Positions 1 to 64,000 of a DNA stretch of 64,000 nucleotides are shown in pieces. How positions within the stretch are numbered: position 1 is the stretch's first letter; every line of letters starts with the position of its first letter. The stretch is taken from positions 1-64,000 of the forward strand of contig JAJPHZ010000022.1 in NCBI GenBank assembly GCA_021325025.1. Reading direction: 5' to 3'. The position numbers were made by a program, and so were the translations under genes. This stretch comes from Pseudomonadota bacterium. GTDB lineage: Bacteria; Desulfobacterota; Binatia; Binatales; Binataceae. The notes below the pieces were generated by a model. It saw only the letters and a list, made by a program, of their open reading frames with translations, had not been told where the DNA came from and ran no database searches.

Positions 1-43
1 GGGGATTCAGATTGGCGAGCCAGACCTCGCCGCGCTCAGGCAT
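1..43 (-). CDS. MazF/PemK-type toxin, N-terminal fragment cut by window edge
   Basis: Only the first 14 codons are in the window. They read MPERGEVWLANLNP, which matches the conserved N-terminus of the MazF/PemK/ChpAK endoribonuclease toxins (RG-[DE]-[IV]-W-x-[AV]-x-[LF]-x-P). The ATG overlaps the last codons and stop of the upstream antitoxin by 8 bases, the translationally coupled arrangement usual for type II toxin-antitoxin operons. Toxins of this family cleave mRNA at short motifs when the antitoxin is degraded. The rest of the protein, including the catalytic Arg and Thr/Ser, lies beyond the left edge, so activity cannot be judged. Confidence 0.75.
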   Translation of the reverse strand, partial: MPERGEVWLANLNP

Positions 44-272
44 CCGGGTCGCGCTCGATTCTCGCGAACTCGGCGTTCACCCGCATGCTTTCCTTGCGGA
101 CCTTCCGGGACGCGCCCGCCATCCGCTCGGCGCGGGCGCGGGCTTCGGCCTCGCGGTTCATCCGCTCGATCGCGCGGCGGATGTATTCGGCCCGCGGGAT
201 GCCGAGTGCCTTGGCGCAGCGCGCGCTGGTTTCGAGCAGCTCTTTCGGCAGCTTCAGCGAGATCGATTCCAT
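36..272 (-). CDS. Ribbon-helix-helix antitoxin (CopG-like)
   Basis: This is a 78-residue protein whose N-terminal half (ISLKLPKELLE, then two helices) fits the ribbon-helix-helix DNA-binding fold. The charged C-terminal tail is the likely toxin-binding segment. It lies directly upstream of, and overlaps, a MazF/PemK-type toxin start, so the pair should form a type II toxin-antitoxin module in which this protein neutralises the toxin and represses its own promoter. That promoter would lie in the locally AT-richer 90 bases shared with the divergent DUF499 gene. The RHH assignment rests on pattern recognition; the context makes it fairly safe. Confidence 0.75.
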   Translation of the reverse strand: MESISLKLPKELLETSARCAKALGIPRAEYIRRAIERMNREAEARARAERMAGASRKVRKESMRVNAEFARIERDPDA

Positions 273-364
273 AATATGCTGAGCAAATATCCTCTTGAGG
301 TATCTTCAGGTAGTATGCGCGCCTTTGAGGCCAAAGGCAATCCGGGCTGTTCGAGAGAGGAACG

Positions 365-3300
365 ATGACCAAACTCGCATGGACGCCGTGGCATAAGGTC
401 GTCAGGATCCGCCCCGACCTGAAATCCGGGGAGCTGTCGCTCAACATCTTCGCCGCCGATCTTTACGACGTGGCGATGGGCAAGGCGAAGCCGGTCTATC
501 AGGACGCGCGCGAATTTTTCTCGCTCACCTATCCGACCTTCAATCTTCGCGAACTGGCCAAAGATGTCGTGCTGCGGCTTTTGGGAAAGAGCGAGAAGGC
601 GGTGCGCCAGCTCGAACTGACCTACGGCGGCGGCAAGACCCACTCACTGATCACGCTTTGGCATCTGGTGAACGATCCCGACAAGCTGCCCGATCTGCCG
701 GCGGTGAAGGAATTCATCGAGCATATCGGGATGAGGCCGCCGAGGGCGCGAATCGCGGTGCTGCCATTCGACAAGCTCGACGCGGAAAAAGGGATGGAGG
801 TGCGAGGGCCGAAGGGCGAGCTTAGGTGGCTTAAGAATCCGTGGAGCGTGATGGCGTTCCAAATCGCCGGCGGCGAGGGCCTCAGACTGCTCAGCGCCGA
901 GCGAAGTGAAGAGGAACGCAAGTCGCCGCCCGCTGAAAACCTGCTGGCCGAGTTGCTCGCATTGCCGAGCCGCGAGAACCTGGCGACGCTGATACTTATT
1001 GACGAAGTATTGATGTTCGCACGCGCGGCGGTCGATCTCGATCCGGCGTGGAACGACCGGCTGCTGAACTTCTTCCAGTATCTCACCCAGGCGGCGACCA
1101 AGGTGGAGCGCTCGGCGGTGATCGCATCGCTGCTGGCGACCGACCCGCGCAAAAGCGACACGCTTGGCAAACAGATCACGAGCGACCTGTACAACATCTT
1201 TCGGCGCGAGCGCGAAGAAGGCGTTCAGCCGGTGCTCAAGGACGACGTCGCCGAGGTCTTGCGTAGGCGGTTTTTCGTCGCCGATTCGATCGGCAACCGC
1301 GAGAGTTTCCGCAGCCACGTGGTCGCGGCGCTCAAGGGCATCGCGGAGCTGGACGATCAAACCCGCAAGGATGGCAAGGCCGCGGAGCAACGGTTCGTCG
1401 ACAGCTATCCCTTCCATCCCGAGCTGATCGAGCTTTTCTACACCAAGTGGACTCAATTGGAAGGCTTCCAACGCACGCGCGGCGTGCTGCGGACCTTCGC
1501 TCTGGCGCTGCGCGAGGCGGAGCGATGGGACGAATGTCCGCTGGTATCGGCAAACAGCTTTCTCACCGAACCGGGCAAGGGCGGAATCTCCGAGGCCGCG
1601 CGCGAGCTGACGACCACGGCGGCGACGGAGGAGTACGAGGGTAGGAGACAGGAATGGACGGCGATTCTCGAAGGGGAGCTTGAGAAGGCGCGAGAGGTTG
1701 AGGCGGAAAGTCCGGGGCTCAAATTCCGCGAGCTGCAGCAGGCGGTGTTCGCGACGTTCCTGCATTCGCAGCCGATCGGGCAGAAGGCGTTGACGCGCGA
1801 CCTGATGGTCCTGGCAGGCGCGACGCGGCCGGACAAGATCGAGCTTGAAAAAGCGCTGATGCGATGGAGCGAGGTATCGTGGTTCCTCGACGAAGCCGGT
1901 ATCAGCGACGTCGATCGCGGCAACGGAGGGGCGAGGCAGCTTCCCAAGTCATGGCGCCTCGGTTCGCGGCCGAATCTGCGCCAGATGCATTTCGATGCCT
2001 GCCAGCGCGTTTCGGCCGAGGTAATCGACGCCCGGCTCATCGACGAGATCAGCAAACTCAAGAGCCTTACCGCCGGTGCGTCAGCGGCGGGTGCCGTGGT
2101 CCACAATCTTCCCAAGCGCCCAAACGATATCGAGGACGACGGCGAGTTTCACTTCGCGGTTCTGAACCCGCGCGCGGCGTCGGACTCGGGCAAGCCGAGC
2201 ATGGAGGCAAAACGCTTCATCGACGAGACCACCGGACCTGACAAACCGCGCAATTACCGGAACGCTGTTGTGTTGGCCGCGCCTTCGCGTGACGGAATTG
2301 AGGCGGCGCGCAATCGAATCCGCGACTATCTCGGATGGGAAGAGGTGCGTAGCCAGCTTAGGGACCAACTGAAGGGACACGAGCTCGATCCGATCCGCGA
2401 AGCGACCTTGTCCGCCAACATAAGCGGCGCGCGATCAAAGATCGCCGAAGCCATCCAACAGGCCTACTGTATTGCCGTCACCGTATCCGAGAAAAACGAG
2501 GTTCAAGCCTTCAAGATCACCCCTGACGGCCCCTCGTTATTCGCCAAAATCAAAGAGGACGGCCGGTCGCGCATCCAGGACACGGCGATCAGCGCAGACG
2601 CGCTGCTACCAGAGGGGCCGTACGACCTCTGGCGCGAGGGCGAGACGTCGCGGCGATTGAAAGACCTTGTTGGTGCATTCGCCCTTTCGCCCCAGCTCCC
2701 CAAGATGCTAAACCGGCGCGCCATTTTGGACACGCTGGTTCAGGGGTGCAAGGAAGGACAATTCGTACTTCGCGTCGTCCGGCCGGATCGCTCCGTTCGA
2801 ACCTTCTGGCGCCAGGAACCGGACGAAGCCGCACTCAAAGATCCGAGTCTTGAGGTGGTTCTCCCAGAAGCGGCTGAACTGGCGGAGGTTTCGGGCGAGC
2901 TTCTCGCTCCCGGTCGGCTTCCGAGCCTCTGGAACGCTGGCAGCGTGTCGTTCGGTGACATTTGCAACTACTTTTCCGGCGGGTTTGTTGTCAAGATCGA
3001 TAAAGGCGGCTACGAAGAGCCGGTCACCGTACCCAAGGCCTCGCGCGACGCGCTGGCTGGGGCGCTCGCAGAGGCGGTCAAGCAAGGTAAGTTGTGGTTG
3101 ACCTCTGGACAGGCGAGCATCCTGAGCGAAGACATTCCAGCGGGTCTTTTGACTGACGACGCCCGGCTCCAATCGCCGCCACCGCCGATTCCGGCGACCG
3201 ACCTCACGCCGGCAAATATGCCTGACGTCAGGACAGACGGTGCGACCACCGCGCTCGCCGTAGCAATCGCGCTATCCAAGAAGGCCGGCATCAATCTGCC

Positions 3301-3682
3301 GTGGGCGACGGTTCGCGACGCGATCGACGGTGCGATTCGCGCGCGATTGATCGAACTGGCGTTGGATTCGGCCCCGTGGCCGTGCGATCTTGCGGGCGCT
3401 CAAAATGTCAAACTGCGGGTGGCGGCCGGCGCGAAAAGACCTGACGATGTACCGTTCAAGCTCAGGCCAAATGTTCTGGTCACCGAGGCGGACCTTCGCC
3501 CAAGTGAGATACAGGACCTGGCCGAACAACTGCCTGAACTCAGAAAGGCCGCGCGCGCGGCGGATTTGAAATTCCATCTGCGTGTGGAGCTTGACTGCGG
3601 AGCAATGCTTCCCGGTGAAGACGCGGTCGCCGCTCTCAACCGACTGCTGAGTAAGATCTCCAAAGATCTGTGTCTTAAGTAA
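365..3682 (+). CDS. DUF499 / COG1483 AAA+-type ATPase, defence-island associated
   Basis: The protein has 1105 residues. The N-terminus begins TPWHKVVRIRPDLKSGEL, a DUF499 hallmark. A Walker A-like loop TYGGGKTH sits at about residues 86-93 and a Walker B LILIDEV at about 209-215. The length matches complete family members, and no frameshift is seen. The ATG follows a GAGAGGA ribosome-binding site. In other genomes DUF499 proteins are encoded with DUF1156 DNA methyltransferases, helicases, PLD nucleases or DUF3780 proteins in predicted anti-phage systems. Here none of those partners is present on the right: the next gene is a convergent CtaG. On the left is a toxin-antitoxin pair. Its role is therefore inferred as defence-related ATPase, with partners missing or beyond the window. 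Confidence 0.85.
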   Translation: MTKLAWTPWHKVVRIRPDLKSGELSLNIFAADLYDVAMGKAKPVYQDAREFFSLTYPTFNLRELAKDVVLRLLGKSEKAVRQLELTYGGGKTHSLITLWHLVNDPDKLPDLPAVKEFIEHIGMRPPRARIAVLPFDKLDAEKGMEVRGPKGELRWLKNPWSVMAFQIAGGEGLRLLSAERSEEERKSPPAENLLAELLALPSRENLATLILIDEVLMFARAAVDLDPAWNDRLLNFFQYLTQAATKVERSAVIASLLATDPRKSDTLGKQITSDLYNIFRREREEGVQPVLKDDVAEVLRRRFFVADSIGNRESFRSHVVAALKGIAELDDQTRKDGKAAEQRFVDSYPFHPELIELFYTKWTQLEGFQRTRGVLRTFALALREAERWDECPLVSANSFLTEPGKGGISEAARELTTTAATEEYEGRRQEWTAILEGELEKAREVEAESPGLKFRELQQAVFATFLHSQPIGQKALTRDLMVLAGATRPDKIELEKALMRWSEVSWFLDEAGISDVDRGNGGARQLPKSWRLGSRPNLRQMHFDACQRVSAEVIDARLIDEISKLKSLTAGASAAGAVVHNLPKRPNDIEDDGEFHFAVLNPRAASDSGKPSMEAKRFIDETTGPDKPRNYRNAVVLAAPSRDGIEAARNRIRDYLGWEEVRSQLRDQLKGHELDPIREATLSANISGARSKIAEAIQQAYCIAVTVSEKNEVQAFKITPDGPSLFAKIKEDGRSRIQDTAISADALLPEGPYDLWREGETSRRLKDLVGAFALSPQLPKMLNRRAILDTLVQGCKEGQFVLRVVRPDRSVRTFWRQEPDEAALKDPSLEVVLPEAAELAEVSGELLAPGRLPSLWNAGSVSFGDICNYFSGGFVVKIDKGGYEEPVTVPKASRDALAGALAEAVKQGKLWLTSGQASILSEDIPAGLLTDDARLQSPPPPIPATDLTPANMPDVRTDGATTALAVAIALSKKAGINLPWATVRDAIDGAIRARLIELALDSAPWPCDLAGAQNVKLRVAAGAKRPDDVPFKLRPNVLVTEADLRPSEIQDLAEQLPELRKAARAADLKFHLRVELDCGAMLPGEDAVAALNRLLSKISKDLCLK

Positions 3683-3730
3683 AGTTTACATTCATTGGCA
3701 AGCCACGGGTGTGGACCGGAGCTTTGACCG

Positions 3731-4684
3731 TCAGCGCCACGTGGAGCGAACTCCTTTTCCCTTGTCAGTCCCAAGACGCGCCGCGCCCGCTGCCCGGTTC
3801 GCCAGGCCGACCTTTTCCAGCGTGCTCGGATCGATCGCGCCCGGCGCCGACAGCAGCCTTAGGACGATGACCGCTGCGGGGATGAGAAAGAACAGCGAGC
3901 CGGGTACCCACATGATCACCCCCGCTGCGATCTGGTCGTCGAGCGCTTTGATGCCGCCCAGCCGCGGCACGGTTTCATAGCAGGGATAGAGCACGCGGTC
4001 GGAAAATGTCAGCCAGGCCGACAGGGCGGTGTTCTGCACGTCGGCGAGCAGCAGGTAGGGCAGCGTCGTCCAACGCGGCCAACGTGGCTGGCTCGGCCAT
4101 GGCTGCACCACCGGCCACCAGAACAGCATCGCGCCGGCGATAAAGCATCCGTGCTCGACTTCGTGCCATCCCTCCGAGCGCAGCGCCAGTTGGTAGGGCC
4201 CGGGTGCATGCCATGCCCAGGTCGCGCCTGCCAGCGCCAGCCAGCAGATCGCGGGATGGGTCAGAAGATCGGCAACCTGCCCGGCCGGGCGCGATTTCAG
4301 CAGCGGCCCAGCCACGCGCCTTGCCACGCTTCGCGGCAATCCGTGCAGCAGTGGAATTTGCGGGGCGCCCAGCAGAATCAGGGGCGGGGCGGCGAACATC
4401 AGGAGCATATGCTGCGTCATGTGCACCTGCAGCAGCAGCTCGTCGAACGCCGCCAGCGGCGAGGCGATTGCGATCAGCAACATACCCAGTCCGCCCAGGT
4501 ACGCGGCCAGGCGCCAGAGCGGGAAGCGCCGCGGCATCCGCCGGTGAAGCCGACGAAAGCCGCGCCCATAGAGAAGTCCGGCAGCGATGACCGCGGCAGT
4601 GAAGTACGGTGGAACGCTCCACGACGCCAGCGCCTGCTGCGCAAGCGGACTCACCTGTTCGGCCTCATCATTGTTCGACCCCAT
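3731..4684 (-). CDS. ctaG: CtaG-type cytochrome c oxidase assembly factor
   Basis: This polytopic membrane protein of about 317 residues carries the caa3_CtaG signature: SPLAAFDELLLQVHMTQH, then APPLILLGAP, plus conserved HAPGPYQLAL and EHGCFIAGAMLFWW segments. CtaG proteins of this type help insert copper into caa3-type oxidases, and such an oxidase operon lies 5 kb away. The frame stays open up to 4909 but would then overlap the divergent SDR gene and gains no family similarity, so the ATG at 4684 (MGSNNDEAEQ) is preferred. No strong ribosome-binding site precedes it, so the exact start is uncertain. The 3' end is convergent with DUF499 with about 50 bases between. Confidence 0.85.
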   Translation of the reverse strand: MGSNNDEAEQVSPLAQQALASWSVPPYFTAAVIAAGLLYGRGFRRLHRRMPRRFPLWRLAAYLGGLGMLLIAIASPLAAFDELLLQVHMTQHMLLMFAAPPLILLGAPQIPLLHGLPRSVARRVAGPLLKSRPAGQVADLLTHPAICWLALAGATWAWHAPGPYQLALRSEGWHEVEHGCFIAGAMLFWWPVVQPWPSQPRWPRWTTLPYLLLADVQNTALSAWLTFSDRVLYPCYETVPRLGGIKALDDQIAAGVIMWVPGSLFFLIPAAVIVLRLLSAPGAIDPSTLEKVGLANRAAGAARLGTDKGKGVRSTWR

Positions 4685-4796
4685 CTGATGATGGGAGCGC
4701 GGTCTGGCCCCGTCAATCGGCACCGCGACTGACGCCCTGCTGGCGAGCCGGGTTCGCGCTTGATGGCGCAGGCCGGTTTGTGCGAATAACCGTGGT

Positions 4797-5546
4797 ATGA
4801 GACTCGCAAACAAGGTGGCGCTGATAACCGGTGCGGCGATGGGGATGGGCGAAGCGGCGGCCAAGTTGTTCGCCGCCGAAGGCGCGGCGGTCGCCGTGGT
4901 CGATATCAATCAGGAAGGCGCGCACGCAACCGCAGAGCGCATCACAGCGGCTGGTGGCCGCGCCTTTGCCGTGCGTGCCGACGTCTCGGACGCAGACGAC
5001 GTCAAGGCCGCGGTCGATGCCACGGTCAGCCGCTTCGGCCAGCTCGATATCCTTTATAATAACGCCGGCGTGGAGATCGAGCAGGCGCCCACTGCCGATC
5101 ATTCGATCGAGCGCTTCGACCGCACTATCGCGATCAACCTGCGCGGCGTCTTTTTGGGGATGAAGTTCGCGATTCCGCACATGACGGGGCGCGGCGGTTC
5201 GATCATCAACACCGCCTCGGTGGTGGCGTTTCGGGCCATGCCGGGCGGTGTGGCCTATTGCGCCTCCAAGGGTGCGGTAGTGGCAATGACGCAGGTGGCG
5301 GCGGTGGAATATGGGCCAGCCAAAATTCGCGTCAACGCCATTTGCCCGGGCGCGATCGAAACGCCGATGCTGGCGCAGGCGCGCCGGCGGATGGGCACGG
5401 CGGTTGACAACGCCGCCGCCTTTGCGCCGCTCAGACGCACGGGAACGGCGGAGGAGATCGCGCAGCTTGCCCTGTTCCTGGCCAGCGACGAATCCTCGTT
5501 CATTACCGGCGCGGCCTATGTGATCGACGGTGGTTCGCTGGCCTGA
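4797..5546 (+). CDS. SDR family NAD(P)-dependent oxidoreductase
   Basis: This is a 249-residue classical short-chain dehydrogenase. It has the nucleotide-binding TGAAMGMGEA near residue 11, the structural NNAGVE motif, an active-site Ser (NTASVVA) and the YCASK catalytic Tyr/Lys motif. The C-terminal FITGAAYVIDGGSLA is typical. It is followed after 19 bases by HyuB and HyuA, so the three probably form an operon in which the dehydrogenase oxidises or reduces a hydroxy/keto intermediate connected with the HyuAB substrate. The actual substrate cannot be read from the sequence. Confidence 0.9.
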   Translation: MRLANKVALITGAAMGMGEAAAKLFAAEGAAVAVVDINQEGAHATAERITAAGGRAFAVRADVSDADDVKAAVDATVSRFGQLDILYNNAGVEIEQAPTADHSIERFDRTIAINLRGVFLGMKFAIPHMTGRGGSIINTASVVAFRAMPGGVAYCASKGAVVAMTQVAAVEYGPAKIRVNAICPGAIETPMLAQARRRMGTAVDNAAAFAPLRRTGTAEEIAQLALFLASDESSFITGAAYVIDGGSLA

Positions 5547-5565
5547 TCGCTGATGGGAGCGCGTT

Positions 5566-7287
5566 ATGAGCAAGGCGGCCGATCCGATCCTGATCGAAAT
5601 TTTGCGCAACGAGATGGCGGCGATCACCGAGGAGATGGCGATCGCGGTGTACAAGACAGCGCGCTCCTCGATGCTGCGGGTGGGCGACTTTGCCACCTCG
5701 CTGGCCGACTACCAGGGCCGCATCGTGGGGCTGGGCCAGTCGCATACGATGGCGACCTCGGTGTTCATGCATCTGATGCCGTTCGTGACGCAGAAGTTCG
5801 CCGGCAACTTCAAGGACGGCGACGTCATCATCGCCAACGACCCCTACTCCGGCGCCTCGCACATGCCCGACGTCATTGTCGTCATGCCAGTGTTCCATCG
5901 CGGGCAAGTATCGGGCTTCGTGATCATCTATTCGCATCAGACCGACATCGGCGGGCGCTTCCCGGGCGGCTTTTCCAGTCAGTGCACGGAGACCTACGAG
6001 GAAGGAATCCGGCTGCCCAACCTGAAGCTCTACGAAGGCGGCGTGCGCAACGAGCCGCTGGTGCAGTTGCTCAAGGCCAACGTGCGCGCTGCGGATGAAT
6101 GGATGGGCGACATCGACGCCAAGCTGGCCGGATGCCGGCGCGGGATCCGCGAGTTCCAGGCGGTGCTGGAAAAATACGGGATGGAGAAAGTCAACGCCTG
6201 CTTCGACTACCTGGTCGATTACGGCGAGCAGGCGGCGCGCCGCGCGATTGCCGCGGTGCCGCCCGGCGATTACGCGCGCGAGATCATGCTGCGCGACGAC
6301 GGCTTCGGCAGCGACGGCGTGGCGATGCCGATCCGCGCGACGCTGCGCTTTCGGCGCGAGCGGCTGGTGGTCGATTTCACCGGCACCGCGGCGCAGGCGC
6401 GCGGCGCGATCAACATGCCCTACAGCAACACGCTGGGGCAGGTCTACAGCACGCTGCACAAAATCCTTGCGCCCGACGTGGTTTTCAACGCCGGCTTCGT
6501 AAAACCGATCGAAGTCATCGCACCGCTGGGCACGCTTGCCAATCCGAAGTTTCCCGCCGCAGTGGGCGGGCGCGCGCCGCTGTTCTTCCTGATTACCGAA
6601 CTGATCCATCTGGCGCTGGCCGAAGCGATTCCCGACCGCGTTCCGGTACCGCAGGAAGGCGGCGACATCGTCCACATGTCGGGCCATCGCCCCGACGGCA
6701 GTGAATACACCACGATGGACCTGGTGTGGGGCGGATGGGGCGGACGCCCCGGCAAGGACGGGATCGACGGCGCCGGCATGTCCTACATCTCGGTGCCGGC
6801 CGAATTGGTCGAGCGCGAAGTGCCGGTGGTGGTCGAGGGTTTCGGCCTGGTGCCCGATACCTCCGGCGCCGGACGTTATCGCGGGTCGCTGGGCATCTTC
6901 AAAAGCTACCGCTTCCTGCATCCGGCGCGCATCATGGTGCGCACCAATCGGCCGTTCGAGAGCGCGGTGGGACTGGCCGCAGGAAGGCAGGGCACGCCCT
7001 CCTGCAACCTGTTTACGCCGCTGGACGGCGAGCCGATGGAACTGCCGCGCAAATCCCACATGCATCTGGAGGTCAAGGCCGGCGACCGCCTCTACCATCA
7101 GGTGTGCGGCTCGGCCGGCCACGGCGATCCCTGTCAGCGCGACCCCGCCGCAGTGCTGGAGGATGTGCGCGAGGAAAAGCTGTCGATCGAACACGCGCGC
7201 GCCGAGTATGGGGTGGCGATCGATCCGGTCACGATGGCGATCGACACGGCCGCGACCGACGCGCTGCGCCGTGCAACGCGCCGATAG
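5566..7287 (+). CDS. Hydantoinase B/oxoprolinase family protein (HyuB-like)
   Basis: The protein has 573 residues with the Hydantoinase_B fold. Conserved blocks include the N-terminal DPILIEILRNEM, VIIANDPYSGASHMPD, the SGFVIIYSHQTDIGG region and VDFTGTAAQARGAINMP. HyuB partners HyuA in ATP-dependent cyclic amidases (N-methylhydantoinase, oxoprolinase, caprolactamase) and in acetone/acetophenone carboxylases. The start ATGAGCAAGGCG follows GGGAGCG. It lies 33 bases upstream of HyuA on the same strand. No carboxylase gamma-type small subunit follows, so an amidohydrolase role is somewhat more likely than carboxylation, but this is an inference. Confidence 0.92.
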   Translation: MSKAADPILIEILRNEMAAITEEMAIAVYKTARSSMLRVGDFATSLADYQGRIVGLGQSHTMATSVFMHLMPFVTQKFAGNFKDGDVIIANDPYSGASHMPDVIVVMPVFHRGQVSGFVIIYSHQTDIGGRFPGGFSSQCTETYEEGIRLPNLKLYEGGVRNEPLVQLLKANVRAADEWMGDIDAKLAGCRRGIREFQAVLEKYGMEKVNACFDYLVDYGEQAARRAIAAVPPGDYAREIMLRDDGFGSDGVAMPIRATLRFRRERLVVDFTGTAAQARGAINMPYSNTLGQVYSTLHKILAPDVVFNAGFVKPIEVIAPLGTLANPKFPAAVGGRAPLFFLITELIHLALAEAIPDRVPVPQEGGDIVHMSGHRPDGSEYTTMDLVWGGWGGRPGKDGIDGAGMSYISVPAELVEREVPVVVEGFGLVPDTSGAGRYRGSLGIFKSYRFLHPARIMVRTNRPFESAVGLAAGRQGTPSCNLFTPLDGEPMELPRKSHMHLEVKAGDRLYHQVCGSAGHGDPCQRDPAAVLEDVREEKLSIEHARAEYGVAIDPVTMAIDTAATDALRRATRR

Positions 7288-7320
7288 CTGAGACGCAGGG
7301 CTGCGGCGGGGAGGCCAGCG

Positions 7321-9378
7321 ATGCGGGTGGCATTCGATATCGGCGGCACGTTCACCGACGTCATCGCGCTGGGGCGCGACAAGCGCATCCATACCGCCAA
7401 GGTGCTGTCGCTGCTCGATCGCGTCGGTGAGGATATCGTGGCCTGCATCAAGGGGCTGCGCTCCAATGAGGCGGTGGAAAATTTCGTCCACGCTACCACC
7501 ACCGCCTCCAATGCGGTCATCGAGCGCAAGACTGCGCCGACCGGACTGATTACCACCCGCGGCTTTCGCGACGTGCTGGAGATGATGAACCAGAAGGCGC
7601 CCTCGCTGGCCGACGTCAACTGGGAGCGGCTGCCGCCGCTGGTCCCGCGCCGCCTGCGTCTGGAAGTAGCGGAACGCATCCTCGCCGACGGATCGATCGA
7701 GCATCGTCTGGATCGCGCCGGGGCGCGGGAAGCGATTGAAACGCTGATTGCGGCGCAGGTCGAAGCGATCGCGATTTGCCTGATCAACTCCTACGTCAAC
7801 CCGATCCACGAGCAGGAGCTGGGCCGGATGGTGCGGCAGGCCGCGCCGCGCACCGTGGTCTGCCTCTCCTCGCAGGTGCATCCGGAATGCCGCGAGTACG
7901 AGCGCACCAGTACGACGGTGATCAACGCTTCGCTGGTGCCGGTGGTCAACCGCTACCTGGATCGGCTCGAAAAGCATCTGGCGCCCTACAGCCGCCGGCT
8001 GCTGATCATGCAGTCCAACGGCGGCACCATGACGGCGGAGATGGCGCGTCAGCGTCCGATGTTCATGGTCGAGTCCGGGCCTGCGGCGGGCGTGCTGGCA
8101 GCGGCGCGGCTGGCTGCGGAGCTGGGGCTGGCCAACGTCCTGTCATTCGACATGGGCGGGACCACGGCCAAGGCCTGCCTGATTCAGAACGGCCAGCCGC
8201 TGGAAAAGGCCGGCGGCGAGGTCGGCGGCGGCGTTGCGGCCGTCAATGTGCACGGCACCGGGTATGCGTTGCGCGCGCCCACCCTGGACATCGTCGAGGT
8301 GGGCGCCGGCGGCGGCAGTATCGCGTGGATCGACGGCGCCGGCGCGCTGCGCGCCGGTCCGATCAGCGCGGGTGCCGAGCCGGGGCCTGCTTGCTACGGA
8401 CGCGGCGGCACGCAGCCCACCGTAACCGACGCCAACGTGGTGCTGGGCTACATGAATCCCGAGCGCATCGCCGACGGCACCTTGCGCATCGACCGCCAGG
8501 CCGCGATCGACGCGATCCAAAAACATGTTGCGGGGCCGCTGGGCCTGCCGCTGCTGGAGGCGGCGCACGGCATCGTCGAGGTGGCCAACGCCGCCATGAT
8601 GCGCGCGCTGCGCGCCGTCTCCACCGAGCGCGGCCACGACATCCGCCAGATGACGCTGGTTGCGTTCGGCGGCGCCGGACCGATTCACGCTGCCGCGCTG
8701 TGCGAAAGCGTCGGCATCGGCCGCGTCGCCATTCCGCCCTATCCGGGGCTGTTCAGCGCGCTGGGCCTGCTGCTGGCCAATTCCCGCCTCGATTACATCC
8801 GCAGCGTCGAGCGGCAGATTGCTGACGTCAGCGCACCCGAAGTAGCACAACTCTACCACGAGATGGAGGAGCAGGCGCGCCGCGAGTTCGGCGAGCAGGG
8901 CCTGCCCGTCGGCGAGGTTGCGTTCGAGCGCTCGGTGGACTTGCGCGTGGGCTTCATGCGCGACGAGCTGACGCTGCCCTTCCCGCCGCAGGCGGCCACC
9001 GATTTGGCCCTGCTGGAACGCGCCTTTCGCGACGCCCATCGCCATGAATTCGGCTTCGAGGGCGAAGGGGAGTTGCACGTGGTCAATCTGCGCCTGCGCG
9101 CCAAAAGCGCGTCGGGCCATATGTCATTCGCCGACGCCGTGGCGGCAGCCGCCGGGGCGCCGCCGATGCGCCGCGGCAAGGGCAGCGCGGTTCGGCAGGC
9201 GTACTTTGGCCGCCAGCATGGCAGCGTCGATACGCGCGTGGTGAGCCGCGACGAAATCGCCGCATGTATGCCGGGTCCCATCATAATCGAGGAGCCGGAC
9301 ACCACCGTAACCGTGCCGCCCGGATGGAGTGTGGAGCGCGGCCGCTTCGACACGCTGATACTCACGCGCGAGCGCTGA
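7321..9378 (+). CDS. Hydantoinase/oxoprolinase family protein (HyuA-like)
   Basis: The protein has 685 residues and opens with MRVAFDIGGTFTDVIAL, the actin/Hsp70-type phosphate-binding loop of Hydant_A_N. It continues with FVHATTTASNAVIERK and the Hydantoinase_A block (LSFDMGGTTAKACL, PTLDIVEVGAGGGSI, SAGAEPGPACYGRGG). It should bind and hydrolyse ATP to activate the substrate carbonyl and act as a complex with the HyuB encoded immediately upstream. An AT-richer gap of about 145 bases separates it from the oxidase operon, so that operon most likely has its own promoter. The exact substrate is unknown. Confidence 0.92.
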   Translation: MRVAFDIGGTFTDVIALGRDKRIHTAKVLSLLDRVGEDIVACIKGLRSNEAVENFVHATTTASNAVIERKTAPTGLITTRGFRDVLEMMNQKAPSLADVNWERLPPLVPRRLRLEVAERILADGSIEHRLDRAGAREAIETLIAAQVEAIAICLINSYVNPIHEQELGRMVRQAAPRTVVCLSSQVHPECREYERTSTTVINASLVPVVNRYLDRLEKHLAPYSRRLLIMQSNGGTMTAEMARQRPMFMVESGPAAGVLAAARLAAELGLANVLSFDMGGTTAKACLIQNGQPLEKAGGEVGGGVAAVNVHGTGYALRAPTLDIVEVGAGGGSIAWIDGAGALRAGPISAGAEPGPACYGRGGTQPTVTDANVVLGYMNPERIADGTLRIDRQAAIDAIQKHVAGPLGLPLLEAAHGIVEVANAAMMRALRAVSTERGHDIRQMTLVAFGGAGPIHAAALCESVGIGRVAIPPYPGLFSALGLLLANSRLDYIRSVERQIADVSAPEVAQLYHEMEEQARREFGEQGLPVGEVAFERSVDLRVGFMRDELTLPFPPQAATDLALLERAFRDAHRHEFGFEGEGELHVVNLRLRAKSASGHMSFADAVAAAAGAPPMRRGKGSAVRQAYFGRQHGSVDTRVVSRDEIAACMPGPIIIEEPDTTVTVPPGWSVERGRFDTLILTRER

Positions 9379-9523
9379 TTTTCCGGGCGTGCGGAGTAGC
9401 GCGGACCGCCCCTAATATTGGTTCGATTTCCTCACTACCGCTCGCGAAAGCGGATGGCGTGTTGCAGAGCTCTGGAAGCGTGCCGCCTTCAAGCGTATTG
9501 TGCTCGGTTGAAGCTGCGATAAG

Positions 9524-10618
9524 ATGCTTGCGACGCAATTGATCCCGCGGTGGCCGGAAAAGCCGCTCTACCTTGTCAAACGCTGCATCCTGCTTGGCGC
9601 TGCGCTTGTGATTGGCGCCGCGCCCACGGCCGCTTCGGACTGGGGCGTAGGCGCTGCAAATTCCCATCTTACCCATCCGCAGGTCTTCGCGCCCGTCTCC
9701 ACGCCCGCGCGCGATATCGAAACCCTGGCCTGGTTCACGATCGCGGTGTGTGCGGGAATCGCGCTGATTGTGGGCGGACTGCTCGCCTACAGCATCGTTC
9801 GTTTCCGCGCCCGTCCGGACGACGACGGGCGCGAGCCGCCGCAGGTCTACGGCAGCAATCCGATCGAGTTCGCCTGGACCGTGGTTCCGCTGCTGATTGT
9901 TTTCGTGCTGATTCTGACCACCGCGCGGACCATCTACACGGTGCAGGCCGCCCCGCGTCCGCCCACTGCGCTCAGCGTGCGCGTGATCGGACATCAGTGG
10001 TGGTGGGAAATTCGCTATCCGGACCTCGACATCGTCACCGCCAACGAGATGCACGTGCCGGTAAGCGACCCTGCTCACCCGGCACCGACCTTTCTGGAAC
10101 TGGAATCGGCCGACGTGGCGCACAGCTTCTGGGTACCTCAATTGGCGGGCAAGACCGATCTGATCCCCAACCGCAAAAACGTCATGTGGATCGATCCGCA
10201 CACGCCCGGAACCTATCTGGGCCAGTGCGCGGAATTTTGTGGCACCGAGCACGGCCTGATGCTGCTGCGGGTAATCGTGCAGCCGCGCGCGCAGTGGGAA
10301 GATTGGGTGGCGTCGCAGCGCAGACCTGCGGCGCGCGACGGCGCCGCGGGACATGGCCGCGAGATTTTCGAATCCACCGCCTGTGTCAATTGTCACACGG
10401 TGCGGGGTACGGTTGCCGACGGGCGCTTCGGCCCCGATCTTACCCACATCATGAGCCGCGACACGCTGGGAGCAGGCGCCGCGATGAATACACCCGACAA
10501 TCTCAAGACCTGGATCAAGGATCCCAATCTCATCAAACCCGGCGTCCTCATGCCCGCGATGAACCTCAATGACGCGGAGCTGGCCGACGTCGCCCAGTAC
10601 CTGGAGACTCTGCGCTAG
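9524..10618 (+). CDS. ctaC: Cytochrome c oxidase subunit II with fused cytochrome c domain (caa3 type)
   Basis: The 364-residue protein has an N-terminal signal/anchor followed by two membrane helices (about residues 65-95 and 110-130). It then has a periplasmic cupredoxin domain carrying the CuA site: the HSFW histidine and CAEFCGTEHGLM. A C-terminal cytochrome c domain has CVNCH with its first Cys at residue 287. A fused haem-c domain is the defining feature of caa3-type oxidases, where it accepts electrons for the CuA centre. It is the first gene of a seven-gene respiratory operon, 19 bases ahead of subunit I. The start at 9524 gives a plausible positively charged signal peptide. Confidence 0.95.
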   Translation: MLATQLIPRWPEKPLYLVKRCILLGAALVIGAAPTAASDWGVGAANSHLTHPQVFAPVSTPARDIETLAWFTIAVCAGIALIVGGLLAYSIVRFRARPDDDGREPPQVYGSNPIEFAWTVVPLLIVFVLILTTARTIYTVQAAPRPPTALSVRVIGHQWWWEIRYPDLDIVTANEMHVPVSDPAHPAPTFLELESADVAHSFWVPQLAGKTDLIPNRKNVMWIDPHTPGTYLGQCAEFCGTEHGLMLLRVIVQPRAQWEDWVASQRRPAARDGAAGHGREIFESTACVNCHTVRGTVADGRFGPDLTHIMSRDTLGAGAAMNTPDNLKTWIKDPNLIKPGVLMPAMNLNDAELADVAQYLETLR

Positions 10619-10637
10619 CCCCGGAACGGTCCTGCCG

Positions 10638-12311
10638 ATGGAACAGGAAATCGCGCTGACAGCGGTTGATGATCAGGCGGCGCTGCCGCTGGTCGGCCGG
10701 CTGCACCAATGGGTCGTAACCGTCGATCACAAGCGGCTGGGCCTGATGTACATCGGCGGCGGATTGTTCTTCTTCGTAATCGCGGGGTTGCAGGCGGTCA
10801 CGATGCGCCTGCAGCTTGCCTTCCCCGACAATCACCTGGTGGCGCCGCAGGTGTTCAATCGCCTGATGACGATGCATGGTACGGCGATGGTGTTCCTGGT
10901 CGGGATGCCGATCCTGACGGGGTTTTTCAACTACCTGGTGCCGCTGATGATCGGGGCGCGCGATCTGGCTTTTCCGCGTCTTAATTCCTTCGGCTTCTGG
11001 CTGTGGTTGTTCGGTGCCCTGCTGCTGTACTTCAGTTATATCGGCGGCGACGGGCTTTACGGCGCCGGCAGCGCGCCCGACGTCGGATGGTTCGCGTACG
11101 CGCCGCTGACCGAGCGCGCGTTTTCGCGCGGCAACAGCACCGATTACTGGATCCTGAGCATCCTGCTGACCAGCGTCGGCTCGACCGCCACCGCGATCAA
11201 TATCGTCGCGACCACGTTTTCGATGCGATGCAAGGGGATGGCGCTGGGCAAGATGCCGGTGCTGGTGTGGCTGGCGCTGGTGGTGGCGTTCCTGATGCTG
11301 GTGGCGCTGCCCCCGCTGTCGGCGGCGCAGGCGATGCTGCTGCTCGACCGTTACCTGGGGGCTCATTTTTTCGACACCCAGGCGGGCGGCTCAGCGATCC
11401 TCTGGCAGCACTTTTTCTGGATTTTCGGCCATCCCGAAGTCTACATCCTGGTCCTGCCCGCGTTCGCCTTCGCCTCGGAGATTATCCCGGTTTTCTCGCG
11501 CAAGGTGATCTTCGGCTACCACGTGATGGTGGCGGCGTCGTGCGCAATCGGCTTTATCAGCCTGGGCGTCTGGGCGCATCACATGTTCGCGGTCGGCATG
11601 ACGCCCGCCGGCAACGCGTTCTTCGCCGCCTCCACCATGCTGGTCGGGGTGCCGACCGGAATCAAAATCTTCAACTGGCTCGGCACCATCTGGGGCGGCA
11701 AGCTGCGTTTTAGGGTGCCGATGCTGTTCTCGCTGGGCTTTCTGTTCCAGTTCATGGTCGCGGGGCTGAGCGGAATCATGCTGGGGGTCGCGCCCTTTGA
11801 CTGGCAGCTCACCGACACCTACTTCGTGGTCGCCCATTTTCATTACGTGCTGATCGGCGGGATCGTGTTCATGATCTTCGCCGCGATCTACTACTGGTTT
11901 CCCAAGGCCACGGGGCGGATGCTCAACGAGCGGCTGGGCAAGTGGCATTTCTGGCTGTTCCTGATCGGATTCCACCTGACCTTCGACCCGCTGCATTTCG
12001 CCGGACTGCACGGGATGCCGCGGCGCATCTATACCTATCAGCCCGGCCGCGGCCTGGAGGGATTGAATCTGCTCGCCTCGATCGGTGCTGTGGTGCAGGC
12101 TCTGGCGGTGCTGATCTTCGCGGTCAACGTGCTCTACTCGCTGGCCAATGGCGAAGAGGCGGGCCCCGATCCCTGGGATGCATGGACGCTGGAATGGTCT
12201 ACCACGTCGCCGCCGCCGGAGTACAACTTCGCGATCGAGCCCGAAGTCCGCAGCCGGCGTCCGCTGTGGGATCTCAAGCATCCCGAAGACCCCGACTGGC
12301 AGTACGAGTAG
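10638..12311 (+). CDS. ctaD: Cytochrome c oxidase subunit I
   Basis: The 557-residue polytopic subunit contains all catalytic ligands. A low-spin haem ligand His is at residue 80 (MTMHGTA). FGHPEVYI carries CuB ligand His265, proton-channel Glu267 and cross-linked Tyr269. His314-His315 are CuB ligands (WAHHMF). HFH at 400-402 binds the haems. The GHPEVY form, with its glutamate, marks an A1-type haem-copper oxidase rather than A2 or cbb3. The ATG at 10638 (MEQEIALT) is chosen over an upstream in-frame start that overlaps subunit II. It works with the flanking subunits II and III to reduce O2 and pump protons. Confidence 0.97.
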   Translation: MEQEIALTAVDDQAALPLVGRLHQWVVTVDHKRLGLMYIGGGLFFFVIAGLQAVTMRLQLAFPDNHLVAPQVFNRLMTMHGTAMVFLVGMPILTGFFNYLVPLMIGARDLAFPRLNSFGFWLWLFGALLLYFSYIGGDGLYGAGSAPDVGWFAYAPLTERAFSRGNSTDYWILSILLTSVGSTATAINIVATTFSMRCKGMALGKMPVLVWLALVVAFLMLVALPPLSAAQAMLLLDRYLGAHFFDTQAGGSAILWQHFFWIFGHPEVYILVLPAFAFASEIIPVFSRKVIFGYHVMVAASCAIGFISLGVWAHHMFAVGMTPAGNAFFAASTMLVGVPTGIKIFNWLGTIWGGKLRFRVPMLFSLGFLFQFMVAGLSGIMLGVAPFDWQLTDTYFVVAHFHYVLIGGIVFMIFAAIYYWFPKATGRMLNERLGKWHFWLFLIGFHLTFDPLHFAGLHGMPRRIYTYQPGRGLEGLNLLASIGAVVQALAVLIFAVNVLYSLANGEEAGPDPWDAWTLEWSTTSPPPEYNFAIEPEVRSRRPLWDLKHPEDPDWQYE

Positions 12312-12330
12312 GATTTTGGAGTAATCCACG

Positions 12331-12933
12331 ATGGCATCCGCCGCAGCGACACCGATTCCAGCACCGGCCGTGGAAGAGTGGACTCTGCCCTCGCGCGGGC
12401 GGGTCGGAGTCCTTGCCCTGATCCTGACCGAGTCGGCCTTCTTTTCGATTTTCGTAGCCGCTTACGTTTTTTATATCGGCAAAAGCCTGAGCCCGCCGTA
12501 TCCGCGCGATGTGCTTTCGCCGCCGATTGTCAACACCGTCTGCCTGCTGTCGAGCAGCGTGTCGATCGTGTTCGCGGTGCGCGCGCTGCGGATGGGTCAC
12601 ACCAGGGTCTTCGGCATGTGGTGGCTGGTCACGCTGGCGCTAGGCCTGGAGTTTTTGGCCGGCACCGCGCTTGAGTGGCATCGGCTGATCTACCGCGAGC
12701 ATTTCACCATCGCCACCAACCTCTTCGGCACCACCTACTATTCGCTGGTCGGACTGCATGCGCTGCACGTTACGGTGGGGCTGGTCATGATCCTGATCGT
12801 GATGGTGCTGACGGCGGGCGGACACGTAACCCGCCGCGATGCGGAGCACACCGAATTGTTGTCGTGGTATTGGCATTTCGTCGACGCGGTGTGGGTGGTG
12901 GTTTTCACAACCGTCTATGTGATCGGCAGATGA
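12331..12933 (+). CDS. ctaE: Cytochrome c oxidase subunit III
   Basis: This is a 200-residue membrane protein of the short, five-helix COX3 class found in bacterial caa3 oxidases. Conserved segments include ILTESAFFSIFVAAY near the N-terminus, LEWHRL, and YYSLVGLHALHVTVGL followed by the C-terminal SWYWHFVDAVWVVVF. It lies 19 bases after subunit I, and its TGA overlaps the ATG of the following membrane-protein gene (ATGA), indicating translational coupling. Subunit III stabilises subunit I and its proton uptake. Confidence 0.95.
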   Translation: MASAAATPIPAPAVEEWTLPSRGRVGVLALILTESAFFSIFVAAYVFYIGKSLSPPYPRDVLSPPIVNTVCLLSSSVSIVFAVRALRMGHTRVFGMWWLVTLALGLEFLAGTALEWHRLIYREHFTIATNLFGTTYYSLVGLHALHVTVGLVMILIVMVLTAGGHVTRRDAEHTELLSWYWHFVDAVWVVVFTTVYVIGR

Positions 12934-13784
12934 GCGAAGGAGCGATACAATCCCAGGCGCGCCGCGAGCCGCCCGGGCTGATTGCGGCGCCTGCGCCCAC
13001 CGCATGGCCTATGATCACGGCGCTGGGCGTGACGATGGCGTTCGCCGGGCTGGTCACCAGTGCCGTGGTCAGTGCGGTCGGTGCGGTGCTGATTATCGCG
13101 GGTGCCGTGGGATGGTTCGGCGAAGTTTTTCCGCAGGAACATCGCGAGTTGCTCGAAGTGGAACCCGCCGTTGTGTCGGCCGGCGCGGTGCGCCCGGCCG
13201 CCGCTCAAGTGGCGGTCGGCGAGGAGGGCCATCGCGCGATCCTGCCGCTTGAGATTTATCCCTACTCGGCCGGGATCAAGGGCGGAGTGGCGGGCGGCTT
13301 CGCGATGGCGGCGTTGGCCGTGATCCATGGCTTGCTGCTGCACAACAGTCCCTGGTACACGATCAACATCCTGGCCGCGACCGCGATGGCCAACCTGGCC
13401 AACGCCAACGTGGCGACGCTGTCGGCGTTCAACGCGCACGCCTTTGTGATGGCGCTGATCATTCACGCCGTGGTGTCGCTGCTGGTGGGACTGCTCTACG
13501 GCGTGCTGCTGCCGATTGTCCCGCGCAATCCCATCTTCTTCGGCGGCCTCGTTGCGCCGCTGCTATGGTCGGGACTGCTGTTCGCCGCGCTCAGGGTCAT
13601 CAACCCCGTGCTCAATGCGCGCATCGAATGGGGATGGTTTGTCCTGTGCCAGATCGGCTTCGGCGTGGTGGCCGGGGTGGTCGTCGCCCGCTCCGAGCGC
13701 ATTCGAACCTTCCAGCATCTGCCCTTCGCGATGCGCATGGGAATCGAGGCGCCGGGCATAATGCCGCGCAAGGAGAGCCGATGA
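12930..13784 (+). CDS. Multi-span membrane protein of unknown function within the oxidase operon
   Basis: The 284-residue protein has two N-terminal hydrophobic helices, a cytoplasmic or periplasmic segment of about 60 residues, and about five more helices to the C-terminus. Its start overlaps the subunit III stop (ATGA), and its own stop overlaps the start of the diheme cytochrome, so it is translated as an integral member of the operon. I do not recognise haem, copper or quinone ligands: a few histidines occur (VIHGLLLHN, FNAHAF, IIHAVV) but no known motif. It could be a subunit IV-like or assembly protein of the complex III-IV assembly. No family name is claimed. Confidence 0.85.
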   Translation: MSEGAIQSQARREPPGLIAAPAPTAWPMITALGVTMAFAGLVTSAVVSAVGAVLIIAGAVGWFGEVFPQEHRELLEVEPAVVSAGAVRPAAAQVAVGEEGHRAILPLEIYPYSAGIKGGVAGGFAMAALAVIHGLLLHNSPWYTINILAATAMANLANANVATLSAFNAHAFVMALIIHAVVSLLVGLLYGVLLPIVPRNPIFFGGLVAPLLWSGLLFAALRVINPVLNARIEWGWFVLCQIGFGVVAGVVVARSERIRTFQHLPFAMRMGIEAPGIMPRKESR

Positions 13785-14497
13785 TCGTGCGGCGCCGTGC
13801 GGCGGTGGCGGCGGTCTTCGCGTTGAGCCTGCTTGCGGGTTGCGACCGTCTGCCCGGCAAACCCAAAGAGTCCCAGCGCCCGCTAAGTCCCGCGCAGGTC
13901 AAAAGCTTCGACGTGCTCTACACTCAGAACTGCGCCGGATGCCACGGCGCCGCGGGCAATTTCGGCGCCGCAACCGAGCTAGCCAATCCCGCCTACCAGG
14001 CACTGGTCGACGATGCCACGTTGAGCCGCATCATCCGTCAGGGTGTGCCGGCCACGGCGATGCCGTCGTTTGCGCAAAGCGCAGGCGGCTATCTGACCGA
14101 TGCGCAGATCGCAATCCTGATCGATGGCATGCGCGCGCGATGGAAAAGCGGTCCGCCACTGAAGGATGCGCCGCCCTACGCTGCTGCCCCTGGCGACCCG
14201 GCGCAGGGTGCCCAGGTGTTTGCCCGGTCCTGCGCGTCATGTCATGGCCCCGACGGAAAGGGCGGAGCCCGGGCCCCCGGTTCGATCGTCGATCGCTCAT
14301 ACCTGATGTTGGTCAGCGACCAGGCGTTGCGCACGCTGGTGATTGCAGGCCGCCGCGACCTGGGCCATCCCGACTGGCGCCAGTATCCGCCCGGTCAGCC
14401 GCTGACCGCGCAGCAGGTTGCCGACGTGGTGGCGTGGCTGGCAGCCAAGCGCCCGCGTTTCGCACCGGGGACTTGGCAGAGTGTCTCGACGAAGTAA
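13781..14497 (+). CDS. Diheme c-type cytochrome, lipoprotein
   Basis: The 238-residue protein begins with a lipoprotein signal (ALSLLAGC, lipid-anchored Cys21). It contains two cytochrome c domains with haem sites CAGCH (Cys51) and CASCH (Cys151), each followed by a Met-bearing stretch that can supply the distal ligand. Anchored on the periplasmic face, it can carry electrons from the Rieske/cytochrome b complex encoded next to the haem-c domain of oxidase subunit II. The ATG at 13781 overlaps the previous stop by four bases. Confidence 0.93.
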   Translation: MIVRRRAAVAAVFALSLLAGCDRLPGKPKESQRPLSPAQVKSFDVLYTQNCAGCHGAAGNFGAATELANPAYQALVDDATLSRIIRQGVPATAMPSFAQSAGGYLTDAQIAILIDGMRARWKSGPPLKDAPPYAAAPGDPAQGAQVFARSCASCHGPDGKGGARAPGSIVDRSYLMLVSDQALRTLVIAGRRDLGHPDWRQYPPGQPLTAQQVADVVAWLAAKRPRFAPGTWQSVSTK

Positions 14498-14527
14498 TAC
14501 CGCGAGGCTTCATGGCTATGGTTCCCG

Positions 14528-14628
14528 ACACCCTGCATAAAGACCGGCTGCCTTACTCAATCCTCTCTTTCTTTGGGAGAGCCGAGAAAGAGGGGGCAGG
14601 ATGTGACAGTGATGTTTCAGCATCCTGC
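14528..14628 (+). repeat. Dispersed hairpin repeat, family A copy 1
   Basis: About 100 bases between the diheme cytochrome and Rieske genes are clearly homologous to a segment at 39761-39862. Both begin ACACCCTGCATAAA, have a central CTCTC...GGGAGAG hairpin flanked by purine-rich DNA, and end in TTTCAGC-CCTGC. The segment interrupts an otherwise tightly packed operon. It carries no ORF of its own. A small non-autonomous (MITE/REP-like) element is the simplest reading. Confidence 0.65.
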
Positions 14629-14659
14629 CGCACGTGCAATCCATGACGAGAGAATGAAC

Positions 14660-15202
14660 ATGAGCGAAACCGCCAGTCCGTCGCGCAATCCGGCAGCGCC
14701 GCCGGCGCAGCCCACTTCCAGGCGCGTTTTCCTACTGCGCCTTGGGATCCTGCTCAATGCGATTGCCGCCGCGATCTTCGCGGTTCCGGTGCTTGGTTAC
14801 CTGGCCTCGCCGATGCGCAAGTTCGCCTGGCTGTCGTGGATTTCGCTGGGTCCGCTGGAGCATTTCCCCGAGCATCAGACCCGCCTGGCCACTTATCGCA
14901 ATCCCTACACCAAGCCCTGGGATGGGATGACCGCCAACATCCCGTGCTGGGTGCGGCGCGAAGCCGGCGATACTTTTATGGTGTTCGCGATCAATTGCAC
15001 GCACCTGGGATGCCCGGTGCGATGGTTCCAGGAATCGGGGTTGTTCATGTGCCCCTGCCATGGCGGCGTCTTTTACTCCGACGGCAAGCGCGCGTCGGGT
15101 CCGCCGCCGCGCGGGCTTTATCAGTATCGTCACAAGGTGGAAAACGGCCGGTTGTGGATCAAGGCCGGCGAACTGCCAACCCTGGGAGAGCCGCTGGCCT
15201 GA
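14660..15202 (+). CDS. Rieske 2Fe-2S protein of the cytochrome bc complex
   Basis: The protein has 180 residues. A twin-arginine-like N-terminus (TSRRVFLLRLG) precedes one membrane helix at about 30-48, consistent with Tat export of a folded iron-sulphur protein. The cluster-binding motifs are C113-T-H-L-G-C118 and C131-P-C-H134-G-G, the two loops with two Cys and two His ligands plus the disulphide cysteines. It accepts electrons from quinol at the Qo site of the cytochrome b encoded next. The ATG at 14660 has GAGAG eight bases upstream; an ATG six bases earlier is an alternative. Confidence 0.95.
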   Translation: MSETASPSRNPAAPPAQPTSRRVFLLRLGILLNAIAAAIFAVPVLGYLASPMRKFAWLSWISLGPLEHFPEHQTRLATYRNPYTKPWDGMTANIPCWVRREAGDTFMVFAINCTHLGCPVRWFQESGLFMCPCHGGVFYSDGKRASGPPPRGLYQYRHKVENGRLWIKAGELPTLGEPLA

Positions 15203-15225
15203 GGCCCGCGCGCGAGACGTCCGCG

Positions 15226-16701
15226 ATGTCCCCAAGCCAGATCATACACAAGGTAGGCGCGTGGCTGGACCATCGATTGGGTCTGAGCGGCCCGCTTATC
15301 GAAGCTGCCCAGCATCCGGTGCCGCGCAGCTCGGCAAGCTGGTGGTATGTCTTTGGCAGCGCCACGTTCGCCGTGATGGTGCTGCAGTTCCTGACCGGCC
15401 TGTGCCTGGCGACGGTGTATGCGCCCAGCGCCGACCGCGCCTGGCAGAGCCTGATCTATCTGAACTACGACCAGCCGCTGGGATGGTTCATCCGCGCCCT
15501 GCACGGATGGGGCTCCAACTTCATGGTCGGCCTGGTGTGCATCCACATGGCGCAGGTCTTCTTATTCGGCGCGCACAAGTATCCACGCGAACTGACCTGG
15601 CTTGCCGGCGTCGTGCTGCTGCTGGCCACGTTGGGCATGGCGTTTACCGGGCAGGTGCTGCGCTTTGACCAGGACGCGTACTGGGGCCTGGGAATCGGCG
15701 CCGCAATCGCCGGGCGCACCCCGTTTATCGGCGGCCGCATCGTCAAGATGATCCTGGGCGGTCCGATTATCGCCGGCGAAACCCTGTCGCGTTTCTTCAC
15801 CCTGCACGTGTTCGTCATTCCCGGCCTGCTCATCTCATTCGTCGGACTGCATCTGTTTTTGGTACTGCGATTGGGGATCAACGAATGGCCGATGCCCGGG
15901 CGGATCGTCAGGCGCGAGACCTATCTGGCCGAGTATCACCGGATGGTCAGCACGGACGGTGAACCGTTCTTTCCTTACGCCGCGCAAAAGGATTTGGTCT
16001 TCATCGGATTGATCATCGCCGCGCTGATCGTAACGGCGGCCGTGATGGGTCCGATCGGTCCCAACGGCGAGCCCGACCCGGCAATCATCCAGACCGTGCC
16101 GCGTCCCGACTTCTTTTTTCTGTGGCTGTTCTCCGCCTTCGCACTGCTGCCGCCGTGGACCGAGACCTTCCTGATGCTGACCGGCCCGGTGGTCGCGATC
16201 GGCCTGCTGTTCGCGATTCCGTTTATCTCGGGGACCGGTGAGAAGAGCTACCGGCGCCGTCCGTTCTCGGTGATGATCCTGGTGTTGGTTTTCATGACAA
16301 TCGGTATCCTAATCTATCTGGGCACCTACTCGCCGTGGTCGCCGCACATGGAGGCATGGAGCGGCGCGCCGACGCCGGTGGAATACGTCAAGGGGCGCAC
16401 GCCGCTGGAGTTGCAGGGCGCGATTCTGATCCAGGCCAAGCAATGCCGCAACTGCCATTCGCTGGGCGGACAGGGCGGGATGCGCGGGCCGGCGCTGGAC
16501 GAAACCGCGACGCGCCTTACGCCCGATCAGATCGTGCGCCAGATTGTGCAGGGCGGCGGCAACATGCCGGCCTACGGCAAGAATCTGAGCCCCGCCGAAG
16601 TCAACGCCATCGTCGCCTTCCTCGCAACGATGCATCCGGCGCACCAGCCGCCGGCCCACAATGCCGCCCGCCCCGCGCTGGCGCGCGTGGATCAGCGCTA
16701 G
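15226..16701 (+). CDS. Cytochrome b (b6/subunit IV type) fused to a cytochrome c domain
   Basis: The 491-residue membrane protein has haem b ligand pairs His93/His107 and His194/His209. The second pair is separated by 14 residues, as in cytochrome b6. The subunit IV-like part follows, with a Qo-site motif PDFF at 294-297 in place of the usual PEWY or PDWY. A C-terminal cytochrome c domain carries CRNCH from Cys407. A b-c fusion lets one polypeptide move electrons from quinol toward cytochrome c. It is the last gene of the respiratory operon. The ATG at 15226 (MSPSQIIHK) is used; a longer open frame upstream is only an overlap with the Rieske gene. Confidence 0.95.
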   Translation: MSPSQIIHKVGAWLDHRLGLSGPLIEAAQHPVPRSSASWWYVFGSATFAVMVLQFLTGLCLATVYAPSADRAWQSLIYLNYDQPLGWFIRALHGWGSNFMVGLVCIHMAQVFLFGAHKYPRELTWLAGVVLLLATLGMAFTGQVLRFDQDAYWGLGIGAAIAGRTPFIGGRIVKMILGGPIIAGETLSRFFTLHVFVIPGLLISFVGLHLFLVLRLGINEWPMPGRIVRRETYLAEYHRMVSTDGEPFFPYAAQKDLVFIGLIIAALIVTAAVMGPIGPNGEPDPAIIQTVPRPDFFFLWLFSAFALLPPWTETFLMLTGPVVAIGLLFAIPFISGTGEKSYRRRPFSVMILVLVFMTIGILIYLGTYSPWSPHMEAWSGAPTPVEYVKGRTPLELQGAILIQAKQCRNCHSLGGQGGMRGPALDETATRLTPDQIVRQIVQGGGNMPAYGKNLSPAEVNAIVAFLATMHPAHQPPAHNAARPALARVDQR

Positions 16702-17133
16702 GCAGCACTACTGGAGCGTGGCGCACCGGCTCAGTCGAAGGCATCCTGAGCGCATCCCGGGCAGATGCCGATCCACCAGCTCTGGCGGCAAATCGCGCAT
16801 TGCTGCAACGTCACCGAAGCGATTAATGTTTGCAGACGAGAGAAAAGCGTCTCGCGGCGCTCTGACGCGCGCGCGACCCTGCCGAAGGTGAGAATATGCA
16901 CGGCGGGCCCCCCTTTGTGCTTCCTTGCTTCTAGCGCTTCTGCGGCCGGTTTGAAAGCGCCCGCCCTATTCCCTGGAGCCAACTGGATTTGCTTGACGGC
17001 CGCCCTTGCCGCAAGGCGCATAAGCGATTAGGTTCGCGGCGCACGGGCGACGCGCGGGCCGCTGGAGCGCACTGCCCGCGCGGTGGGTAATTTCCAACTG
17101 CAGCGAGAGCACAGCACAATTGGAGAATCGACA
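16702..17133. other. Intergenic region downstream of the respiratory operon
   Basis: About 430 bases hold no convincing gene. It begins with a CTCAG...CTGAG imperfect inverted repeat near 16730-16750 and otherwise shows only short frames with no ribosome-binding site or family resemblance. The promoter of the downstream LLM oxidoreductase should be here, but I cannot pick out clear -35/-10 boxes. Confidence 0.5.
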
Positions 17134-18021
17134 ATGAAATTTGCGATCGCACCGATTTTCGCGCGTCCGATGCCTTTTACCGCGGAGTTCGTCGCCTGCC
17201 TGGCGGAGCTGGTTGAGCAATCGGGCTTCGAATCATTATTCATTCCTGAGCACGTGGCGTTGCCGGTCGAGTACGCTTCGCGCTACCCATACGCGGAGTC
17301 GGGACTGCCGGGAAAGGACGACGATTGGCCCAGTCCGTTCGTGGTGCTGGCGTTCGCAGCCGCGGTCACCAGGCGTATCAAACTGGGCACCTGTGTCACG
17401 ATTCTGCCCGAGCATCATCCGATCCACATCGCCAAGGAACTGGCGACCCTCGACGTGCTGACCAACGGCCGCACGCTGTTCGGCGTCGGCACCGGATGGA
17501 ACCGCGAGGAGATGGAGGCGCTGGGCTGGGACTTCCACACCCGCGGCAAACGCACCGACGAGGCGATCGAGGCGATCCGCAAGCTGTGGAAGGAAGACGG
17601 CGCCGGTTACGAAGGCAAAACCTTCAGCTTCAAACCGGTCCGCATCAATCCCAAGCCCGTGCAAAAGGGCGGTGTCCCGATCATCATCGGCGGCAGCTCG
17701 CGGGCGGCGGCGCGGCGCGCGGCGCGTTATGGCGACGGCTTCTTTCCGGTGGGCAATCCGGAGGTCACCCGCCAGGCGCTCGACATGATGCGCGAGGAGT
17801 GCGCCAAAATCGGGCGGCGTGCCGAAGAAATCGAACTGATGTGCGGCCCCGGCAACCTGCCCGAGTTCACCAAAAGCGACGCCGGCGAATGGATCAAGCA
17901 ATGGGAAGACGAGGGCTTCTCCCGCATCAACCTGCCGCTGGGTTACCTGGGCCTGCAATTCGACCGCGAAGGCCTCAAGCGCGGCCTGGGCCAGATCGCC
18001 AGCTCGCTCAAGCTGGGCTGA
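17134..18021 (+). CDS. LLM class F420-dependent-type oxidoreductase
   Basis: This is a 295-residue luciferase-like (bacterial luciferase/F420 reductase fold) TIM-barrel protein. Features include HVALPVEYASRYPY, LGTCVTILPEHHPI, FGVGTGWNREEMEALG and the phosphate-binding GGSSRAAARRAARYGDG. This combination is characteristic of the TIGR03619-like F420-dependent subgroup, which uses reduced F420 (or FMN) to oxidise or reduce organic substrates. The start follows TGGAG at a good distance. Its 3' end converges on a pair of other LLM genes. The cofactor assignment is inferred from the subgroup. Confidence 0.88.
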   Translation: MKFAIAPIFARPMPFTAEFVACLAELVEQSGFESLFIPEHVALPVEYASRYPYAESGLPGKDDDWPSPFVVLAFAAAVTRRIKLGTCVTILPEHHPIHIAKELATLDVLTNGRTLFGVGTGWNREEMEALGWDFHTRGKRTDEAIEAIRKLWKEDGAGYEGKTFSFKPVRINPKPVQKGGVPIIIGGSSRAAARRAARYGDGFFPVGNPEVTRQALDMMREECAKIGRRAEEIELMCGPGNLPEFTKSDAGEWIKQWEDEGFSRINLPLGYLGLQFDREGLKRGLGQIASSLKLG

Positions 18022-18045
18022 ACCGCACCGGCGCGCGATTTGACC

Positions 18046-19287
18046 TCAGCGGTAGTGCGGCATGATCTTCTCGCCGAACAGCCGCACCTGCGCCTTGACC
18101 TGTTCGATCGGCATCAGGCCCAAATCGCCGCCGTTGTTGAGATTGACGAACTCCGGATTGACGTGCTCGGCCAACTCGTCCATCTTGCGCCGCACCTCGG
18201 CTTCGGTGCCGGCATAGATGTTGTCGGCGCGATGCAGCCGCTCCACGCTCCATTCGCTGGGCGGCAGCGGCACCTTGCCCGTCGGCCATTTCGCCTCGTC
18301 TTCGGGAAAGCGAAACGCCTCCCAGAAGCCGAAGTAGCCGCCGAATTCGTTGTACCATACGCCCGACAGGCCCGCGCGCGCGATGTTCAACGCCTCGTTG
18401 AGATCGCGGCCCAGGTACACCGACTTGGTCGGGCAGATGCTCTCACCCAGCTTCAATTTGCGCCCCACCGTCGCCGCCTCTTTCTGATACAGCTCGGCCA
18501 GATGGCGCACGTCCTTCAGTCCCGGAATCAGGATCACCGGAATAACCCCTTCGCGCGCGCACCATAGGATGGTCGATTCGCTGATTGAAAAAGCCTGAAA
18601 CAGCGGCGGATGCGGCTTTTGGTAGGGCTTGGGTACCACTGAGATTTTGCGCACCCGCCCGTCCTTGACTTCGCCGGGCATGCCGTACTTCGCGGTAAAC
18701 GGTGCGGCGGGCCATGGCGTGCCTTCCTCATAAGGATAGGGGTACTCCCAGAAATCGCCCTTGAAGGTAAAGCCCTCGTCGCTCCACGCCAGCTTCAGGA
18801 TGCGGAAGTGTTCCTCGAAAGCGCGCCGGTTGGACTTGTCGATGTCGCCCTGGTCGCTGCTGGTGCCCTGGATGTGCAGCTTCTGGCCCATCTGGTTGAG
18901 CCATCGAGTCTGGTACCCGCGCGCCATGCCGACAATCGTGCGCCCCTGCGTGAGCTGATCCAGCCATCCGATCTCGACCGCCAGGCGCAGCGGATTCCAT
19001 CCCGGCAGTACGTAGCCCACCGGTCCGACCCTGATGTTTTTGGTGTGCATCGCGATATAGAGGTAGAGCGAGGGAACGCTGCCGACCTCCAGTCCTTCGG
19101 TGCAGAGATGATGTTCGGCGCAGTGAATGGCGTAAAAGCCCAGGTCATCGCAGATACGCGCCAGCTCCACGATTTCCTTGAACATCTGCTGCCAGCGCTC
19201 GGTGCGATGGGAAATGGGGCGCAGTTTCTCGCGTTCCTCCATGGTTGCGGGAAGGGCGGGAAGAAGGGGGCCAATGGTAAACTTCAT
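18046..19287 (-). CDS. LLM class flavin-dependent oxidoreductase (tandem copy 1)
   Basis: The 413-residue luciferase-like monooxygenase begins MKFTIGPLLPALPATMEERE. It shares LYLYIAMHTKNIRVGPVGYV, LPGWNPLRLAVE, GRTIVGMARGYQTRWLN and WCAREGVIPVI blocks with the neighbouring paralogue. The preferred ATG at 19287 has AGGAG seven bases upstream. It is encoded head-to-tail behind the 19416-20657 gene, with about 130 bases between, and the two are near-identical in length and order of motifs. They are thus a tandem duplication that may have split substrate range. The substrate is unknown; class members oxidise alkanals, alkanes, sulphonates or terpenes with FMNH2 and O2. Confidence 0.9.
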   Translation of the reverse strand: MKFTIGPLLPALPATMEEREKLRPISHRTERWQQMFKEIVELARICDDLGFYAIHCAEHHLCTEGLEVGSVPSLYLYIAMHTKNIRVGPVGYVLPGWNPLRLAVEIGWLDQLTQGRTIVGMARGYQTRWLNQMGQKLHIQGTSSDQGDIDKSNRRAFEEHFRILKLAWSDEGFTFKGDFWEYPYPYEEGTPWPAAPFTAKYGMPGEVKDGRVRKISVVPKPYQKPHPPLFQAFSISESTILWCAREGVIPVILIPGLKDVRHLAELYQKEAATVGRKLKLGESICPTKSVYLGRDLNEALNIARAGLSGVWYNEFGGYFGFWEAFRFPEDEAKWPTGKVPLPPSEWSVERLHRADNIYAGTEAEVRRKMDELAEHVNPEFVNLNNGGDLGLMPIEQVKAQVRLFGEKIMPHYR

Positions 19288-19415
19288 GCCGGTCTCCTGA
19301 GGCAAGTCTCATCGGAGGGCGCCGTGCGCTCGCGCCGCTCCTGCGCGCCGTATAGTTGCAAGTACTGGGGCGGTTGACCAGAGGCAGGCTGCGGGCGGTT
19401 CACCAATCGCCCTGG

Positions 19416-20657
19416 TCACCGGTAATGCGGCAGGATTTGCTCGCCGAAGAGGCGGATTTGCTGCTTGAGCGTTTCGATCGGCATCAGGCCCAAATCGCCG
19501 CCGTCGTTGTAATTGAAGTATTCGGGATTGACGTTGTCGACCAACTCGTCCATCTTGCGGCGCACCTCCGCGACGCTCCCCGCGACGATTCCGTCGGCCT
19601 TGTGCAGCCGTTCGACGGTCCATTCGCTGCGCGGCAGCCTGACTTTGCCCGCCGGCCATTTTTCCTCGTCGCCGGGCAGGCGGAACGCCTCCCAGAAACC
19701 GAAGTAGCCGCCGAAGTCGTGATACCAGACACCCGCCGAACCCATCTCCGCGATCTTCAACGCCTGCGCGGTATCCTGTGCGATGTAGATCGACTTGGCG
19801 GGCGCGATGCCCTCACCAAGCCTGAGCTCGCGCCCCGCCGCCGCGGCCTCTTTCCGATACAGTTCCGCCAGTCGGCGCACGTCCTTGATGCCAGGGATGA
19901 CGATGACCGGCACAACGCCCTCGCGCGCGCACCATACGATGGTCGAGTCGCTGGCGGAGAAGGCCTGAAACAGCGGTGGATGCGGCTTCTGATAGGGCTT
20001 GGGCACCACCGAGATTTTGCGCACGCGCCCGTCCACTACTTCGCCCGGCATCCCGTATTTTTCGGTAAACGGCGCCGCCGGCCACGGCGTTCCGCTGTCA
20101 TAGGGATACGGATATTCCCAGAAATCGCCCTTGAAGGAGAACCCGTCCTCGCCCCAGGCTAGCTTCAGGATGCGGAAATGCTCCTCGAAGGCGCGGCGGT
20201 TGGCCTGATCGATTTCGCCCTGATCGCTGGCCGTGCTCTGGATGTGCAACTGCTGCGCCATCGAGTTGAGCCATCGCGCCTGATACCCGCGCGCCATGCC
20301 GACAATCGTCCGCCCCTGCGTGAGCTGATCCAGCCATGCGGTTTCCACCGCCAGCCGCAGCGGATTCCATCCCGGCAGCACATAGCCGACCGGCCCGACC
20401 TTGATGTTACGGGTGTGCATCGCGATATACAGGAACAGCGACGGGACGCTGCCCACTTCCAGCCCTTCGCTGGCCAGATGGTGCTCGGCGACGGTGATTG
20501 CCTCGAAGCCGAGGTCGTCGGCGATGCGCGCCACTTCCACGATTTCCTTGAACATCCGCTGCCAGCGCTCGGTGCGATGCGCGATGGGGCGTTCGGCGGC
20601 GCGCTCTTCGAGAGTTGCCGGGAGCGCGGGAAGCAGTGGTCCCATCAGGAACTTCAT
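19416..20657 (-). CDS. LLM class flavin-dependent oxidoreductase (tandem copy 2)
   Basis: The 413-residue protein is paralogous to the gene at 18046-19287 over its whole length (starts MKFLMGPLLPALPATLEE; shared HTRNIKVGPVGYVLPG, MARGYQARWLN, DGRVRKISVVPKPYQKPH). The ATG at 20657 has GGGAG upstream. It lies upstream of its duplicate on the same strand, so both can be read from one promoter in the region shared with the divergent LLM gene starting at 20867. Like its twin it is expected to be an FMNH2-dependent monooxygenase of unknown substrate. Confidence 0.9.
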   Translation of the reverse strand: MKFLMGPLLPALPATLEERAAERPIAHRTERWQRMFKEIVEVARIADDLGFEAITVAEHHLASEGLEVGSVPSLFLYIAMHTRNIKVGPVGYVLPGWNPLRLAVETAWLDQLTQGRTIVGMARGYQARWLNSMAQQLHIQSTASDQGEIDQANRRAFEEHFRILKLAWGEDGFSFKGDFWEYPYPYDSGTPWPAAPFTEKYGMPGEVVDGRVRKISVVPKPYQKPHPPLFQAFSASDSTIVWCAREGVVPVIVIPGIKDVRRLAELYRKEAAAAGRELRLGEGIAPAKSIYIAQDTAQALKIAEMGSAGVWYHDFGGYFGFWEAFRLPGDEEKWPAGKVRLPRSEWTVERLHKADGIVAGSVAEVRRKMDELVDNVNPEYFNYNDGGDLGLMPIETLKQQIRLFGEQILPHYR

Positions 20658-20866
20658 ATCGATCTCCCTGGCCGAGTCTGATGCATCGGCCCATCAATTT
20701 CAATTCACCCAATTGGTCTTGTTTGTCAACCAGCAAGTATCTTGCGAGGCCGCCGGAGCACGGCGCCACCGGCGCAATTTGTGGAATCCGGCCCGATCGG
20801 TTTACAATCGACAGCGTTGCGGACGCCGGATTTCGGGGACTCAAAGGTTCGCAGAAGGAGAAGAAC

Positions 20867-22099
20867 GTGGCCGGCCCTAAACTGCGCTTCGGCGCCTTTA
20901 TCGCTCCCTTCCATCCCGTGGACGAAAACCCCACGCTCGCGCTGGAGCGCGACCTGGAACTGATCCAGTGGATGGACAAACTCAACTATGACGAGGCCTG
21001 GGTGGGCGAACACCATTCGGCGGGCTACGAAATCATCTCCAGCCCCGAGGTGTTCATTGCTACCGCCGCCGAGCGCACGCGCCACATCCGGCTGGGCACC
21101 GGCGTGTCATCGCTGCCATACCATCAGCCGCTGATGCTGGCCGAGCGCATCAACCAGCTCGACCACATCACGCGCGGGCGGGTGATGTTCGGCGTCGGTC
21201 CGGGCGCGCTGGTCACCGACGCGATGATGATGGGGATCAATCCGGCGCGCCAGCGCGGCATGATGGACGAAGCGCTGGGCGTGCTGGTGCCCCTGATGCG
21301 CGGCGAAGTGGTCAGCGCGAAGACCGACTGGTTTACGCTCAACGACGCGCGGCTGCACCTGGCGCCCTATTCGCGCCCGTCGGTGGAGATCGCAGTGGCC
21401 AACCAGATTTCACCCGCCGGGGCGCGTGCCGCCGGCAAACACGGCATCAGCCTGCTGTCGCTGGGCGCCACGACCACCGGCGGCTTCAGCGCGCTGGGCT
21501 CGACCTGGGCTATTTGCGAGGAGATGGCGCGTGAGCATGGCCAGAGCGTGGATCGGAGCGGATGGCGCCTGGTGGGACCGGTGCACGTGGCGGAAACCCG
21601 CGAGCAGGCGCGCGCCAACGTCCGCTTCGGGCTGGAGAAGTGGATCTATTATTTCCGCGAGATCGCCAACCTGCCGCTGGCGGCCGACGGCACGGACCCG
21701 GTCGATGCAATGGTCAAATCGGGCCTGGCGGTGATCGGCACGCCCGATGACTGCATCGCGCAGATCGAGCGGCTGATCAAACAGTCAGGCGGATTCGGAT
21801 GCTTTTTGCAGTTGGCGCACAACTGGGCGGATTGGGAGCAGACCAAGCGCTCCTATGAACTGGTGGCACGCTACGTGATGCCGCGCTTCCAGGACCTCAA
21901 CCTCAACCGCGACGCCTCGCTCAATTGGGCGCGCGACAACCGCGCCAGCTTCACCGCGCAGTCGATGAGCGCGGTCGGCGCGGCGATCATGGAACACATC
22001 CAGGAAAAGGGTACCGAAAACATCTCGCCGATGATCCTAAAGGCGATGGGCATGGCACCGCCCAAAAAGAAGGACAAGGCGCCTGAAGACGTCCCATAG
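20867..22099 (+). CDS. LLM class flavin-dependent oxidoreductase (limonene/alkanal monooxygenase-like)
   Basis: The 410-residue protein starts at GTG (20867), chosen because AAGGAG precedes it by six bases and the family N-terminus (KLRFGAFIAPFHPVDENP) begins there. Hallmarks are WVGEHHSAGYEIISSPEVF, RHIRLGTGVSSLPYHQPL, LDHITRGRVMFGVGPGAL and a long C-terminal extension rich in Ala and Lys. These match the group including limonene 1,2-monooxygenase and alkane/alkanal monooxygenases. It is divergent from the tandem LLM pair. Confidence 0.9.
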   Translation: MAGPKLRFGAFIAPFHPVDENPTLALERDLELIQWMDKLNYDEAWVGEHHSAGYEIISSPEVFIATAAERTRHIRLGTGVSSLPYHQPLMLAERINQLDHITRGRVMFGVGPGALVTDAMMMGINPARQRGMMDEALGVLVPLMRGEVVSAKTDWFTLNDARLHLAPYSRPSVEIAVANQISPAGARAAGKHGISLLSLGATTTGGFSALGSTWAICEEMAREHGQSVDRSGWRLVGPVHVAETREQARANVRFGLEKWIYYFREIANLPLAADGTDPVDAMVKSGLAVIGTPDDCIAQIERLIKQSGGFGCFLQLAHNWADWEQTKRSYELVARYVMPRFQDLNLNRDASLNWARDNRASFTAQSMSAVGAAIMEHIQEKGTENISPMILKAMGMAPPKKKDKAPEDVP

Positions 22100-22152
22100 G
22101 CGCGGGTGCGCGTCCGGCCGGACCCGACGCGCACCCGGCCTTGAGCCGCAAG

Positions 22153-23514
22153 TTACTTCAGGATGCGTGACAGGCCGCCCGGCGTGGTCATCGTCTGGGC
22201 GTCCTTGAAGTCGGCCGGCACGTCGTCGTCGGTGGTCGGGGCGGCGGCGTAGCTGGCGCTGATGTGCCCGTTTTCCCAGTCGATCTGATGGGCGCCGGCG
22301 TAGCCGTCGAGCATGATGGTCTGCTGGCCGCGGAAATTAATCGGCGCGTATATCTCCCACAATCCCTTCCACAACTTGTTCTCGTTGTCCCAGTTCTCGG
22401 TAAACGGCGGCATCCAGGTTTCCTTGTCAACATAGAAGATGCGATGCGCGAAACAGTAGGGGCCGAGCTGCGGCAGCCATTGCAGGTGCAGCACGTAGAA
22501 CGGACGCACCTGCCATCGCGTGGCCTCCGGCGTGGGCCATCCCGGGAACGAGCCGGGCGTGCTGCCCGTAAAGCCCACGTAGGAGCCGGGCTCGTGAGCC
22601 TTGGCCGGATCCTCGATCGCCATCAGCAACTTCTTCTCGCCCAACAGCGTGACCTTGAAGTTGTTGGGATTCCAGGCGTTGTCGTCGTTGACCGAGTCGG
22701 TGCCCAGAATCGGCGCGCAGCGCGCCGCGCTCGACAGCCGCAGCGAGCGGCGCAGCGAGGGCAGGAAGACGTACAGCTCGGGCAGACGCGTCGGGTCGTC
22801 AGGCTGCATGCTCAATTCGGTGGTGTACTTGGATTGCTCGGGCGCCACCACCATGAAGCGGCTGACATAAAAAAATCCGTTGGCGTAGGGCATGTTGATC
22901 GGCATGCCTGGCTCGCTCAGATGCGACAGCATGTAGAAAGTGTTGTCGGTGTCCTGCGCCGTGCGATTGCCGAACCGGTCTACCAGCAGGCCGTGCGAGG
23001 CCGAGTGCAGGATGAAGGGCCGAAACGGCGCCCAGGCATTGTACAGGATCTGGACCGCCGCGGTTGGACCGTGGGGATTGGGAAACGGCGGCCCGGCCAC
23101 CCATCCCTTCATCACGTAGCCGCCGGTGGGCTGGCGCATCAGCGTGGCCTGGTTGCCGTATTTTTCGGCGTCCTGTTGCCAGCGCCCCGGCATCGGGTAA
23201 TGCACCGTGGGTCCCACCACGATCGCATACTCCGGTCCGCTGCCGAGATGGAGCGCCGAGTTGCCGTTGAAAGCGCCCTGCAGCCAGATCGGCATGAAGT
23301 TCTTGTACCTGGTCCAGTTCTGCGGCGTGATGCGCGTTCCGGGCGCAATGGTTTGCGCTGAGCTGGCGTCGACCAGTTGCCGGTACGCATCCTCATTGAA
23401 GACCAGCGGCGCGGCTTGCGCGCGAGCGCAAGCCAGGCCTATGATGGCCAGTACTACAACCCAGGCCGCGGTACCGGCGGTGGGCCGCCGTCGGTTCCTG
23501 TTCTTTTCCGCCAT
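22153..23514 (-). CDS. DUF1329 domain-containing exported protein
   Basis: The 453-residue precursor has a basic N-terminus and hydrophobic signal peptide ending near ACARAQA. The mature part has DUF1329 landmarks: GTRITPQNW near the N-terminus, YYVSRFMV-like and YVFLPSLRRSLRLSSAARC, the acidic DSVNDDNAWNP, and the C-terminal EIYAPINF region. DUF1329 proteins are related to the LolA/LolB lipoprotein-carrier fold and often accompany hydrocarbon or lipid-type catabolic genes in proteobacteria. The ATG at 23514 has GGGAGAG upstream; the open frame beyond it is not coding. The divergent amidohydrolase shares its roughly 290-base upstream region. Confidence 0.88.
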   Translation of the reverse strand: MAEKNRNRRRPTAGTAAWVVVLAIIGLACARAQAAPLVFNEDAYRQLVDASSAQTIAPGTRITPQNWTRYKNFMPIWLQGAFNGNSALHLGSGPEYAIVVGPTVHYPMPGRWQQDAEKYGNQATLMRQPTGGYVMKGWVAGPPFPNPHGPTAAVQILYNAWAPFRPFILHSASHGLLVDRFGNRTAQDTDNTFYMLSHLSEPGMPINMPYANGFFYVSRFMVVAPEQSKYTTELSMQPDDPTRLPELYVFLPSLRRSLRLSSAARCAPILGTDSVNDDNAWNPNNFKVTLLGEKKLLMAIEDPAKAHEPGSYVGFTGSTPGSFPGWPTPEATRWQVRPFYVLHLQWLPQLGPYCFAHRIFYVDKETWMPPFTENWDNENKLWKGLWEIYAPINFRGQQTIMLDGYAGAHQIDWENGHISASYAAAPTTDDDVPADFKDAQTMTTPGGLSRILK

Positions 23515-23805
23515 AACGCTCTCCCTCATGTGTTTGGTGGCTCGATAGCCGCAAATCGGGGTCGGGGCCCCGGACTGAAAATTTGCGTGCTGGCCATCCA
23601 ATATCTTTCCGGGCTGCAAAACGTCAAGCCGCCGGCATTGGCTCTGCCATTTATTAAACTTAAATCCTGCGGCTGCCGGACTTATTGAAGCTGTCTTGTC
23701 GCCCCAGACTTGACAACCGCAATTCGCGGCCGCGCGGCTTTCTGTCAAAATGTTTGTTCCAAAGATAATAAGTGCTGTCCGTGGAGGCTAAGAAGGGAAC
23801 TCGCG

Positions 23806-24969
23806 ATGGCCAAGCCGATTCACAAACTCAAATTCTCCGGCGCGATCGACGCCGACGGTCATGTGCTGGAGCCGCGCGACGTCTGGGAACGCTGTCTGGA
23901 GGAGAAATACCGGCCGCGTGCGATCCGCATCAAGGAGGATGCCGACGGCAAGGAATACCTGGAGATCGGCGGCCGGCCCTCGCGCGTTCTGCGCGGGCGG
24001 CTGCTGAGCACGATCGGTGCGATGGACGCCACGCGCCACAACCCGCCGCCGCCCGATGCCAAGTACGGCGGGCCCCACGTGCCGTTTGGCGCCATGGACC
24101 CGGCGCAGCGGATCGCGCGCCTTGACGCGGAGGGCCTTGCCGCAGCGTTTCTTTATCCTACTCTTGGTTTATTGTACGAAACCGAATGCGACGACGCGGA
24201 GCTGGCTCAGGCCTATACCCGCGCCTACAACCGCTGGATCGCCGATTTCTGCCGCGACAGCGGCGGCCGTCTGATCCCGATCGCCCACCTTTCGCTGGGC
24301 GACCCGCCAGCCGCCGCCGCGGAGTTGGAACGCGCGGTCGGTGACGGATGCAAAGGCGGCTTCGTCTCGCAGTTCGCGATCACCCGCAAGCCCATCGCGC
24401 ACCCCGACCACGACGTAGTGTTCGCCAAAGCGCAGGAGCTCGATGTGCCGCTGGGAATCCATCCGACGTTCGAGCCGCCCTGGGCGCTGCCCGGACGCTT
24501 CGATCGCAGGTTCGTGCGCAACGCCTATTTCTACCTCAACGTCACCGCGCCCGACGGCATCCGGCACGCCTTCACCAGCTTCTTCCAGTACGCCACTTTC
24601 GACAAGTTTCCCGGCCTCAAGTTGATCGTGCTGGAAGCGGGTGCGGGCTGGATTCGCTACTGGCTGGACCGCATGGACTCGGTGTACGAAAGCGTCATCG
24701 GCCGCGGCCTGGCGCTGAAGGAGCGGCCCAGCGTTTATTTCCAGCGCAACTGCTGGATCTCCAGCGACCCGGACGAGAAATCGCTGCCCGCGATGATGGA
24801 GCTGTGCGGGGCGGACAAATTCTTCTGGGCCTCCGACTTCCCGCACCTCGACCATCCGGGCAATTACATCGAAGAGCTGGAAGAGGCGGCACAAAGACTC
24901 CCTGAAGCCGCGCGCCGCAAACTTCTGGGCGAAAACGTCGCCCGCGTGTATGGCTGCCCAAGGCTGTAA
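23806..24969 (+). CDS. Amidohydrolase family protein (ACMSD-like TIM barrel)
   Basis: This 387-residue Amidohydro_2-type metal-dependent hydrolase/decarboxylase begins at ATG 23806 with AAGGGA upstream. DADGHVLEP at the end of strand 1 replaces the usual HxH with a DxH-type motif. LDVPLGIHPTF provides a histidine on a middle strand, and FWASDFPHLDHPGN gives the terminal metal-binding Asp region. Relatives decarboxylate or hydrolyse ring-derived carboxylates. Another member of the family lies at 26769-27905. The substrate is not predictable. Confidence 0.9.
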   Translation: MAKPIHKLKFSGAIDADGHVLEPRDVWERCLEEKYRPRAIRIKEDADGKEYLEIGGRPSRVLRGRLLSTIGAMDATRHNPPPPDAKYGGPHVPFGAMDPAQRIARLDAEGLAAAFLYPTLGLLYETECDDAELAQAYTRAYNRWIADFCRDSGGRLIPIAHLSLGDPPAAAAELERAVGDGCKGGFVSQFAITRKPIAHPDHDVVFAKAQELDVPLGIHPTFEPPWALPGRFDRRFVRNAYFYLNVTAPDGIRHAFTSFFQYATFDKFPGLKLIVLEAGAGWIRYWLDRMDSVYESVIGRGLALKERPSVYFQRNCWISSDPDEKSLPAMMELCGADKFFWASDFPHLDHPGNYIEELEEAAQRLPEAARRKLLGENVARVYGCPRL

Positions 24970-25007
24970 CGATTGCCAGAGCTGCGCGGCGGCCCCTTAG
25001 CCGGGGC

Positions 25008-25375
25008 TCAACCGAATACCTGGCGCGAGTGAAGCTCAATCACGTAGCCGTCGGGCTCGGCCAACCGCGCACTGGAAAAGCCCGGCGATTCGCTGTCGGA
25101 CGCCAGCCTGGTGCCCGCCTCATCCTGCGCACGGACCTCAGTGGCGTATCGTCCGCATCCGGATGCAATCCGAAATGACCCAGCCCAGGAGCGGCACCGG
25201 CGATGCCTGGCTGAGTGAGACGAAATCGCCGCCCTCGGGCGCGCTAAGCACGACGTATGGGCCGGTGCGCGTCTGCTCCACGCCCCAGCGCGTCGCGATA
25301 AAACCACAACGATCGTTCCATGTCACTGACGTTGATCTGAAAGTGGCTCAGCCCTTTGACGTTCGCATCGCGCAC
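25008..25375 (-). pseudogene. VOC (glyoxalase-like) family gene broken by frameshifts
   Basis: Three reading frames must be joined to read a single glyoxalase/dioxygenase-superfamily protein. The first frame gives VKGLSHFQINVSDMERSLW and FYRDALG. After a single-base shift near 25285 the second frame gives VEQTRTGPYVVLSAPEGGDF and VSLSQASPVPLLG. After another shift near 25140 the third gives SARLADPDGY-like sequence (here SARLAEPDGYVIELHSRQVF) and a stop. The order and spacing match a normal VOC protein of about 120 residues. Either the gene is dead or the assembly carries at least two indels here. Confidence 0.75.
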
Positions 25376-25457
25376 CTCGCCTCGATGTTGGCCACCGGTG
25401 GGCCTGCGATGTTAGCATGGGCGGCGCGCGGTTCTTCGCGGCCGCAAGGGTAATCGG

Positions 25458-26285
25458 ATGGCGAAAACGATGAATCCCATATCGCTGGAGCAACTGACCG
25501 TCGAAGAGGCCGGGCCGATGGAACTGGTGTCGATCGCGAGTGCGCTTGGATGCCAACACGTGAGCCTGTTCCTGCGCACGCCGGAGCGGCCGCCGCAATG
25601 GTATCCGCTAGTCACCGACGCCGGGTTTCGAAGAGAACTGGGCCGCCACATGGCCGATTGCGGCGTGACGCCCTACACGGTCGAGTTTTTTCCGCTCTCG
25701 GCGCGCGCGCCGGTCGACACCTATGGCCCCGCCTTCGAGTGCGCCGCCGAGTTGGGCGCCAGGCGGATGAGCGTGCTGGTCAGCGATCCTGACGAGGAGC
25801 GGCGGCTGGCGAATTTCTGCCAGCTATGCGACCGCGCGGCGCAATACGGCCTGGGCGTCAACGTCGAATTCGTGGCGATTACCCAGATGCGCTCGCTGCG
25901 CGATGCGGTGCGCCTGCTGACACGCGCCAACCGGCCCAATGCCGGCATCATGGTCGACACGCTGCACCTGATGCGCTCGGGCGGCAGCGTTGCGGAACTG
26001 GCCGCAGCCGACCCGCGCTTTATCGGCGGCGCCCAGTTCTGCGACGGTCCGCTGACGATGGCGTCCGAGCGCCAGCTCTTTGAAGCGATCAGCGAAAGGA
26101 TGATCCCAGGCCAGGGACAATTCCCCCTGCACGACTTCGTGCGCGCCCTGCCTCGGCAGCTCCCCATCGGCATCGAGGTGCCGCTCAAGTCGCTCAAGGA
26201 CAAGGGCGTCGGGCCGATGGAGCGGGCACGGCTGGCGGTCGAGGCCTCGCGCCGCATCATCGCCGAAGCGTGCGCGCAACCTTAG
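25458..26285 (+). CDS. Sugar phosphate isomerase/epimerase-like TIM-barrel protein
   Basis: The 275-residue protein resembles the AP_endonuc_2 / xylose isomerase-like TIM barrel. It has a strand-helix repeat pattern, LGVNVEFVAIT with a likely metal-binding Glu, AGIMVDTLHLMRSGG (Asp and His ligands), IGGAQFCDGP, and a terminal GIEVPLK with another Glu. These four acidic/His positions fit the family's divalent metal site. It follows the VOC pseudogene and converges on the NTF2-like gene with only eight bases between. The substrate could be a sugar or a ring-cleavage intermediate; relatives act on both. Confidence 0.8.
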   Translation: MAKTMNPISLEQLTVEEAGPMELVSIASALGCQHVSLFLRTPERPPQWYPLVTDAGFRRELGRHMADCGVTPYTVEFFPLSARAPVDTYGPAFECAAELGARRMSVLVSDPDEERRLANFCQLCDRAAQYGLGVNVEFVAITQMRSLRDAVRLLTRANRPNAGIMVDTLHLMRSGGSVAELAAADPRFIGGAQFCDGPLTMASERQLFEAISERMIPGQGQFPLHDFVRALPRQLPIGIEVPLKSLKDKGVGPMERARLAVEASRRIIAEACAQP

Positions 26286-26293
26286 CGCAGCGC

Positions 26294-26746
26294 TCAGCCC
26301 TTCTCCGCCCATCCTTTGAGCAGCGGCACGAAATGATGGAAGTAGGAGTGGCGCTCGACGAACTTCCATCGCCCGCCTTCGCGCCGGTAGATGTCAGCGT
26401 AGTAGCCCGAGCCGATGATGCTCTGGTTGTTCTGCGTGATGCGCACCTCGATGGTGCAGGTGCCGCAGGCGTTGTCGCCGTCGATCTCGATGATGTGGTT
26501 GTGGATGCACGGCAGCGCCATCCCGCGCTTGAGCCCGGGATAAAACTCGTCCAACTGCTTGCGCCCGCGCACGTTGATGTTGGGCGGCTGGCCCATCACC
26601 TCGTTGATGAACGCTCCGTCGTCGGTAAACAACTGGGCGACTTTTGCGCCTTCCCCCAGCGCCACCCAGTGCGCGTACTTGGCGGTCAGTTCCTTGATTT
26701 CCTCCCGGTCCGCCAGTTCCCGCACCTGCTGTTCCAATGTCTTCAT
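26294..26746 (-). CDS. NTF2-like / SnoaL-like family protein
   Basis: The 150-residue protein has the alpha+beta cone pattern of the SnoaL_4 group: DREEIKELTAKYAHWVALGE, VAQLFTDDGAFINEVMG, a central HNHIIEIDGDNACGTC, and the terminal GRWKFVERHSYFHHFVPL. Such proteins act as small isomerases, dehydratases or hydroxylating subunit relatives in catabolic clusters. The ATG at 26746 has AGGGAG upstream. It sits 22 bases after the amidohydrolase on the same strand, so both are probably co-transcribed. Confidence 0.85.
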   Translation of the reverse strand: MKTLEQQVRELADREEIKELTAKYAHWVALGEGAKVAQLFTDDGAFINEVMGQPPNINVRGRKQLDEFYPGLKRGMALPCIHNHIIEIDGDNACGTCTIEVRITQNNQSIIGSGYYADIYRREGGRWKFVERHSYFHHFVPLLKGWAEKG

Positions 26747-26768
26747 CGCCTTGCTCCCTGAGGGCCGC

Positions 26769-27905
26769 TCAGTCCAGTTCCATCCGGTAAAGGTAGGCCG
26801 CATTGTCGCGCACGATCTTGCGTTTGACCTGCTCGGGCACGCCTTCGAAGGTGCGCTCGATCACCTCCAGCGAATGCGGCCAGGTGGAATCGGAGTGCGG
26901 AAAATCGGAGGCCCACATGTAGCGCTCCTCGCCGAAGATCTTCCAGGTCATCGGGCCGACCATGTCGTCCTGGAAGGTCACCCACACGTTGCGCCGCACG
27001 TAATCGCTGGGCTTCATGGTCAGGTGCATGTCGTCGGACATGGTGCCGAACTTTTCATAGAAATGGTCGATGCGGTAGAGCATGTGCGGGAACCAGCCGC
27101 TGTCGTTCTCGGCTGACACGATGCGCAGGCGAGGGAAGCGCTCCAGCACCCCGCCGAAAATCAGGCTGCACAGCGAGCGCTGGATCTCATGCACCGGCGC
27201 CAGCGTGGTGTTGATCATGAAGTCGCGCCCGGTCAGCGCCACCTGGCCCGCGCCGGCGCTGCGCTGCAGCGACTTGCGCCCGGTGCCCAGGTGCAGCGAG
27301 ACCGGAATCTGCATCTCCTGCGCCGCGGTCCAGAAAGGATCGTATTGCGTCGCGTAGTAGGGACGCTCGGGCGGCGCCACCCCGCAGACCTGCACGCCGC
27401 GATGGCCCCGCTTGACGCAGCGCTCCATCTCGCGCACGCCGTCGGCCACGTCGTCGAGCGAAATCAGCGCGATCGAGTAAAGGCGCCTGGGACTGTAGGC
27501 GGCGAAATCGGCCAGCCAGTCGTTGTACACGGCGAAGCAGGCGCGCTGCAGTTCGGGGTCGGGCAACGAGAACAGCGGCATCCCCAGTGAAGTGTAAAGC
27601 ACTTCGGCGCACACGCCGTCGATGTCCTGGTCCTTAAGCCGCTCCGCCGGATCCCATCCCGAGGGACGGGCGGCCTCGTAGCCGGTCTTCAGATGCTCCT
27701 TGAGTTCGTCGCCGCTGCGGCCGGTGGCGGAAATCGCGGCGAGGGGAAACGGCGTCACACCCGGGGCGACGAACGAATAGCCCGGCCGCCCCTCGTTCTT
27801 GATTACATGGGGCGCCTGATCGCGGAATCGGCGGTCCAGCCGCGCGGTCCACAAATCCGCCGGTTCCACCACGTGGGAATCCGAAGAGACAACTCGCTCT
27901 TTCAT
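26769..27905 (-). CDS. Amidohydrolase family protein (ACMSD-like TIM barrel)
   Basis: This 378-residue Amidohydro_2 member starts at ATG 27905 with a strong AGGAGG. It shows VVSSDSHVVEP (metal-binding region with DxH), QIPVSLHLGTG with a strand histidine, VSAENDSGWFPHML, and YMWASDFPHSDSTWPH carrying the C-terminal Asp. It is paralogous to the 23806-24969 gene and heads a two-gene unit with the NTF2-like gene. Family members hydrolyse or decarboxylate cyclic or aromatic acids; the specific reaction is not visible. Confidence 0.9.
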   Translation of the reverse strand: MKERVVSSDSHVVEPADLWTARLDRRFRDQAPHVIKNEGRPGYSFVAPGVTPFPLAAISATGRSGDELKEHLKTGYEAARPSGWDPAERLKDQDIDGVCAEVLYTSLGMPLFSLPDPELQRACFAVYNDWLADFAAYSPRRLYSIALISLDDVADGVREMERCVKRGHRGVQVCGVAPPERPYYATQYDPFWTAAQEMQIPVSLHLGTGRKSLQRSAGAGQVALTGRDFMINTTLAPVHEIQRSLCSLIFGGVLERFPRLRIVSAENDSGWFPHMLYRIDHFYEKFGTMSDDMHLTMKPSDYVRRNVWVTFQDDMVGPMTWKIFGEERYMWASDFPHSDSTWPHSLEVIERTFEGVPEQVKRKIVRDNAAYLYRMELD

Positions 27906-28052
27906 AACGCCTCCTGCGCCCCGCGGCTGAATGCTGGCCGCGGCCGCGGGTTGGATCTCGATTTTGTCCGGCGATGCGCCCTGCAGCGCCACAATAGTAA
28001 ATCGGGCGAAAAAGCGAAACCGCCCACGCTCTGTCCAGGATGCCGCGCCGGC

Positions 28053-29885
28053 TCAACTCCGAGCCGCATTGGAAAAGACCATGCGTTGTATTGCGTGAGC
28101 GGCGCCGCTGATGGCCAGGGTCATGACCGGCGCCGCAACAATCATGAATAGCGCCAACAGGAAGGGCAGCCAGTTTTCATCCTGCGCGTAATGCTGCATC
28201 GTAAGGGTAATGCCGCAGGCCTCGAGCAGCCCCGGCACCAGCCACCAGGCGGCTTCGCCCGCCGTCAACGCGGTCAGGATCAGCCATCCAGGCCGCCGCG
28301 CCAGCGCGAGCGTCGCGGCCACCGCCACCAGCAGCGTCACCGCGACCGAGCCCAGCGCGGTCGCCGGCCACAGCGCCGGCGGCGGCCACGAGGTCGCCCC
28401 CGCGGTTACACCGAAGCCGCGCTGCAGAAGTGCGGTAGGGGCCACGACCAACAGCCAGCCCGCGCCGATCGCGAAAATCGGTGCCCGTCGGCTGGCGTAT
28501 CCACCCAACAGGAGTAACCCTGCGGCCAGCAATGCCGCCAGGAATGCCACGCGGTACCGGTGCAGCCGGTAGGCGACATAAGGCGTGCCAACGCCCGACC
28601 AGATGTCGTGCGAGGCTTCAAGCGCCAGCGCGGCCGGCATCCGATCGCTAACGCCAAGGATTTCGCCCAGATGTGCGCATCGGCCCGGGCCGCATCGGTT
28701 GACTGCGAGGGCACAGTCGATCGCCCCGCGGGCGGCGTCTGCAGACAGGTTTTTGCTGGCGGCAAATTGGGCCAGTGCAGCGCGCGTGATGGCTGCCCGG
28801 CGTTGATAAAGAGCACGCTGCAATCCGGTTTCCTCGACTTTAGGTATCGCAATCGGCGCCGACCTGATGAGGGCCGCGCGTGGCCCGGCAAGCGGACCCG
28901 CTGGTATTGGCGGCGGTGGCGGCGGCGCCCCAAGGACCATCATTGCCAGCGGCCGCGATGGCGGTTCCAAGGCGATCAAAATCGCGGCCAGGGCCCCGCT
29001 GGCTTCCTGGCTGCCGGTCTGTCCGGCCAACCCGGTAAGAATCTCGGCAGCATCCTCGTCGCTGGACTTTTCAGCCACCAACCACTTCTTCAGCAGCCGC
29101 CCCTGAGTTCGCGCGTCGATTTGAGCGCGGCTAGCCGCGAGCAACTGATCGGCGTTTCGCAACTGCCCGAAGCGATCGAGCGTCAGGTAGGCTTCGCCAC
29201 GCACGCGGCGGTCGGGGTCATGCGCCGCGGCGCGCCACAGTACGGCGAAGTCAGGCGCGGTCTTGCAGTTGCGTAGTGCGATTGCCGCGGCCGCGCGCAC
29301 GTCGGGGTCGGGGTCCTCGCTCAGGATGCGGCTCAGAGCCGGAGTGGCATCGCGCGGCCACAGCGTATAGGTCAGTGCCGCCCGGGCGGAAGCGTCGGGA
29401 ACGGCGGCCAGGCGCGCTGCCACCATGTGTGTCGCTTCCGCATCATGGGCAAGCTGCGGCGAGACCAGCGCCTCCCCGACGGCGTCGGTTATCTCCAAAG
29501 GGCTGCGCATCGGGGCGGGTTTGGTCAATGCGTCGAGCAGGGCGCCGAGCGCGCCTTTGCCGGCGCACTGCCTGAGTGATGCGAAGAGTTGATTGTCGTC
29601 GAAGGGTTGGCCGGAGCTGAGAAAGCGCGGCAGCATCGACCGCACGCGGGCCTCACATCCGGCCTCCGCCGCTGCAAGGCTGCTGTGCTCGCTGGCGGCA
29701 ACCAGAGCGGCAGCGATAGCCACAAGTCTCAATCCCCGCGTGACGGCTGCCTCCGATGGCCACACGCGGGCAGTATAGATGGTTCTGGGTGCGGCCGGAA
29801 GGTGAGCCAGGGCCGCCGGCGGGACTTCGAATAGCCGCTCTGCCGATTTTTGCCCGCTCCGGGCGTGGCGCAGGGGGCAGCGCAT
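28053..29885 (-). CDS. HEAT-repeat protein with C-terminal membrane domain, function unknown
   Basis: The frame encodes up to 610 residues. After a hydrophobic signal-like stretch (LRLVAIAAALVAASEHSSLA) come HEAT/PBS-lyase-like helical repeats (DPDPDVRAAAAIALRN, DPDRRVRGEAYLTLDRFG). A proline-rich linker (GAPPPPPPIPAGP) and a second helical stretch follow, then about five transmembrane helices. The true start is uncertain. Residues before the hydrophobic segment look unlike coding sequence, and a TTG at 29732 or a nearby GTG with GGGGA upstream would give a normal signal peptide. HEAT repeats usually mediate protein contacts. I recognise no enzyme motif. Confidence 0.65.
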   Translation of the reverse strand: MRCPLRHARSGQKSAERLFEVPPAALAHLPAAPRTIYTARVWPSEAAVTRGLRLVAIAAALVAASEHSSLAAAEAGCEARVRSMLPRFLSSGQPFDDNQLFASLRQCAGKGALGALLDALTKPAPMRSPLEITDAVGEALVSPQLAHDAEATHMVAARLAAVPDASARAALTYTLWPRDATPALSRILSEDPDPDVRAAAAIALRNCKTAPDFAVLWRAAAHDPDRRVRGEAYLTLDRFGQLRNADQLLAASRAQIDARTQGRLLKKWLVAEKSSDEDAAEILTGLAGQTGSQEASGALAAILIALEPPSRPLAMMVLGAPPPPPPIPAGPLAGPRAALIRSAPIAIPKVEETGLQRALYQRRAAITRAALAQFAASKNLSADAARGAIDCALAVNRCGPGRCAHLGEILGVSDRMPAALALEASHDIWSGVGTPYVAYRLHRYRVAFLAALLAAGLLLLGGYASRRAPIFAIGAGWLLVVAPTALLQRGFGVTAGATSWPPPALWPATALGSVAVTLLVAVAATLALARRPGWLILTALTAGEAAWWLVPGLLEACGITLTMQHYAQDENWLPFLLALFMIVAAPVMTLAISGAAHAIQRMVFSNAARS

Positions 29886-30040
29886 AGCAACTTTTATTAA
29901 TAATTAGTTTTCATATCTATTTATTCTCGCCAATATGTAGAACATATTAATCTAGTAGTATAAGCTCAATTTTACCGGCCGGTTATTATTATCAACTGAA
30001 AGTATAGAGTCTCGAACCGTAAATTTAGGTAAATTTCAGC
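29886..30040. other. AT-rich island
   Basis: This stretch is conspicuously AT-rich (runs such as TTTATTAATAATTAG and TTATTATTATC) in a genome that is otherwise GC-rich. There is no ORF. It lies upstream of a promoter-like pair of boxes and the leader of the TadG-like gene. It may be an UP-element or nucleoid-protein-silenced region, or a sign of acquired DNA. Confidence 0.6.
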
Positions 30041-30070
30041 TTGACTCTGCCGATTTACTAAGCTTACAGT
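30041..30070 (+). promoter_or_regulatory. Sigma70-like promoter for the TadG-like gene
   Basis: TTGACT at 30041-30046 and TACAGT at 30065-30070 are separated by 18 bases and preceded by an AT-rich region. Transcription would start near 30077, just before the first hairpin of the leader. This is the clearest promoter-like sequence seen in the window. Confidence 0.55.
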
Positions 30071-30076
30071 AGGCTA

Positions 30077-30396
30077 AGCAGAGGGAAGCGAGACTTATTC
30101 CCTCTAACCTCAGGTGCATAGCCGCAACGCCGGGTGGGCAAACCGCACCTGGGGTGTTTTACGCGCCGGTATGGCGGCGTGGAAGTTTTTAGCGGCGAGT
30201 AACGTGGTACACCGCTTACACGACCGGCGGCTGGGCGATCCGCAGGGAAGCCGTGTGAGCCGCTGGGCGTTTTTGCGACGTTTGATTGAGACGACACGTG
30301 CTCCGCGCAGCGGGGCAGTCAGACTGCCACGGTCCGGCCCCGCCGGCGGAGCATCAGGCATAACACATGGGTGAGGACACCCAGGGGGTACCTGAT
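30077..30396 (+). ncRNA. Long hairpin-rich 5' leader, candidate structured RNA
   Basis: About 320 bases between the promoter and the TadG-like start contain a series of stems. One has 8 bp (30080-30087 with 30098-30105) and loop GCGAGACTTA. One has 10 bp (30108-30117 with 30145-30154, one G-U) and a 27-nt loop ending GGGCAAACC. A bulged hairpin lies at 30161-30180, a longer stem-loop around 30226-30273, a GGCAGTC/GACTGCC hairpin near 30314-30328, and CCGGC/GCCGG just before the gene. No known riboswitch consensus fits in full. No convincing ORF is present. Confidence 0.5.
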
Positions 30397-31473
30397 ATGG
30401 ATAGCTTACCCGAAGATCAGCGGAATTCCAAACCCCGATGCTTGCCGCGGCGGTCCAGGGCACGCTTGCGGGGCCAGGCACTGGTGATGATGGTGGTGGC
30501 CTTGCCGGCCTTTGTGGGTGCGATGGGACTGGCGATGGACGTGGGCAACCTCTACTTAAACCATCGCCGCGCACAAACCGCGGTGGACGCGGCCGCGCTG
30601 TCGGGCGCCACCTGTCAGGCGTTGAACCCGGGCTGCACCGATGGCAGCGGCGTCGCAACACAGACCGCCACTGCCGACGATCCGTACATGACGCTTAATC
30701 CCAACCCGGTTGCGGCCCCGTTCTTCGACGACGCCTATTGTCCTTCTGCCACTTACAAGGTTCCATGTGAGGTCACGGTTTCCGCGACCCAGACCGTGCC
30801 GTTTTACTTTGCGCGGCTGGTCGGGGTAAACACCGGCGCCATCAGTGTCACCGCCACGGCAGTCGGGGGGCCTTTTAACAGCTATTCTCCTCCCGGCGGT
30901 ACCGGCAACATGATGCCGATCGGCCTTCAATATACGACCCCGTATAAAGATCTGGACTCGATTCCCCTGGCATACAAGTTTTCCAGCCCCTCCAGCGGCG
31001 ATTCCATTCCCGGGCCCGGGGATTGGGGATATCTGGCGATCGGTGGCAGCGGCGCGGCCCAACTCACGACGAACATCATCAACGGCGCTCAGGGAACCAT
31101 GGCGATCTGGGATGGCACTTCAACCTCCAAGACGGCGCCCAGCGAATTCGTGCAAAGCGAACCGGGTGTCTCAACCGGCTTCAAAGACATGGCCAAATAC
31201 CGCACCTGTCCCGGGGAGACCCCAACCAGCTTCTCCCCTGACAGTCCATGCGCTGTCTGTATCCCACTGGTGGACTGGACGGGATGTACCGGTAAGTGCA
31301 CCGTTCCCATCATGGGTTTTGCCGAATTCTTCATCACCGACGTGACCGACCACGGATCGTCGGGTACGGTGAGCGCAACCTGGATCGCCTCCATCTGCCG
31401 AGGCGGGCGGTTTTCTCCCACCGGCTCCGGGCCCGTCAAAGAGGGCGCAATCGCGGTTCAACTGATCAATTAA
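30397..31473 (+). CDS. TadG-like pilus-assembly protein (TadE/G N-terminal domain)
   Basis: The 358-residue protein starts at ATG 30397, preferred over 30367 because GGGGGT lies seven bases upstream. The N-terminus has basic residues, then GQALVMMVVALPAFVGAMGL and AMDVGNLYLNHRRAQTAVDA, AALSGA. This is the TadE/TadG-like prepilin/anchor segment found in Flp pilus and von Willebrand-type surface proteins. The remaining 280 residues form a Cys-containing secreted domain (about ten cysteines) of unknown fold. No other tad or flp genes are nearby, so it works alone or with a distant locus. Confidence 0.8.
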   Translation: MDSLPEDQRNSKPRCLPRRSRARLRGQALVMMVVALPAFVGAMGLAMDVGNLYLNHRRAQTAVDAAALSGATCQALNPGCTDGSGVATQTATADDPYMTLNPNPVAAPFFDDAYCPSATYKVPCEVTVSATQTVPFYFARLVGVNTGAISVTATAVGGPFNSYSPPGGTGNMMPIGLQYTTPYKDLDSIPLAYKFSSPSSGDSIPGPGDWGYLAIGGSGAAQLTTNIINGAQGTMAIWDGTSTSKTAPSEFVQSEPGVSTGFKDMAKYRTCPGETPTSFSPDSPCAVCIPLVDWTGCTGKCTVPIMGFAEFFITDVTDHGSSGTVSATWIASICRGGRFSPTGSGPVKEGAIAVQLIN

Positions 31474-31541
31474 AGCGTCAAGCGCCGGCCGCCACTTGAT
31501 CGCCGCGCGGGTTGCGTGCGCTGCAAATGCGCTGGCCGGAT

Positions 31542-31618
31542 TGGCGCGCCCTGAGGGATTTGAACCCCCGACCCTCAGATCCGTAGTCTGATGCTCTAAT
31601 CCGCTGAGCTAAGGGCGC
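31542..31618 (-). tRNA. tRNA-Arg(ACG)
   Basis: The reverse strand folds into a complete cloverleaf. The acceptor stem GCGCCCT pairs with AGGGCGC. The D arm is GCTC...GAGC. The anticodon stem TCAGA/TCTGA encloses the loop CTACGGA (anticodon ACG). The T arm GGGGG/CCCTC encloses TTCAAAT. The discriminator is G and CCA is encoded (31542-31544). ACG is read as ICG after deamination and decodes CGU/CGC/CGA. Confidence 0.96.
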
Positions 31619-31788
31619 GCGGTTGGAATTGCAATTATATTGGTTTGCCGCACTCTGGCAAGGCCAGGTCTCCTTCTACCGCGCAAAACGGTGCTCTAAC
31701 GCTGACCGTGCTGCCACCCGATTCCATTCCCGCGTCTGGTGCGGTGGCGGGCGTCGTGCGATTCTCCAATGCTGGTGGGAGGAGCGTC

Positions 31789-32568
31789 ATGGCCGATTAC
31801 GTCAGCGTCAGCGAAGCCCGCAATATGTCAGGACTGCGTGTGGTGTTGCCGCCCGCGCCCGGCCCGTGGGCTGAATCGCTCAAGGGTATCCTGCATGTCA
31901 AGAAGCTGCCCTTCGTGCGCGCCTTGCATGAAGTCGGCACGCCCAGCCTCGAGCTGCGTCTCTGGACCGCGCAGACTTCCTCACCGGTGATGGCGTGGAA
32001 CGACGAACGGCCGCGCACGATTTGGAACGATCAGCTCTACCTGGCCGAGCGCCTGGCGCCGCAGCCGCCGCTGATTCCGCAGGCGATCGAGGAGCGCGCG
32101 CTGATGTTCGGGATGGCCAACGAACTGATGGGCGAAACCGGTTTGGTCTGGAGCCTGCGCGTGCTGGCGATTCATCGCGGACAGACCAACCTCGAGCTGA
32201 GCGAAAAGGCGCGCGCGATGGTCGATTTCCTGGCCGCCAAGTATCAGCACGGGGTAGCCAACGAAGCGCAGCGAGCCTCGCTCCGCGCCGCGGAAATAAT
32301 CACAGCGTTCGCCGCGCGCCTGGCCGAGCAGCAATCAAGGGGCAGTCGTTTTCTGATCGGCAACCAGTTGACGGCACTGGACATCTACTGGGCGGCATCC
32401 GCGGCGATGATCCAGCCGCTGCCGCCGCATTTGTGCGACATGCCGCGCTGGCTGCGCACGACCTACACCGCCAACGACCCGCGTGTGGTCGCCGCGGTGC
32501 GGCCCGCGCTGCTGGAGCATCGCGATTTCATCTACCACGAATTCCTGCAACTGCCGCTGGATTTCTGA
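31789..32568 (+). CDS. Glutathione S-transferase family protein
   Basis: The 259-residue protein starts at ATG 31789 with GGGAGGAG upstream. The N-terminal thioredoxin-like half (LRVVLPPAPGPWAESLKG, ILHVKKLPFVRA, SSPVMAWNDERPRTIWNDQLY) and the helical C-terminal half (LIGNQLTALDIYWAASAAMI, with the conserved Asp of the GST C-terminal helix) fit the GST fold. The usual CPxC/SPFxxK active-site signature is replaced by APGPWAESLKG, so glutathione chemistry is probable but not certain. It follows the convergent tRNA and is convergent with the epoxide hydrolase. Confidence 0.78.
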   Translation: MADYVSVSEARNMSGLRVVLPPAPGPWAESLKGILHVKKLPFVRALHEVGTPSLELRLWTAQTSSPVMAWNDERPRTIWNDQLYLAERLAPQPPLIPQAIEERALMFGMANELMGETGLVWSLRVLAIHRGQTNLELSEKARAMVDFLAAKYQHGVANEAQRASLRAAEIITAFAARLAEQQSRGSRFLIGNQLTALDIYWAASAAMIQPLPPHLCDMPRWLRTTYTANDPRVVAAVRPALLEHRDFIYHEFLQLPLDF

Positions 32569-32580
32569 GCTGCTCGCGCG

Positions 32581-33738
32581 TCAGCGAAAGCGGCGGAAGA
32601 ATTCGCGTATATCCTCGACCAGCAACTGCGGCTCCTCGGCGGGGGCGAAATGCCCGCCGGCGGGAAACTCCGTCCAGCGCTGCAGGTTGAAGTGACGCTC
32701 CATCCAGCGGCGCGGAAAGCGCATGATGTCGGCCGGAAAGACGCCGACCGCGGTGGGCGCCTCGACCTGCGGCTGGCGCTGATGCGCGGGCTGCCAGGGA
32801 TTATGCACCGCCTCGTAGTAGTAGCGCGCCGAGGTGACGAAGCTTTCGGTTACCCAGTAAAGCGTCATCGTGGTGAGCAGGTCGTCCTTGCTGAAGCGCC
32901 GCTCCACCTCGCCGCCGCAATCGCTCCAGGTGCGGCGCTTTTCGAGAATCCAGGCACACAGCCCGGCGGGCGAATCGTTGAGCGCGTACGCCAGCGTCTG
33001 CGGCTTGGTCATCTGAATCGCGGCGTAGCCGCTCTCCGCGGTCGAGAACCGGCGGCCCCGCTCCAACCATTGACGCTCGTAGGGCGCGTAATCCTCGGCC
33101 TTGGGAAAGCTGTTGAAATCCAGCGGCAAAGTCATGGTGAGATAGATTCCGATCAGGCGGTCGGCATACTTATGGCCCAACTGGTTGGTGATGAACGCGC
33201 CCCAATCGCCACCACCCGCCGCGAATTTTTTGTAGCCCAGCACCGACTGCATCAGCTCCACCCACAAATCCGCCGTGCGCCAGTAATTGATTCCGGGCAC
33301 CTTCAACGGCGTGGAGAACCCAAAGCCGGGCAGCGACGGGATGACCACGTCGAAACTGTCGCGCGGGTCGGCGCCGAAGGCCGCGGGATCGGACAGCGGC
33401 CGGATCACCTTCTCGTAGTCCCAGAACGTCCACGGCCATCCATGGCTCAGAATGATCGGAATCGGATTGGGGCCCTTGCCGGGCTCGTGGATGAAATGAA
33501 TCGGGACGCCCTGGATGGTGGCCTTGTAATGCTGGTACTGGTTCATCGCCTCCTGGTGGATTTCCCAGTCATAACCATCCACCCAGTAGGCAATGAGTTC
33601 CTTGAGGTAGTCGAGCTGGGTGCCGTAGGCCCACTGCGCGTTGGCGAAATCGATCGGCCAGCGCGTGCCCGCGGCGCGCCGGCGCAACTCGTCGATGACT
33701 GCAAAGGGAATGTCGACGATAAATCTGGTCTTGCTCAT
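32581..33738 (-). CDS. Epoxide hydrolase family alpha/beta hydrolase
   Basis: The 385-residue protein has the EHN N-terminal domain (PFAVIDELRRRAAGTRWP, WVDGYDWE, MNQYQHYKATIQGVPIHF) and an alpha/beta-hydrolase core. The oxyanion hole is SHGWPWTFWD, the nucleophilic Asp lies in GGGDWGAFI, and a C-terminal FPAGGHFAPAEEP supplies the catalytic His. This matches microsomal/juvenile-hormone-type epoxide hydrolases, which open epoxides to diols. Such a function fits a neighbourhood rich in monooxygenases. The ATG at 33738 is preceded by GAGG. Confidence 0.93.
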   Translation of the reverse strand: MSKTRFIVDIPFAVIDELRRRAAGTRWPIDFANAQWAYGTQLDYLKELIAYWVDGYDWEIHQEAMNQYQHYKATIQGVPIHFIHEPGKGPNPIPIILSHGWPWTFWDYEKVIRPLSDPAAFGADPRDSFDVVIPSLPGFGFSTPLKVPGINYWRTADLWVELMQSVLGYKKFAAGGGDWGAFITNQLGHKYADRLIGIYLTMTLPLDFNSFPKAEDYAPYERQWLERGRRFSTAESGYAAIQMTKPQTLAYALNDSPAGLCAWILEKRRTWSDCGGEVERRFSKDDLLTTMTLYWVTESFVTSARYYYEAVHNPWQPAHQRQPQVEAPTAVGVFPADIMRFPRRWMERHFNLQRWTEFPAGGHFAPAEEPQLLVEDIREFFRRFR

Positions 33739-33915
33739 CGCGGGAAACCTCGACTGCTTGAATTCGCCTGACTCCATTTAACAGAACCCGGCTGCGCCAT
33801 CCACGTATCGCGCGCGGCCCAGCGATTGGGTTTGACTCGGGCGCGGGGTTGATTTGCTATGCTTGCGTCAGGCCGGCGGCAAAGGCAGCGCGCCGTATCA
33901 CAGGAGGACGACGAC

Positions 33916-34686
33916 ATGGAAATTGCCGGAACAGCAGCGGTCATTACCGGCGGCGGGTCGGGAATCGGGCGTGCCACCGCACAGCGTCTGGCGGCGGAAG
34001 GCGCTGCGATCATGATCGTCGACCTCGACGAGACGATGGGCCGTGAGAGCGTCGAATTGATCCGCACCAAGGGCGGCAAAGCGGCGCTGCGCAAGGCCGA
34101 CGTCACCGACGCCGACCAGATGCGCCGGGTGATGGAGGAGACGCTGTCCGAGTTCGGCCGCCTCGACATCCTGCACAACAACGCCGGCATCGCGATCGCC
34201 CATCCGATCTATCCTAAAACCCCGCTGGAGAAATGGCGCCGGGTGCTCGACGTCGACCTCCAGGCCGTGCTGCTCGGATGCCAATTGGGGTACGAGTTCA
34301 TGGCGCCGCGCGGCGGCGGCGTAATCGTCAACACCGCCTCGATGGCGGGCATCTACCCCCATCCCAGCGACCCGGTTTACGCCGCGGCCAAAGGCGGCGT
34401 CGTGCATCTGACGTTTTCGCTCAAGCGATGGGCGCGGCGCGGAGTGCGAGTCAACTGCGTATGTCCGGGCATCGTCCAGACTCCGCTGGTAGAGCGGCTG
34501 AGCAGGGAAGTTGAGGCGGCCGGCGGCAGAACGGCGATGCCGGCCCAGGCGCTGAAGCCCGAGCAGATCGCCGATGTGGTAGTGAACTTCGTGCGCGACG
34601 ACAACTGCGTGGGCCAGATCGTGGAGGTGCGTCCCAGCGGCCCTTACATCGTGGAGCCGCCCCGCGCCCCCAAGCGCCGCCGCTGA
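33916..34686 (+). CDS. SDR family oxidoreductase
   Basis: This 256-residue classical SDR starts at ATG 33916, eight bases after AGGAGG. It shows TGGGSGIGRATAQ (cofactor), DLDETMG following strand 2 (Asp, suggesting NAD preference), NNAGIAIAHP, NTASMAG and YAAAKGG (catalytic Tyr-Lys). It ends with a shorter tail than usual, lacking the standard DGG motif. It probably oxidises an alcohol or diol produced by neighbouring enzymes; the exact substrate is unknown. Confidence 0.92.
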   Translation: MEIAGTAAVITGGGSGIGRATAQRLAAEGAAIMIVDLDETMGRESVELIRTKGGKAALRKADVTDADQMRRVMEETLSEFGRLDILHNNAGIAIAHPIYPKTPLEKWRRVLDVDLQAVLLGCQLGYEFMAPRGGGVIVNTASMAGIYPHPSDPVYAAAKGGVVHLTFSLKRWARRGVRVNCVCPGIVQTPLVERLSREVEAAGGRTAMPAQALKPEQIADVVVNFVRDDNCVGQIVEVRPSGPYIVEPPRAPKRRR

Positions 34687-34694
34687 GGTCGGGT

Positions 34695-35060
34695 TTACTT
34701 CTTTTTCGTCACCTCTTCGAAGATCCGGATCGCCTCGATCGTGGTGGGCATGCCGCCGTACTGCGACATGTGGATGATCACTTCCTTGATTTCCTCGGGC
34801 GTCCAGCCCACGCGCAGGGCGATTCCCAGATGGGCGCGCAATTCCGGGCCGCGCCCCAACACAATCAGCCCCGCCACCGTTGCCAGCGAGCGCAGCTTGG
34901 CGGGCAGGCCCGGCCGCGCCCACACGTCGCCGAAGGTCGTGCCGAACAGCAGGTTGGCGAAGCCCTCGTCGAACTTCTGCATTGACTCATAGGCTCCCCG
35001 GGCTCCCTGTTCGCCGATCAGTTCGGCCAGTTTCTGAATCCCCTTTTCAACATCGGCCAT
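34695..35060 (-). CDS. Carboxymuconolactone decarboxylase family protein
   Basis: The 121-residue all-helical protein matches the CMD/AhpD-like family: FGDVWARPGLPAKLRSLATV near the middle, then ELRAHLGIALRVGWTPEEIK, EVIIHMSQYGGMPTTIEAIR. The thiol pair CxxC of AhpD peroxidase is absent, so the PcaC-type (lactone decarboxylase-like) group fits better. The ATG at 35060 has GGAGGAG upstream. The gene lies between an SDR and the divergently encoded diiron operon. Confidence 0.88.
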   Translation of the reverse strand: MADVEKGIQKLAELIGEQGARGAYESMQKFDEGFANLLFGTTFGDVWARPGLPAKLRSLATVAGLIVLGRGPELRAHLGIALRVGWTPEEIKEVIIHMSQYGGMPTTIEAIRIFEEVTKKK

Positions 35061-35281
35061 CGTTGTTCTCCTCCCCGCAGTCAAAGCACGGCATACAATT
35101 GAGGGGGTTGGCGTTCAAACGCCGCCCGCCGAGCGCTTCACGCGTAATCTGCTGCAATCCGGCGTGCAACTCAAGGTTAATCCGGTGCGCCGCGCTTGAC
35201 GCCGATGGCCTGCGGTTTGTAAAGCTCATGGTCGTTGTGAGAAACTGGCACGCGTAGTAAAGGCTCTGGCAGGAGACGGTC

Positions 35282-36454
35282 ATGTCCATGGCGATCGACA
35301 AAAAACAGTCCGTCGAGCGGCTCAAGGCGCTGCCGCAGGTACAGCGCTGGCGCGAGGGCAACTATGAACCGGGCGCCTGGTTCACCAGCAAGCCGGCGGA
35401 GGAAGGCGGCATCTGGGGCTCTTGGGGCCATCGCTTTCAGCCCAACCGGCGCGGCGTAAGCCTGGTGGAGCTCAATCGCGCCGACCGCCATCCGATACCC
35501 ACTGAAGGACTGGGCTTACTGGCCGACCGGGAGGCGGGTGCTGAACCCGATGCGCCGCGCTACGATTATCCGCTGCGGGAGAAGTACCAGGTCTGGTCCT
35601 ACAACGTAGAGAGCCTGTACGAAGAGGCGATGTCGCGCCAGTGGAGCGCCACGCGCGACATCCCGTGGGACAAGCTGGCGCCGCTGCCCGAGGACCAGGA
35701 ACGCGCGCTATGCCAGTTTGTAAGTTTTTTGCACACGGTGGAGTTCGTGCCCGGCGACACACTGCCGTTTTACATGGCGCGGGTGGATCCGTCGTTTTCA
35801 GAAGTGCGGCTATTCATGTCCTCGCAATGCGCCGACGAAGCGCGCCACATGGAAGTGTTCGGCAAGCGCATGTACGCCAACGGCGGCGGGCCCGGCATGG
35901 AGCCGGGCGCCGAGGCGCTGCTGCTGTTCGACCCGCGCAAATCGGTGCTGCCGCAGGAAATCGCGAAAACCGTCTCCAACGTCAACCCGACCTGGGATTT
36001 TCTGGCCTACTCCTATTTCGTGCAGATGATCGGCGAGGCGGTGGTGCTGGACTTCTTCCGCTTCGGCGAATTCCTGGGCCGCAATCCCTGCGACAAGGAG
36101 ATGTTCCGCCGCATCATGCAGGACGAGGCGCGTCACGTGTCCTTCGGCACCATGCGCATCAAGTATTATCTGGACAACGCGCCGCGCCGCGAGCGCGAAG
36201 AAGCCTCTGAGATGCTGCATTTCCTGGCCTCGGCCTGCGAAGCGAGCGGGACGGGATTCGGCCTGTTGCTCCAGCCCAGCGCGATCGAGCCCTTTGCGCT
36301 GCTGGCCGCCGGCAGCCTCGGCAATCTGGACAAAGGATGGGACGTGGTGCGGGAGTTCTGGGCGACGGCGGTAGAGGAGTATATCAATCGCTGCGAACGC
36401 GCCGGCCTGCCGCGGCGCGGCCGCTGTATGCTGCCGGAAGAGGCGCCGTTCTGA
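35282..36454 (+). CDS. Ferritin-like diiron oxygenase-type protein with complete ligand set
   Basis: The 390-residue helical protein shows the full carboxylate-bridged diiron pattern: Glu154 (TVEFVPGD), Glu186-x-x-His189 (DEARHME), Glu252 (MIGEAVVLDF) and Glu282-x-x-His285 (QDEARHVSFG). This is the E / ExxH / E / ExxH arrangement of the ferritin-like superfamily (ribonucleotide reductase R2, AurF N-oxygenase, acyl-ACP desaturase, bacterial multicomponent monooxygenase alpha chains). Specific family membership is not evident. It is first of a four-gene unit with a degenerate paralogue 15 bases downstream, an SCP2-like protein and an LLM oxidoreductase. O2 activation on a hydrophobic substrate is inferred. 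Confidence 0.85.
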   Translation: MSMAIDKKQSVERLKALPQVQRWREGNYEPGAWFTSKPAEEGGIWGSWGHRFQPNRRGVSLVELNRADRHPIPTEGLGLLADREAGAEPDAPRYDYPLREKYQVWSYNVESLYEEAMSRQWSATRDIPWDKLAPLPEDQERALCQFVSFLHTVEFVPGDTLPFYMARVDPSFSEVRLFMSSQCADEARHMEVFGKRMYANGGGPGMEPGAEALLLFDPRKSVLPQEIAKTVSNVNPTWDFLAYSYFVQMIGEAVVLDFFRFGEFLGRNPCDKEMFRRIMQDEARHVSFGTMRIKYYLDNAPRREREEASEMLHFLASACEASGTGFGLLLQPSAIEPFALLAAGSLGNLDKGWDVVREFWATAVEEYINRCERAGLPRRGRCMLPEEAPF

Positions 36455-36469
36455 GGCCGCGCCCTGGAG

Positions 36470-37711
36470 TTGGCTGAGTTGGCATCGCTCAAACGCCTTC
36501 CGTCCCCATTCACGCTCCCTCCTACGCGTAGGCACGAGCCGCTGCCGCTGCCGCCACCGGAGGAGGTCAAGAAGAAACTTTACGACCATCCCGAGGCGCA
36601 GCGCATCCGCTCGGGCCAGCTCGGCGAATGGTTCACCACGCCGCTGGTCGGCGGCGAGTGGACTGAATGGGGCAAGCAGGCCAGGCCCGATCGAATTGGC
36701 ATGACGTTCATGGCCGTCAACCGGGTCAGCGCCAACCCGGAGCCGACCAATGCGCCGGCGCGCCGCCTGATGCATTCGCGCTACATCAAGACCCATCACG
36801 CGATCCCGCCCGAAATGGAAGAAAAGATCGCGCCCAAGTACGGCACCGCACGTGAGATGGACCGCCGCGATCAGGTCTGGATCGAGCACGCCGCCGAACT
36901 TACCGAAGAGGCGCTGGACCGCCAGATGCGCCCGGCGCGTCAGTTGCGCTGGGAGGAGATGACGCCGCTTGCCGAGGACCTCGAACGCGCCTTCGACCAG
37001 TTCGCGACCTATCTGATCCAGGCGATGTTTCTGTGCTCCGACGCATCTGGTCCCTGGAACGGACTGATTCATTACGGATTTGCGGAAATCAAGAGCTACC
37101 TGGCCTACGAGTTATTCGACTACAACCTGATGTGCGGGCTGTTGCGCAAGCGTGTGATGGCCAACGGGGGCGGGATGGGCGTGCAGGTCGACGGGCTCGG
37201 GGCGGGCATAGTGGAGATTTGCAACGAAGCCTCGCGCGGCTTCGTGGGCGAGGTCGAGCGCGAGTTTCCCTCGGTGGTGTTCGCGATCGACGTGCTGTTC
37301 AACGGTCTGCTGCTGGAGATGGCGCGGCTGGCGGCGGCCGGCGCGCGCAGCCGCTTCGACCGCCATCTGATGACCCAGGTCGTGCAGGACTGCGCGCGGC
37401 ACGTGGCGTTCGGCTGCCGCCGCCTCAGTTTCTATCTGCGCCACTGCCCCGACCGCGAGGAGGCCGCCGTCAAGCTCCATCTGGCCGCCGACCGCCTCGA
37501 GCCGCTCCAAGCCGAGCATCATCTGCTCAACCCCAAGGTGCTGGAGCCGCTGGCCGTCATGCTGGGCGGCGGCGCTGGCGCAATCGCGGGCGGAGTGCGC
37601 ATCCTGCGCGAATTCTGGCCCCAGTTCGCCGCCAGCTACCTGGCGCGGCTTGATTCGATCGGCCTTGGGCGGCGCGACCGATGCCTGCTCCCGGCGCAGC
37701 CGCCGTTTTGA
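36470..37711 (+). CDS. Degenerate paralogue of the diiron protein, likely non-catalytic partner
   Basis: The 413-residue protein aligns along its length with the upstream diiron protein (shared WFTT/S-K-P start region, RKRVMANGGG versus GKRMYANGGG, QDCARHVAFG versus QDEARHVSFG, and RRDRCLLPAQPPF versus RRGRCMLPEEAPF at the end). Five of six metal ligands are lost by position: Glu154 to Met, Glu186 to Tyr, His189 to Met, Glu252 to Asn and Glu282 to Cys; only the last His remains (His311). It looks like a structural subunit, as with the metal-free beta chains of multicomponent monooxygenases or yeast Rnr4. The start is a TTG at 36470 (another at 36479 is possible). Confidence 0.85.
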   Translation: MAELASLKRLPSPFTLPPTRRHEPLPLPPPEEVKKKLYDHPEAQRIRSGQLGEWFTTPLVGGEWTEWGKQARPDRIGMTFMAVNRVSANPEPTNAPARRLMHSRYIKTHHAIPPEMEEKIAPKYGTAREMDRRDQVWIEHAAELTEEALDRQMRPARQLRWEEMTPLAEDLERAFDQFATYLIQAMFLCSDASGPWNGLIHYGFAEIKSYLAYELFDYNLMCGLLRKRVMANGGGMGVQVDGLGAGIVEICNEASRGFVGEVEREFPSVVFAIDVLFNGLLLEMARLAAAGARSRFDRHLMTQVVQDCARHVAFGCRRLSFYLRHCPDREEAAVKLHLAADRLEPLQAEHHLLNPKVLEPLAVMLGGGAGAIAGGVRILREFWPQFAASYLARLDSIGLGRRDRCLLPAQPPF

Positions 37712-37737
37712 GAGTCACAGGTTGGGGCAGTTTTCCG

Positions 37738-38196
37738 ATGGCGAATCAAAAAGTAGAGTTTCCCTCCACGCAGTGGTTTCAGGCACTGGCGGCGCGGATG
37801 AACGAGCAGCGCGCCAAGTACCAGAACTTCGGCTTTGTCACCGCTCGCGCGGTGTTCAGAGTCACCGCCACCGCGGCCGGCAACCGCAACTTCGGCCTGG
37901 TCTTCGACGGCTTCGAATGCCTGGAAGTGCGCGAGCTGACCGACGGTGAGATTGCGCAGTTCGATCCGGACTGGACGATGGAAGGCGACTACGCAACGTG
38001 GAAGGAGATGGTTCAGAACATCAAGGCGCACGGCGAAGCCGACCCCGATCACACCCTAAACCGCCTGTGCCTGCTGGGCCATCCGTTCAGGGTCCACGGC
38101 GAGGACCAGACGCGCGTGGATGTTTTCTACCGCCAGTTGTTTTCCTTCCAGGCTTTCATCGACGAATCCGCCGCCGTCGAAACCAGCTTCGCATAG
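37738..38196 (+). CDS. SCP2 sterol-binding-like domain protein
   Basis: The 152-residue single-domain protein starts at ATG 37738, 27 bases after the diiron-like pair. The predicted order of strands and helices (FRVTATAAGNRNFGLVFDGF, ECLEVRELTD, TWKEMVQNIKAHG, DQTRVDVFYRQLFSFQAFID) resembles the sterol carrier protein 2 fold, which forms a hydrophobic tunnel for acyl chains or sterols. In this context it could present a lipid-like substrate to the diiron pair. The fold assignment rests on weak similarity and is stated with moderate confidence. Confidence 0.6.
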   Translation: MANQKVEFPSTQWFQALAARMNEQRAKYQNFGFVTARAVFRVTATAAGNRNFGLVFDGFECLEVRELTDGEIAQFDPDWTMEGDYATWKEMVQNIKAHGEADPDHTLNRLCLLGHPFRVHGEDQTRVDVFYRQLFSFQAFIDESAAVETSFA

Positions 38197-38242
38197 GAGC
38201 ATCAACGCGGCGCGCCTGCCGCACGCCCTCACAGGAAGGTCA

Positions 38243-39220
38243 ATGGACTTTGGAGTTAATACGTCCGGACTCGAGCTTTCCAAGCTGATTTCTCTCGCCC
38301 AGACCGCCGAGGGTGTCGGTTTTACGACTTTCTATCCGGGCGACCATTTGCTGCTGGCGCAAAGCGGGGTGCATCCCGAGCATGAGCCCGTCCTTGACGC
38401 GATGACCAGCGTGGCCGCTCTGTTCGCCGCCACGCGCAAGCTGCGCATCGGACATTTGGTGCTCAACAACCTCTTCCGCCATCCGATCATCACCGCTCAG
38501 GCGTTGATGACTCTCGATCACATCGGCGGCGGCCGCCTGATCGCGGGAATCGGCACCGGCTGGACCGAGCAGGAATTCACCATGAGCGGCATCCCGTTCC
38601 CCGACATGAAGACGCGCAGCGAGATGCTCGACGAGGCGCTGACCTGCATCCGTTCGTTGTGGACCGACGAGGTGACCAACTTCGAGGGCAAGCATTACCG
38701 GCTGCGTGAGGCAGTGCTGTGGCCCAAGCCGATCCAGAAGCCCCATCCGCCGATCATGGTGGGCGGCGGCGGCAAGCCGATCGTCAGAATCGCGGCCAAA
38801 CACGCCGATATCTCCAACATCACCTGGGAGCTGGGACGCGCGGGCAAGTTCGATACCCGCTACCTGACCGAATTCAACGAGGTCAGGTTCAAGGAGCGCA
38901 TCGATTACATGGCTGAGCAATGCGCACGCAACGGCCGCCCGCGCAACGCGGTCGCGGTCAGCAATCTGATCGGCAGTTGCGTGGTGACCGATTCGGAGGC
39001 GGCCAGTGCCAAGACGGTCGATTCGGTGGCCCGCGCCCTGGGCTTCACCACCGAGCAGGTGCGCCATTGTCCGATGCTGCTGATCGGCACGCCGCAGGCC
39101 TGCATCGAGGAGCTGCGCAAGCGCGTCCGACTGTTCGGCGTAAGCCAGTTCATCGTCACGACCAAGAGCGAGCGCACCGTGCGGGCGTTGGGAGAGAAGG
39201 TCTTCCCGTTCGTCGCCTGA
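38243..39220 (+). CDS. LLM class F420/flavin-dependent oxidoreductase
   Basis: The 325-residue luciferase-like TIM-barrel protein starts at ATG 38243 after AGGAAGG. It has MDFGVNTSGLELSKLISLAQ, FYPGDHLLLAQ, KLRIGHLVLNNLFRHPI, GGGRLIAGIGTGWTEQEF and PPIMVGGGGKPIVRIAAKHAD, typical of the F420-dependent methylenetetrahydromethanopterin-reductase-like branch. Being last in the diiron unit, it might reduce or further oxidise the product, or supply reducing equivalents. Its own hairpin pair follows at 39251-39297. Confidence 0.88.
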   Translation: MDFGVNTSGLELSKLISLAQTAEGVGFTTFYPGDHLLLAQSGVHPEHEPVLDAMTSVAALFAATRKLRIGHLVLNNLFRHPIITAQALMTLDHIGGGRLIAGIGTGWTEQEFTMSGIPFPDMKTRSEMLDEALTCIRSLWTDEVTNFEGKHYRLREAVLWPKPIQKPHPPIMVGGGGKPIVRIAAKHADISNITWELGRAGKFDTRYLTEFNEVRFKERIDYMAEQCARNGRPRNAVAVSNLIGSCVVTDSEAASAKTVDSVARALGFTTEQVRHCPMLLIGTPQACIEELRKRVRLFGVSQFIVTTKSERTVRALGEKVFPFVA

Positions 39221-39250
39221 CTGCTGAGCTGAACCGACGAAATAAGGAGG

Positions 39251-39297
39251 CGCGAGCCTGCCGGCTCGCGCGTCGATGACAGGCAGGGACGCCTGTC
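39251..39297 (+). repeat. Two-hairpin REP/BIME-like element downstream of the diiron operon
   Basis: Two perfect hairpins stand in series. The first is CGCGAGCC / GGCTCGCG (39251-39258 with 39263-39270, loop TGCC). The second is GACAGGC / GCCTGTC (39278-39284 with 39291-39297). Neither is followed by a T-run, so it is less likely to be an intrinsic terminator than a REP-type element that could stabilise the mRNA 3' end. Confidence 0.55.
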
Positions 39298-39702
39298 GCA
39301 CCAGTTGCGAGCGGCTTCAACGCTTTCAGACCAACTCGCGTCATCCCGGCTTGCGGTCCAAGAGCTGATGAGGGCGCCGGAATGCGCGGTAATGGACCGG
39401 CATGCGAAGAATCGCGGGGTTGCAGACGGCTGACTAACCCGCCTCGCGCGCCATCGGGATGATCGTCGCGGCGTTGACGCGTCCTGGATAGCAGATAGCA
39501 GGTGGAGAGGGGAAAACAGCCCGGTGACACTGTAGCGCCGTTGCCAATCGGTGGAGCGCACCATCGCGCCCCGGCGCTACGCTGGGAGCAACCGCCGGCA
39601 TCGGGTGGCGAGCCTGATATGTTCGCGCTTGTAGGGCCAGCGCGGAGAACCGGGCCCAAAAACCGCCGCCCCCGCCCCGACAGACTTTGGCCTCGGGCCC
39701 CT
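39298..39702. other. Intergenic region without a recognisable gene
   Basis: Roughly 400 bases after the hairpins hold only short frames without ribosome-binding sites or family resemblance. A CTCGG/GGCCC-rich stretch precedes the inverted-repeat element starting at 39703. Confidence 0.4.
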
Positions 39703-39868
39703 CTAGCAGCAGGGTGTTGAGAAAGTAGGATTATTGAGTTTACCAAGCAGGTGGTGCTCAACACCCTGCATAAAAAAACTGGCTTCCTTCCTTAATCTTC
39801 TCTCCCTGTGGGAGAGATAAGAGAGAGGGAGCAGGCTGTGAAAATCCCTTTTCAGCAGCCTGCTGCTA
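39703..39868. mobile_element. MITE-like element with 11-bp terminal inverted repeats (family A copy 2)
   Basis: CTAGCAGCAGG at 39703-39713 is the perfect reverse complement of CCTGCTGCTAG at 39858-39868. The inside contains a segment (39761-39862) homologous to the repeat at 14528-14628, with a CTCTCCC...GGGAGAG hairpin. There is no transposase. The right end overlaps the stop codon of the XRE gene, so the insertion may define that gene's 3' end. Confidence 0.6.
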
Positions 39869-40297
39869 GCGGCCGAGAGCCTGGCGGATGGTGTTGAGGA
39901 TGTAGACGAAATCGCGCGAGCTTCTCACGTCGCCCATCAGCGCCACGTGCGACAGCATCTCCATCTCCTCGTTGGTGATGTTGTGGATGCGGCGCAGGCG
40001 CTCATCCTTGCGGAATTCGTCCCAGGCCGACGCCGTAGTGTGGGTCGGCGCCTGCTGAGCCAGCAGTGCCTTGGCGCCCGGATTGGCCAGGAAAAACGTC
40101 TCCCGCCGGTCCAGCCCCAGCACATCGGCCAGTTTGGTCACGACTTTCTCGGAGGGATGCCGTTTGCCGGACTCCAGATGCCCGATGTAGGGCGTTGAGG
40201 TGTTGATGCGGCGCGCGACCTCTTCCTGGGTTAAATCCAGTTGCCGGCGCCGATCCCGGATTACCTGTCCGAAAGTGCGGGTCTTTAACTTGGCCAT
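39866..40297 (-). CDS. XRE family helix-turn-helix regulator
   Basis: The 143-residue protein has an N-terminal Cro/CI-type HTH at residues 8-65 (FGQVIRDRRRQLDLTQEEVA, RRINTSTPYIGHLESGKRHP) and a C-terminal helical segment of about 70 residues with no known ligand motif. The ATG at 40297 has GGGGGAG six bases upstream. Its stop codon (TAG) lies inside the terminal repeat of a MITE-like element, so the C-terminus may be altered. The regulated target is unknown. Confidence 0.88.
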   Translation of the reverse strand: MAKLKTRTFGQVIRDRRRQLDLTQEEVARRINTSTPYIGHLESGKRHPSEKVVTKLADVLGLDRRETFFLANPGAKALLAQQAPTHTTASAWDEFRKDERLRRIHNITNEEMEMLSHVALMGDVRSSRDFVYILNTIRQALGR

Positions 40298-40499
40298 TGG
40301 TTGCTCCCCCTGCCGCAAAGACGCTCCAAAGCGACCGGCGCGGACGCTGCTTCCGAACGTTTCTGGCGGCGCAGGTAATTTAGCAGATTGTTTTTTGTAG
40401 CACTTGGTTAACTTTTGGGCAACTGCCTGGCAACTAAAAAGCCTGACAGTCTGTCAAGCCCGATCCTGGTATCTTTGACGCGCCGGCGGCCGGCAAAAT

Positions 40500-40853
40500 T
40501 CAATCGCCGTACATGTTTGAGCCGCGATCGACCTCAATAGTAAATTGCTGCGCCCCCGGGGCGGCGGTCGGCGGGAAAACGAAGGGCACGCTCTGGCCCG
40601 GCCCCAAACGCCCCAAGGGCAGGGTCCGCACCGCCAGTCTGCGTCCCGCACTGTCGAATAGCTCAAGCTTGAGCCCGGCATTCTGCGCCTGCGAACCGGT
40701 ATTTGCTACCGTACCACGCACGATTACCGCGCTGCCGCGGCGTTCCAGATGCTCGCTGCGGATGCTGAGCGGTTCGAGATGGAGCAGCGAATAGAAGACG
40801 AAGCCGGTAAAAGTGAGGGAAATTGCAGCGATAATCAGGCTCGATCGGCGCAT
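40500..40853 (-). CDS. Small membrane-anchored FxLYD-like protein
   Basis: The 117-residue protein has one N-terminal membrane helix (LIIAAISLTFTGFVFYSLL) and a beta-sandwich-like exported domain: VIVRGTVANTGSQAQNAGLK, LELFDSAGRRLAVRTLPLG, RLGPGQSVPF. The pattern resembles the FxLYD and DUF3426 domains that follow membrane anchors in surface proteins. No partner gene is evident and no strong ribosome-binding site is visible. Confidence 0.6.
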   Translation of the reverse strand: MRRSSLIIAAISLTFTGFVFYSLLHLEPLSIRSEHLERRGSAVIVRGTVANTGSQAQNAGLKLELFDSAGRRLAVRTLPLGRLGPGQSVPFVFPPTAAPGAQQFTIEVDRGSNMYGD

Positions 40854-41029
40854 GACAGCGGTGCCGGCTTAGGGCTCGCCCGTGCCGGTCCCTCGGTCCG
40901 AGCCGCCCATCACACCGGTCTTTTTCCTAAACGCTATGCCGTGCGGCAGCGGCGCGCAAACCGGACGTCGGGCGCGCCCTAGCCGCGGCCAGACATAACA
41001 AACTGTCAGACTGCTTTAACTTCCGACTG

Positions 41030-42196
41030 TTAGTATGAGCGAGGCAGGCCCAGCACGTGTTCGCTGACGTAGTTGAGCACCATCTCCTGGGATACCGGCG
41101 CAATCTTGAGCATCCGGCATTCGCGGAAATAGCGCTCCACGTCGTACTCGAACATGTAACCGTAGCCGCCCAGGGTCTGCACCGCGCGGTCGCAGGCCTC
41201 AAAGCAGGCCTCGGCCGCCCTCAGCTTGGCCATGTTGGCCTCGGCGCCGCAGGGCTTGCGCGCGTCGAACAGCCAGGCCGCCTTGAGCATCAGCATCTCG
41301 GCCGCCTCCAGCCTGGAGTAGCAGTCGGCCAGCGGATGGGCGATGGCCTGGTTCTGACCGATGGGCCGGCCGAACACCACGCGCTCCTTGGCATAGGCAA
41401 CCGCACGGCTGAGCGCCGCGCGGCCGATGCCGATCGCCTCGGCGGCGACCAGGATGCGTTCCGGATTGAGCCCGTCCAGCAGGCAGTGGAAGCCGCGTCC
41501 TTCTTCGCCGACCAGGTCGGTGGCGGGCACGCGCAGGTTGTCGATGAACAACATGTTGGTGTCTACCGCATGGCGGCCCATCTTCTTAAGCTCGCGCACT
41601 TCCACTGCGCCGCGGTCGAGGTCGGCCAGGAACAGGCTCATCCCGGCGGTTTTCTTGGAGACCTGCTCGATCGGCGTGGTGCGGGTCAGCAGCAACATCT
41701 TGTCGGCCTCGCGCGCCTTGGTGGTAAACACCTTGCGGCCGTTGATCACGTAGTGGTCGCCCTCGCGCCTGGCGCTAGTCCTGATGTGGGTGATGTCGTT
41801 GCCGGCGTCGGGTTCGGTGACCGCAAAGGAGCAGTGCAGTTCGCCGCGCGCGATGGCCGGCAGGCAGCGGCGCTTGAGTTCCTCGCTGCCGTGATGGATG
41901 ACCGGGCTCATGCCGAAGATGGTCAGGTGGATGGCGCTGGCGGCGTTCATGGCCCCGCCCGACGCCGCCACCTCCCGCATCAGCAGCGCCGCCTCGGTGA
42001 TGCCGAGCCCGCTGCCGCCGTACTGCTCGGGGATGGCGATACCCAGGTAGCCGGCCTGGGCGATGGCGTGATGGAACTCGCGGGGGAACTCGTGCGCGGC
42101 GTCCTTCTCGCGCCAGTACTCATCGGGAAAGCGCGCACACAGCGCGCGCACCTGGCGCACAATCTCTTCCTGGGCCGGGGTCAATTCGAAATCCAT
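41030..42196 (-). CDS. Acyl-CoA dehydrogenase
   Basis: The 388-residue protein starts at ATG 42196 (MDFELTPAQEEIVRQVR) after a GGAGGG tract. It contains the FAD-contact signatures CSFAVTEPDAGNDITHIRTS and VINGRKVFTT. The C-terminal YGYMFEYDVERYFREC carries the glutamate corresponding to the catalytic base of many ACADs, and a helical QTLGGYG segment is present. It oxidises an acyl-CoA to the enoyl-CoA with FAD and passes electrons to ETF. No CoA ligase or hydratase adjoins it, so the chain-length preference is open. Confidence 0.93.
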   Translation of the reverse strand: MDFELTPAQEEIVRQVRALCARFPDEYWREKDAAHEFPREFHHAIAQAGYLGIAIPEQYGGSGLGITEAALLMREVAASGGAMNAASAIHLTIFGMSPVIHHGSEELKRRCLPAIARGELHCSFAVTEPDAGNDITHIRTSARREGDHYVINGRKVFTTKAREADKMLLLTRTTPIEQVSKKTAGMSLFLADLDRGAVEVRELKKMGRHAVDTNMLFIDNLRVPATDLVGEEGRGFHCLLDGLNPERILVAAEAIGIGRAALSRAVAYAKERVVFGRPIGQNQAIAHPLADCYSRLEAAEMLMLKAAWLFDARKPCGAEANMAKLRAAEACFEACDRAVQTLGGYGYMFEYDVERYFRECRMLKIAPVSQEMVLNYVSEHVLGLPRSY

Positions 42197-42536
42197 CGCT
42201 CCATCCCTCCGTTGTGGCAATGCTAGGAGCCATCGCCTGTCGCACGCAAGCCGCGCGCATCAGATGCCCGCGCGGGCGACCGGGCGCGCCTGCGCAGGGC
42301 CAGCGCGGGCCGCCGGTGCTGAACAACAAATCGGCAACTGCCTACGGAATAGGCGTCGCGATGCGCGGCGGTTTCCAAAACATTACACAAATCATCTTTT
42401 TTGACAGTTTGGTGCCGGTACGGTTTTTGTGAATGGGCCAGCCGCCGGGCGGTTAGCTATGGCGGGGCTTGGGTGTGCCCTTCGAAAATCGCCACCGAAC
42501 GACGGCGCTCGGAAAGCGCCTGAAGGAGAGGACGTA
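42197..42536. promoter_or_regulatory. Intergenic regulatory region upstream of the porin
   Basis: About 340 bases lie between the divergent acyl-CoA dehydrogenase and porin genes. A TTGACA hexamer occurs at 42401-42406 in an AT-richer patch (ATCATCTTTT before it), but the box 17 bases downstream (TTTTTG) is a poor -10. The region surely contains the porin promoter, but its exact place is not certain. Confidence 0.35.
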
Positions 42537-44069
42537 GTGACGAGGATCAACAGGAGAAGTGGATTTGCGATGGTGCTGAGCCTGGCGGTGAGCTTGCTGG
42601 CCACTGCCGGGGTCAGCCTGGCGAGGGCCGATGAGAGCGGCCCGACGGTGGTGGCCAAACGGGCGCGCCGCCGCCATCGGGCTTCGAGCGCCACCATGAC
42701 CACGCCAGCGCCGGCGCCGGTGGGCCGCTCGATCGAGGATCTGTCCGGCGAGGTCAGCAACCTGCGTCAGGAAAGCGCCCAAACCACTAGCGAGGTCAAG
42801 CAGCTTCAGAAGGCGATTACCGTGGCGCCCCCGGAGACCGCCAACGCGGCGCCCAAGACCATCGGCGAGCACGTAGCGGTGGTCGAACAGGAACTGGGCG
42901 ACGTCAGGAAGACGCTGGCTGACCACCTGGGCGTCCATATTCATGGACTGGTGGACGGCAACTACGAATACAACTTCAACCAGCCCAACACCACGCCGAT
43001 TTTGAGCAGTTCGGGACGGGTCAATGAGCTGCGCACCTTTGACGTGGATGCCAACAGCTTTACCTTCGAGCAGTTCAACCTGCACATCGATCGCACGGTG
43101 GAGGGCGGGGTTGGGTTCGTCACCGATCTCAACTTCGGCAAGACCGCCGAGGTGCTGTGGGCGTCCACGCACTACTCCAACTCGACCACCCCGCAGAGCA
43201 CCCAGGAGTTCGATCCCACCCAGGCCTACCTGACCTACACGATCCCGGTGGGCAAGGGGATTAACATGCAGGTCGGCAAGTTCGTGACCCTGCTGGGCGA
43301 GGAGGTAATCCCGGTTTACAACAACGTCAACTTCAACGAGACGCGCAGCTACATATTCGGCTTCGGCATCCCGTTCACTCACACCGGGATTCGCGGTCAG
43401 TACTCCTTTAGCGACAAGATCGGGGTGACGCTGGGCCTGAACAACGGCTGGGACGACCCGTCGGACAACAACGACGGCAAGACCTTCGAAGGGCAACTGT
43501 CGCTGACGCCGACCAGCAATCTATCCATTTTGCTCAATGGCCTGTATGGGCCGGAGCAGACCAATCACGGCAACTCCCAGCGCGGCGCGATCGACCCGAT
43601 CGTGACCTGGAAGACGCCGCTCAAGGGCCTGCAGCTTATCGGCGAATATCTGTATGCGACTGAATCGGCGCCGATTGCCGTCAGCGCCTTTCCCAACTCC
43701 TACGGCAACCAGCTCACCGGCGTAAGCGAGCTGTTCAAGAGCACGGATTGGCAAGGCGCCGCCGGCTATGCGGTCTACGACTTCAACGACAACCTGGAGC
43801 TTGCGACCCGCTTCGAATACTTCCGCGACAGCCAGGGCACCCGGACCGGCCTGCGCCAGTCACTGTTTGAGATTACCGAAACCCTCAACTACAAGGTCCC
43901 GGGGGTCAACGGGCTGCTGGCGCGGCTGGAGTACCGGCACGACGCCTCCAATGCCCATCCGTTCTACAGCAACGACCCGTTGATTCCGCAGCCCGGCGGC
44001 GGCTTCCTGCCCTCCCATACCTACACGGGTCAGGACACTCTGCTGGCTGCGGCTATCTACCAATTCTAG
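42537..44069 (+). CDS. Outer-membrane beta-barrel porin (BBP2/OmpL-like)
   Basis: The 510-residue protein begins at GTG 42537 with GGAGAGG upstream. The signal peptide ends near SLARA. A basic and coiled-coil-like segment follows (IEDLSGEVSNLRQESAQTTS) before the barrel, which starts at VHIHGLVDGNYEYNFN. It continues with alternating amphipathic strands (MQVGKFVTLLGEEVIPVYNN, TRSYIFGFGIPFTHTG) to a C-terminal aromatic residue (AAIYQF), the outer-membrane insertion signal. The layout fits the putative beta-barrel porin-2 family. It is upstream of glutamine synthetase on the same strand, suggesting a role in nitrogen-compound uptake. Confidence 0.85.
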   Translation: MTRINRRSGFAMVLSLAVSLLATAGVSLARADESGPTVVAKRARRRHRASSATMTTPAPAPVGRSIEDLSGEVSNLRQESAQTTSEVKQLQKAITVAPPETANAAPKTIGEHVAVVEQELGDVRKTLADHLGVHIHGLVDGNYEYNFNQPNTTPILSSSGRVNELRTFDVDANSFTFEQFNLHIDRTVEGGVGFVTDLNFGKTAEVLWASTHYSNSTTPQSTQEFDPTQAYLTYTIPVGKGINMQVGKFVTLLGEEVIPVYNNVNFNETRSYIFGFGIPFTHTGIRGQYSFSDKIGVTLGLNNGWDDPSDNNDGKTFEGQLSLTPTSNLSILLNGLYGPEQTNHGNSQRGAIDPIVTWKTPLKGLQLIGEYLYATESAPIAVSAFPNSYGNQLTGVSELFKSTDWQGAAGYAVYDFNDNLELATRFEYFRDSQGTRTGLRQSLFEITETLNYKVPGVNGLLARLEYRHDASNAHPFYSNDPLIPQPGGGFLPSHTYTGQDTLLAAAIYQF

Positions 44070-44098
44070 AGGGAGGAGCGAGGCGGTTCGAGGTGGCG

Positions 44099-44159
44099 CG
44101 GGGCGGCGGCTGCGGCTGCCGCCCCAAGGTTGTCCGGCGGGCCCCCCGCCGGCGGGCTT
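44099..44159 (+). terminator. Two GC-rich hairpins after the porin gene
   Basis: GGGCGGC / GCCGCCC at about 44100-44124 is followed by CCGGCGGG / CCCGCCGG at about 44133-44152 ending in GGGCTTTAA. The second hairpin has only a three-T tail, so it is a weak intrinsic terminator at best. It could partially separate the porin from glnA transcription. Confidence 0.4.
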
Positions 44160-44404
44160 TAATGGAGGTTGCAGGGCGCATCGGCGATTGCCTTGGGTGG
44201 TCGGTGTGGCATATTGCTTTGATGGCCCGTTTCATGGCAAAAGCGAACTATCCCGGAAATATACCTGCCTTTTATTGGACCCAAGCAGGAAACGGACTGT
44301 TGGATTGAGGCGTCCTATTACGCATCGCAAGGCGCTTAACGCGAATGGCGAAACCCAGGCAAGGAGATACTCGCCGCAAGCGGCAAGGAGGAAGTTTAAC
44401 TTCG
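44160..44404 (+). promoter_or_regulatory. Upstream region of glnA
   Basis: About 245 bases without a gene precede glutamine synthetase. TGGCATATTGCT at about 44207 looks superficially like a sigma54 promoter but its GG and GC are not correctly spaced. AAGGAGG lies 12 bases before the chosen ATG. No riboswitch fold was recognised. Confidence 0.35.
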
Positions 44405-45817
44405 ATGACACCCAAACAAGTCATTCAAATGATCAAAGACAAAGGCGTCGTGATGGTCGACATCAAGTTCATCGACCTGCTCGGCACCTGGCAGCATTTC
44501 ACCACACCTATCTCCGAGTTCAAGGATGAGTCGGTGTTCGAGGAGGGGCTGGGTTTCGACGGTTCGTCCATTCGCGGCTGGCAGTCGATCGAATCCAGCG
44601 ACATGCTGGTGATTCCCGACCCCGACACTGCGGTCCTTGACCCCTTCACCAAGGACCCCACCCTGACGCTGCTGTGCAACATCGAAGACCCCATCACTCG
44701 CGCGCCCTACTCGCGCGACCCGCGCAACGTTGCGCGCAAGGCCGAGGCCTACCTTAAGTCCACCGGGATTGGCGACACCGCCTACTTCGGCCCCGAGCCC
44801 GAGTTCTTCATCTTCAACGGCATCCGCTTCGACACCAATCAGCACTCCAGCTACTACTTCATCGAGTCCGAGGAGGGCGTGTGGAACAGCGGCAAGGACG
44901 GCCACAACCTGGGCTACAAGCCGCGCTACAAGGAAGGCTACTTCCCGGTGCCGCCCACCGACTCGCTGCAGGATATCCGCAGCGAGATGGTGCTGGAAAT
45001 GGAAAAGGTCGGCATCCGGGTCGAGAAGCAACACCACGAAGTCGCCACCGCCGGTCAGGCCGAAATCGACATGCGCTTCCAGAACCTGCTCAAGATGGCG
45101 GACTGGCTGACCTGGTACAAGTACATCTGCAAGAACGTCGCCAGGCGCCACGGCATGACGGTGACCTTCATGCCCAAGCCGATCTTCGGCGACAACGGCT
45201 CGGGCATGCACACCCATCAGAGCCTGTGGAAAGGCGATACGCCGCTGTTCGCGGGTTCGGGCTATGCCGGGATGTCGGAGCTGGGGATGCACTACATTGC
45301 GGGCATCCTGCACCACGCCCCGTCGCTGGCGGCGTTCACCAACCCCGGCACCAACTCCTACCGCCGCCTGGTGCCCGGGTTTGAGGCGCCGATCAACCTG
45401 GCCTACTCCAGCCGCAACCGCTCGGCGTCGGTGCGCATCCCGATGTATTCGCCCTCGCCCAAGGCCAAGCGCATCGAGGTGCGATTCCCCGACCCGATGT
45501 GCAATCCCTATCTGGCGTTCTCCGCGATGCTAATGGCGGGGCTCGACGGCATCCAGCGCCGGCTCGACCCGGGCCAGCCCCTGGACAAGGACATCTACGC
45601 CCTGACCCCGGCGGAGTTGGCCGAAGTGCCCAGCATGCCGGCCTCGCTGGAGGAAGCCCTCGACCATCTCAAGCGTGACCATGAGTACCTGCTTAAGGGC
45701 GATGTCTTCACTCCGGACCTGATCGAGACCTGGATCGACTACAAGATGAGCCGCGAGGTCAGTCAGACCCGGCTGCGCCCGCATCCGTACGAGTTCGCGA
45801 TTTACTTCGACGCCTGA
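44405..45817 (+). CDS. glnA: Glutamine synthetase type I
   Basis: The 470-residue protein matches GSI length and order: the [20 protein letters not shown] start, [20 protein letters not shown], the metal and glutamate-binding [11 protein letters not shown], the NGSGMH-type motif ([14 protein letters not shown]), and [20 protein letters not shown] near Tyr398 corresponds to the adenylylation-site region. The protein therefore belongs to the GSI-beta form, probably controlled by covalent modification when nitrogen is plentiful. It forms glutamine from glutamate, ammonia and ATP as a dodecamer. A strong terminator follows. The porin upstream is likely functionally linked. Confidence 0.96.
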
Positions 45818-45854
45818 GCAGCCGGCCAAGGCTTCGCCAGTCGATGACAGCAAG

Positions 45855-45889
45855 AGAGCGGCGGGCCGGATGCCCGCCGCTCTTTTTTT
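45855..45889 (+). terminator. Rho-independent terminator after glnA
   Basis: A perfect 12-bp stem (AGAGCGGCGGGC / GCCCGCCGCTCT) with a five-base loop is followed by a run of seven T. This is a textbook intrinsic terminator, 37 bases after the glnA stop. It may also serve the convergent DUF3501 gene, which ends at 45906. Confidence 0.9.
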
Positions 45890-45905
45890 CGCTGGTTGGG
45901 ATTGA

Positions 45906-46487
45906 TCAACACCCTGTCAGATCATCGGCGAGGACCCGCGCCAGCGGTACGTCTATCAGCGCCTGGGCGGCGAGTTGCGGATGGTCTACCACGACCGCCA
46001 GCCGTCGGAGCGCGGCCAGTTGGATTAGGGTTTCGCCATCGGCAGCCTTCATCGGAAAACGGACAAACCGCACCGCACTTATCTCGCCCGGATTTGCCTC
46101 GTCGAACGTGGCCGGGATCCTGTGCTGCCCCGCATCCATCCACAGATGCCGCTCAAGTCCGGTCAGCTCGGGGAGTAGCGCGTCACGCTCCTGATGATGG
46201 GAAAATGCGATGAGTAATGTTGCGGCGAGTTCGCCGGGGCCGGGTAGCAGCCGATTGTAGAGGTCAAGCTCCTCCTGCACGGCATGGGAATTTTGGATCC
46301 GGTCCGCGCGCAACATTTCATGGATCTGGTACCAGACCGTCTGCACGTTTTCGAAAAGCAGGGTAATATGTGAGCCGACCGCGAGGCGCCGGCGATCTTT
46401 CTCGTACATGCAAAGCGGTCTCAACACGCGGCGCACTCGTTCCCATTGCTCGAACGCCAGGATTTCGGACGGGACAATCGGTTTCAT
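45906..46487 (-). CDS. DUF3501 family protein
   Basis: The 193-residue cytoplasmic protein has landmarks KPIVPSEILAFEQWERVRRV, YEKDRRRLAVGSHITLLFEN, TVWYQIHEMLRADRI, EELDLYNRLLPGPGELAATL and ERHLWMDAG. These match DUF3501. Members often stand next to rubrerythrin or iron-sulphur (heterodisulphide-reductase-like) genes, but here the neighbours are glnA and katG. The function is unknown. The start ATG at 46487 fits the family N-terminus. Confidence 0.85.
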   Translation of the reverse strand: MKPIVPSEILAFEQWERVRRVLRPLCMYEKDRRRLAVGSHITLLFENVQTVWYQIHEMLRADRIQNSHAVQEELDLYNRLLPGPGELAATLLIAFSHHQERDALLPELTGLERHLWMDAGQHRIPATFDEANPGEISAVRFVRFPMKAADGETLIQLAALRRLAVVVDHPQLAAQALIDVPLARVLADDLTGC

Positions 46488-46647
46488 CGGTGGTGCGTCA
46501 CCTTGCTTTGATCCCGACGCTTTTAAAGACCCGCTTGAAGCCTTTCCGCGTTAGGTGCTGTCCATTTCGATTTCTGTGGGTTTCACCGGTGTCGATAGGC
46601 TACCGTGATGCGGGTTGCTTTGTGCACTCCTTTCCTTGAACGATTAC

Positions 46648-49501
<2,854 letters not shown>

Positions 49502-49649
49502 AAACGACTCCCAGCCGACCCTTAAGACGGAAAACTCCGCACGACGGGGGAAAGGGTGATGAGGGCTGACAGGTTGGATAATCTGCAGGCTCAGCCGATA
49601 CCCGCTCTCACCTGCAACTGAACATCAGGTAAGCGGAGCTAGCAAATCA

Positions 49650-49905
49650 CGCAAAAATTGTCAAGCCCCAAAATTTAAGGTGTGATAAGCACTAAAGATG
49701 TCCGGGTCATAAGCATTTAAAGATGTCCGCCTGGGGGTTACAGCCGTGCGATGGAAAGTATCGAGCAGCGAGTGCAACGGGCGGCGCGGGCAGTCACGTG
49801 GCGGGTAGTAACTACCAGGGCGATTGCAGAGCAGTTGAGCGGGCCGAGGTGACGGAAGCCCTTCTTTCAAGGTGGACAGTTGCGTTTAGGTTTGCTTCAC
49901 GCCGG
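49650..49905 (+). mobile_element. Insertion-sequence remnant with short direct repeats
   Basis: Two imperfect copies of ATAAGCA-TAAAGATGTCCG lie 25 bases apart (49686-49704 and 49711-49729). They are followed by a 33-codon frame from ATG 49751 (MESIEQRVQRAARAV...) that resembles the first helix-turn-helix part of integrase-type transposases and then stops. This looks like the left end and the first codons of a decayed insertion sequence. The rest is missing and the family is not identifiable. Confidence 0.35.
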
Positions 49906-49907
49906 AA

Positions 49908-50139
49908 CTAACCCCCTGTCTCCCTTCCCAATGCCGGAAGGCGGGACGTGACGTCGGGAGGCCGGTTTGCCGCCCATCAATTCCTGGTGGCTCGGAAGTG
50001 TGCGTGGATGTTGGTCGGGGCGCGATCGCTCCCTGCGTCAGGTGGGCCCGGGTTGCCGCCGCCGGTCGCACTGCGGTCAGCCTGCTGTACGGCCCCGGGT
50101 TTCCCTTCCCACTTCGGGAAGGGGAGACAGGGGGTTAGG
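49908..50139. mobile_element. MITE-like element with 22-23-bp terminal inverted repeats (family B)
   Basis: The left end CTAACCCCCTGTC-TCCCTTCCC (49908-49929) is the reverse complement, with one base difference in a C-run, of the right end at 50117-50139. Each end is itself a small hairpin (CCCTTCCC...GGAAGG; CCCTTCCC...GGGAAGGG). The 230-bp interior has no gene. A related half-end occurs at 55917-55950. This is the form of a non-autonomous transposable element. Confidence 0.65.
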
Positions 50140-50143
50140 TCTC

Positions 50144-50440
50144 TCAGCTCTTGTGCGCGAGCAGCTTGTTGAGTTCGGCCTTATCCAGCCACGCGCCGCC
50201 GTCCTCGGGACAGATTAGAAGCGCCACGCCGCTGCGCTCGGTTTTGACCAACTGGTGGTGGCAGCGCGGGCACAGCGCGCCCATCGCCTCGGTGGCCGCG
50301 CTCATGGCGCTTTTGAGTTCGGCCTGTTTGCGGCGCAGGTTTTCCAGCAGTTCGCGGTCGCGCTGCGCGGCCCATTGATCCTCGCGCGCCTTTTCCAGGT
50401 CGCGAATCTTTTCGCCAAACCGATCCTTCTCATCCGCCAC
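50144..50440 (-). CDS. zf-TFIIB-type zinc-ribbon protein
   Basis: The 98-residue protein begins with a charged coiled-coil-like helix (EKIRDLEKAREDQWAAQRD). It ends with a single zinc ribbon of the form CPRCHHQLVKTE ... LICPEDGGAWLDKAEL, typical of the zf-TFIIB family; the second half has one Cys and a conserved GGAWLD. Such small proteins bind zinc and partner nucleic-acid or protein complexes. No function can be assigned. It ends only five bases from the MITE-like element. Confidence 0.8.
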   Translation of the reverse strand: MADEKDRFGEKIRDLEKAREDQWAAQRDRELLENLRRKQAELKSAMSAATEAMGALCPRCHHQLVKTERSGVALLICPEDGGAWLDKAELNKLLAHKS

Positions 50441-50484
50441 GGGTGTCTAACGCTCCTGAACTGTTGATGGCTGCGGCGGGCGGT

Positions 50485-50820
50485 TCACAGCATATCCTTA
50501 ATAAGCTTGCCGCTGCGGGCCTTTTCGACCGTCGCTTCAAACTTTGGGCCCAAATCCACCCCCATCTGCTGCGCACGCTTTTTCGCCCACAGCCCGACAT
50601 TGCGTGAGTCCTTGTAGAAACTTTCACCGCGCGCCTGTGCGGGATCGAATCGCGCCAACCGCGAGGCTTCGCTCTCCACCGTGGCGAAGGTTGACATCAC
50701 GCGGCGGGTCTTGCGCGAGCCGCATCGGGCGCAGGCCGGAGCCGAAGCGCGCTCCGAGCCGATGACAACCTGCGATTGCAGCGCACCGCAGCGGCCACAC
50801 TCGTACTCATAGATGGGCAT
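50485..50820 (-). CDS. FmdB-family zinc-ribbon protein
   Basis: The 111-residue protein has the FmdB N-terminal signature MPIYEYECGRCGALQSQVVI followed by CARCGS, giving the CxxC...CxxC zinc site, then a charged tail with no other domain. The ATG at 50820 is chosen because the family always starts MPxYEYxC; the frame upstream is not coding. FmdB proteins are small regulators first noted in formamidase operons. It is probably co-transcribed with the following zf-TFIIB gene. Confidence 0.9.
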   Translation of the reverse strand: MPIYEYECGRCGALQSQVVIGSERASAPACARCGSRKTRRVMSTFATVESEASRLARFDPAQARGESFYKDSRNVGLWAKKRAQQMGVDLGPKFEATVEKARSGKLIKDML

Positions 50821-50948
50821 AACGCAACTCAAGCATAATGCGCCCCGCACCGGCGGGCAATGACGGCGCCGCCGGCACCCGTTTTCGACGCGCCGTAAGC
50901 CACGCCAAAAGCCTTGGGGCGCTGCGGAAAATTTCAAACTATCCCGGC

Positions 50949-51158
50949 TTACAGTTCACGCAAGGAATGGTCGGCCAGAGGATTGCCGACCGCCAGCAGC
51001 AAGCCGACGGCGAGCACCACCACCCCGCAGCCTGCCCACCACGCCGAGCGCCATCCGGCGCCCAGCCCAATCATGACCGCACCCCACACGGGTAAGGCGA
51101 GCGAGACCGCCATTCGCAACATAAAATCGACCAGTACTTCCAGCTTCTCGCTACTCAT
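50949..51158 (-). CDS. Small two-helix membrane protein
   Basis: The 69-residue protein has two hydrophobic segments (FMLRMAVSLALPVWGAVMIG; AWWAGCGVVVLAVGLLLAVG) with a short loop and charged ends. The ATG at 51158 has GAGGG upstream. The gene is on the same strand and just downstream of the GT39-type glycosyltransferase. Its function is unknown; it may associate with the glycosyltransferase. Confidence 0.55.
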   Translation of the reverse strand: MSSEKLEVLVDFMLRMAVSLALPVWGAVMIGLGAGWRSAWWAGCGVVVLAVGLLLAVGNPLADHSLREL

Positions 51159-51233
51159 CTATGCCCTCAATTGGGGTTGACCCGGACTGTTGGTTGAAAT
51201 GGCGTGTGCGTCAATGGCTTCGAAGCTCTTCTT

Positions 51234-52925
51234 TTAGCGTTTGCCCGCGGATGGTTCAAACCGGGACGTGCCGACTTTCAACAGGATGAAGCGATGCCCG
51301 TTGAGGGCCGCACGCGAGGCCAGGATTTGGCGGCCCGACCGGACCCATCGCGCGTAATCGGGCCACTGGGTCCAGACCAGCACGTAGCGCGGAGCGGAAT
51401 CGGCGGCGGGCGCGCCGCTCAGCGCCAATTCCCGGATTGGCGCGCCGTAATAGTAGGAAATCTCGTACTCCGGCCCGTCGGGCGTGTAGATGGGCTGTCC
51501 GCCGGTGGTCTGGCGCATCTGGAGCGCGAACTCTTTGAAGGTCCGACGCGCGGCCAGGCCCGGCCGGATGATTCCCACCCACAGCCCGACCCCGGCCATG
51601 CTGGCGACCGCAACCGCCGCGGCGACCGCGACCGGCCGCCCGCGTTGCCAGGCGGCCAGCGCTACCACCGCGGCGCCAGCCGCCGCCGCCATCAGCACCG
51701 CCTGACGCGCCTGCCCCAAGCCCGACGCGAACAGCGCCAGATAGGCCGCGTCGCTCGATTGCATATGCGCACTCAGATGCTGCACCAGCACGCCCTGACT
51801 GCCCAACACCAGGCCCAGGGCAACCATCGTCAGCATCCCGCCGCCGGCCGCCAAACCCGCCAAATCACGCAGACGGACCGTCCAGGGCGAAAGCCGTTGC
51901 CCTGCGGTCATCAGCATCGCGGCCAGCACGATGGCAAAAGGCGGGAAGGCGGGCAGGATGTAGTCGTCGCGCTTGGCGCTGGCAACAGAGAAAAACCCCA
52001 GCACCGCGATCAGCAGCGCCAACTGATAGAGTTGCGCGCGGCTGACCTGGCGCAGCGGCCACAGCCAGAGGATCAGTGCAGGAATATAGAGGCTCAACGG
52101 CAGCGAGGTGCCGATAAATCGGACCAGCAGGTAGTAGAACGGACGGCCCGCCTCGCCGGTGCCGCCCAGGCGGGCGGGTACGAAATGGCCGATGTTTTCC
52201 TGCAACAGTTGCACGCCCGCCAGCGCGCCGTGGGTTTCGATCAATGCCGGCACGTACCAGGCTGCCGCCAACGCCGCCGCCACCCCCAGGGTCAGCCACG
52301 GCCGGGCGCTGAGGGCCAGCGTCAAAGGATTGCGATGCGCCAGCAACAAATAGACCGCGATGCCCAGGGCGCACAGCACGATTGCCAACGGGCCCTTGGT
52401 CAGCGTCGCCAGCCCCAGTATCAGGCCCGCGGCCAGCCAATGGCGCATCGCAGCGTTGCCCTCAACCGCCGGATAGAGCAGACAGTAGGCTGTGAAAACC
52501 AGCAGCGTCAGCAGCATGTCAGTGCGCGCGTAGGCGGCGTGAGAACAAAAACCGTAGCAGCCCAGCAGAATCGCCCATGCCAGCCATCCGCCCGCGCTGC
52601 CCAGCGATGCACCCGCGTACGCCATCACCACCACCGACAGCGCAGCCGCTGCAACAACCGACACCAGCCGCGCCCCGGCTTCATCGAGCCGCCCGCCACG
52701 CGCCTCGGCAATCGCCGCCGACAGCCAGTAGTACAGCGGCGGCTTGCGGGTAAGCTCGCCGTACACGTCGGCGGGAAGCATCCAGTTGCCGCGCTGGACG
52801 ATATCGGTAACGATGCCGGCCGGACGCGATTCCTCGTCCTTTTCAAACGGCGCGGTCAGCCCCTGGCTCAGGAACACCAAGGCGAGCAAGGCCGCCAACG
52901 CCAGGCTCGAAGCCCGCACGTTCAT
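51234..52925 (-). CDS. GT39-type membrane glycosyltransferase (ArnT/PMT-like)
   Basis: The 563-residue protein has about twelve membrane helices and the GT-C catalytic acidic motif in the first loop, PFEKDEESRPA, followed by GNWMLPADVYGELTRKPPLY and AEARTDMLL-like AYARTDMLLTLLVF. These are the hallmarks of dolichyl/undecaprenyl-phosphate sugar transferases (PMT, ArnT). A C-terminal soluble domain of about 120 residues follows. It transfers a sugar from a polyprenyl carrier to a protein or lipid A at the membrane outer face. The gene follows a phosphodiesterase-like gene on the same strand. Confidence 0.9.
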   Translation of the reverse strand: MNVRASSLALAALLALVFLSQGLTAPFEKDEESRPAGIVTDIVQRGNWMLPADVYGELTRKPPLYYWLSAAIAEARGGRLDEAGARLVSVVAAAALSVVVMAYAGASLGSAGGWLAWAILLGCYGFCSHAAYARTDMLLTLLVFTAYCLLYPAVEGNAAMRHWLAAGLILGLATLTKGPLAIVLCALGIAVYLLLAHRNPLTLALSARPWLTLGVAAALAAAWYVPALIETHGALAGVQLLQENIGHFVPARLGGTGEAGRPFYYLLVRFIGTSLPLSLYIPALILWLWPLRQVSRAQLYQLALLIAVLGFFSVASAKRDDYILPAFPPFAIVLAAMLMTAGQRLSPWTVRLRDLAGLAAGGGMLTMVALGLVLGSQGVLVQHLSAHMQSSDAAYLALFASGLGQARQAVLMAAAAGAAVVALAAWQRGRPVAVAAAVAVASMAGVGLWVGIIRPGLAARRTFKEFALQMRQTTGGQPIYTPDGPEYEISYYYGAPIRELALSGAPAADSAPRYVLVWTQWPDYARWVRSGRQILASRAALNGHRFILLKVGTSRFEPSAGKR

Positions 52926-52982
52926 GGTTGGAAAGCTGCTCCGGGGCCAGGGGAAAAGAATCTATGTGACGACAATTCAGCC

Positions 52983-54728
52983 TTACAGATAGCCGAGGTC
53001 GCGCAGCCGGCGTTCGATTATCTCCCGCTCCTCTTCGGTGTAGTTGTCAGCCGGCGCCTCGGCCGCGGCCGGCGCGAGCTGTCCGTCGGGCGCCGCGATG
53101 CGCTGCGGAGCATGGGCGCTGAGGAACGCAGGGTTAAACAGTTCGGCGAGCACGCGCCCTTCCATCTCCTGGGGGATGCCCAGCCCCTGGCAGAACAGGA
53201 TGGTGGGCGCCAGGTCGCTGAGCGACGCGCCCACGATCGTGCCGCGGCCCGCGAAGGGTCCGCCCATCGCCATCAGCATCCCGTTGGGCCGATGGCTGCC
53301 GCCGCGGGTCGCCATCTCGTGGGTCAGGAATTCGTGCGGCGCCAACCGTCTGACGCTCTGGCCGCTGTTATCTTCCAACGAACGGCCGCTCAGATAGCTG
53401 TACCCGCCCTCGTCGTAATTCCATTCGATCAGCAGGTCGGGCGCGCGCTCGACCTGCTCGCCGCGATAAATCTCCTCGCGCCGGTATACGCACCGCACCA
53501 GCGGCCGACCAGTCTCGGGGTCGCGCCAGGCGCGCAGCGCGTCGGCGGCACGGGCACAGGTCTCTTCGTAGCGCTCGGGAGACACGATGCCGGCGCTTTC
53601 GCGCCCGGCCAGATTGATCCACAAAGCCGGGAAGTAGGGCGATTCGTCGGAATAGACGATGGTCTTGCGCCAGTCGATTCCGCCAAAACGGATGCGCGAC
53701 TCGATCTGGTTGCCGATTTTCATGGACCGCAGCAGCGGCGTGCGCAAGGTCTCGGGCAGGTAGTGCAATCCAATGTCCTTAAGCCGCGCCATCGCCAGCC
53801 GTCCGCCCAGGCGCAGGCGCGCGCCCAGCGAACCCGAGTCGCAGTTGTCAGCGGCAAATTTCAGCATCCCCTGTTGTTGCAGGAAACGGTTGAGAAATAC
53901 GGTCTTGGTGCTGGCGCCGCCAAAACCGTGGTCAGAGAAAATCAGCACCCCGGCCTCCGGATCGGCCGCCATCACCCGCCCCAGCGCCTGGTCGATCGCG
54001 GCGTAAACCCGCGGCAGGCCGCGGCGCAATTCCTCGGGTGCGCCCGCATCATACTGCGGGGAGTTGGGATCGTAATACTTCCAGTAGCGATGGCCGGTGA
54101 AGTCGCTCTCGATCAGCATGAAAGCGAAGCAATCCCAACGCTCGCGCGCCTGGGTATAAAGCGCGGTGCGTACCTTGCGCTCGATGGTATCAAGGATCGC
54201 GCCGATGCCCTCGGATGGATCTTCATGGGCGCGCAGCATGTCCACGGTAGGCGTGATGATGTAGTCGCCGACGGCGCCCCGCAATTCGTCGTAAAACGAG
54301 GCCGGATAAAAGCAGGAGCGGTCGGCCCGGGCACCGATACCGGGCGCGTCGAAGCCGCTGATCATCACACCGTTGATGGGCTCGGGCGGATAGGTGACCG
54401 GGAATCCGATTACGCTCACGCGCCGCCCCGCCTCGCTCAACATCCGCCACAGCGTGCGGCTACGTCTTGAGTTGGCGTTGACAAAGCGCACCCCGTAGCG
54501 GCCCGGCACCCGCTCGAAGAAGTCGAACACGCCGTGCCCGCCCGGATTCTTGCCGGTCATGAAGGTGGTAAAGGCTGGGAACGTCATCGGCGGAAAGGTG
54601 GAGTCCAGCTCGCCAACCACGCCCTGCTCCATCACCCGCGCAAAGTTGGGCAGCAGGCCTTGAGCAGCCAGCGGCCGCACGATTTCCAACGTCCCCCCGT
54701 CCACCCCGAATACGATTAGTCTATGCAT
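52983..54728 (-). CDS. Alkaline phosphatase superfamily protein (type I phosphodiesterase/pyrophosphatase-like)
   Basis: The 581-residue protein has landmarks VFGVDGGTLEIVRPLAAQGL (first metal Asp), TFPPMTFPAFTTFMTGKNPG with a candidate nucleophile Thr, VLIFSDHGFGG (Asp-His metal ligands), and the terminal EEREIIERRLRDLGYL shared by many bacterial relatives. The ATG at 54728 gives MHRLIVFGVDGG, the family start. Members hydrolyse phosphodiester or sulphate bonds on lipids, nucleotides or glycans. A second, paralogous gene lies at 56409-57794. It is upstream of the GT39 gene on the same strand, so lipid or glycan modification is plausible. Confidence 0.9.
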   Translation of the reverse strand: MHRLIVFGVDGGTLEIVRPLAAQGLLPNFARVMEQGVVGELDSTFPPMTFPAFTTFMTGKNPGGHGVFDFFERVPGRYGVRFVNANSRRSRTLWRMLSEAGRRVSVIGFPVTYPPEPINGVMISGFDAPGIGARADRSCFYPASFYDELRGAVGDYIITPTVDMLRAHEDPSEGIGAILDTIERKVRTALYTQARERWDCFAFMLIESDFTGHRYWKYYDPNSPQYDAGAPEELRRGLPRVYAAIDQALGRVMAADPEAGVLIFSDHGFGGASTKTVFLNRFLQQQGMLKFAADNCDSGSLGARLRLGGRLAMARLKDIGLHYLPETLRTPLLRSMKIGNQIESRIRFGGIDWRKTIVYSDESPYFPALWINLAGRESAGIVSPERYEETCARAADALRAWRDPETGRPLVRCVYRREEIYRGEQVERAPDLLIEWNYDEGGYSYLSGRSLEDNSGQSVRRLAPHEFLTHEMATRGGSHRPNGMLMAMGGPFAGRGTIVGASLSDLAPTILFCQGLGIPQEMEGRVLAELFNPAFLSAHAPQRIAAPDGQLAPAAAEAPADNYTEEEREIIERRLRDLGYL

Positions 54729-55678
54729 GCGTTTTGCGCGCAGTCCGCCCCCGCCCAACGCTCCTTTGGCTGCCTGACCATGTTTCGATCCTAAGAACTG
54801 TGGTCCGACTCGGCCCGCCGGTCAAGACGAGCACGGGCACAAAGCTGCAGCTCCTATCCACTGCTCTCTGACCGAAAGGCCGGGATGAGATGGGTTGCTG
54901 TGAAGACGTTGAAAATGCCGGCAACCGGCAAATGGCGGGACAACCGTCACCGCCTGTCATCGGTGCGCCGGCCAGTAAGGCGCCTGCGTCATCGACAACC
55001 ACGGACGCCTGCCCTGCTTGATTCGGACGTCCCCATCCCGCCATCCGCTAACCGTCGGACAGCGGGGGAAAACAATGCGACCTGCTCCCCTCACTCTAAT
55101 CTCTCCCCGGGGGAGAGAGGTAAGGGTAGAGGAAAACAGCCATCGGACGCGGAACGCACGCAGCCAAGGTACAGGGCCAGCTCGACTTTTGCCGCCCCTT
55201 GCCATGAGCCGGCCGCGCAAGCCGGCTCATGAATCTCACAGCGCATCGAAAAGGTGGCCGGCGGGACAATCAACCAGGGCCCGGAACGGCCCATGGCCGT
55301 GCCTCCACCACGGATGCCAGCAGCGGCGGCACAGCACGCTGGCCAGCCGCCAAGCGATAGCGTCGAAACTGCCCAGGCCGTCGTGAGGCAGAAATTCAGT
55401 CGGGGTTGGAATCAAAATATCATCGGACATGTAGTCGGACGCTCCCAATCGGCGCGGAATCATGACATTCGCATGATGAGCATGAACGATGCCAACCAGG
55501 GCCGTAGTCACGGGTTGCGAAAAGCCGCGCCCCGCCTCTATACCGCCCTGACGCTGTTGGAAGCAACTGCCTCGATCTGAATCCAGACGCGCCACGTTTC
55601 GCTTCAGCAACGCATACATAAAGTGGCACCATTCCATCGAGGCACCGGTACTCAGCAGTAATAACTGCATCCCCTTAT
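54729..55678. other. Decayed intergenic region
   Basis: About 950 bases contain no convincing gene. One 162-codon frame (55236-55724, minus) has no ribosome-binding site or family resemblance. A family A repeat half is at 55081-55131. The composition is mixed and codon order is lost, consistent with an accumulation of degraded sequence between two phosphatase paralogues. Confidence 0.45.
55081..55131 (-). repeat. Family A hairpin repeat, partial copy 3 (inverted orientation)
   Basis: CCTGCTCCCCTCACTCTAAT followed by CTCTCCCCGGGGGAGAGAGG is the reverse-orientation relative of the inner part of the 39761-39862 element (CCTGCTCCC...CTCTCCC/GGGAGAG when reverse-complemented). Only about 50 bases are conserved. 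Confidence 0.5.
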
Positions 55679-55738
55679 TGATTGCTATTTCCGTCAATCT
55701 TTGCTCACAACTACAGCCTGCCAAGCAGGTTGGAAGCG

Positions 55739-55921
55739 ATGGGCTGGAATTGGGCCCTCATGGCTGGTGGCGGATTGATTGGCGCAGGCGCCGTCTATAT
55801 CGCCGCGCGCTGGCGGCGCCCTCCCCAAGCTTACGCCGCGATGCTCCGGCTGGCGGTCTGTTACTTTGATGCGGGTGCTTTGCTGGCGGCGCAGGAGACC
55901 GGCATTCCGAGAGAGACCTAA
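55739..55921 (+). CDS. Possible small membrane protein
   Basis: The 60-codon frame from ATG 55739 begins MGWNWALMAGGGLIGAGAVYIAARWRRP, i.e. one membrane helix with a basic flank. It then has a moderately hydrophobic tail and ends at the start of a family B half-repeat. There is no ribosome-binding site. It could be the broken front of another gene. Confidence 0.25.
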   Translation: MGWNWALMAGGGLIGAGAVYIAARWRRPPQAYAAMLRLAVCYFDAGALLAAQETGIPRET

Positions 55922-55950
55922 CCCCTGACCCCTTCCCTCAAAGGGAAGGG
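55917..55950 (+). repeat. Family B half-end repeat
   Basis: CCTAACCCCTGACCCCTTCC followed by CTCAAAGGGAAGGG resembles one terminal hairpin of the 49908-50139 element. It sits exactly where the reading frame of the broken thermonuclease gene begins. Confidence 0.45.
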
Positions 55951-55951
55951 C

Positions 55952-56301
55952 AACTCTTCTAAGCAATATCAGGATGAACAAAGCCCGCAGGATGTCGCCC
56001 CGTATGCCGCCGCAGAGTGCACCGCGATGAAGGCCAGGGGGGCTGTGGAGCGATCCGCATCCGGTCCAGCCGCAGGACTTCAGGCACGGCACCACCTCGC
56101 CGCTGCTGGTCGACGCCAGCGGATGCCGCACAAGCAGCGAGCCTGCAGCGGGCCCGGTGGTGGGCAACGCCCGAACCCACATCTTCGAGTGGCCCGGATG
56201 TCCCTACTACTCGAGCATCGCGTTCGACAATCGGGTTCCCTTCCCAAGCCCGCAAGCGGCCGAAGCGGCAGGCTATCGGCCCGCGCACAATTGCCCGTGA
56301 T
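55952..56301 (+). pseudogene. Thermonuclease (SNase-like) gene fragment, 5' truncated and frameshifted
   Basis: Two frames join into the C-terminal half of a micrococcal-nuclease-type protein. The first frame (55952 to about 56040) reads YQDEQSPQ...YAAAECTAMKARG. After a one-base shift in a run of six G, the second frame reads LWSDPHPVQPQDFRHGTTS. It then gives an Ada-like Zn-binding tail (GNARTHIFEWPGCPYYS, NRVPFPSPQAAEAAGY, RPAHNCP) and TGA at 56299. The N-terminal nuclease half with the catalytic Arg is missing and a repeat end abuts the break. The gene is dead. Confidence 0.7.
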
Positions 56302-56408
56302 TGGGTGGCGTAAAATCGCGCTCTTTCATTTGGCGTCGACCAACGCCACCGCCATGAGCATCTGACGCGCTATTGCGTGGGGGCGGTGCGCCTGACAAAG
56401 ATTTGGCG

Positions 56409-57794
56409 ATGAAGCGTTTGGCGATTATCGGTTTGGACTGCGCGGCGCCGGCTTTGGTGTTCGACCGCTTTGCCGCAGACCTGCCCAACCTGCGCCGGCT
56501 GATGGAAGCGGGTTCGTGGGGGCCGCTGGCCAGTTGCGATCCGCCAATCACCGTACCCGCCTGGTCCTGCATGACAGCTAGCCGCGATGCCGGTCAACTG
56601 GGCTTTTACGGCTTTCGCAACCGCGGCAACTACAGCTACGACGCCTACCAGATCGCCGACTCGCGCGCAGTGCGCGTCCCGCGTCTGTGGGAGATTGCGT
56701 CGCAGGCCGGGCACGACGTGATCGTCCATGGTGTGCCGCAGACCTATCCAGTTAGTCCGGTGCGCGGTGCGATGGTCAGTTGCTTTCTGACCCCGTCGAC
56801 CAAAAGCCAGTACACCTATCCGGCCGATCTCAAGCCCATCGTCGAGCAGGTGTCGGGCGGCTACGTGTTGGACGTGGAGGACTTTCGCACCGAGGACAAG
56901 CGCGCACTGCTGGGGCGTATCCATGACAAGACCGCCAAGCATTTTAAGGTCGCGCGCCACCTACTGAGCACACGTCCGTGGCAGTTCTTCATGATGGTGG
57001 AGATGGGCGTCGACCGCGTCCATCACGGGTTCTGGCGCTTTATGGATCCGGCCAACCGCAACTATGTGGCGGGCAATCCGCTGGAGGATTCGATTCGCGA
57101 GTATTACCGCGCGGTGGATCGCGAGGTCGGCGAGTTGATCGCGCTGCTGCCCTCGGATTGCGCGGTGCTGGTCGTATCGGACCATGGCGCCAAGTCCATG
57201 GCAGGCGGCGTGTGCGTCAACGAATGGTTGATCGAGCACGGCTACCTGGTGCTCAAGGAATATCCCAAAACGCCGACGCCAATCACCACTGCGGCGATCG
57301 ACTGGAGCAAGACGCGCGCGTGGGGCGACGGCGGCTATTACGCACGCATCTTCCTCAACGTGCGCGGCCGCGAGCCCCAAGGCACGATTCCGCCCGGCGA
57401 GTACGAAGCCGTGCGCACCCAACTGGCGCACGAACTGGAGGCGATCTGCGATGAGAACGGCCGCCCACTGGGCACGCGCGCACTGCGCCCGCAGGACATC
57501 TACCGCGAGGTGAAGGGCATCGCGCCCGACCTGATCGTCTATTTCGGCGATCTCAACTGGCGCTCGGTGGGCAGCGTTGGCCTGGGCACCATCCTGACCT
57601 ACGAAAACGACACCGGCCCCGATGACGCCAACCACGATTACCACGGTATCTTCATCCTCGACGAGCGTGGCTCGCGTCCCAACACCACGCGCGGCCGTGT
57701 CGAGGGCCGTCAGTTGTACGACGTTGCACCCACCGCGCTGCGCCTGATGGGCCTGGAGCCGCCGCCGGGCATGATCGGCCGCTGCTGGGTGTAG
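56409..57794 (+). CDS. Alkaline phosphatase superfamily protein (second paralogue)
   Basis: The 461-residue protein has LAIIGLDCAAPALVF as the first metal-binding strand, CDPPITVPAWSCMTASRDAG with a candidate nucleophile Thr/Ser, MMVEMGVDRVHHGFWRFM, VLVVSDHGAKSMAGG and a C-terminal DYHGIFIL with the last metal ligand. It belongs to the same superfamily as the 52983-54728 protein but is shorter. It hydrolyses phosphate or sulphate esters, substrate unknown. The ATG at 56409 gives the normal family start, but no good ribosome-binding site is seen. Confidence 0.9.
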   Translation: MKRLAIIGLDCAAPALVFDRFAADLPNLRRLMEAGSWGPLASCDPPITVPAWSCMTASRDAGQLGFYGFRNRGNYSYDAYQIADSRAVRVPRLWEIASQAGHDVIVHGVPQTYPVSPVRGAMVSCFLTPSTKSQYTYPADLKPIVEQVSGGYVLDVEDFRTEDKRALLGRIHDKTAKHFKVARHLLSTRPWQFFMMVEMGVDRVHHGFWRFMDPANRNYVAGNPLEDSIREYYRAVDREVGELIALLPSDCAVLVVSDHGAKSMAGGVCVNEWLIEHGYLVLKEYPKTPTPITTAAIDWSKTRAWGDGGYYARIFLNVRGREPQGTIPPGEYEAVRTQLAHELEAICDENGRPLGTRALRPQDIYREVKGIAPDLIVYFGDLNWRSVGSVGLGTILTYENDTGPDDANHDYHGIFILDERGSRPNTTRGRVEGRQLYDVAPTALRLMGLEPPPGMIGRCWV

Positions 57795-57945
57795 GTCGCG
57801 CCGGCTGGCAGCTTCCAGTTCACACCAACCCTGTGCGCGCCACGGTTAGGGCGGCGCTATCTTAATCTTCTTCGGCGGCGTGCCGAAGCGCTTCTTCTCA
57901 AAACATCATATGCCGAGCCACATTCGGCAGCGGCTGCGAATGTTC

Positions 57946-58110
57946 TTTGCTCTTTTTTCGGTTGACGTCGCGCCGTTCAAAGATGTGCAGGGCAAGGTGC
58001 TCGGCATCCTGGCCGCCGCGCGCGACGTCAGCGACCATCGTCACCCGTTGGAACGCCGGGGCAGAGCGGCTGTTGGGCTACGCCGCCGCCGACATGAGCG
58101 GCCGCAGCAT
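57946..58110 (+). pseudogene. Fragments of two PAS domains joined by deletion
   Basis: The end of a PAS domain (SVDVAPFKDVQGKVLGILAA, ARDVSDH) is followed directly, in another frame, by the beginning of another (VTRWNAGAERLLGYAAADMS, GRS). A complete array of this kind exists downstream at 59273-64000, with similar phrases at each unit. This remnant is most likely the scar of a recombination or deletion between tandem PAS repeats. Confidence 0.6.
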
Positions 58111-58121
58111 AACCGCGTGCG

Positions 58122-58199
58122 ATGGAGCTGGCACTGGAGAGCGCGATGCCCACCTACAGCGGCGGATTGGGTGTGCTGGCCGGCGATACGCTGCAGCGC
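58122..58199 (+). pseudogene. Alpha-glucan phosphorylase fragment
   Basis: Twenty-five codons read [20 protein letters not shown] then GDTLQ. This is a near-exact match to the N-terminal motif of alpha-glucan (glycogen/maltodextrin) phosphorylases (E[20 protein letters not shown]). Nothing before or after belongs to that protein. It is a chance-preserved shard. Confidence 0.65.
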
Positions 58200-58435
58200 G
58201 GTCAAGAAGGAGGCGTCCCAGATGGCAATTACGTCGACAAGGCGTCATCCGTCGGACAAGACGCGGAGCACTCTCGAGGAAAGTTTTCACCTATACAGTC
58301 AAACCCTTCGGAGACTTTGTACTCAATGCCGCGCGGCACGAACTCAAGTGCGCTTGTCCCCAATTCTTGGCGGGCAGATGAGATTTGCAGGCGGCATGCT
58401 TGTTGCTCATCCACAGGGGGCGTAGCAACGCATGC

Positions 58436-59272
58436 ATGATGCACCGCATTGAACATCATGACTCGCTAAAGGTTGAAGACCGGAAGGTCAGCCAGCCAAT
58501 CACGGCCGCTGCGCAAGAATTCTTCTATGACCTGACGCGGTTTACGCTGGCTGACATGGTGCGATGCGGCGGGATGGTGCGGCGGTTGGCGGCCGATGCG
58601 CCGACCATGGAAGAGGCGGCGCAAGCGGTCACCGTCTACCTTTATGAACATCTGCTGGATAAAGCTTCCAACCGGCGCGCCTGCGTTCTGGTACGCCTGT
58701 TCAAGACCCATCCTTACGGAGGGCTGAGTGCGGAATTGCAGTCATTCGCCGCTGCGATGGCGCACGGGGCGGCCCTGAGCACGGACAGCAACTGCCTGAC
58801 GCTACTGGGTTCGGCGGGTGAGGAGCCGCAATGGAACTCTCGCCGCACCTCCAAGGCCCATCAATGCATCCCACTGCTCAGCGAGGCGATGCTCGAGCAG
58901 TTCCCGATGATTTCGCAGATGATACGCCAGCTCGGCCTGACCACGGCCGAAGTGATGCGCACCAGCCCCGAGCTGGCCGCCCAATTGGAGCGGCGAAGGT
59001 TCGGCGTCTTTCACGTGCCGGTGGCGTTGGGCAGTCCTTTCGTCCCGGCACAGAAGGATTTCGTTGTGCCGTATAACGTCCAGTCGGTACTGGGCTGCAG
59101 CGACGTCCTGCCCGATGGCGACATTTTTGTGCTGATGATTTTTGCCCGGGTGGCAATTACCGCCGCCACCGCGCAGATGTTTCACACTGTCGCGCTCAGT
59201 TTGAAACTCGGGCTGCTGACGCTAGCGGAGCGGCCGGTCTTCATCGACGGCGCGATACCGGGGGAAAGGTGA
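58436..59272 (+). CDS. Sensor-like protein upstream of the PAS-array kinase
   Basis: The protein has about 278 residues from ATG 58436; the start is uncertain because there is no clear ribosome-binding site and alternatives exist. Its helical first half ([36 protein letters not shown]) is followed by an alpha/beta domain resembling a GAF-type sensor (LRCACVL-like [34 protein letters not shown]). I do not recognise a named family. Its stop is one base before the ATG of the hybrid kinase, so the two are translated together, probably as accessory sensor and kinase. Confidence 0.6.

Positions 59273-64000
<4,728 letters not shown>

Follow-up and report, generated by a model that had tools for sequence, protein, structure and literature searches.

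The 64,000 nucleotides analysed, referred to here as the window, contain a pilus-like surface gene encoding a TadG-like protein (Pfam matches PF13400, E 3.5e-12, and PF09977, E 5.7e-6) that is preceded by a promoter match and by an untranslated leader of ~320 nt, counted from the promoter to the ATG at 30397 (Table 1). Around it lie a HEAT-repeat gene (other strand), a tRNA-Arg gene and a GST-like gene, and we therefore regard it as a lone TadG-like gene, in keeping with the initial annotation of this DNA. In a genome of the same genus (G001:C152), three TadG-like genes follow one another immediately after a TadC-like gene, the latter name being taken from reading the translation and not from a family search; given this arrangement the gene in the window may be a detached copy.

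The promoter match consists of TTGACT (30041-30046) and TACAGT (30065-30070) separated by an 18-nt spacer, exactly as had been proposed, and transcription would start at approximately 30076-30078. In the 1.9 kb scanned, three promoter-like sites were found versus 0.8 expected. The AT-rich island reported next to the promoter was confirmed as well, with a GC content of 0.31 at 29900-30049 versus 0.60-0.71 in the flanking stretches. Exact matches to the pattern ATTTNNGYAARTTNNNNCTTGAC were detected, among the three genus genomes searched, only at 30023-30037 and in a second copy of the leader (see below); the pattern was derived from these same two sites, such that the result reports its rarity and is not an independent discovery. 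No inverted repeats were detected in 29800-31750, and a mobile element was rejected on this ground.

Table 1. Features of the promoter, leader and TadG-like gene region (positions are those of the window)
Feature	Position	Strand	Basis
AT-rich island 5' of the promoter	29895..30022	.	Low GC; AT-rich sequence there in the second copy too
Upstream box ATTTAGGTAAATTTC adjoining the -35	30023..30037	+	Exact-match pattern search
Sigma70-like promoter, TTGACT-N18-TACAGT	30041..30070	+	Promoter scan; alignable to the promoter of the second copy and to those of two TadG-like genes in the same genus
5' hairpin P1, 8 bp, loop of 10	30080..30105 (30080-30087/30098-30105)	+	Sequence, MFE; a hairpin of 9 bp is present at the 5' end of the second copy
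Stem P2, 10 bp, one G-U	30108-30117 with 30145-30154	+	Sequence; pairing probability 0.85 (computed at 37 C on leader plus 60 nt of coding sequence)
Long-range closing helix, predicted, tentative	30165-30170 and 30173-30175 with 30337-30347	+	Two-copy consensus fold; one two-sided and one one-sided change kept
Central helix, tentative	30203-30204, 30208-30217 with 30248-30257, 30261-30262	+	Consensus fold, in which three two-sided changes and a single one-sided change are kept
GC-rich extended hairpin	30298-30306 with 30346-30354, plus inner pairs (30298..30354)	+	MFE; best conserved leader stretch
Start-site domain	30353..30396	+	AUCAGG (30353-30358) pairs with CCUGAU (30391-30396); pairing probability ~0.85 for CAGG/CCUG
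Lone TadG-like gene, 358 aa	30397..31473	+	Pfam PF13400 and PF09977; start by Shine-Dalgarno spacing and second copy

The suggestion that the gene has a long structured leader was substantiated by the folding analysis. The MFE of 30072-30400 is -151.9 kcal/mol compared to a mean of -132.6 (sd 5.2) for dinucleotide shuffles (z -3.7), and 0 of 100 shuffles were as stable; the leader of the second copy is likewise more stable than expected from its composition (z -2.65). Both stems annotated at the 5' end, of 8 and 10 bp, are present. The 5' strand of P2 takes a different partner in the plain MFE fold of 30072-30400, and in the second copy a stem can be drawn at about the same position in a slid register; a possible homology of P2 between the copies thus requires a register slide, and this stem was left out of the covariation count. 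The long-range closing helix is considered tentative because local hairpins compete with it in the single-sequence MFE folds. We also noted that CAGGUGC (30111-30117) is complementary to GUACCUG (30388-30394), which precedes the start codon, and that the second copy has an identical CAGGUGC in the loop of its 5' hairpin and GCACCUG before the start. A pairing of this type can be drawn in both copies, though it is unproven, and the CAGGUGC bases of the window favour the local stem P2 over the GUACCUG partner.

At the start site, the UCAGG/CCUGA stem encloses a hairpin, GGGTG-AGGA-CACCC (30369-30382), corresponding to the one annotated at the start codon, as well as the Shine-Dalgarno sequence AGGGGG (30383-30388). 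The program-made list of open reading frames places the start at an in-frame ATG at 30367, which lies inside the start-site domain and lacks a Shine-Dalgarno sequence. Since AGGGGG is located 8 nt before ATG 30397, and the same register is seen in the second copy, the true start is probably ATG 30397 and the mechanically assigned start wrong. In the second copy the Shine-Dalgarno sequence is also 8 nt before the ATG, the start-site sequence is kept, and in the predicted folds the Shine-Dalgarno sequence can be placed inside the UCAGG/CCUGA stem just 5' of the AUG in both copies. Specifically, the start region of the second copy folded alone gives UCAGG/CCUGA and a GGGCU/GGCCC hairpin in the same place. 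In its full-length fold UCAGG instead pairs with an upstream CCUGA, with a probability near 1, and the AUG is mostly open.

This second, diverged copy is present in the same genome (G000:C22:41121-41488), with a leader of 329 nt. It was detected in a search of the genome with the window leader, which returned a single additional significant match (G000:C22:41402-41456; 84% identity over 55 nt, corresponding to 30310-30364 in the window; E 7e-8 in one genome) ending 32 nt before the start codon. The correspondence extends beyond these 55 nt to the AT-rich upstream stretch, the box ATTTNNGYAAATTT, CTTGAC, the Shine-Dalgarno sequence and the ACCTGAYATG start. Identity between the leaders is ~53% overall, with ~50% in the body and a maximum in 30307-30343, and the leader-leader alignment scores z 10.9 against shuffles. 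The gene 3' of the second leader encodes a secreted-looking protein of 672 aa with sub-threshold family matches only, which is not homologous to the TadG-like protein. Hence, as judged from the sequences, promoter and leader have been duplicated, or retained, separately from the gene. Gap lengths between the copies (3, 7, 4, 3, 4, 2 and 1) argue against a coding leader; a coding leader or a decayed gene was rejected because the indels are mostly not multiples of three and mismatches occur in all three codon phases.

Is the fold shared between the two copies? Their consensus fold has an energy of -74.0 compared to -48.5 (sd 5.1) in column shuffles, with 0 of 100 shuffles as low (z ~-5), a value of which part reflects GC-rich stacking as the shuffles preserve conservation classes and not dinucleotides; other alignments gave z -4.7. 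In the consensus fold 18 of 70 pairs are changed on both sides. Shuffled alignments average 14.0 such pairs and 8 of 100 reach 18, and by count covariation is therefore not established. Moreover, the comparison comprises two sequences from one genome, too few to prove covariation. The built-in controls of the pair counter favour structure, with the reservation that the structure was derived from the same two sequences and the controls are hence not independent. The single-sequence folds of the two copies disagree in many helices.

With respect to known RNA families, permissive Rfam scans of the leader revealed no family above noise, the best being a sub-threshold antisense match (E 2.2), while the whole window at gathering thresholds gave tRNA-Arg only, and nothing significant was found for the second copy. 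The initial annotation had pointed to a likeness to the c-di-GMP-I riboswitch (GEMM, RF01051), of which the leader contains the short string GGGCAAACC. Riboswitches of this class can precede pilus and surface genes. However, the leader has no covariance-model match to RF01051, and by these tests the string is thus a chance resemblance; nor was RF01051 matched in the window's own genome, two same-genus genomes or nine other genomes of the family, and so the proposed link was not upheld. Another genome of the same class (G044, L155-L157) has eight c-di-GMP-I riboswitch matches over the cut-off, compared to none in the twelve genomes tested from the window's family.

The TadG-like proteins most similar to that of the window are in the same-genus genomes G002 (61-67% identity) and G001 (57%). 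A region of 5 kb in G002 (G002:C1, L070 3567-8609) contains three TadG-like genes. The two nearest to the gene in the window (+ strand) each have a CTTGAC promoter of their own and leaders of 320-349 nt, and thereby resemble it in promoter and leader length. These two leaders are related to each other (z 5.0), but cannot be reliably aligned with the window leader (z 2.5 and 0.8), and they have no excess folding stability (z +1.4 and +0.5) and, in contrast to the two window-type copies, show no shared-fold effect. In G001 the TadG-like gene directly follows the TadC-like gene, which leaves no room for a leader. The leader is consequently not a conserved property of TadG-like genes: among the nearest homologues it is unalignable, unstructured or absent, an outcome that the initial annotation had itself named as counting against its proposal, and the copy in the same genome sustains a narrower version of the claim. 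Of the suggestion that it represents an undescribed structured class, the absence from Rfam and the fold shared with the diverged second copy stand, whereas a class of leaders specific to TadG-like genes does not.

Searches with two models, one of sequence (R1) and one that includes structure (R2), identified no third copy in ~540 other genomes. These comprised overlapping sets of 57 relatives, 148 genomes of the same class and 395 genomes of the phylum; the larger searches applied stricter filters, so that weak matches could be missed. The two copies are the only significant R2 matches in their own genome. Three weak R2 matches (in G031 and G014) were rejected, being located in coding-like sequence without a leader-like context. 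Searching the three genus genomes for promoter and start-site patterns gave no further leader, and the candidates on G001:C32, G000:C25 and G000:C43 were rejected on inspection since their contexts are ordinary or coding. The phage and plasmid collections gave no match to the leader, and neither did a DNA pattern search of viral contigs. A scan of the genome collection returned one locus, in the same-genus genome titled Centralia_MAG_278.

Taken together, these data point to an RNA control element that is real, though of very local occurrence, and not to a known or widespread riboswitch. The explanation that we tentatively favour, at a little short of an even chance, is a lineage-private structured 5' untranslated region, acting in cis, through which translation of two surface proteins is kept low or conditional. 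A sigma70-type promoter would generate a transcript with ~320 nt before the start codon, which would fold into a 5' hairpin, a branched GC-rich body and the start-site domain. The Shine-Dalgarno sequence would be held in a stem-loop closed by UCAGG/CCUGA, directly 5' of the AUG, and ribosomes would need the stem to be opened by breathing, with the help of a protein or through refolding of the upstream hairpin, thereby damping translation. The UCAGG of the second copy would have an alternative partner in the upstream CCUGA. Because, by predicted energies, it pairs at the start when the region is folded alone and upstream in the full-length fold, a two-state mechanism is possible, and it may respond to a signal. 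Promoter and leader would have been duplicated as a unit within the lineage and could in this way co-regulate two unrelated genes. The excess stability of both copies, their shared-fold energy, the 84% identity over 55 nt, the kept Shine-Dalgarno spacing and the presence of a homologous leader before an unrelated gene are in favour of this explanation; the limitation to two sequences, the unremarkable compensatory count, the differing single-sequence folds and the fact that the TadG-like genes of the nearest relatives work without a window-type leader are against it. Like structured 5' leaders with a sequestered ribosome-binding site, the window leader is long and has its Shine-Dalgarno sequence in a stem directly before the start, but it differs in matching no known family and in being limited to two copies in one genome.

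The main rival is a serious one because the G002 leaders are unstructured: an old duplication of promoter and leader could have been kept mainly for its promoter strength and functional ribosome-binding site, with the structure being a GC-rich by-product or a plain mRNA stabiliser. We consider this quite possible, at about one chance in three. Conservation peaks at the upstream/-35 stretch and near the start codon with a body of ~50% identity, same-genus leaders of similar length (~320-350 nt) have a promoter and no excess structure, and the compensatory count is not unusual, all as anticipated for shared ancestry without sensing. Against such an origin stand the stability of both leaders relative to dinucleotide shuffles, a shared-fold energy far below that of shuffles, and the best conserved 55 nt (30310-30364), which constitute a hairpin 5' of the Shine-Dalgarno sequence, outside promoter and ribosome-binding site. 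At the opposite extreme, a large and previously undescribed class of structured RNA might control the surface proteins of the lineage, with a metabolite- or protein-driven switch of UCAGG between start codon and upstream partner; we regard this as unlikely. A riboswitch of a new class, or a switch of c-di-GMP type, controlling the two surface genes appears slightly less probable still. It would fit the placement before surface genes, the branched fold and the start-site domain, for which the second copy offers a possible alternative partner. Known riboswitch classes are, however, usually widely spread, and this leader was not recovered in ~540 other genomes, a strictly conserved pocket is not definable from two sequences, and the Rfam and GEMM results speak against it.

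It is very unlikely that the promoter drives a separate small RNA or that transcription from it is attenuated. A terminator-like hairpin with a T run is indeed present (30162-30181 plus tail), but terminator-like matches are common by chance (2.1 expected, with 6 found, these on both strands and mostly inside the gene) and the second copy has no T run at the corresponding place, for which reason terminator-based attenuation was rejected. An RNA thermometer, with a start-site stem that opens as the temperature rises, is the least probable of the readings. The Shine-Dalgarno sequence is in a short stem, and a same-genus genome bears the title Centralia MAG, Centralia being a heated-soil site; yet RNA thermometers are usually much shorter, and the predicted opening is modest, with the unpaired Shine-Dalgarno fraction rising from 0.39 to 0.51 (window) and from 0.20 to 0.50 (second copy) between 20 and 60 C.

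If the favoured explanation is correct, a poorly studied soil lineage has a promoter-leader cassette with RNA structure before two unrelated surface genes, and regulation would move independently of the gene that it controls. With two copies the general importance is modest. The locus also illustrates a limit of structure calls made from a single window, as the fold is missing from the leaders of the nearest homologues. Finally, adjoining the second leader's gene, on the other strand, is a secreted peptidase-like gene (L039 7599-9641; Pfam Peptidase_M11, E 8.5e-12).

Follow-up and report, generated by a model that had tools for sequence, protein, structure and literature searches.

A candidate dinuclear-metal monooxygenase with a ligand-less paralogue of its catalytic subunit and an SCP2-fold partner

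Three consecutive genes of the window, i.e., the whole stretch of 64,000 nucleotides analysed here, appear to encode a multicomponent dinuclear-metal monooxygenase made of a catalytic subunit (A), a structural subunit (B) and a substrate-presenting protein (C), a reading to which we assign a probability of about 0.68. The family of A is uncatalogued, and in its mode of action the system is likened to PaaA/PaaC, the bacterial multicomponent monooxygenases (BMM), AurF and R2lox but is not placed in any of them, since membership of the curated models was not found. Within the open-licence PMC papers, no system combining a diiron enzyme with an SCP2 protein was found in the literature. The broader proposal, to which we give even chances, is that these proteins belong to a so far undescribed superfamily of multicomponent oxygenases with a dinuclear metal site and an SCP2-fold subunit that presents the substrate. 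Its ancestral composition would be A, C and a ferredoxin, a metal-free partner would have evolved repeatedly from the catalytic subunit, and the trio of the window would be a rare third version.

The four genes of a preliminary description of this DNA were found at the coordinates given there (Table 1), and the gaps it reported between them stand at 15 and 46 bases for the first and the last, the second being 26 rather than 27. No ferredoxin or reductase gene occurs in the operon of the window.

Table 1. Genes of the A-B-C locus and of its neighbourhood (positions in the window).
Feature	Position	Strand	Remarks
A, catalytic dinuclear-metal (diiron or Mn/Fe) oxygenase subunit (putative), 390 aa	35282..36454	+	ligands E154, E186, H189, E252, E282, H285
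B, ligand-less paralogue of A, 413 aa, TTG start	36470..37711	+	R2/R2lox-type helical fold (predicted), purifying selection
C, SCP2-fold protein (predicted), 152 aa	37738..38196	+	dedicated partner of A in several phyla
D, luciferase-like (LLM) flavin/F420 oxidoreductase	38243..39220	+	co-directional; module membership not conserved
Epoxide hydrolase (EHN + alpha/beta hydrolase)	32581..33777	-	syntenic in genus; probable pathway neighbour
Short-chain dehydrogenase/reductase (SDR)	33859..34686	+	syntenic in genus
Carboxymuconolactone-decarboxylase-family (CMD) protein	34695..35084	-	syntenic in genus
Possible glutathione-S-transferase-like (GST-like) protein	31645..32568	+	weak assignment; present in 1/2 other genus members examined

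The ligand set of dinuclear ferritin-like oxygenases, E / ExxH / E / ExxH, is complete in A (6/6 ligands, with E186xxH189 and E282xxH285 exactly as first read), and the residues of B aligned to it are M, Y, M, N, C and H, in the A/B alignment as well as in wider ones. A and B are full-length paralogues (29% identity, 163 bits, E = 1e-50 by blastp). No cut-off of the curated Pfam or NCBIfam models was passed by A, nor any Pfam cut-off by B, and the solved structures nearest to A by profile were a VlmB homologue (2.4e-8) followed by R2lox. The helical-bundle fold of A was judged via the structure model of its paralogue B (pLDDT 84.5), whose best structure matches were R2 and R2lox (probability 1.00, E ~5e-4 to 1e-3), so that the possibility of B having another fold than A found no support. 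The RRxRC-LP-PF tail common to both proteins is real but lost its value as evidence for a pair, and is read as an ancestral trait since related R..RC.LP.. tails were found in many single-copy relatives.

In 57 related genomes, searched with proteins and with profiles, and in a scan of a species-genome collection, whose best 80 loci show presence in taxa and not taxonomic frequencies, the A family was located in the class of the window itself and in Actinomycetota, Chloroflexota, Pseudomonadota and Myxococcota. All six ligands (EEHEEH) are present in 121 of 164 homologues from many phyla and not in the remaining 43. The adjacency of the pair, on which the preliminary description depended, held in these relatives: 41 of the 42 ligand-less copies (that of the window excluded) lie directly 3' of a six-ligand copy, or of part of an A gene, in the same orientation, a few of them adjoining such a fragment or a reading frame that overlaps, and no tandem pair with two intact copies was found among the homologues. 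Within the class, 148 genomes were searched and B of the window type turned up in 4, which makes it rare; in three genomes other than that of the window it is 79-87% identical and lacks the same ligands. Three gene orders recur: A-C, in many cases with a 2[4Fe-4S] ferredoxin gene behind it; C-A-B; and A-B, with C frequently next in line. The window has A-B-C. Neither B nor C is universally needed, as at some loci A occurs without B or C nearby, where iterated profiles found no hidden copy of either except for a fragment in L110. Clustering of the open reading frames around the loci returned no recurrent neighbours other than A, B, C and the ferredoxin, beyond promiscuous families and local chromosomal context.

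Some single loci deserve mention. A ligand-less B-type gene without an adjacent A was found at L060:3116-4225, in a genome (G046) having A-C on another contig. Genome G001 carries two B copies of the window type, 83% and 91% identical to that of the window, at the ends of contigs C59 and C133 (L154, L155) with A sequence beside each, which are either two loci or mixed strains. In the fourth genome (G023) the window-type A extends over two overlapping frames (L156:11118-12289), an apparent frameshift or assembly error, with B and C intact, and at the locus of the nearest relative of the window A (L072:9184-13546) genes for two amidohydrolase-like proteins and one hydantoinase-like protein stand between A and C.

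The loss of residues in B is site-specific. When the 52 positions with a conservation of 95% or more among A proteins were examined for retention in 43 B proteins, E252 and E282 were kept in 0/43, E154 in 2% and E186 in 9%, and the ligands were the most depleted of these sites along with E263 (window 36068-36070), which is invariant in A, survives in 7% of B and is a candidate second-shell catalytic residue. Kept in every B were G58, R83, W105, W129, E174, R194, R196, D281, R284 and E320. The dN/dS ratio was 0.11-0.15 for window-type B and 0.07 for A; B of the window type is under strong purifying selection.

Maximum-likelihood trees built with the ligand columns removed placed B in three positions, the starred branches forcing 3 changes. 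With p-values that are indicative, the tree groups having been named after inspection of the alignment, a single common B clade was rejected (p = 0.013), as was the union of the two large B clades with the window B left out (AU p = 0.00046), the latter rejection standing although long branches should draw these clades together. The window B groups with the window A and L072 (support 98/98). On these trees B is taken to have arisen independently at least twice; the window B is probably a third origin, a placement of the best tree only, since joining it to either large clade was not rejected (p = 0.22 and 0.26).

That B might be a decaying duplicate, a pseudogene on its way out, agrees with the loss of all metal ligands but one, and is refuted by the dN/dS values, the intact frames in several genomes and the existence of two or more B clades that are old and of separate origin, which leave it a negligible chance. 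B could otherwise have acquired a new function independent of A, e.g., as a sensor that binds a ligand or as an enzyme that does without the dinuclear metal site, with only the operon linking it to A. The ligand replacements vary widely among the B clades and the branches leading to them are long, as expected of such a protein, but the origins of B recur in the same slot behind A, and ten residues are common to every B and A protein. Both facts fit a shared structural role better, so that we consider this explanation quite improbable.

As for A, an alternative assignment would make it an N-oxygenase of the AurF/VlmB type or an oxidase of the R2lox type instead of a monooxygenase acting on C-H or C=C bonds. 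Its closest solved relatives by profile point that way, and the AurF Pfam model (PF11583) scores A just under its cut-off (27.4 vs. 29.6 bits) and matches 8 of 43 relatives, with a best E of 2.3e-6. The ligand set of AurF includes an extra His (H223xxxE227xxH230). The position in question, four residues before the last Glu (E282), is I278 in A and non-His in the aligned relatives, while the R2lox models of NCBIfam lie far below cut-off for A (37 vs. 194 bits for NF006200, and 20.6 vs. 286 and 15.1 vs. 346 for the others), which renders this assignment unlikely. The preliminary guess of an SCP2 protein for the third gene, C, was backed by structure prediction, the model of C (pLDDT 96.5) having only SCP2 structures as best Foldseek matches (E = 5.1e-6; the three highest-ranking at TM-scores of 0.61-0.74). 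At the sequence level C passed no Pfam cut-off, none of 40 C members matched the Pfam SCP2 model at E ≤ 0.1, and SCP2 chains reached only E of about 0.01 with a profile. All 49 copies of C among the 57 relatives are neighbours of A, and the A-C linkage spans Actinomycetota, Chloroflexota, Pseudomonadota and Myxococcota. Tandem C paralogues, with a divergent second copy, were observed behind A-B in two Pseudomonadota loci (L116:10146-11022 and L123:10145-11020). Known members of the SCP2 fold bind lipids, which speaks for a carrier and against the doubtful alternative that C is an effector or coupling protein similar to MmoB. Such an alternative, with the SCP2 fold serving only for docking close to the A/B cleft, would draw on the small size of C, on its tight linkage to A and on the example of PaaB, which bridges PaaA and PaaC (PMC4498308).

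D was correctly recognised as an LLM protein (PF00296 passed with 161 bits); it is below all NCBIfam cut-offs among the models listed, and FMN and F420 types are not distinguished. The notion of a four-component system including it did not survive, as D is adjacent in 2 of the 4 loci of the window type and unlinked elsewhere: of the proposed gene quartet A-B-C is conserved across genomes and D is not, the LLM protein was rejected as a core component, and with A(-B)-C as the conserved unit D is accessory. A feature overlooked by the preliminary description is the 2[4Fe-4S] ferredoxin gene directly after C in many B-less relatives. The ferredoxin is present in 0/39 B loci vs. 34/68 B-less loci; mutual exclusion of B and ferredoxin is not claimed, too few independent pairs being left once relatedness is allowed for. 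These ferredoxin genes lie downstream of C in L073-L137 (e.g., L114:9780-10274 and L086:9439-9753), some with an extra zinc-ribbon-like tail.

Likewise overlooked were three genes upstream of A that encode the epoxide hydrolase, the SDR and the CMD protein and are syntenic in two other members of the genus (81-87% identity), where D and the possible GST-like gene are each present in one of the two. The fourth genome shares A-B-C alone, and the synteny of the three upstream genes is confined to the genus of the window. No Pfam match was obtained for the GST-like protein, with GST chains appearing at E = 0.53 only. Pathway clusters for isoprene have a GST and a dehydrogenase after the monooxygenase (PMC12917321). 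Given the epoxide hydrolase and the SDR syntenic in the genus, the product of the window locus might be an epoxide or an alcohol, the former being suggested by analogy. A DUF1329 outer-membrane-type protein is encoded at window positions 22156-23748, and its homologues lie in the vicinity of A-B-C in other members of the genus.

From ligand loss, arrangement and selection we infer that A and B form a heteromer. In the monooxygenase that we favour, A, through the ligand set observed, would bind the metal pair and activate O2, and B, retaining the fold of A without its metal site, would replace one protomer of an ancestral A homodimer. The resulting hydroxylase would be A-B or A2B2, with B structural and perhaps docking partners. 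C, an SCP2 fold by prediction that accompanies almost all A genes of the core family, would bind a hydrophobic substrate of acyl or terpenoid type and present it to A, and electrons would come from a 2[4Fe-4S] ferredoxin, presumably encoded elsewhere in the genome of the window.

Dead oxygenase subunits are familiar from a handful of old systems. The present family appears to display the state before (A with C, often with ferredoxin) and after (A with B) in at least two separate transitions, and the gain of a metal-free partner by an oxygenase can now be tested by comparison. An uncatalogued oxygenase family is also added to several, mostly uncultured lineages, in which it would degrade or tailor hydrophobic compounds.

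Partnership of a dead paralogue with a metal-bearing subunit is found in yeast, where Rnr4 pairs with the R2 subunit Rnr2; that system is nevertheless a eukaryotic ribonucleotide reductase and has no SCP2 partner. The BMM (MmoX/MmoY, IsoA/IsoE) share with the present system a dead beta subunit, a small accessory protein and a ferredoxin or reductase supply, but here the accessory protein has a predicted SCP2 fold and many A relatives are without a beta-like subunit; the Phenol_Hydrox Pfam model of BMM/SDIMO matched neither A nor B (E ≤ 1) nor any of 43 relatives (E ≤ 0.01). R2lox is alike in fold and among the nearest sequence relatives, binds a fatty acid, and one member, GkR2loxI, has been reported as an alkane monooxygenase (PMC6399176, PMC10867098). 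A differs from it in staying below the model cut-offs, and its family in having a long N-terminal extension and the partners B and C; the alignment of A with R2lox around the residues of the Tyr-Val ether cross-link, which along with a Mn/Fe cofactor characterises R2lox, is uncertain by one residue. The PaaA_PaaC Pfam model matched neither A nor B, nor any of 43 relatives. PaaA and PaaC have one fold at only 17% identity and form a catalytic/structural heterodimer in which PaaC is structural (PMC4498308). A and B are 29% identical, the small partner is of SCP2 fold by prediction and a PaaE-type reductase is lacking here, but the epoxidase (with PaaB and PaaE) likewise joins a catalytic dinuclear-metal subunit to a structural paralogue of the same fold and a small partner, and yields an epoxide. 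By analogy, PaaA/PaaC is the closest working model for A-B.
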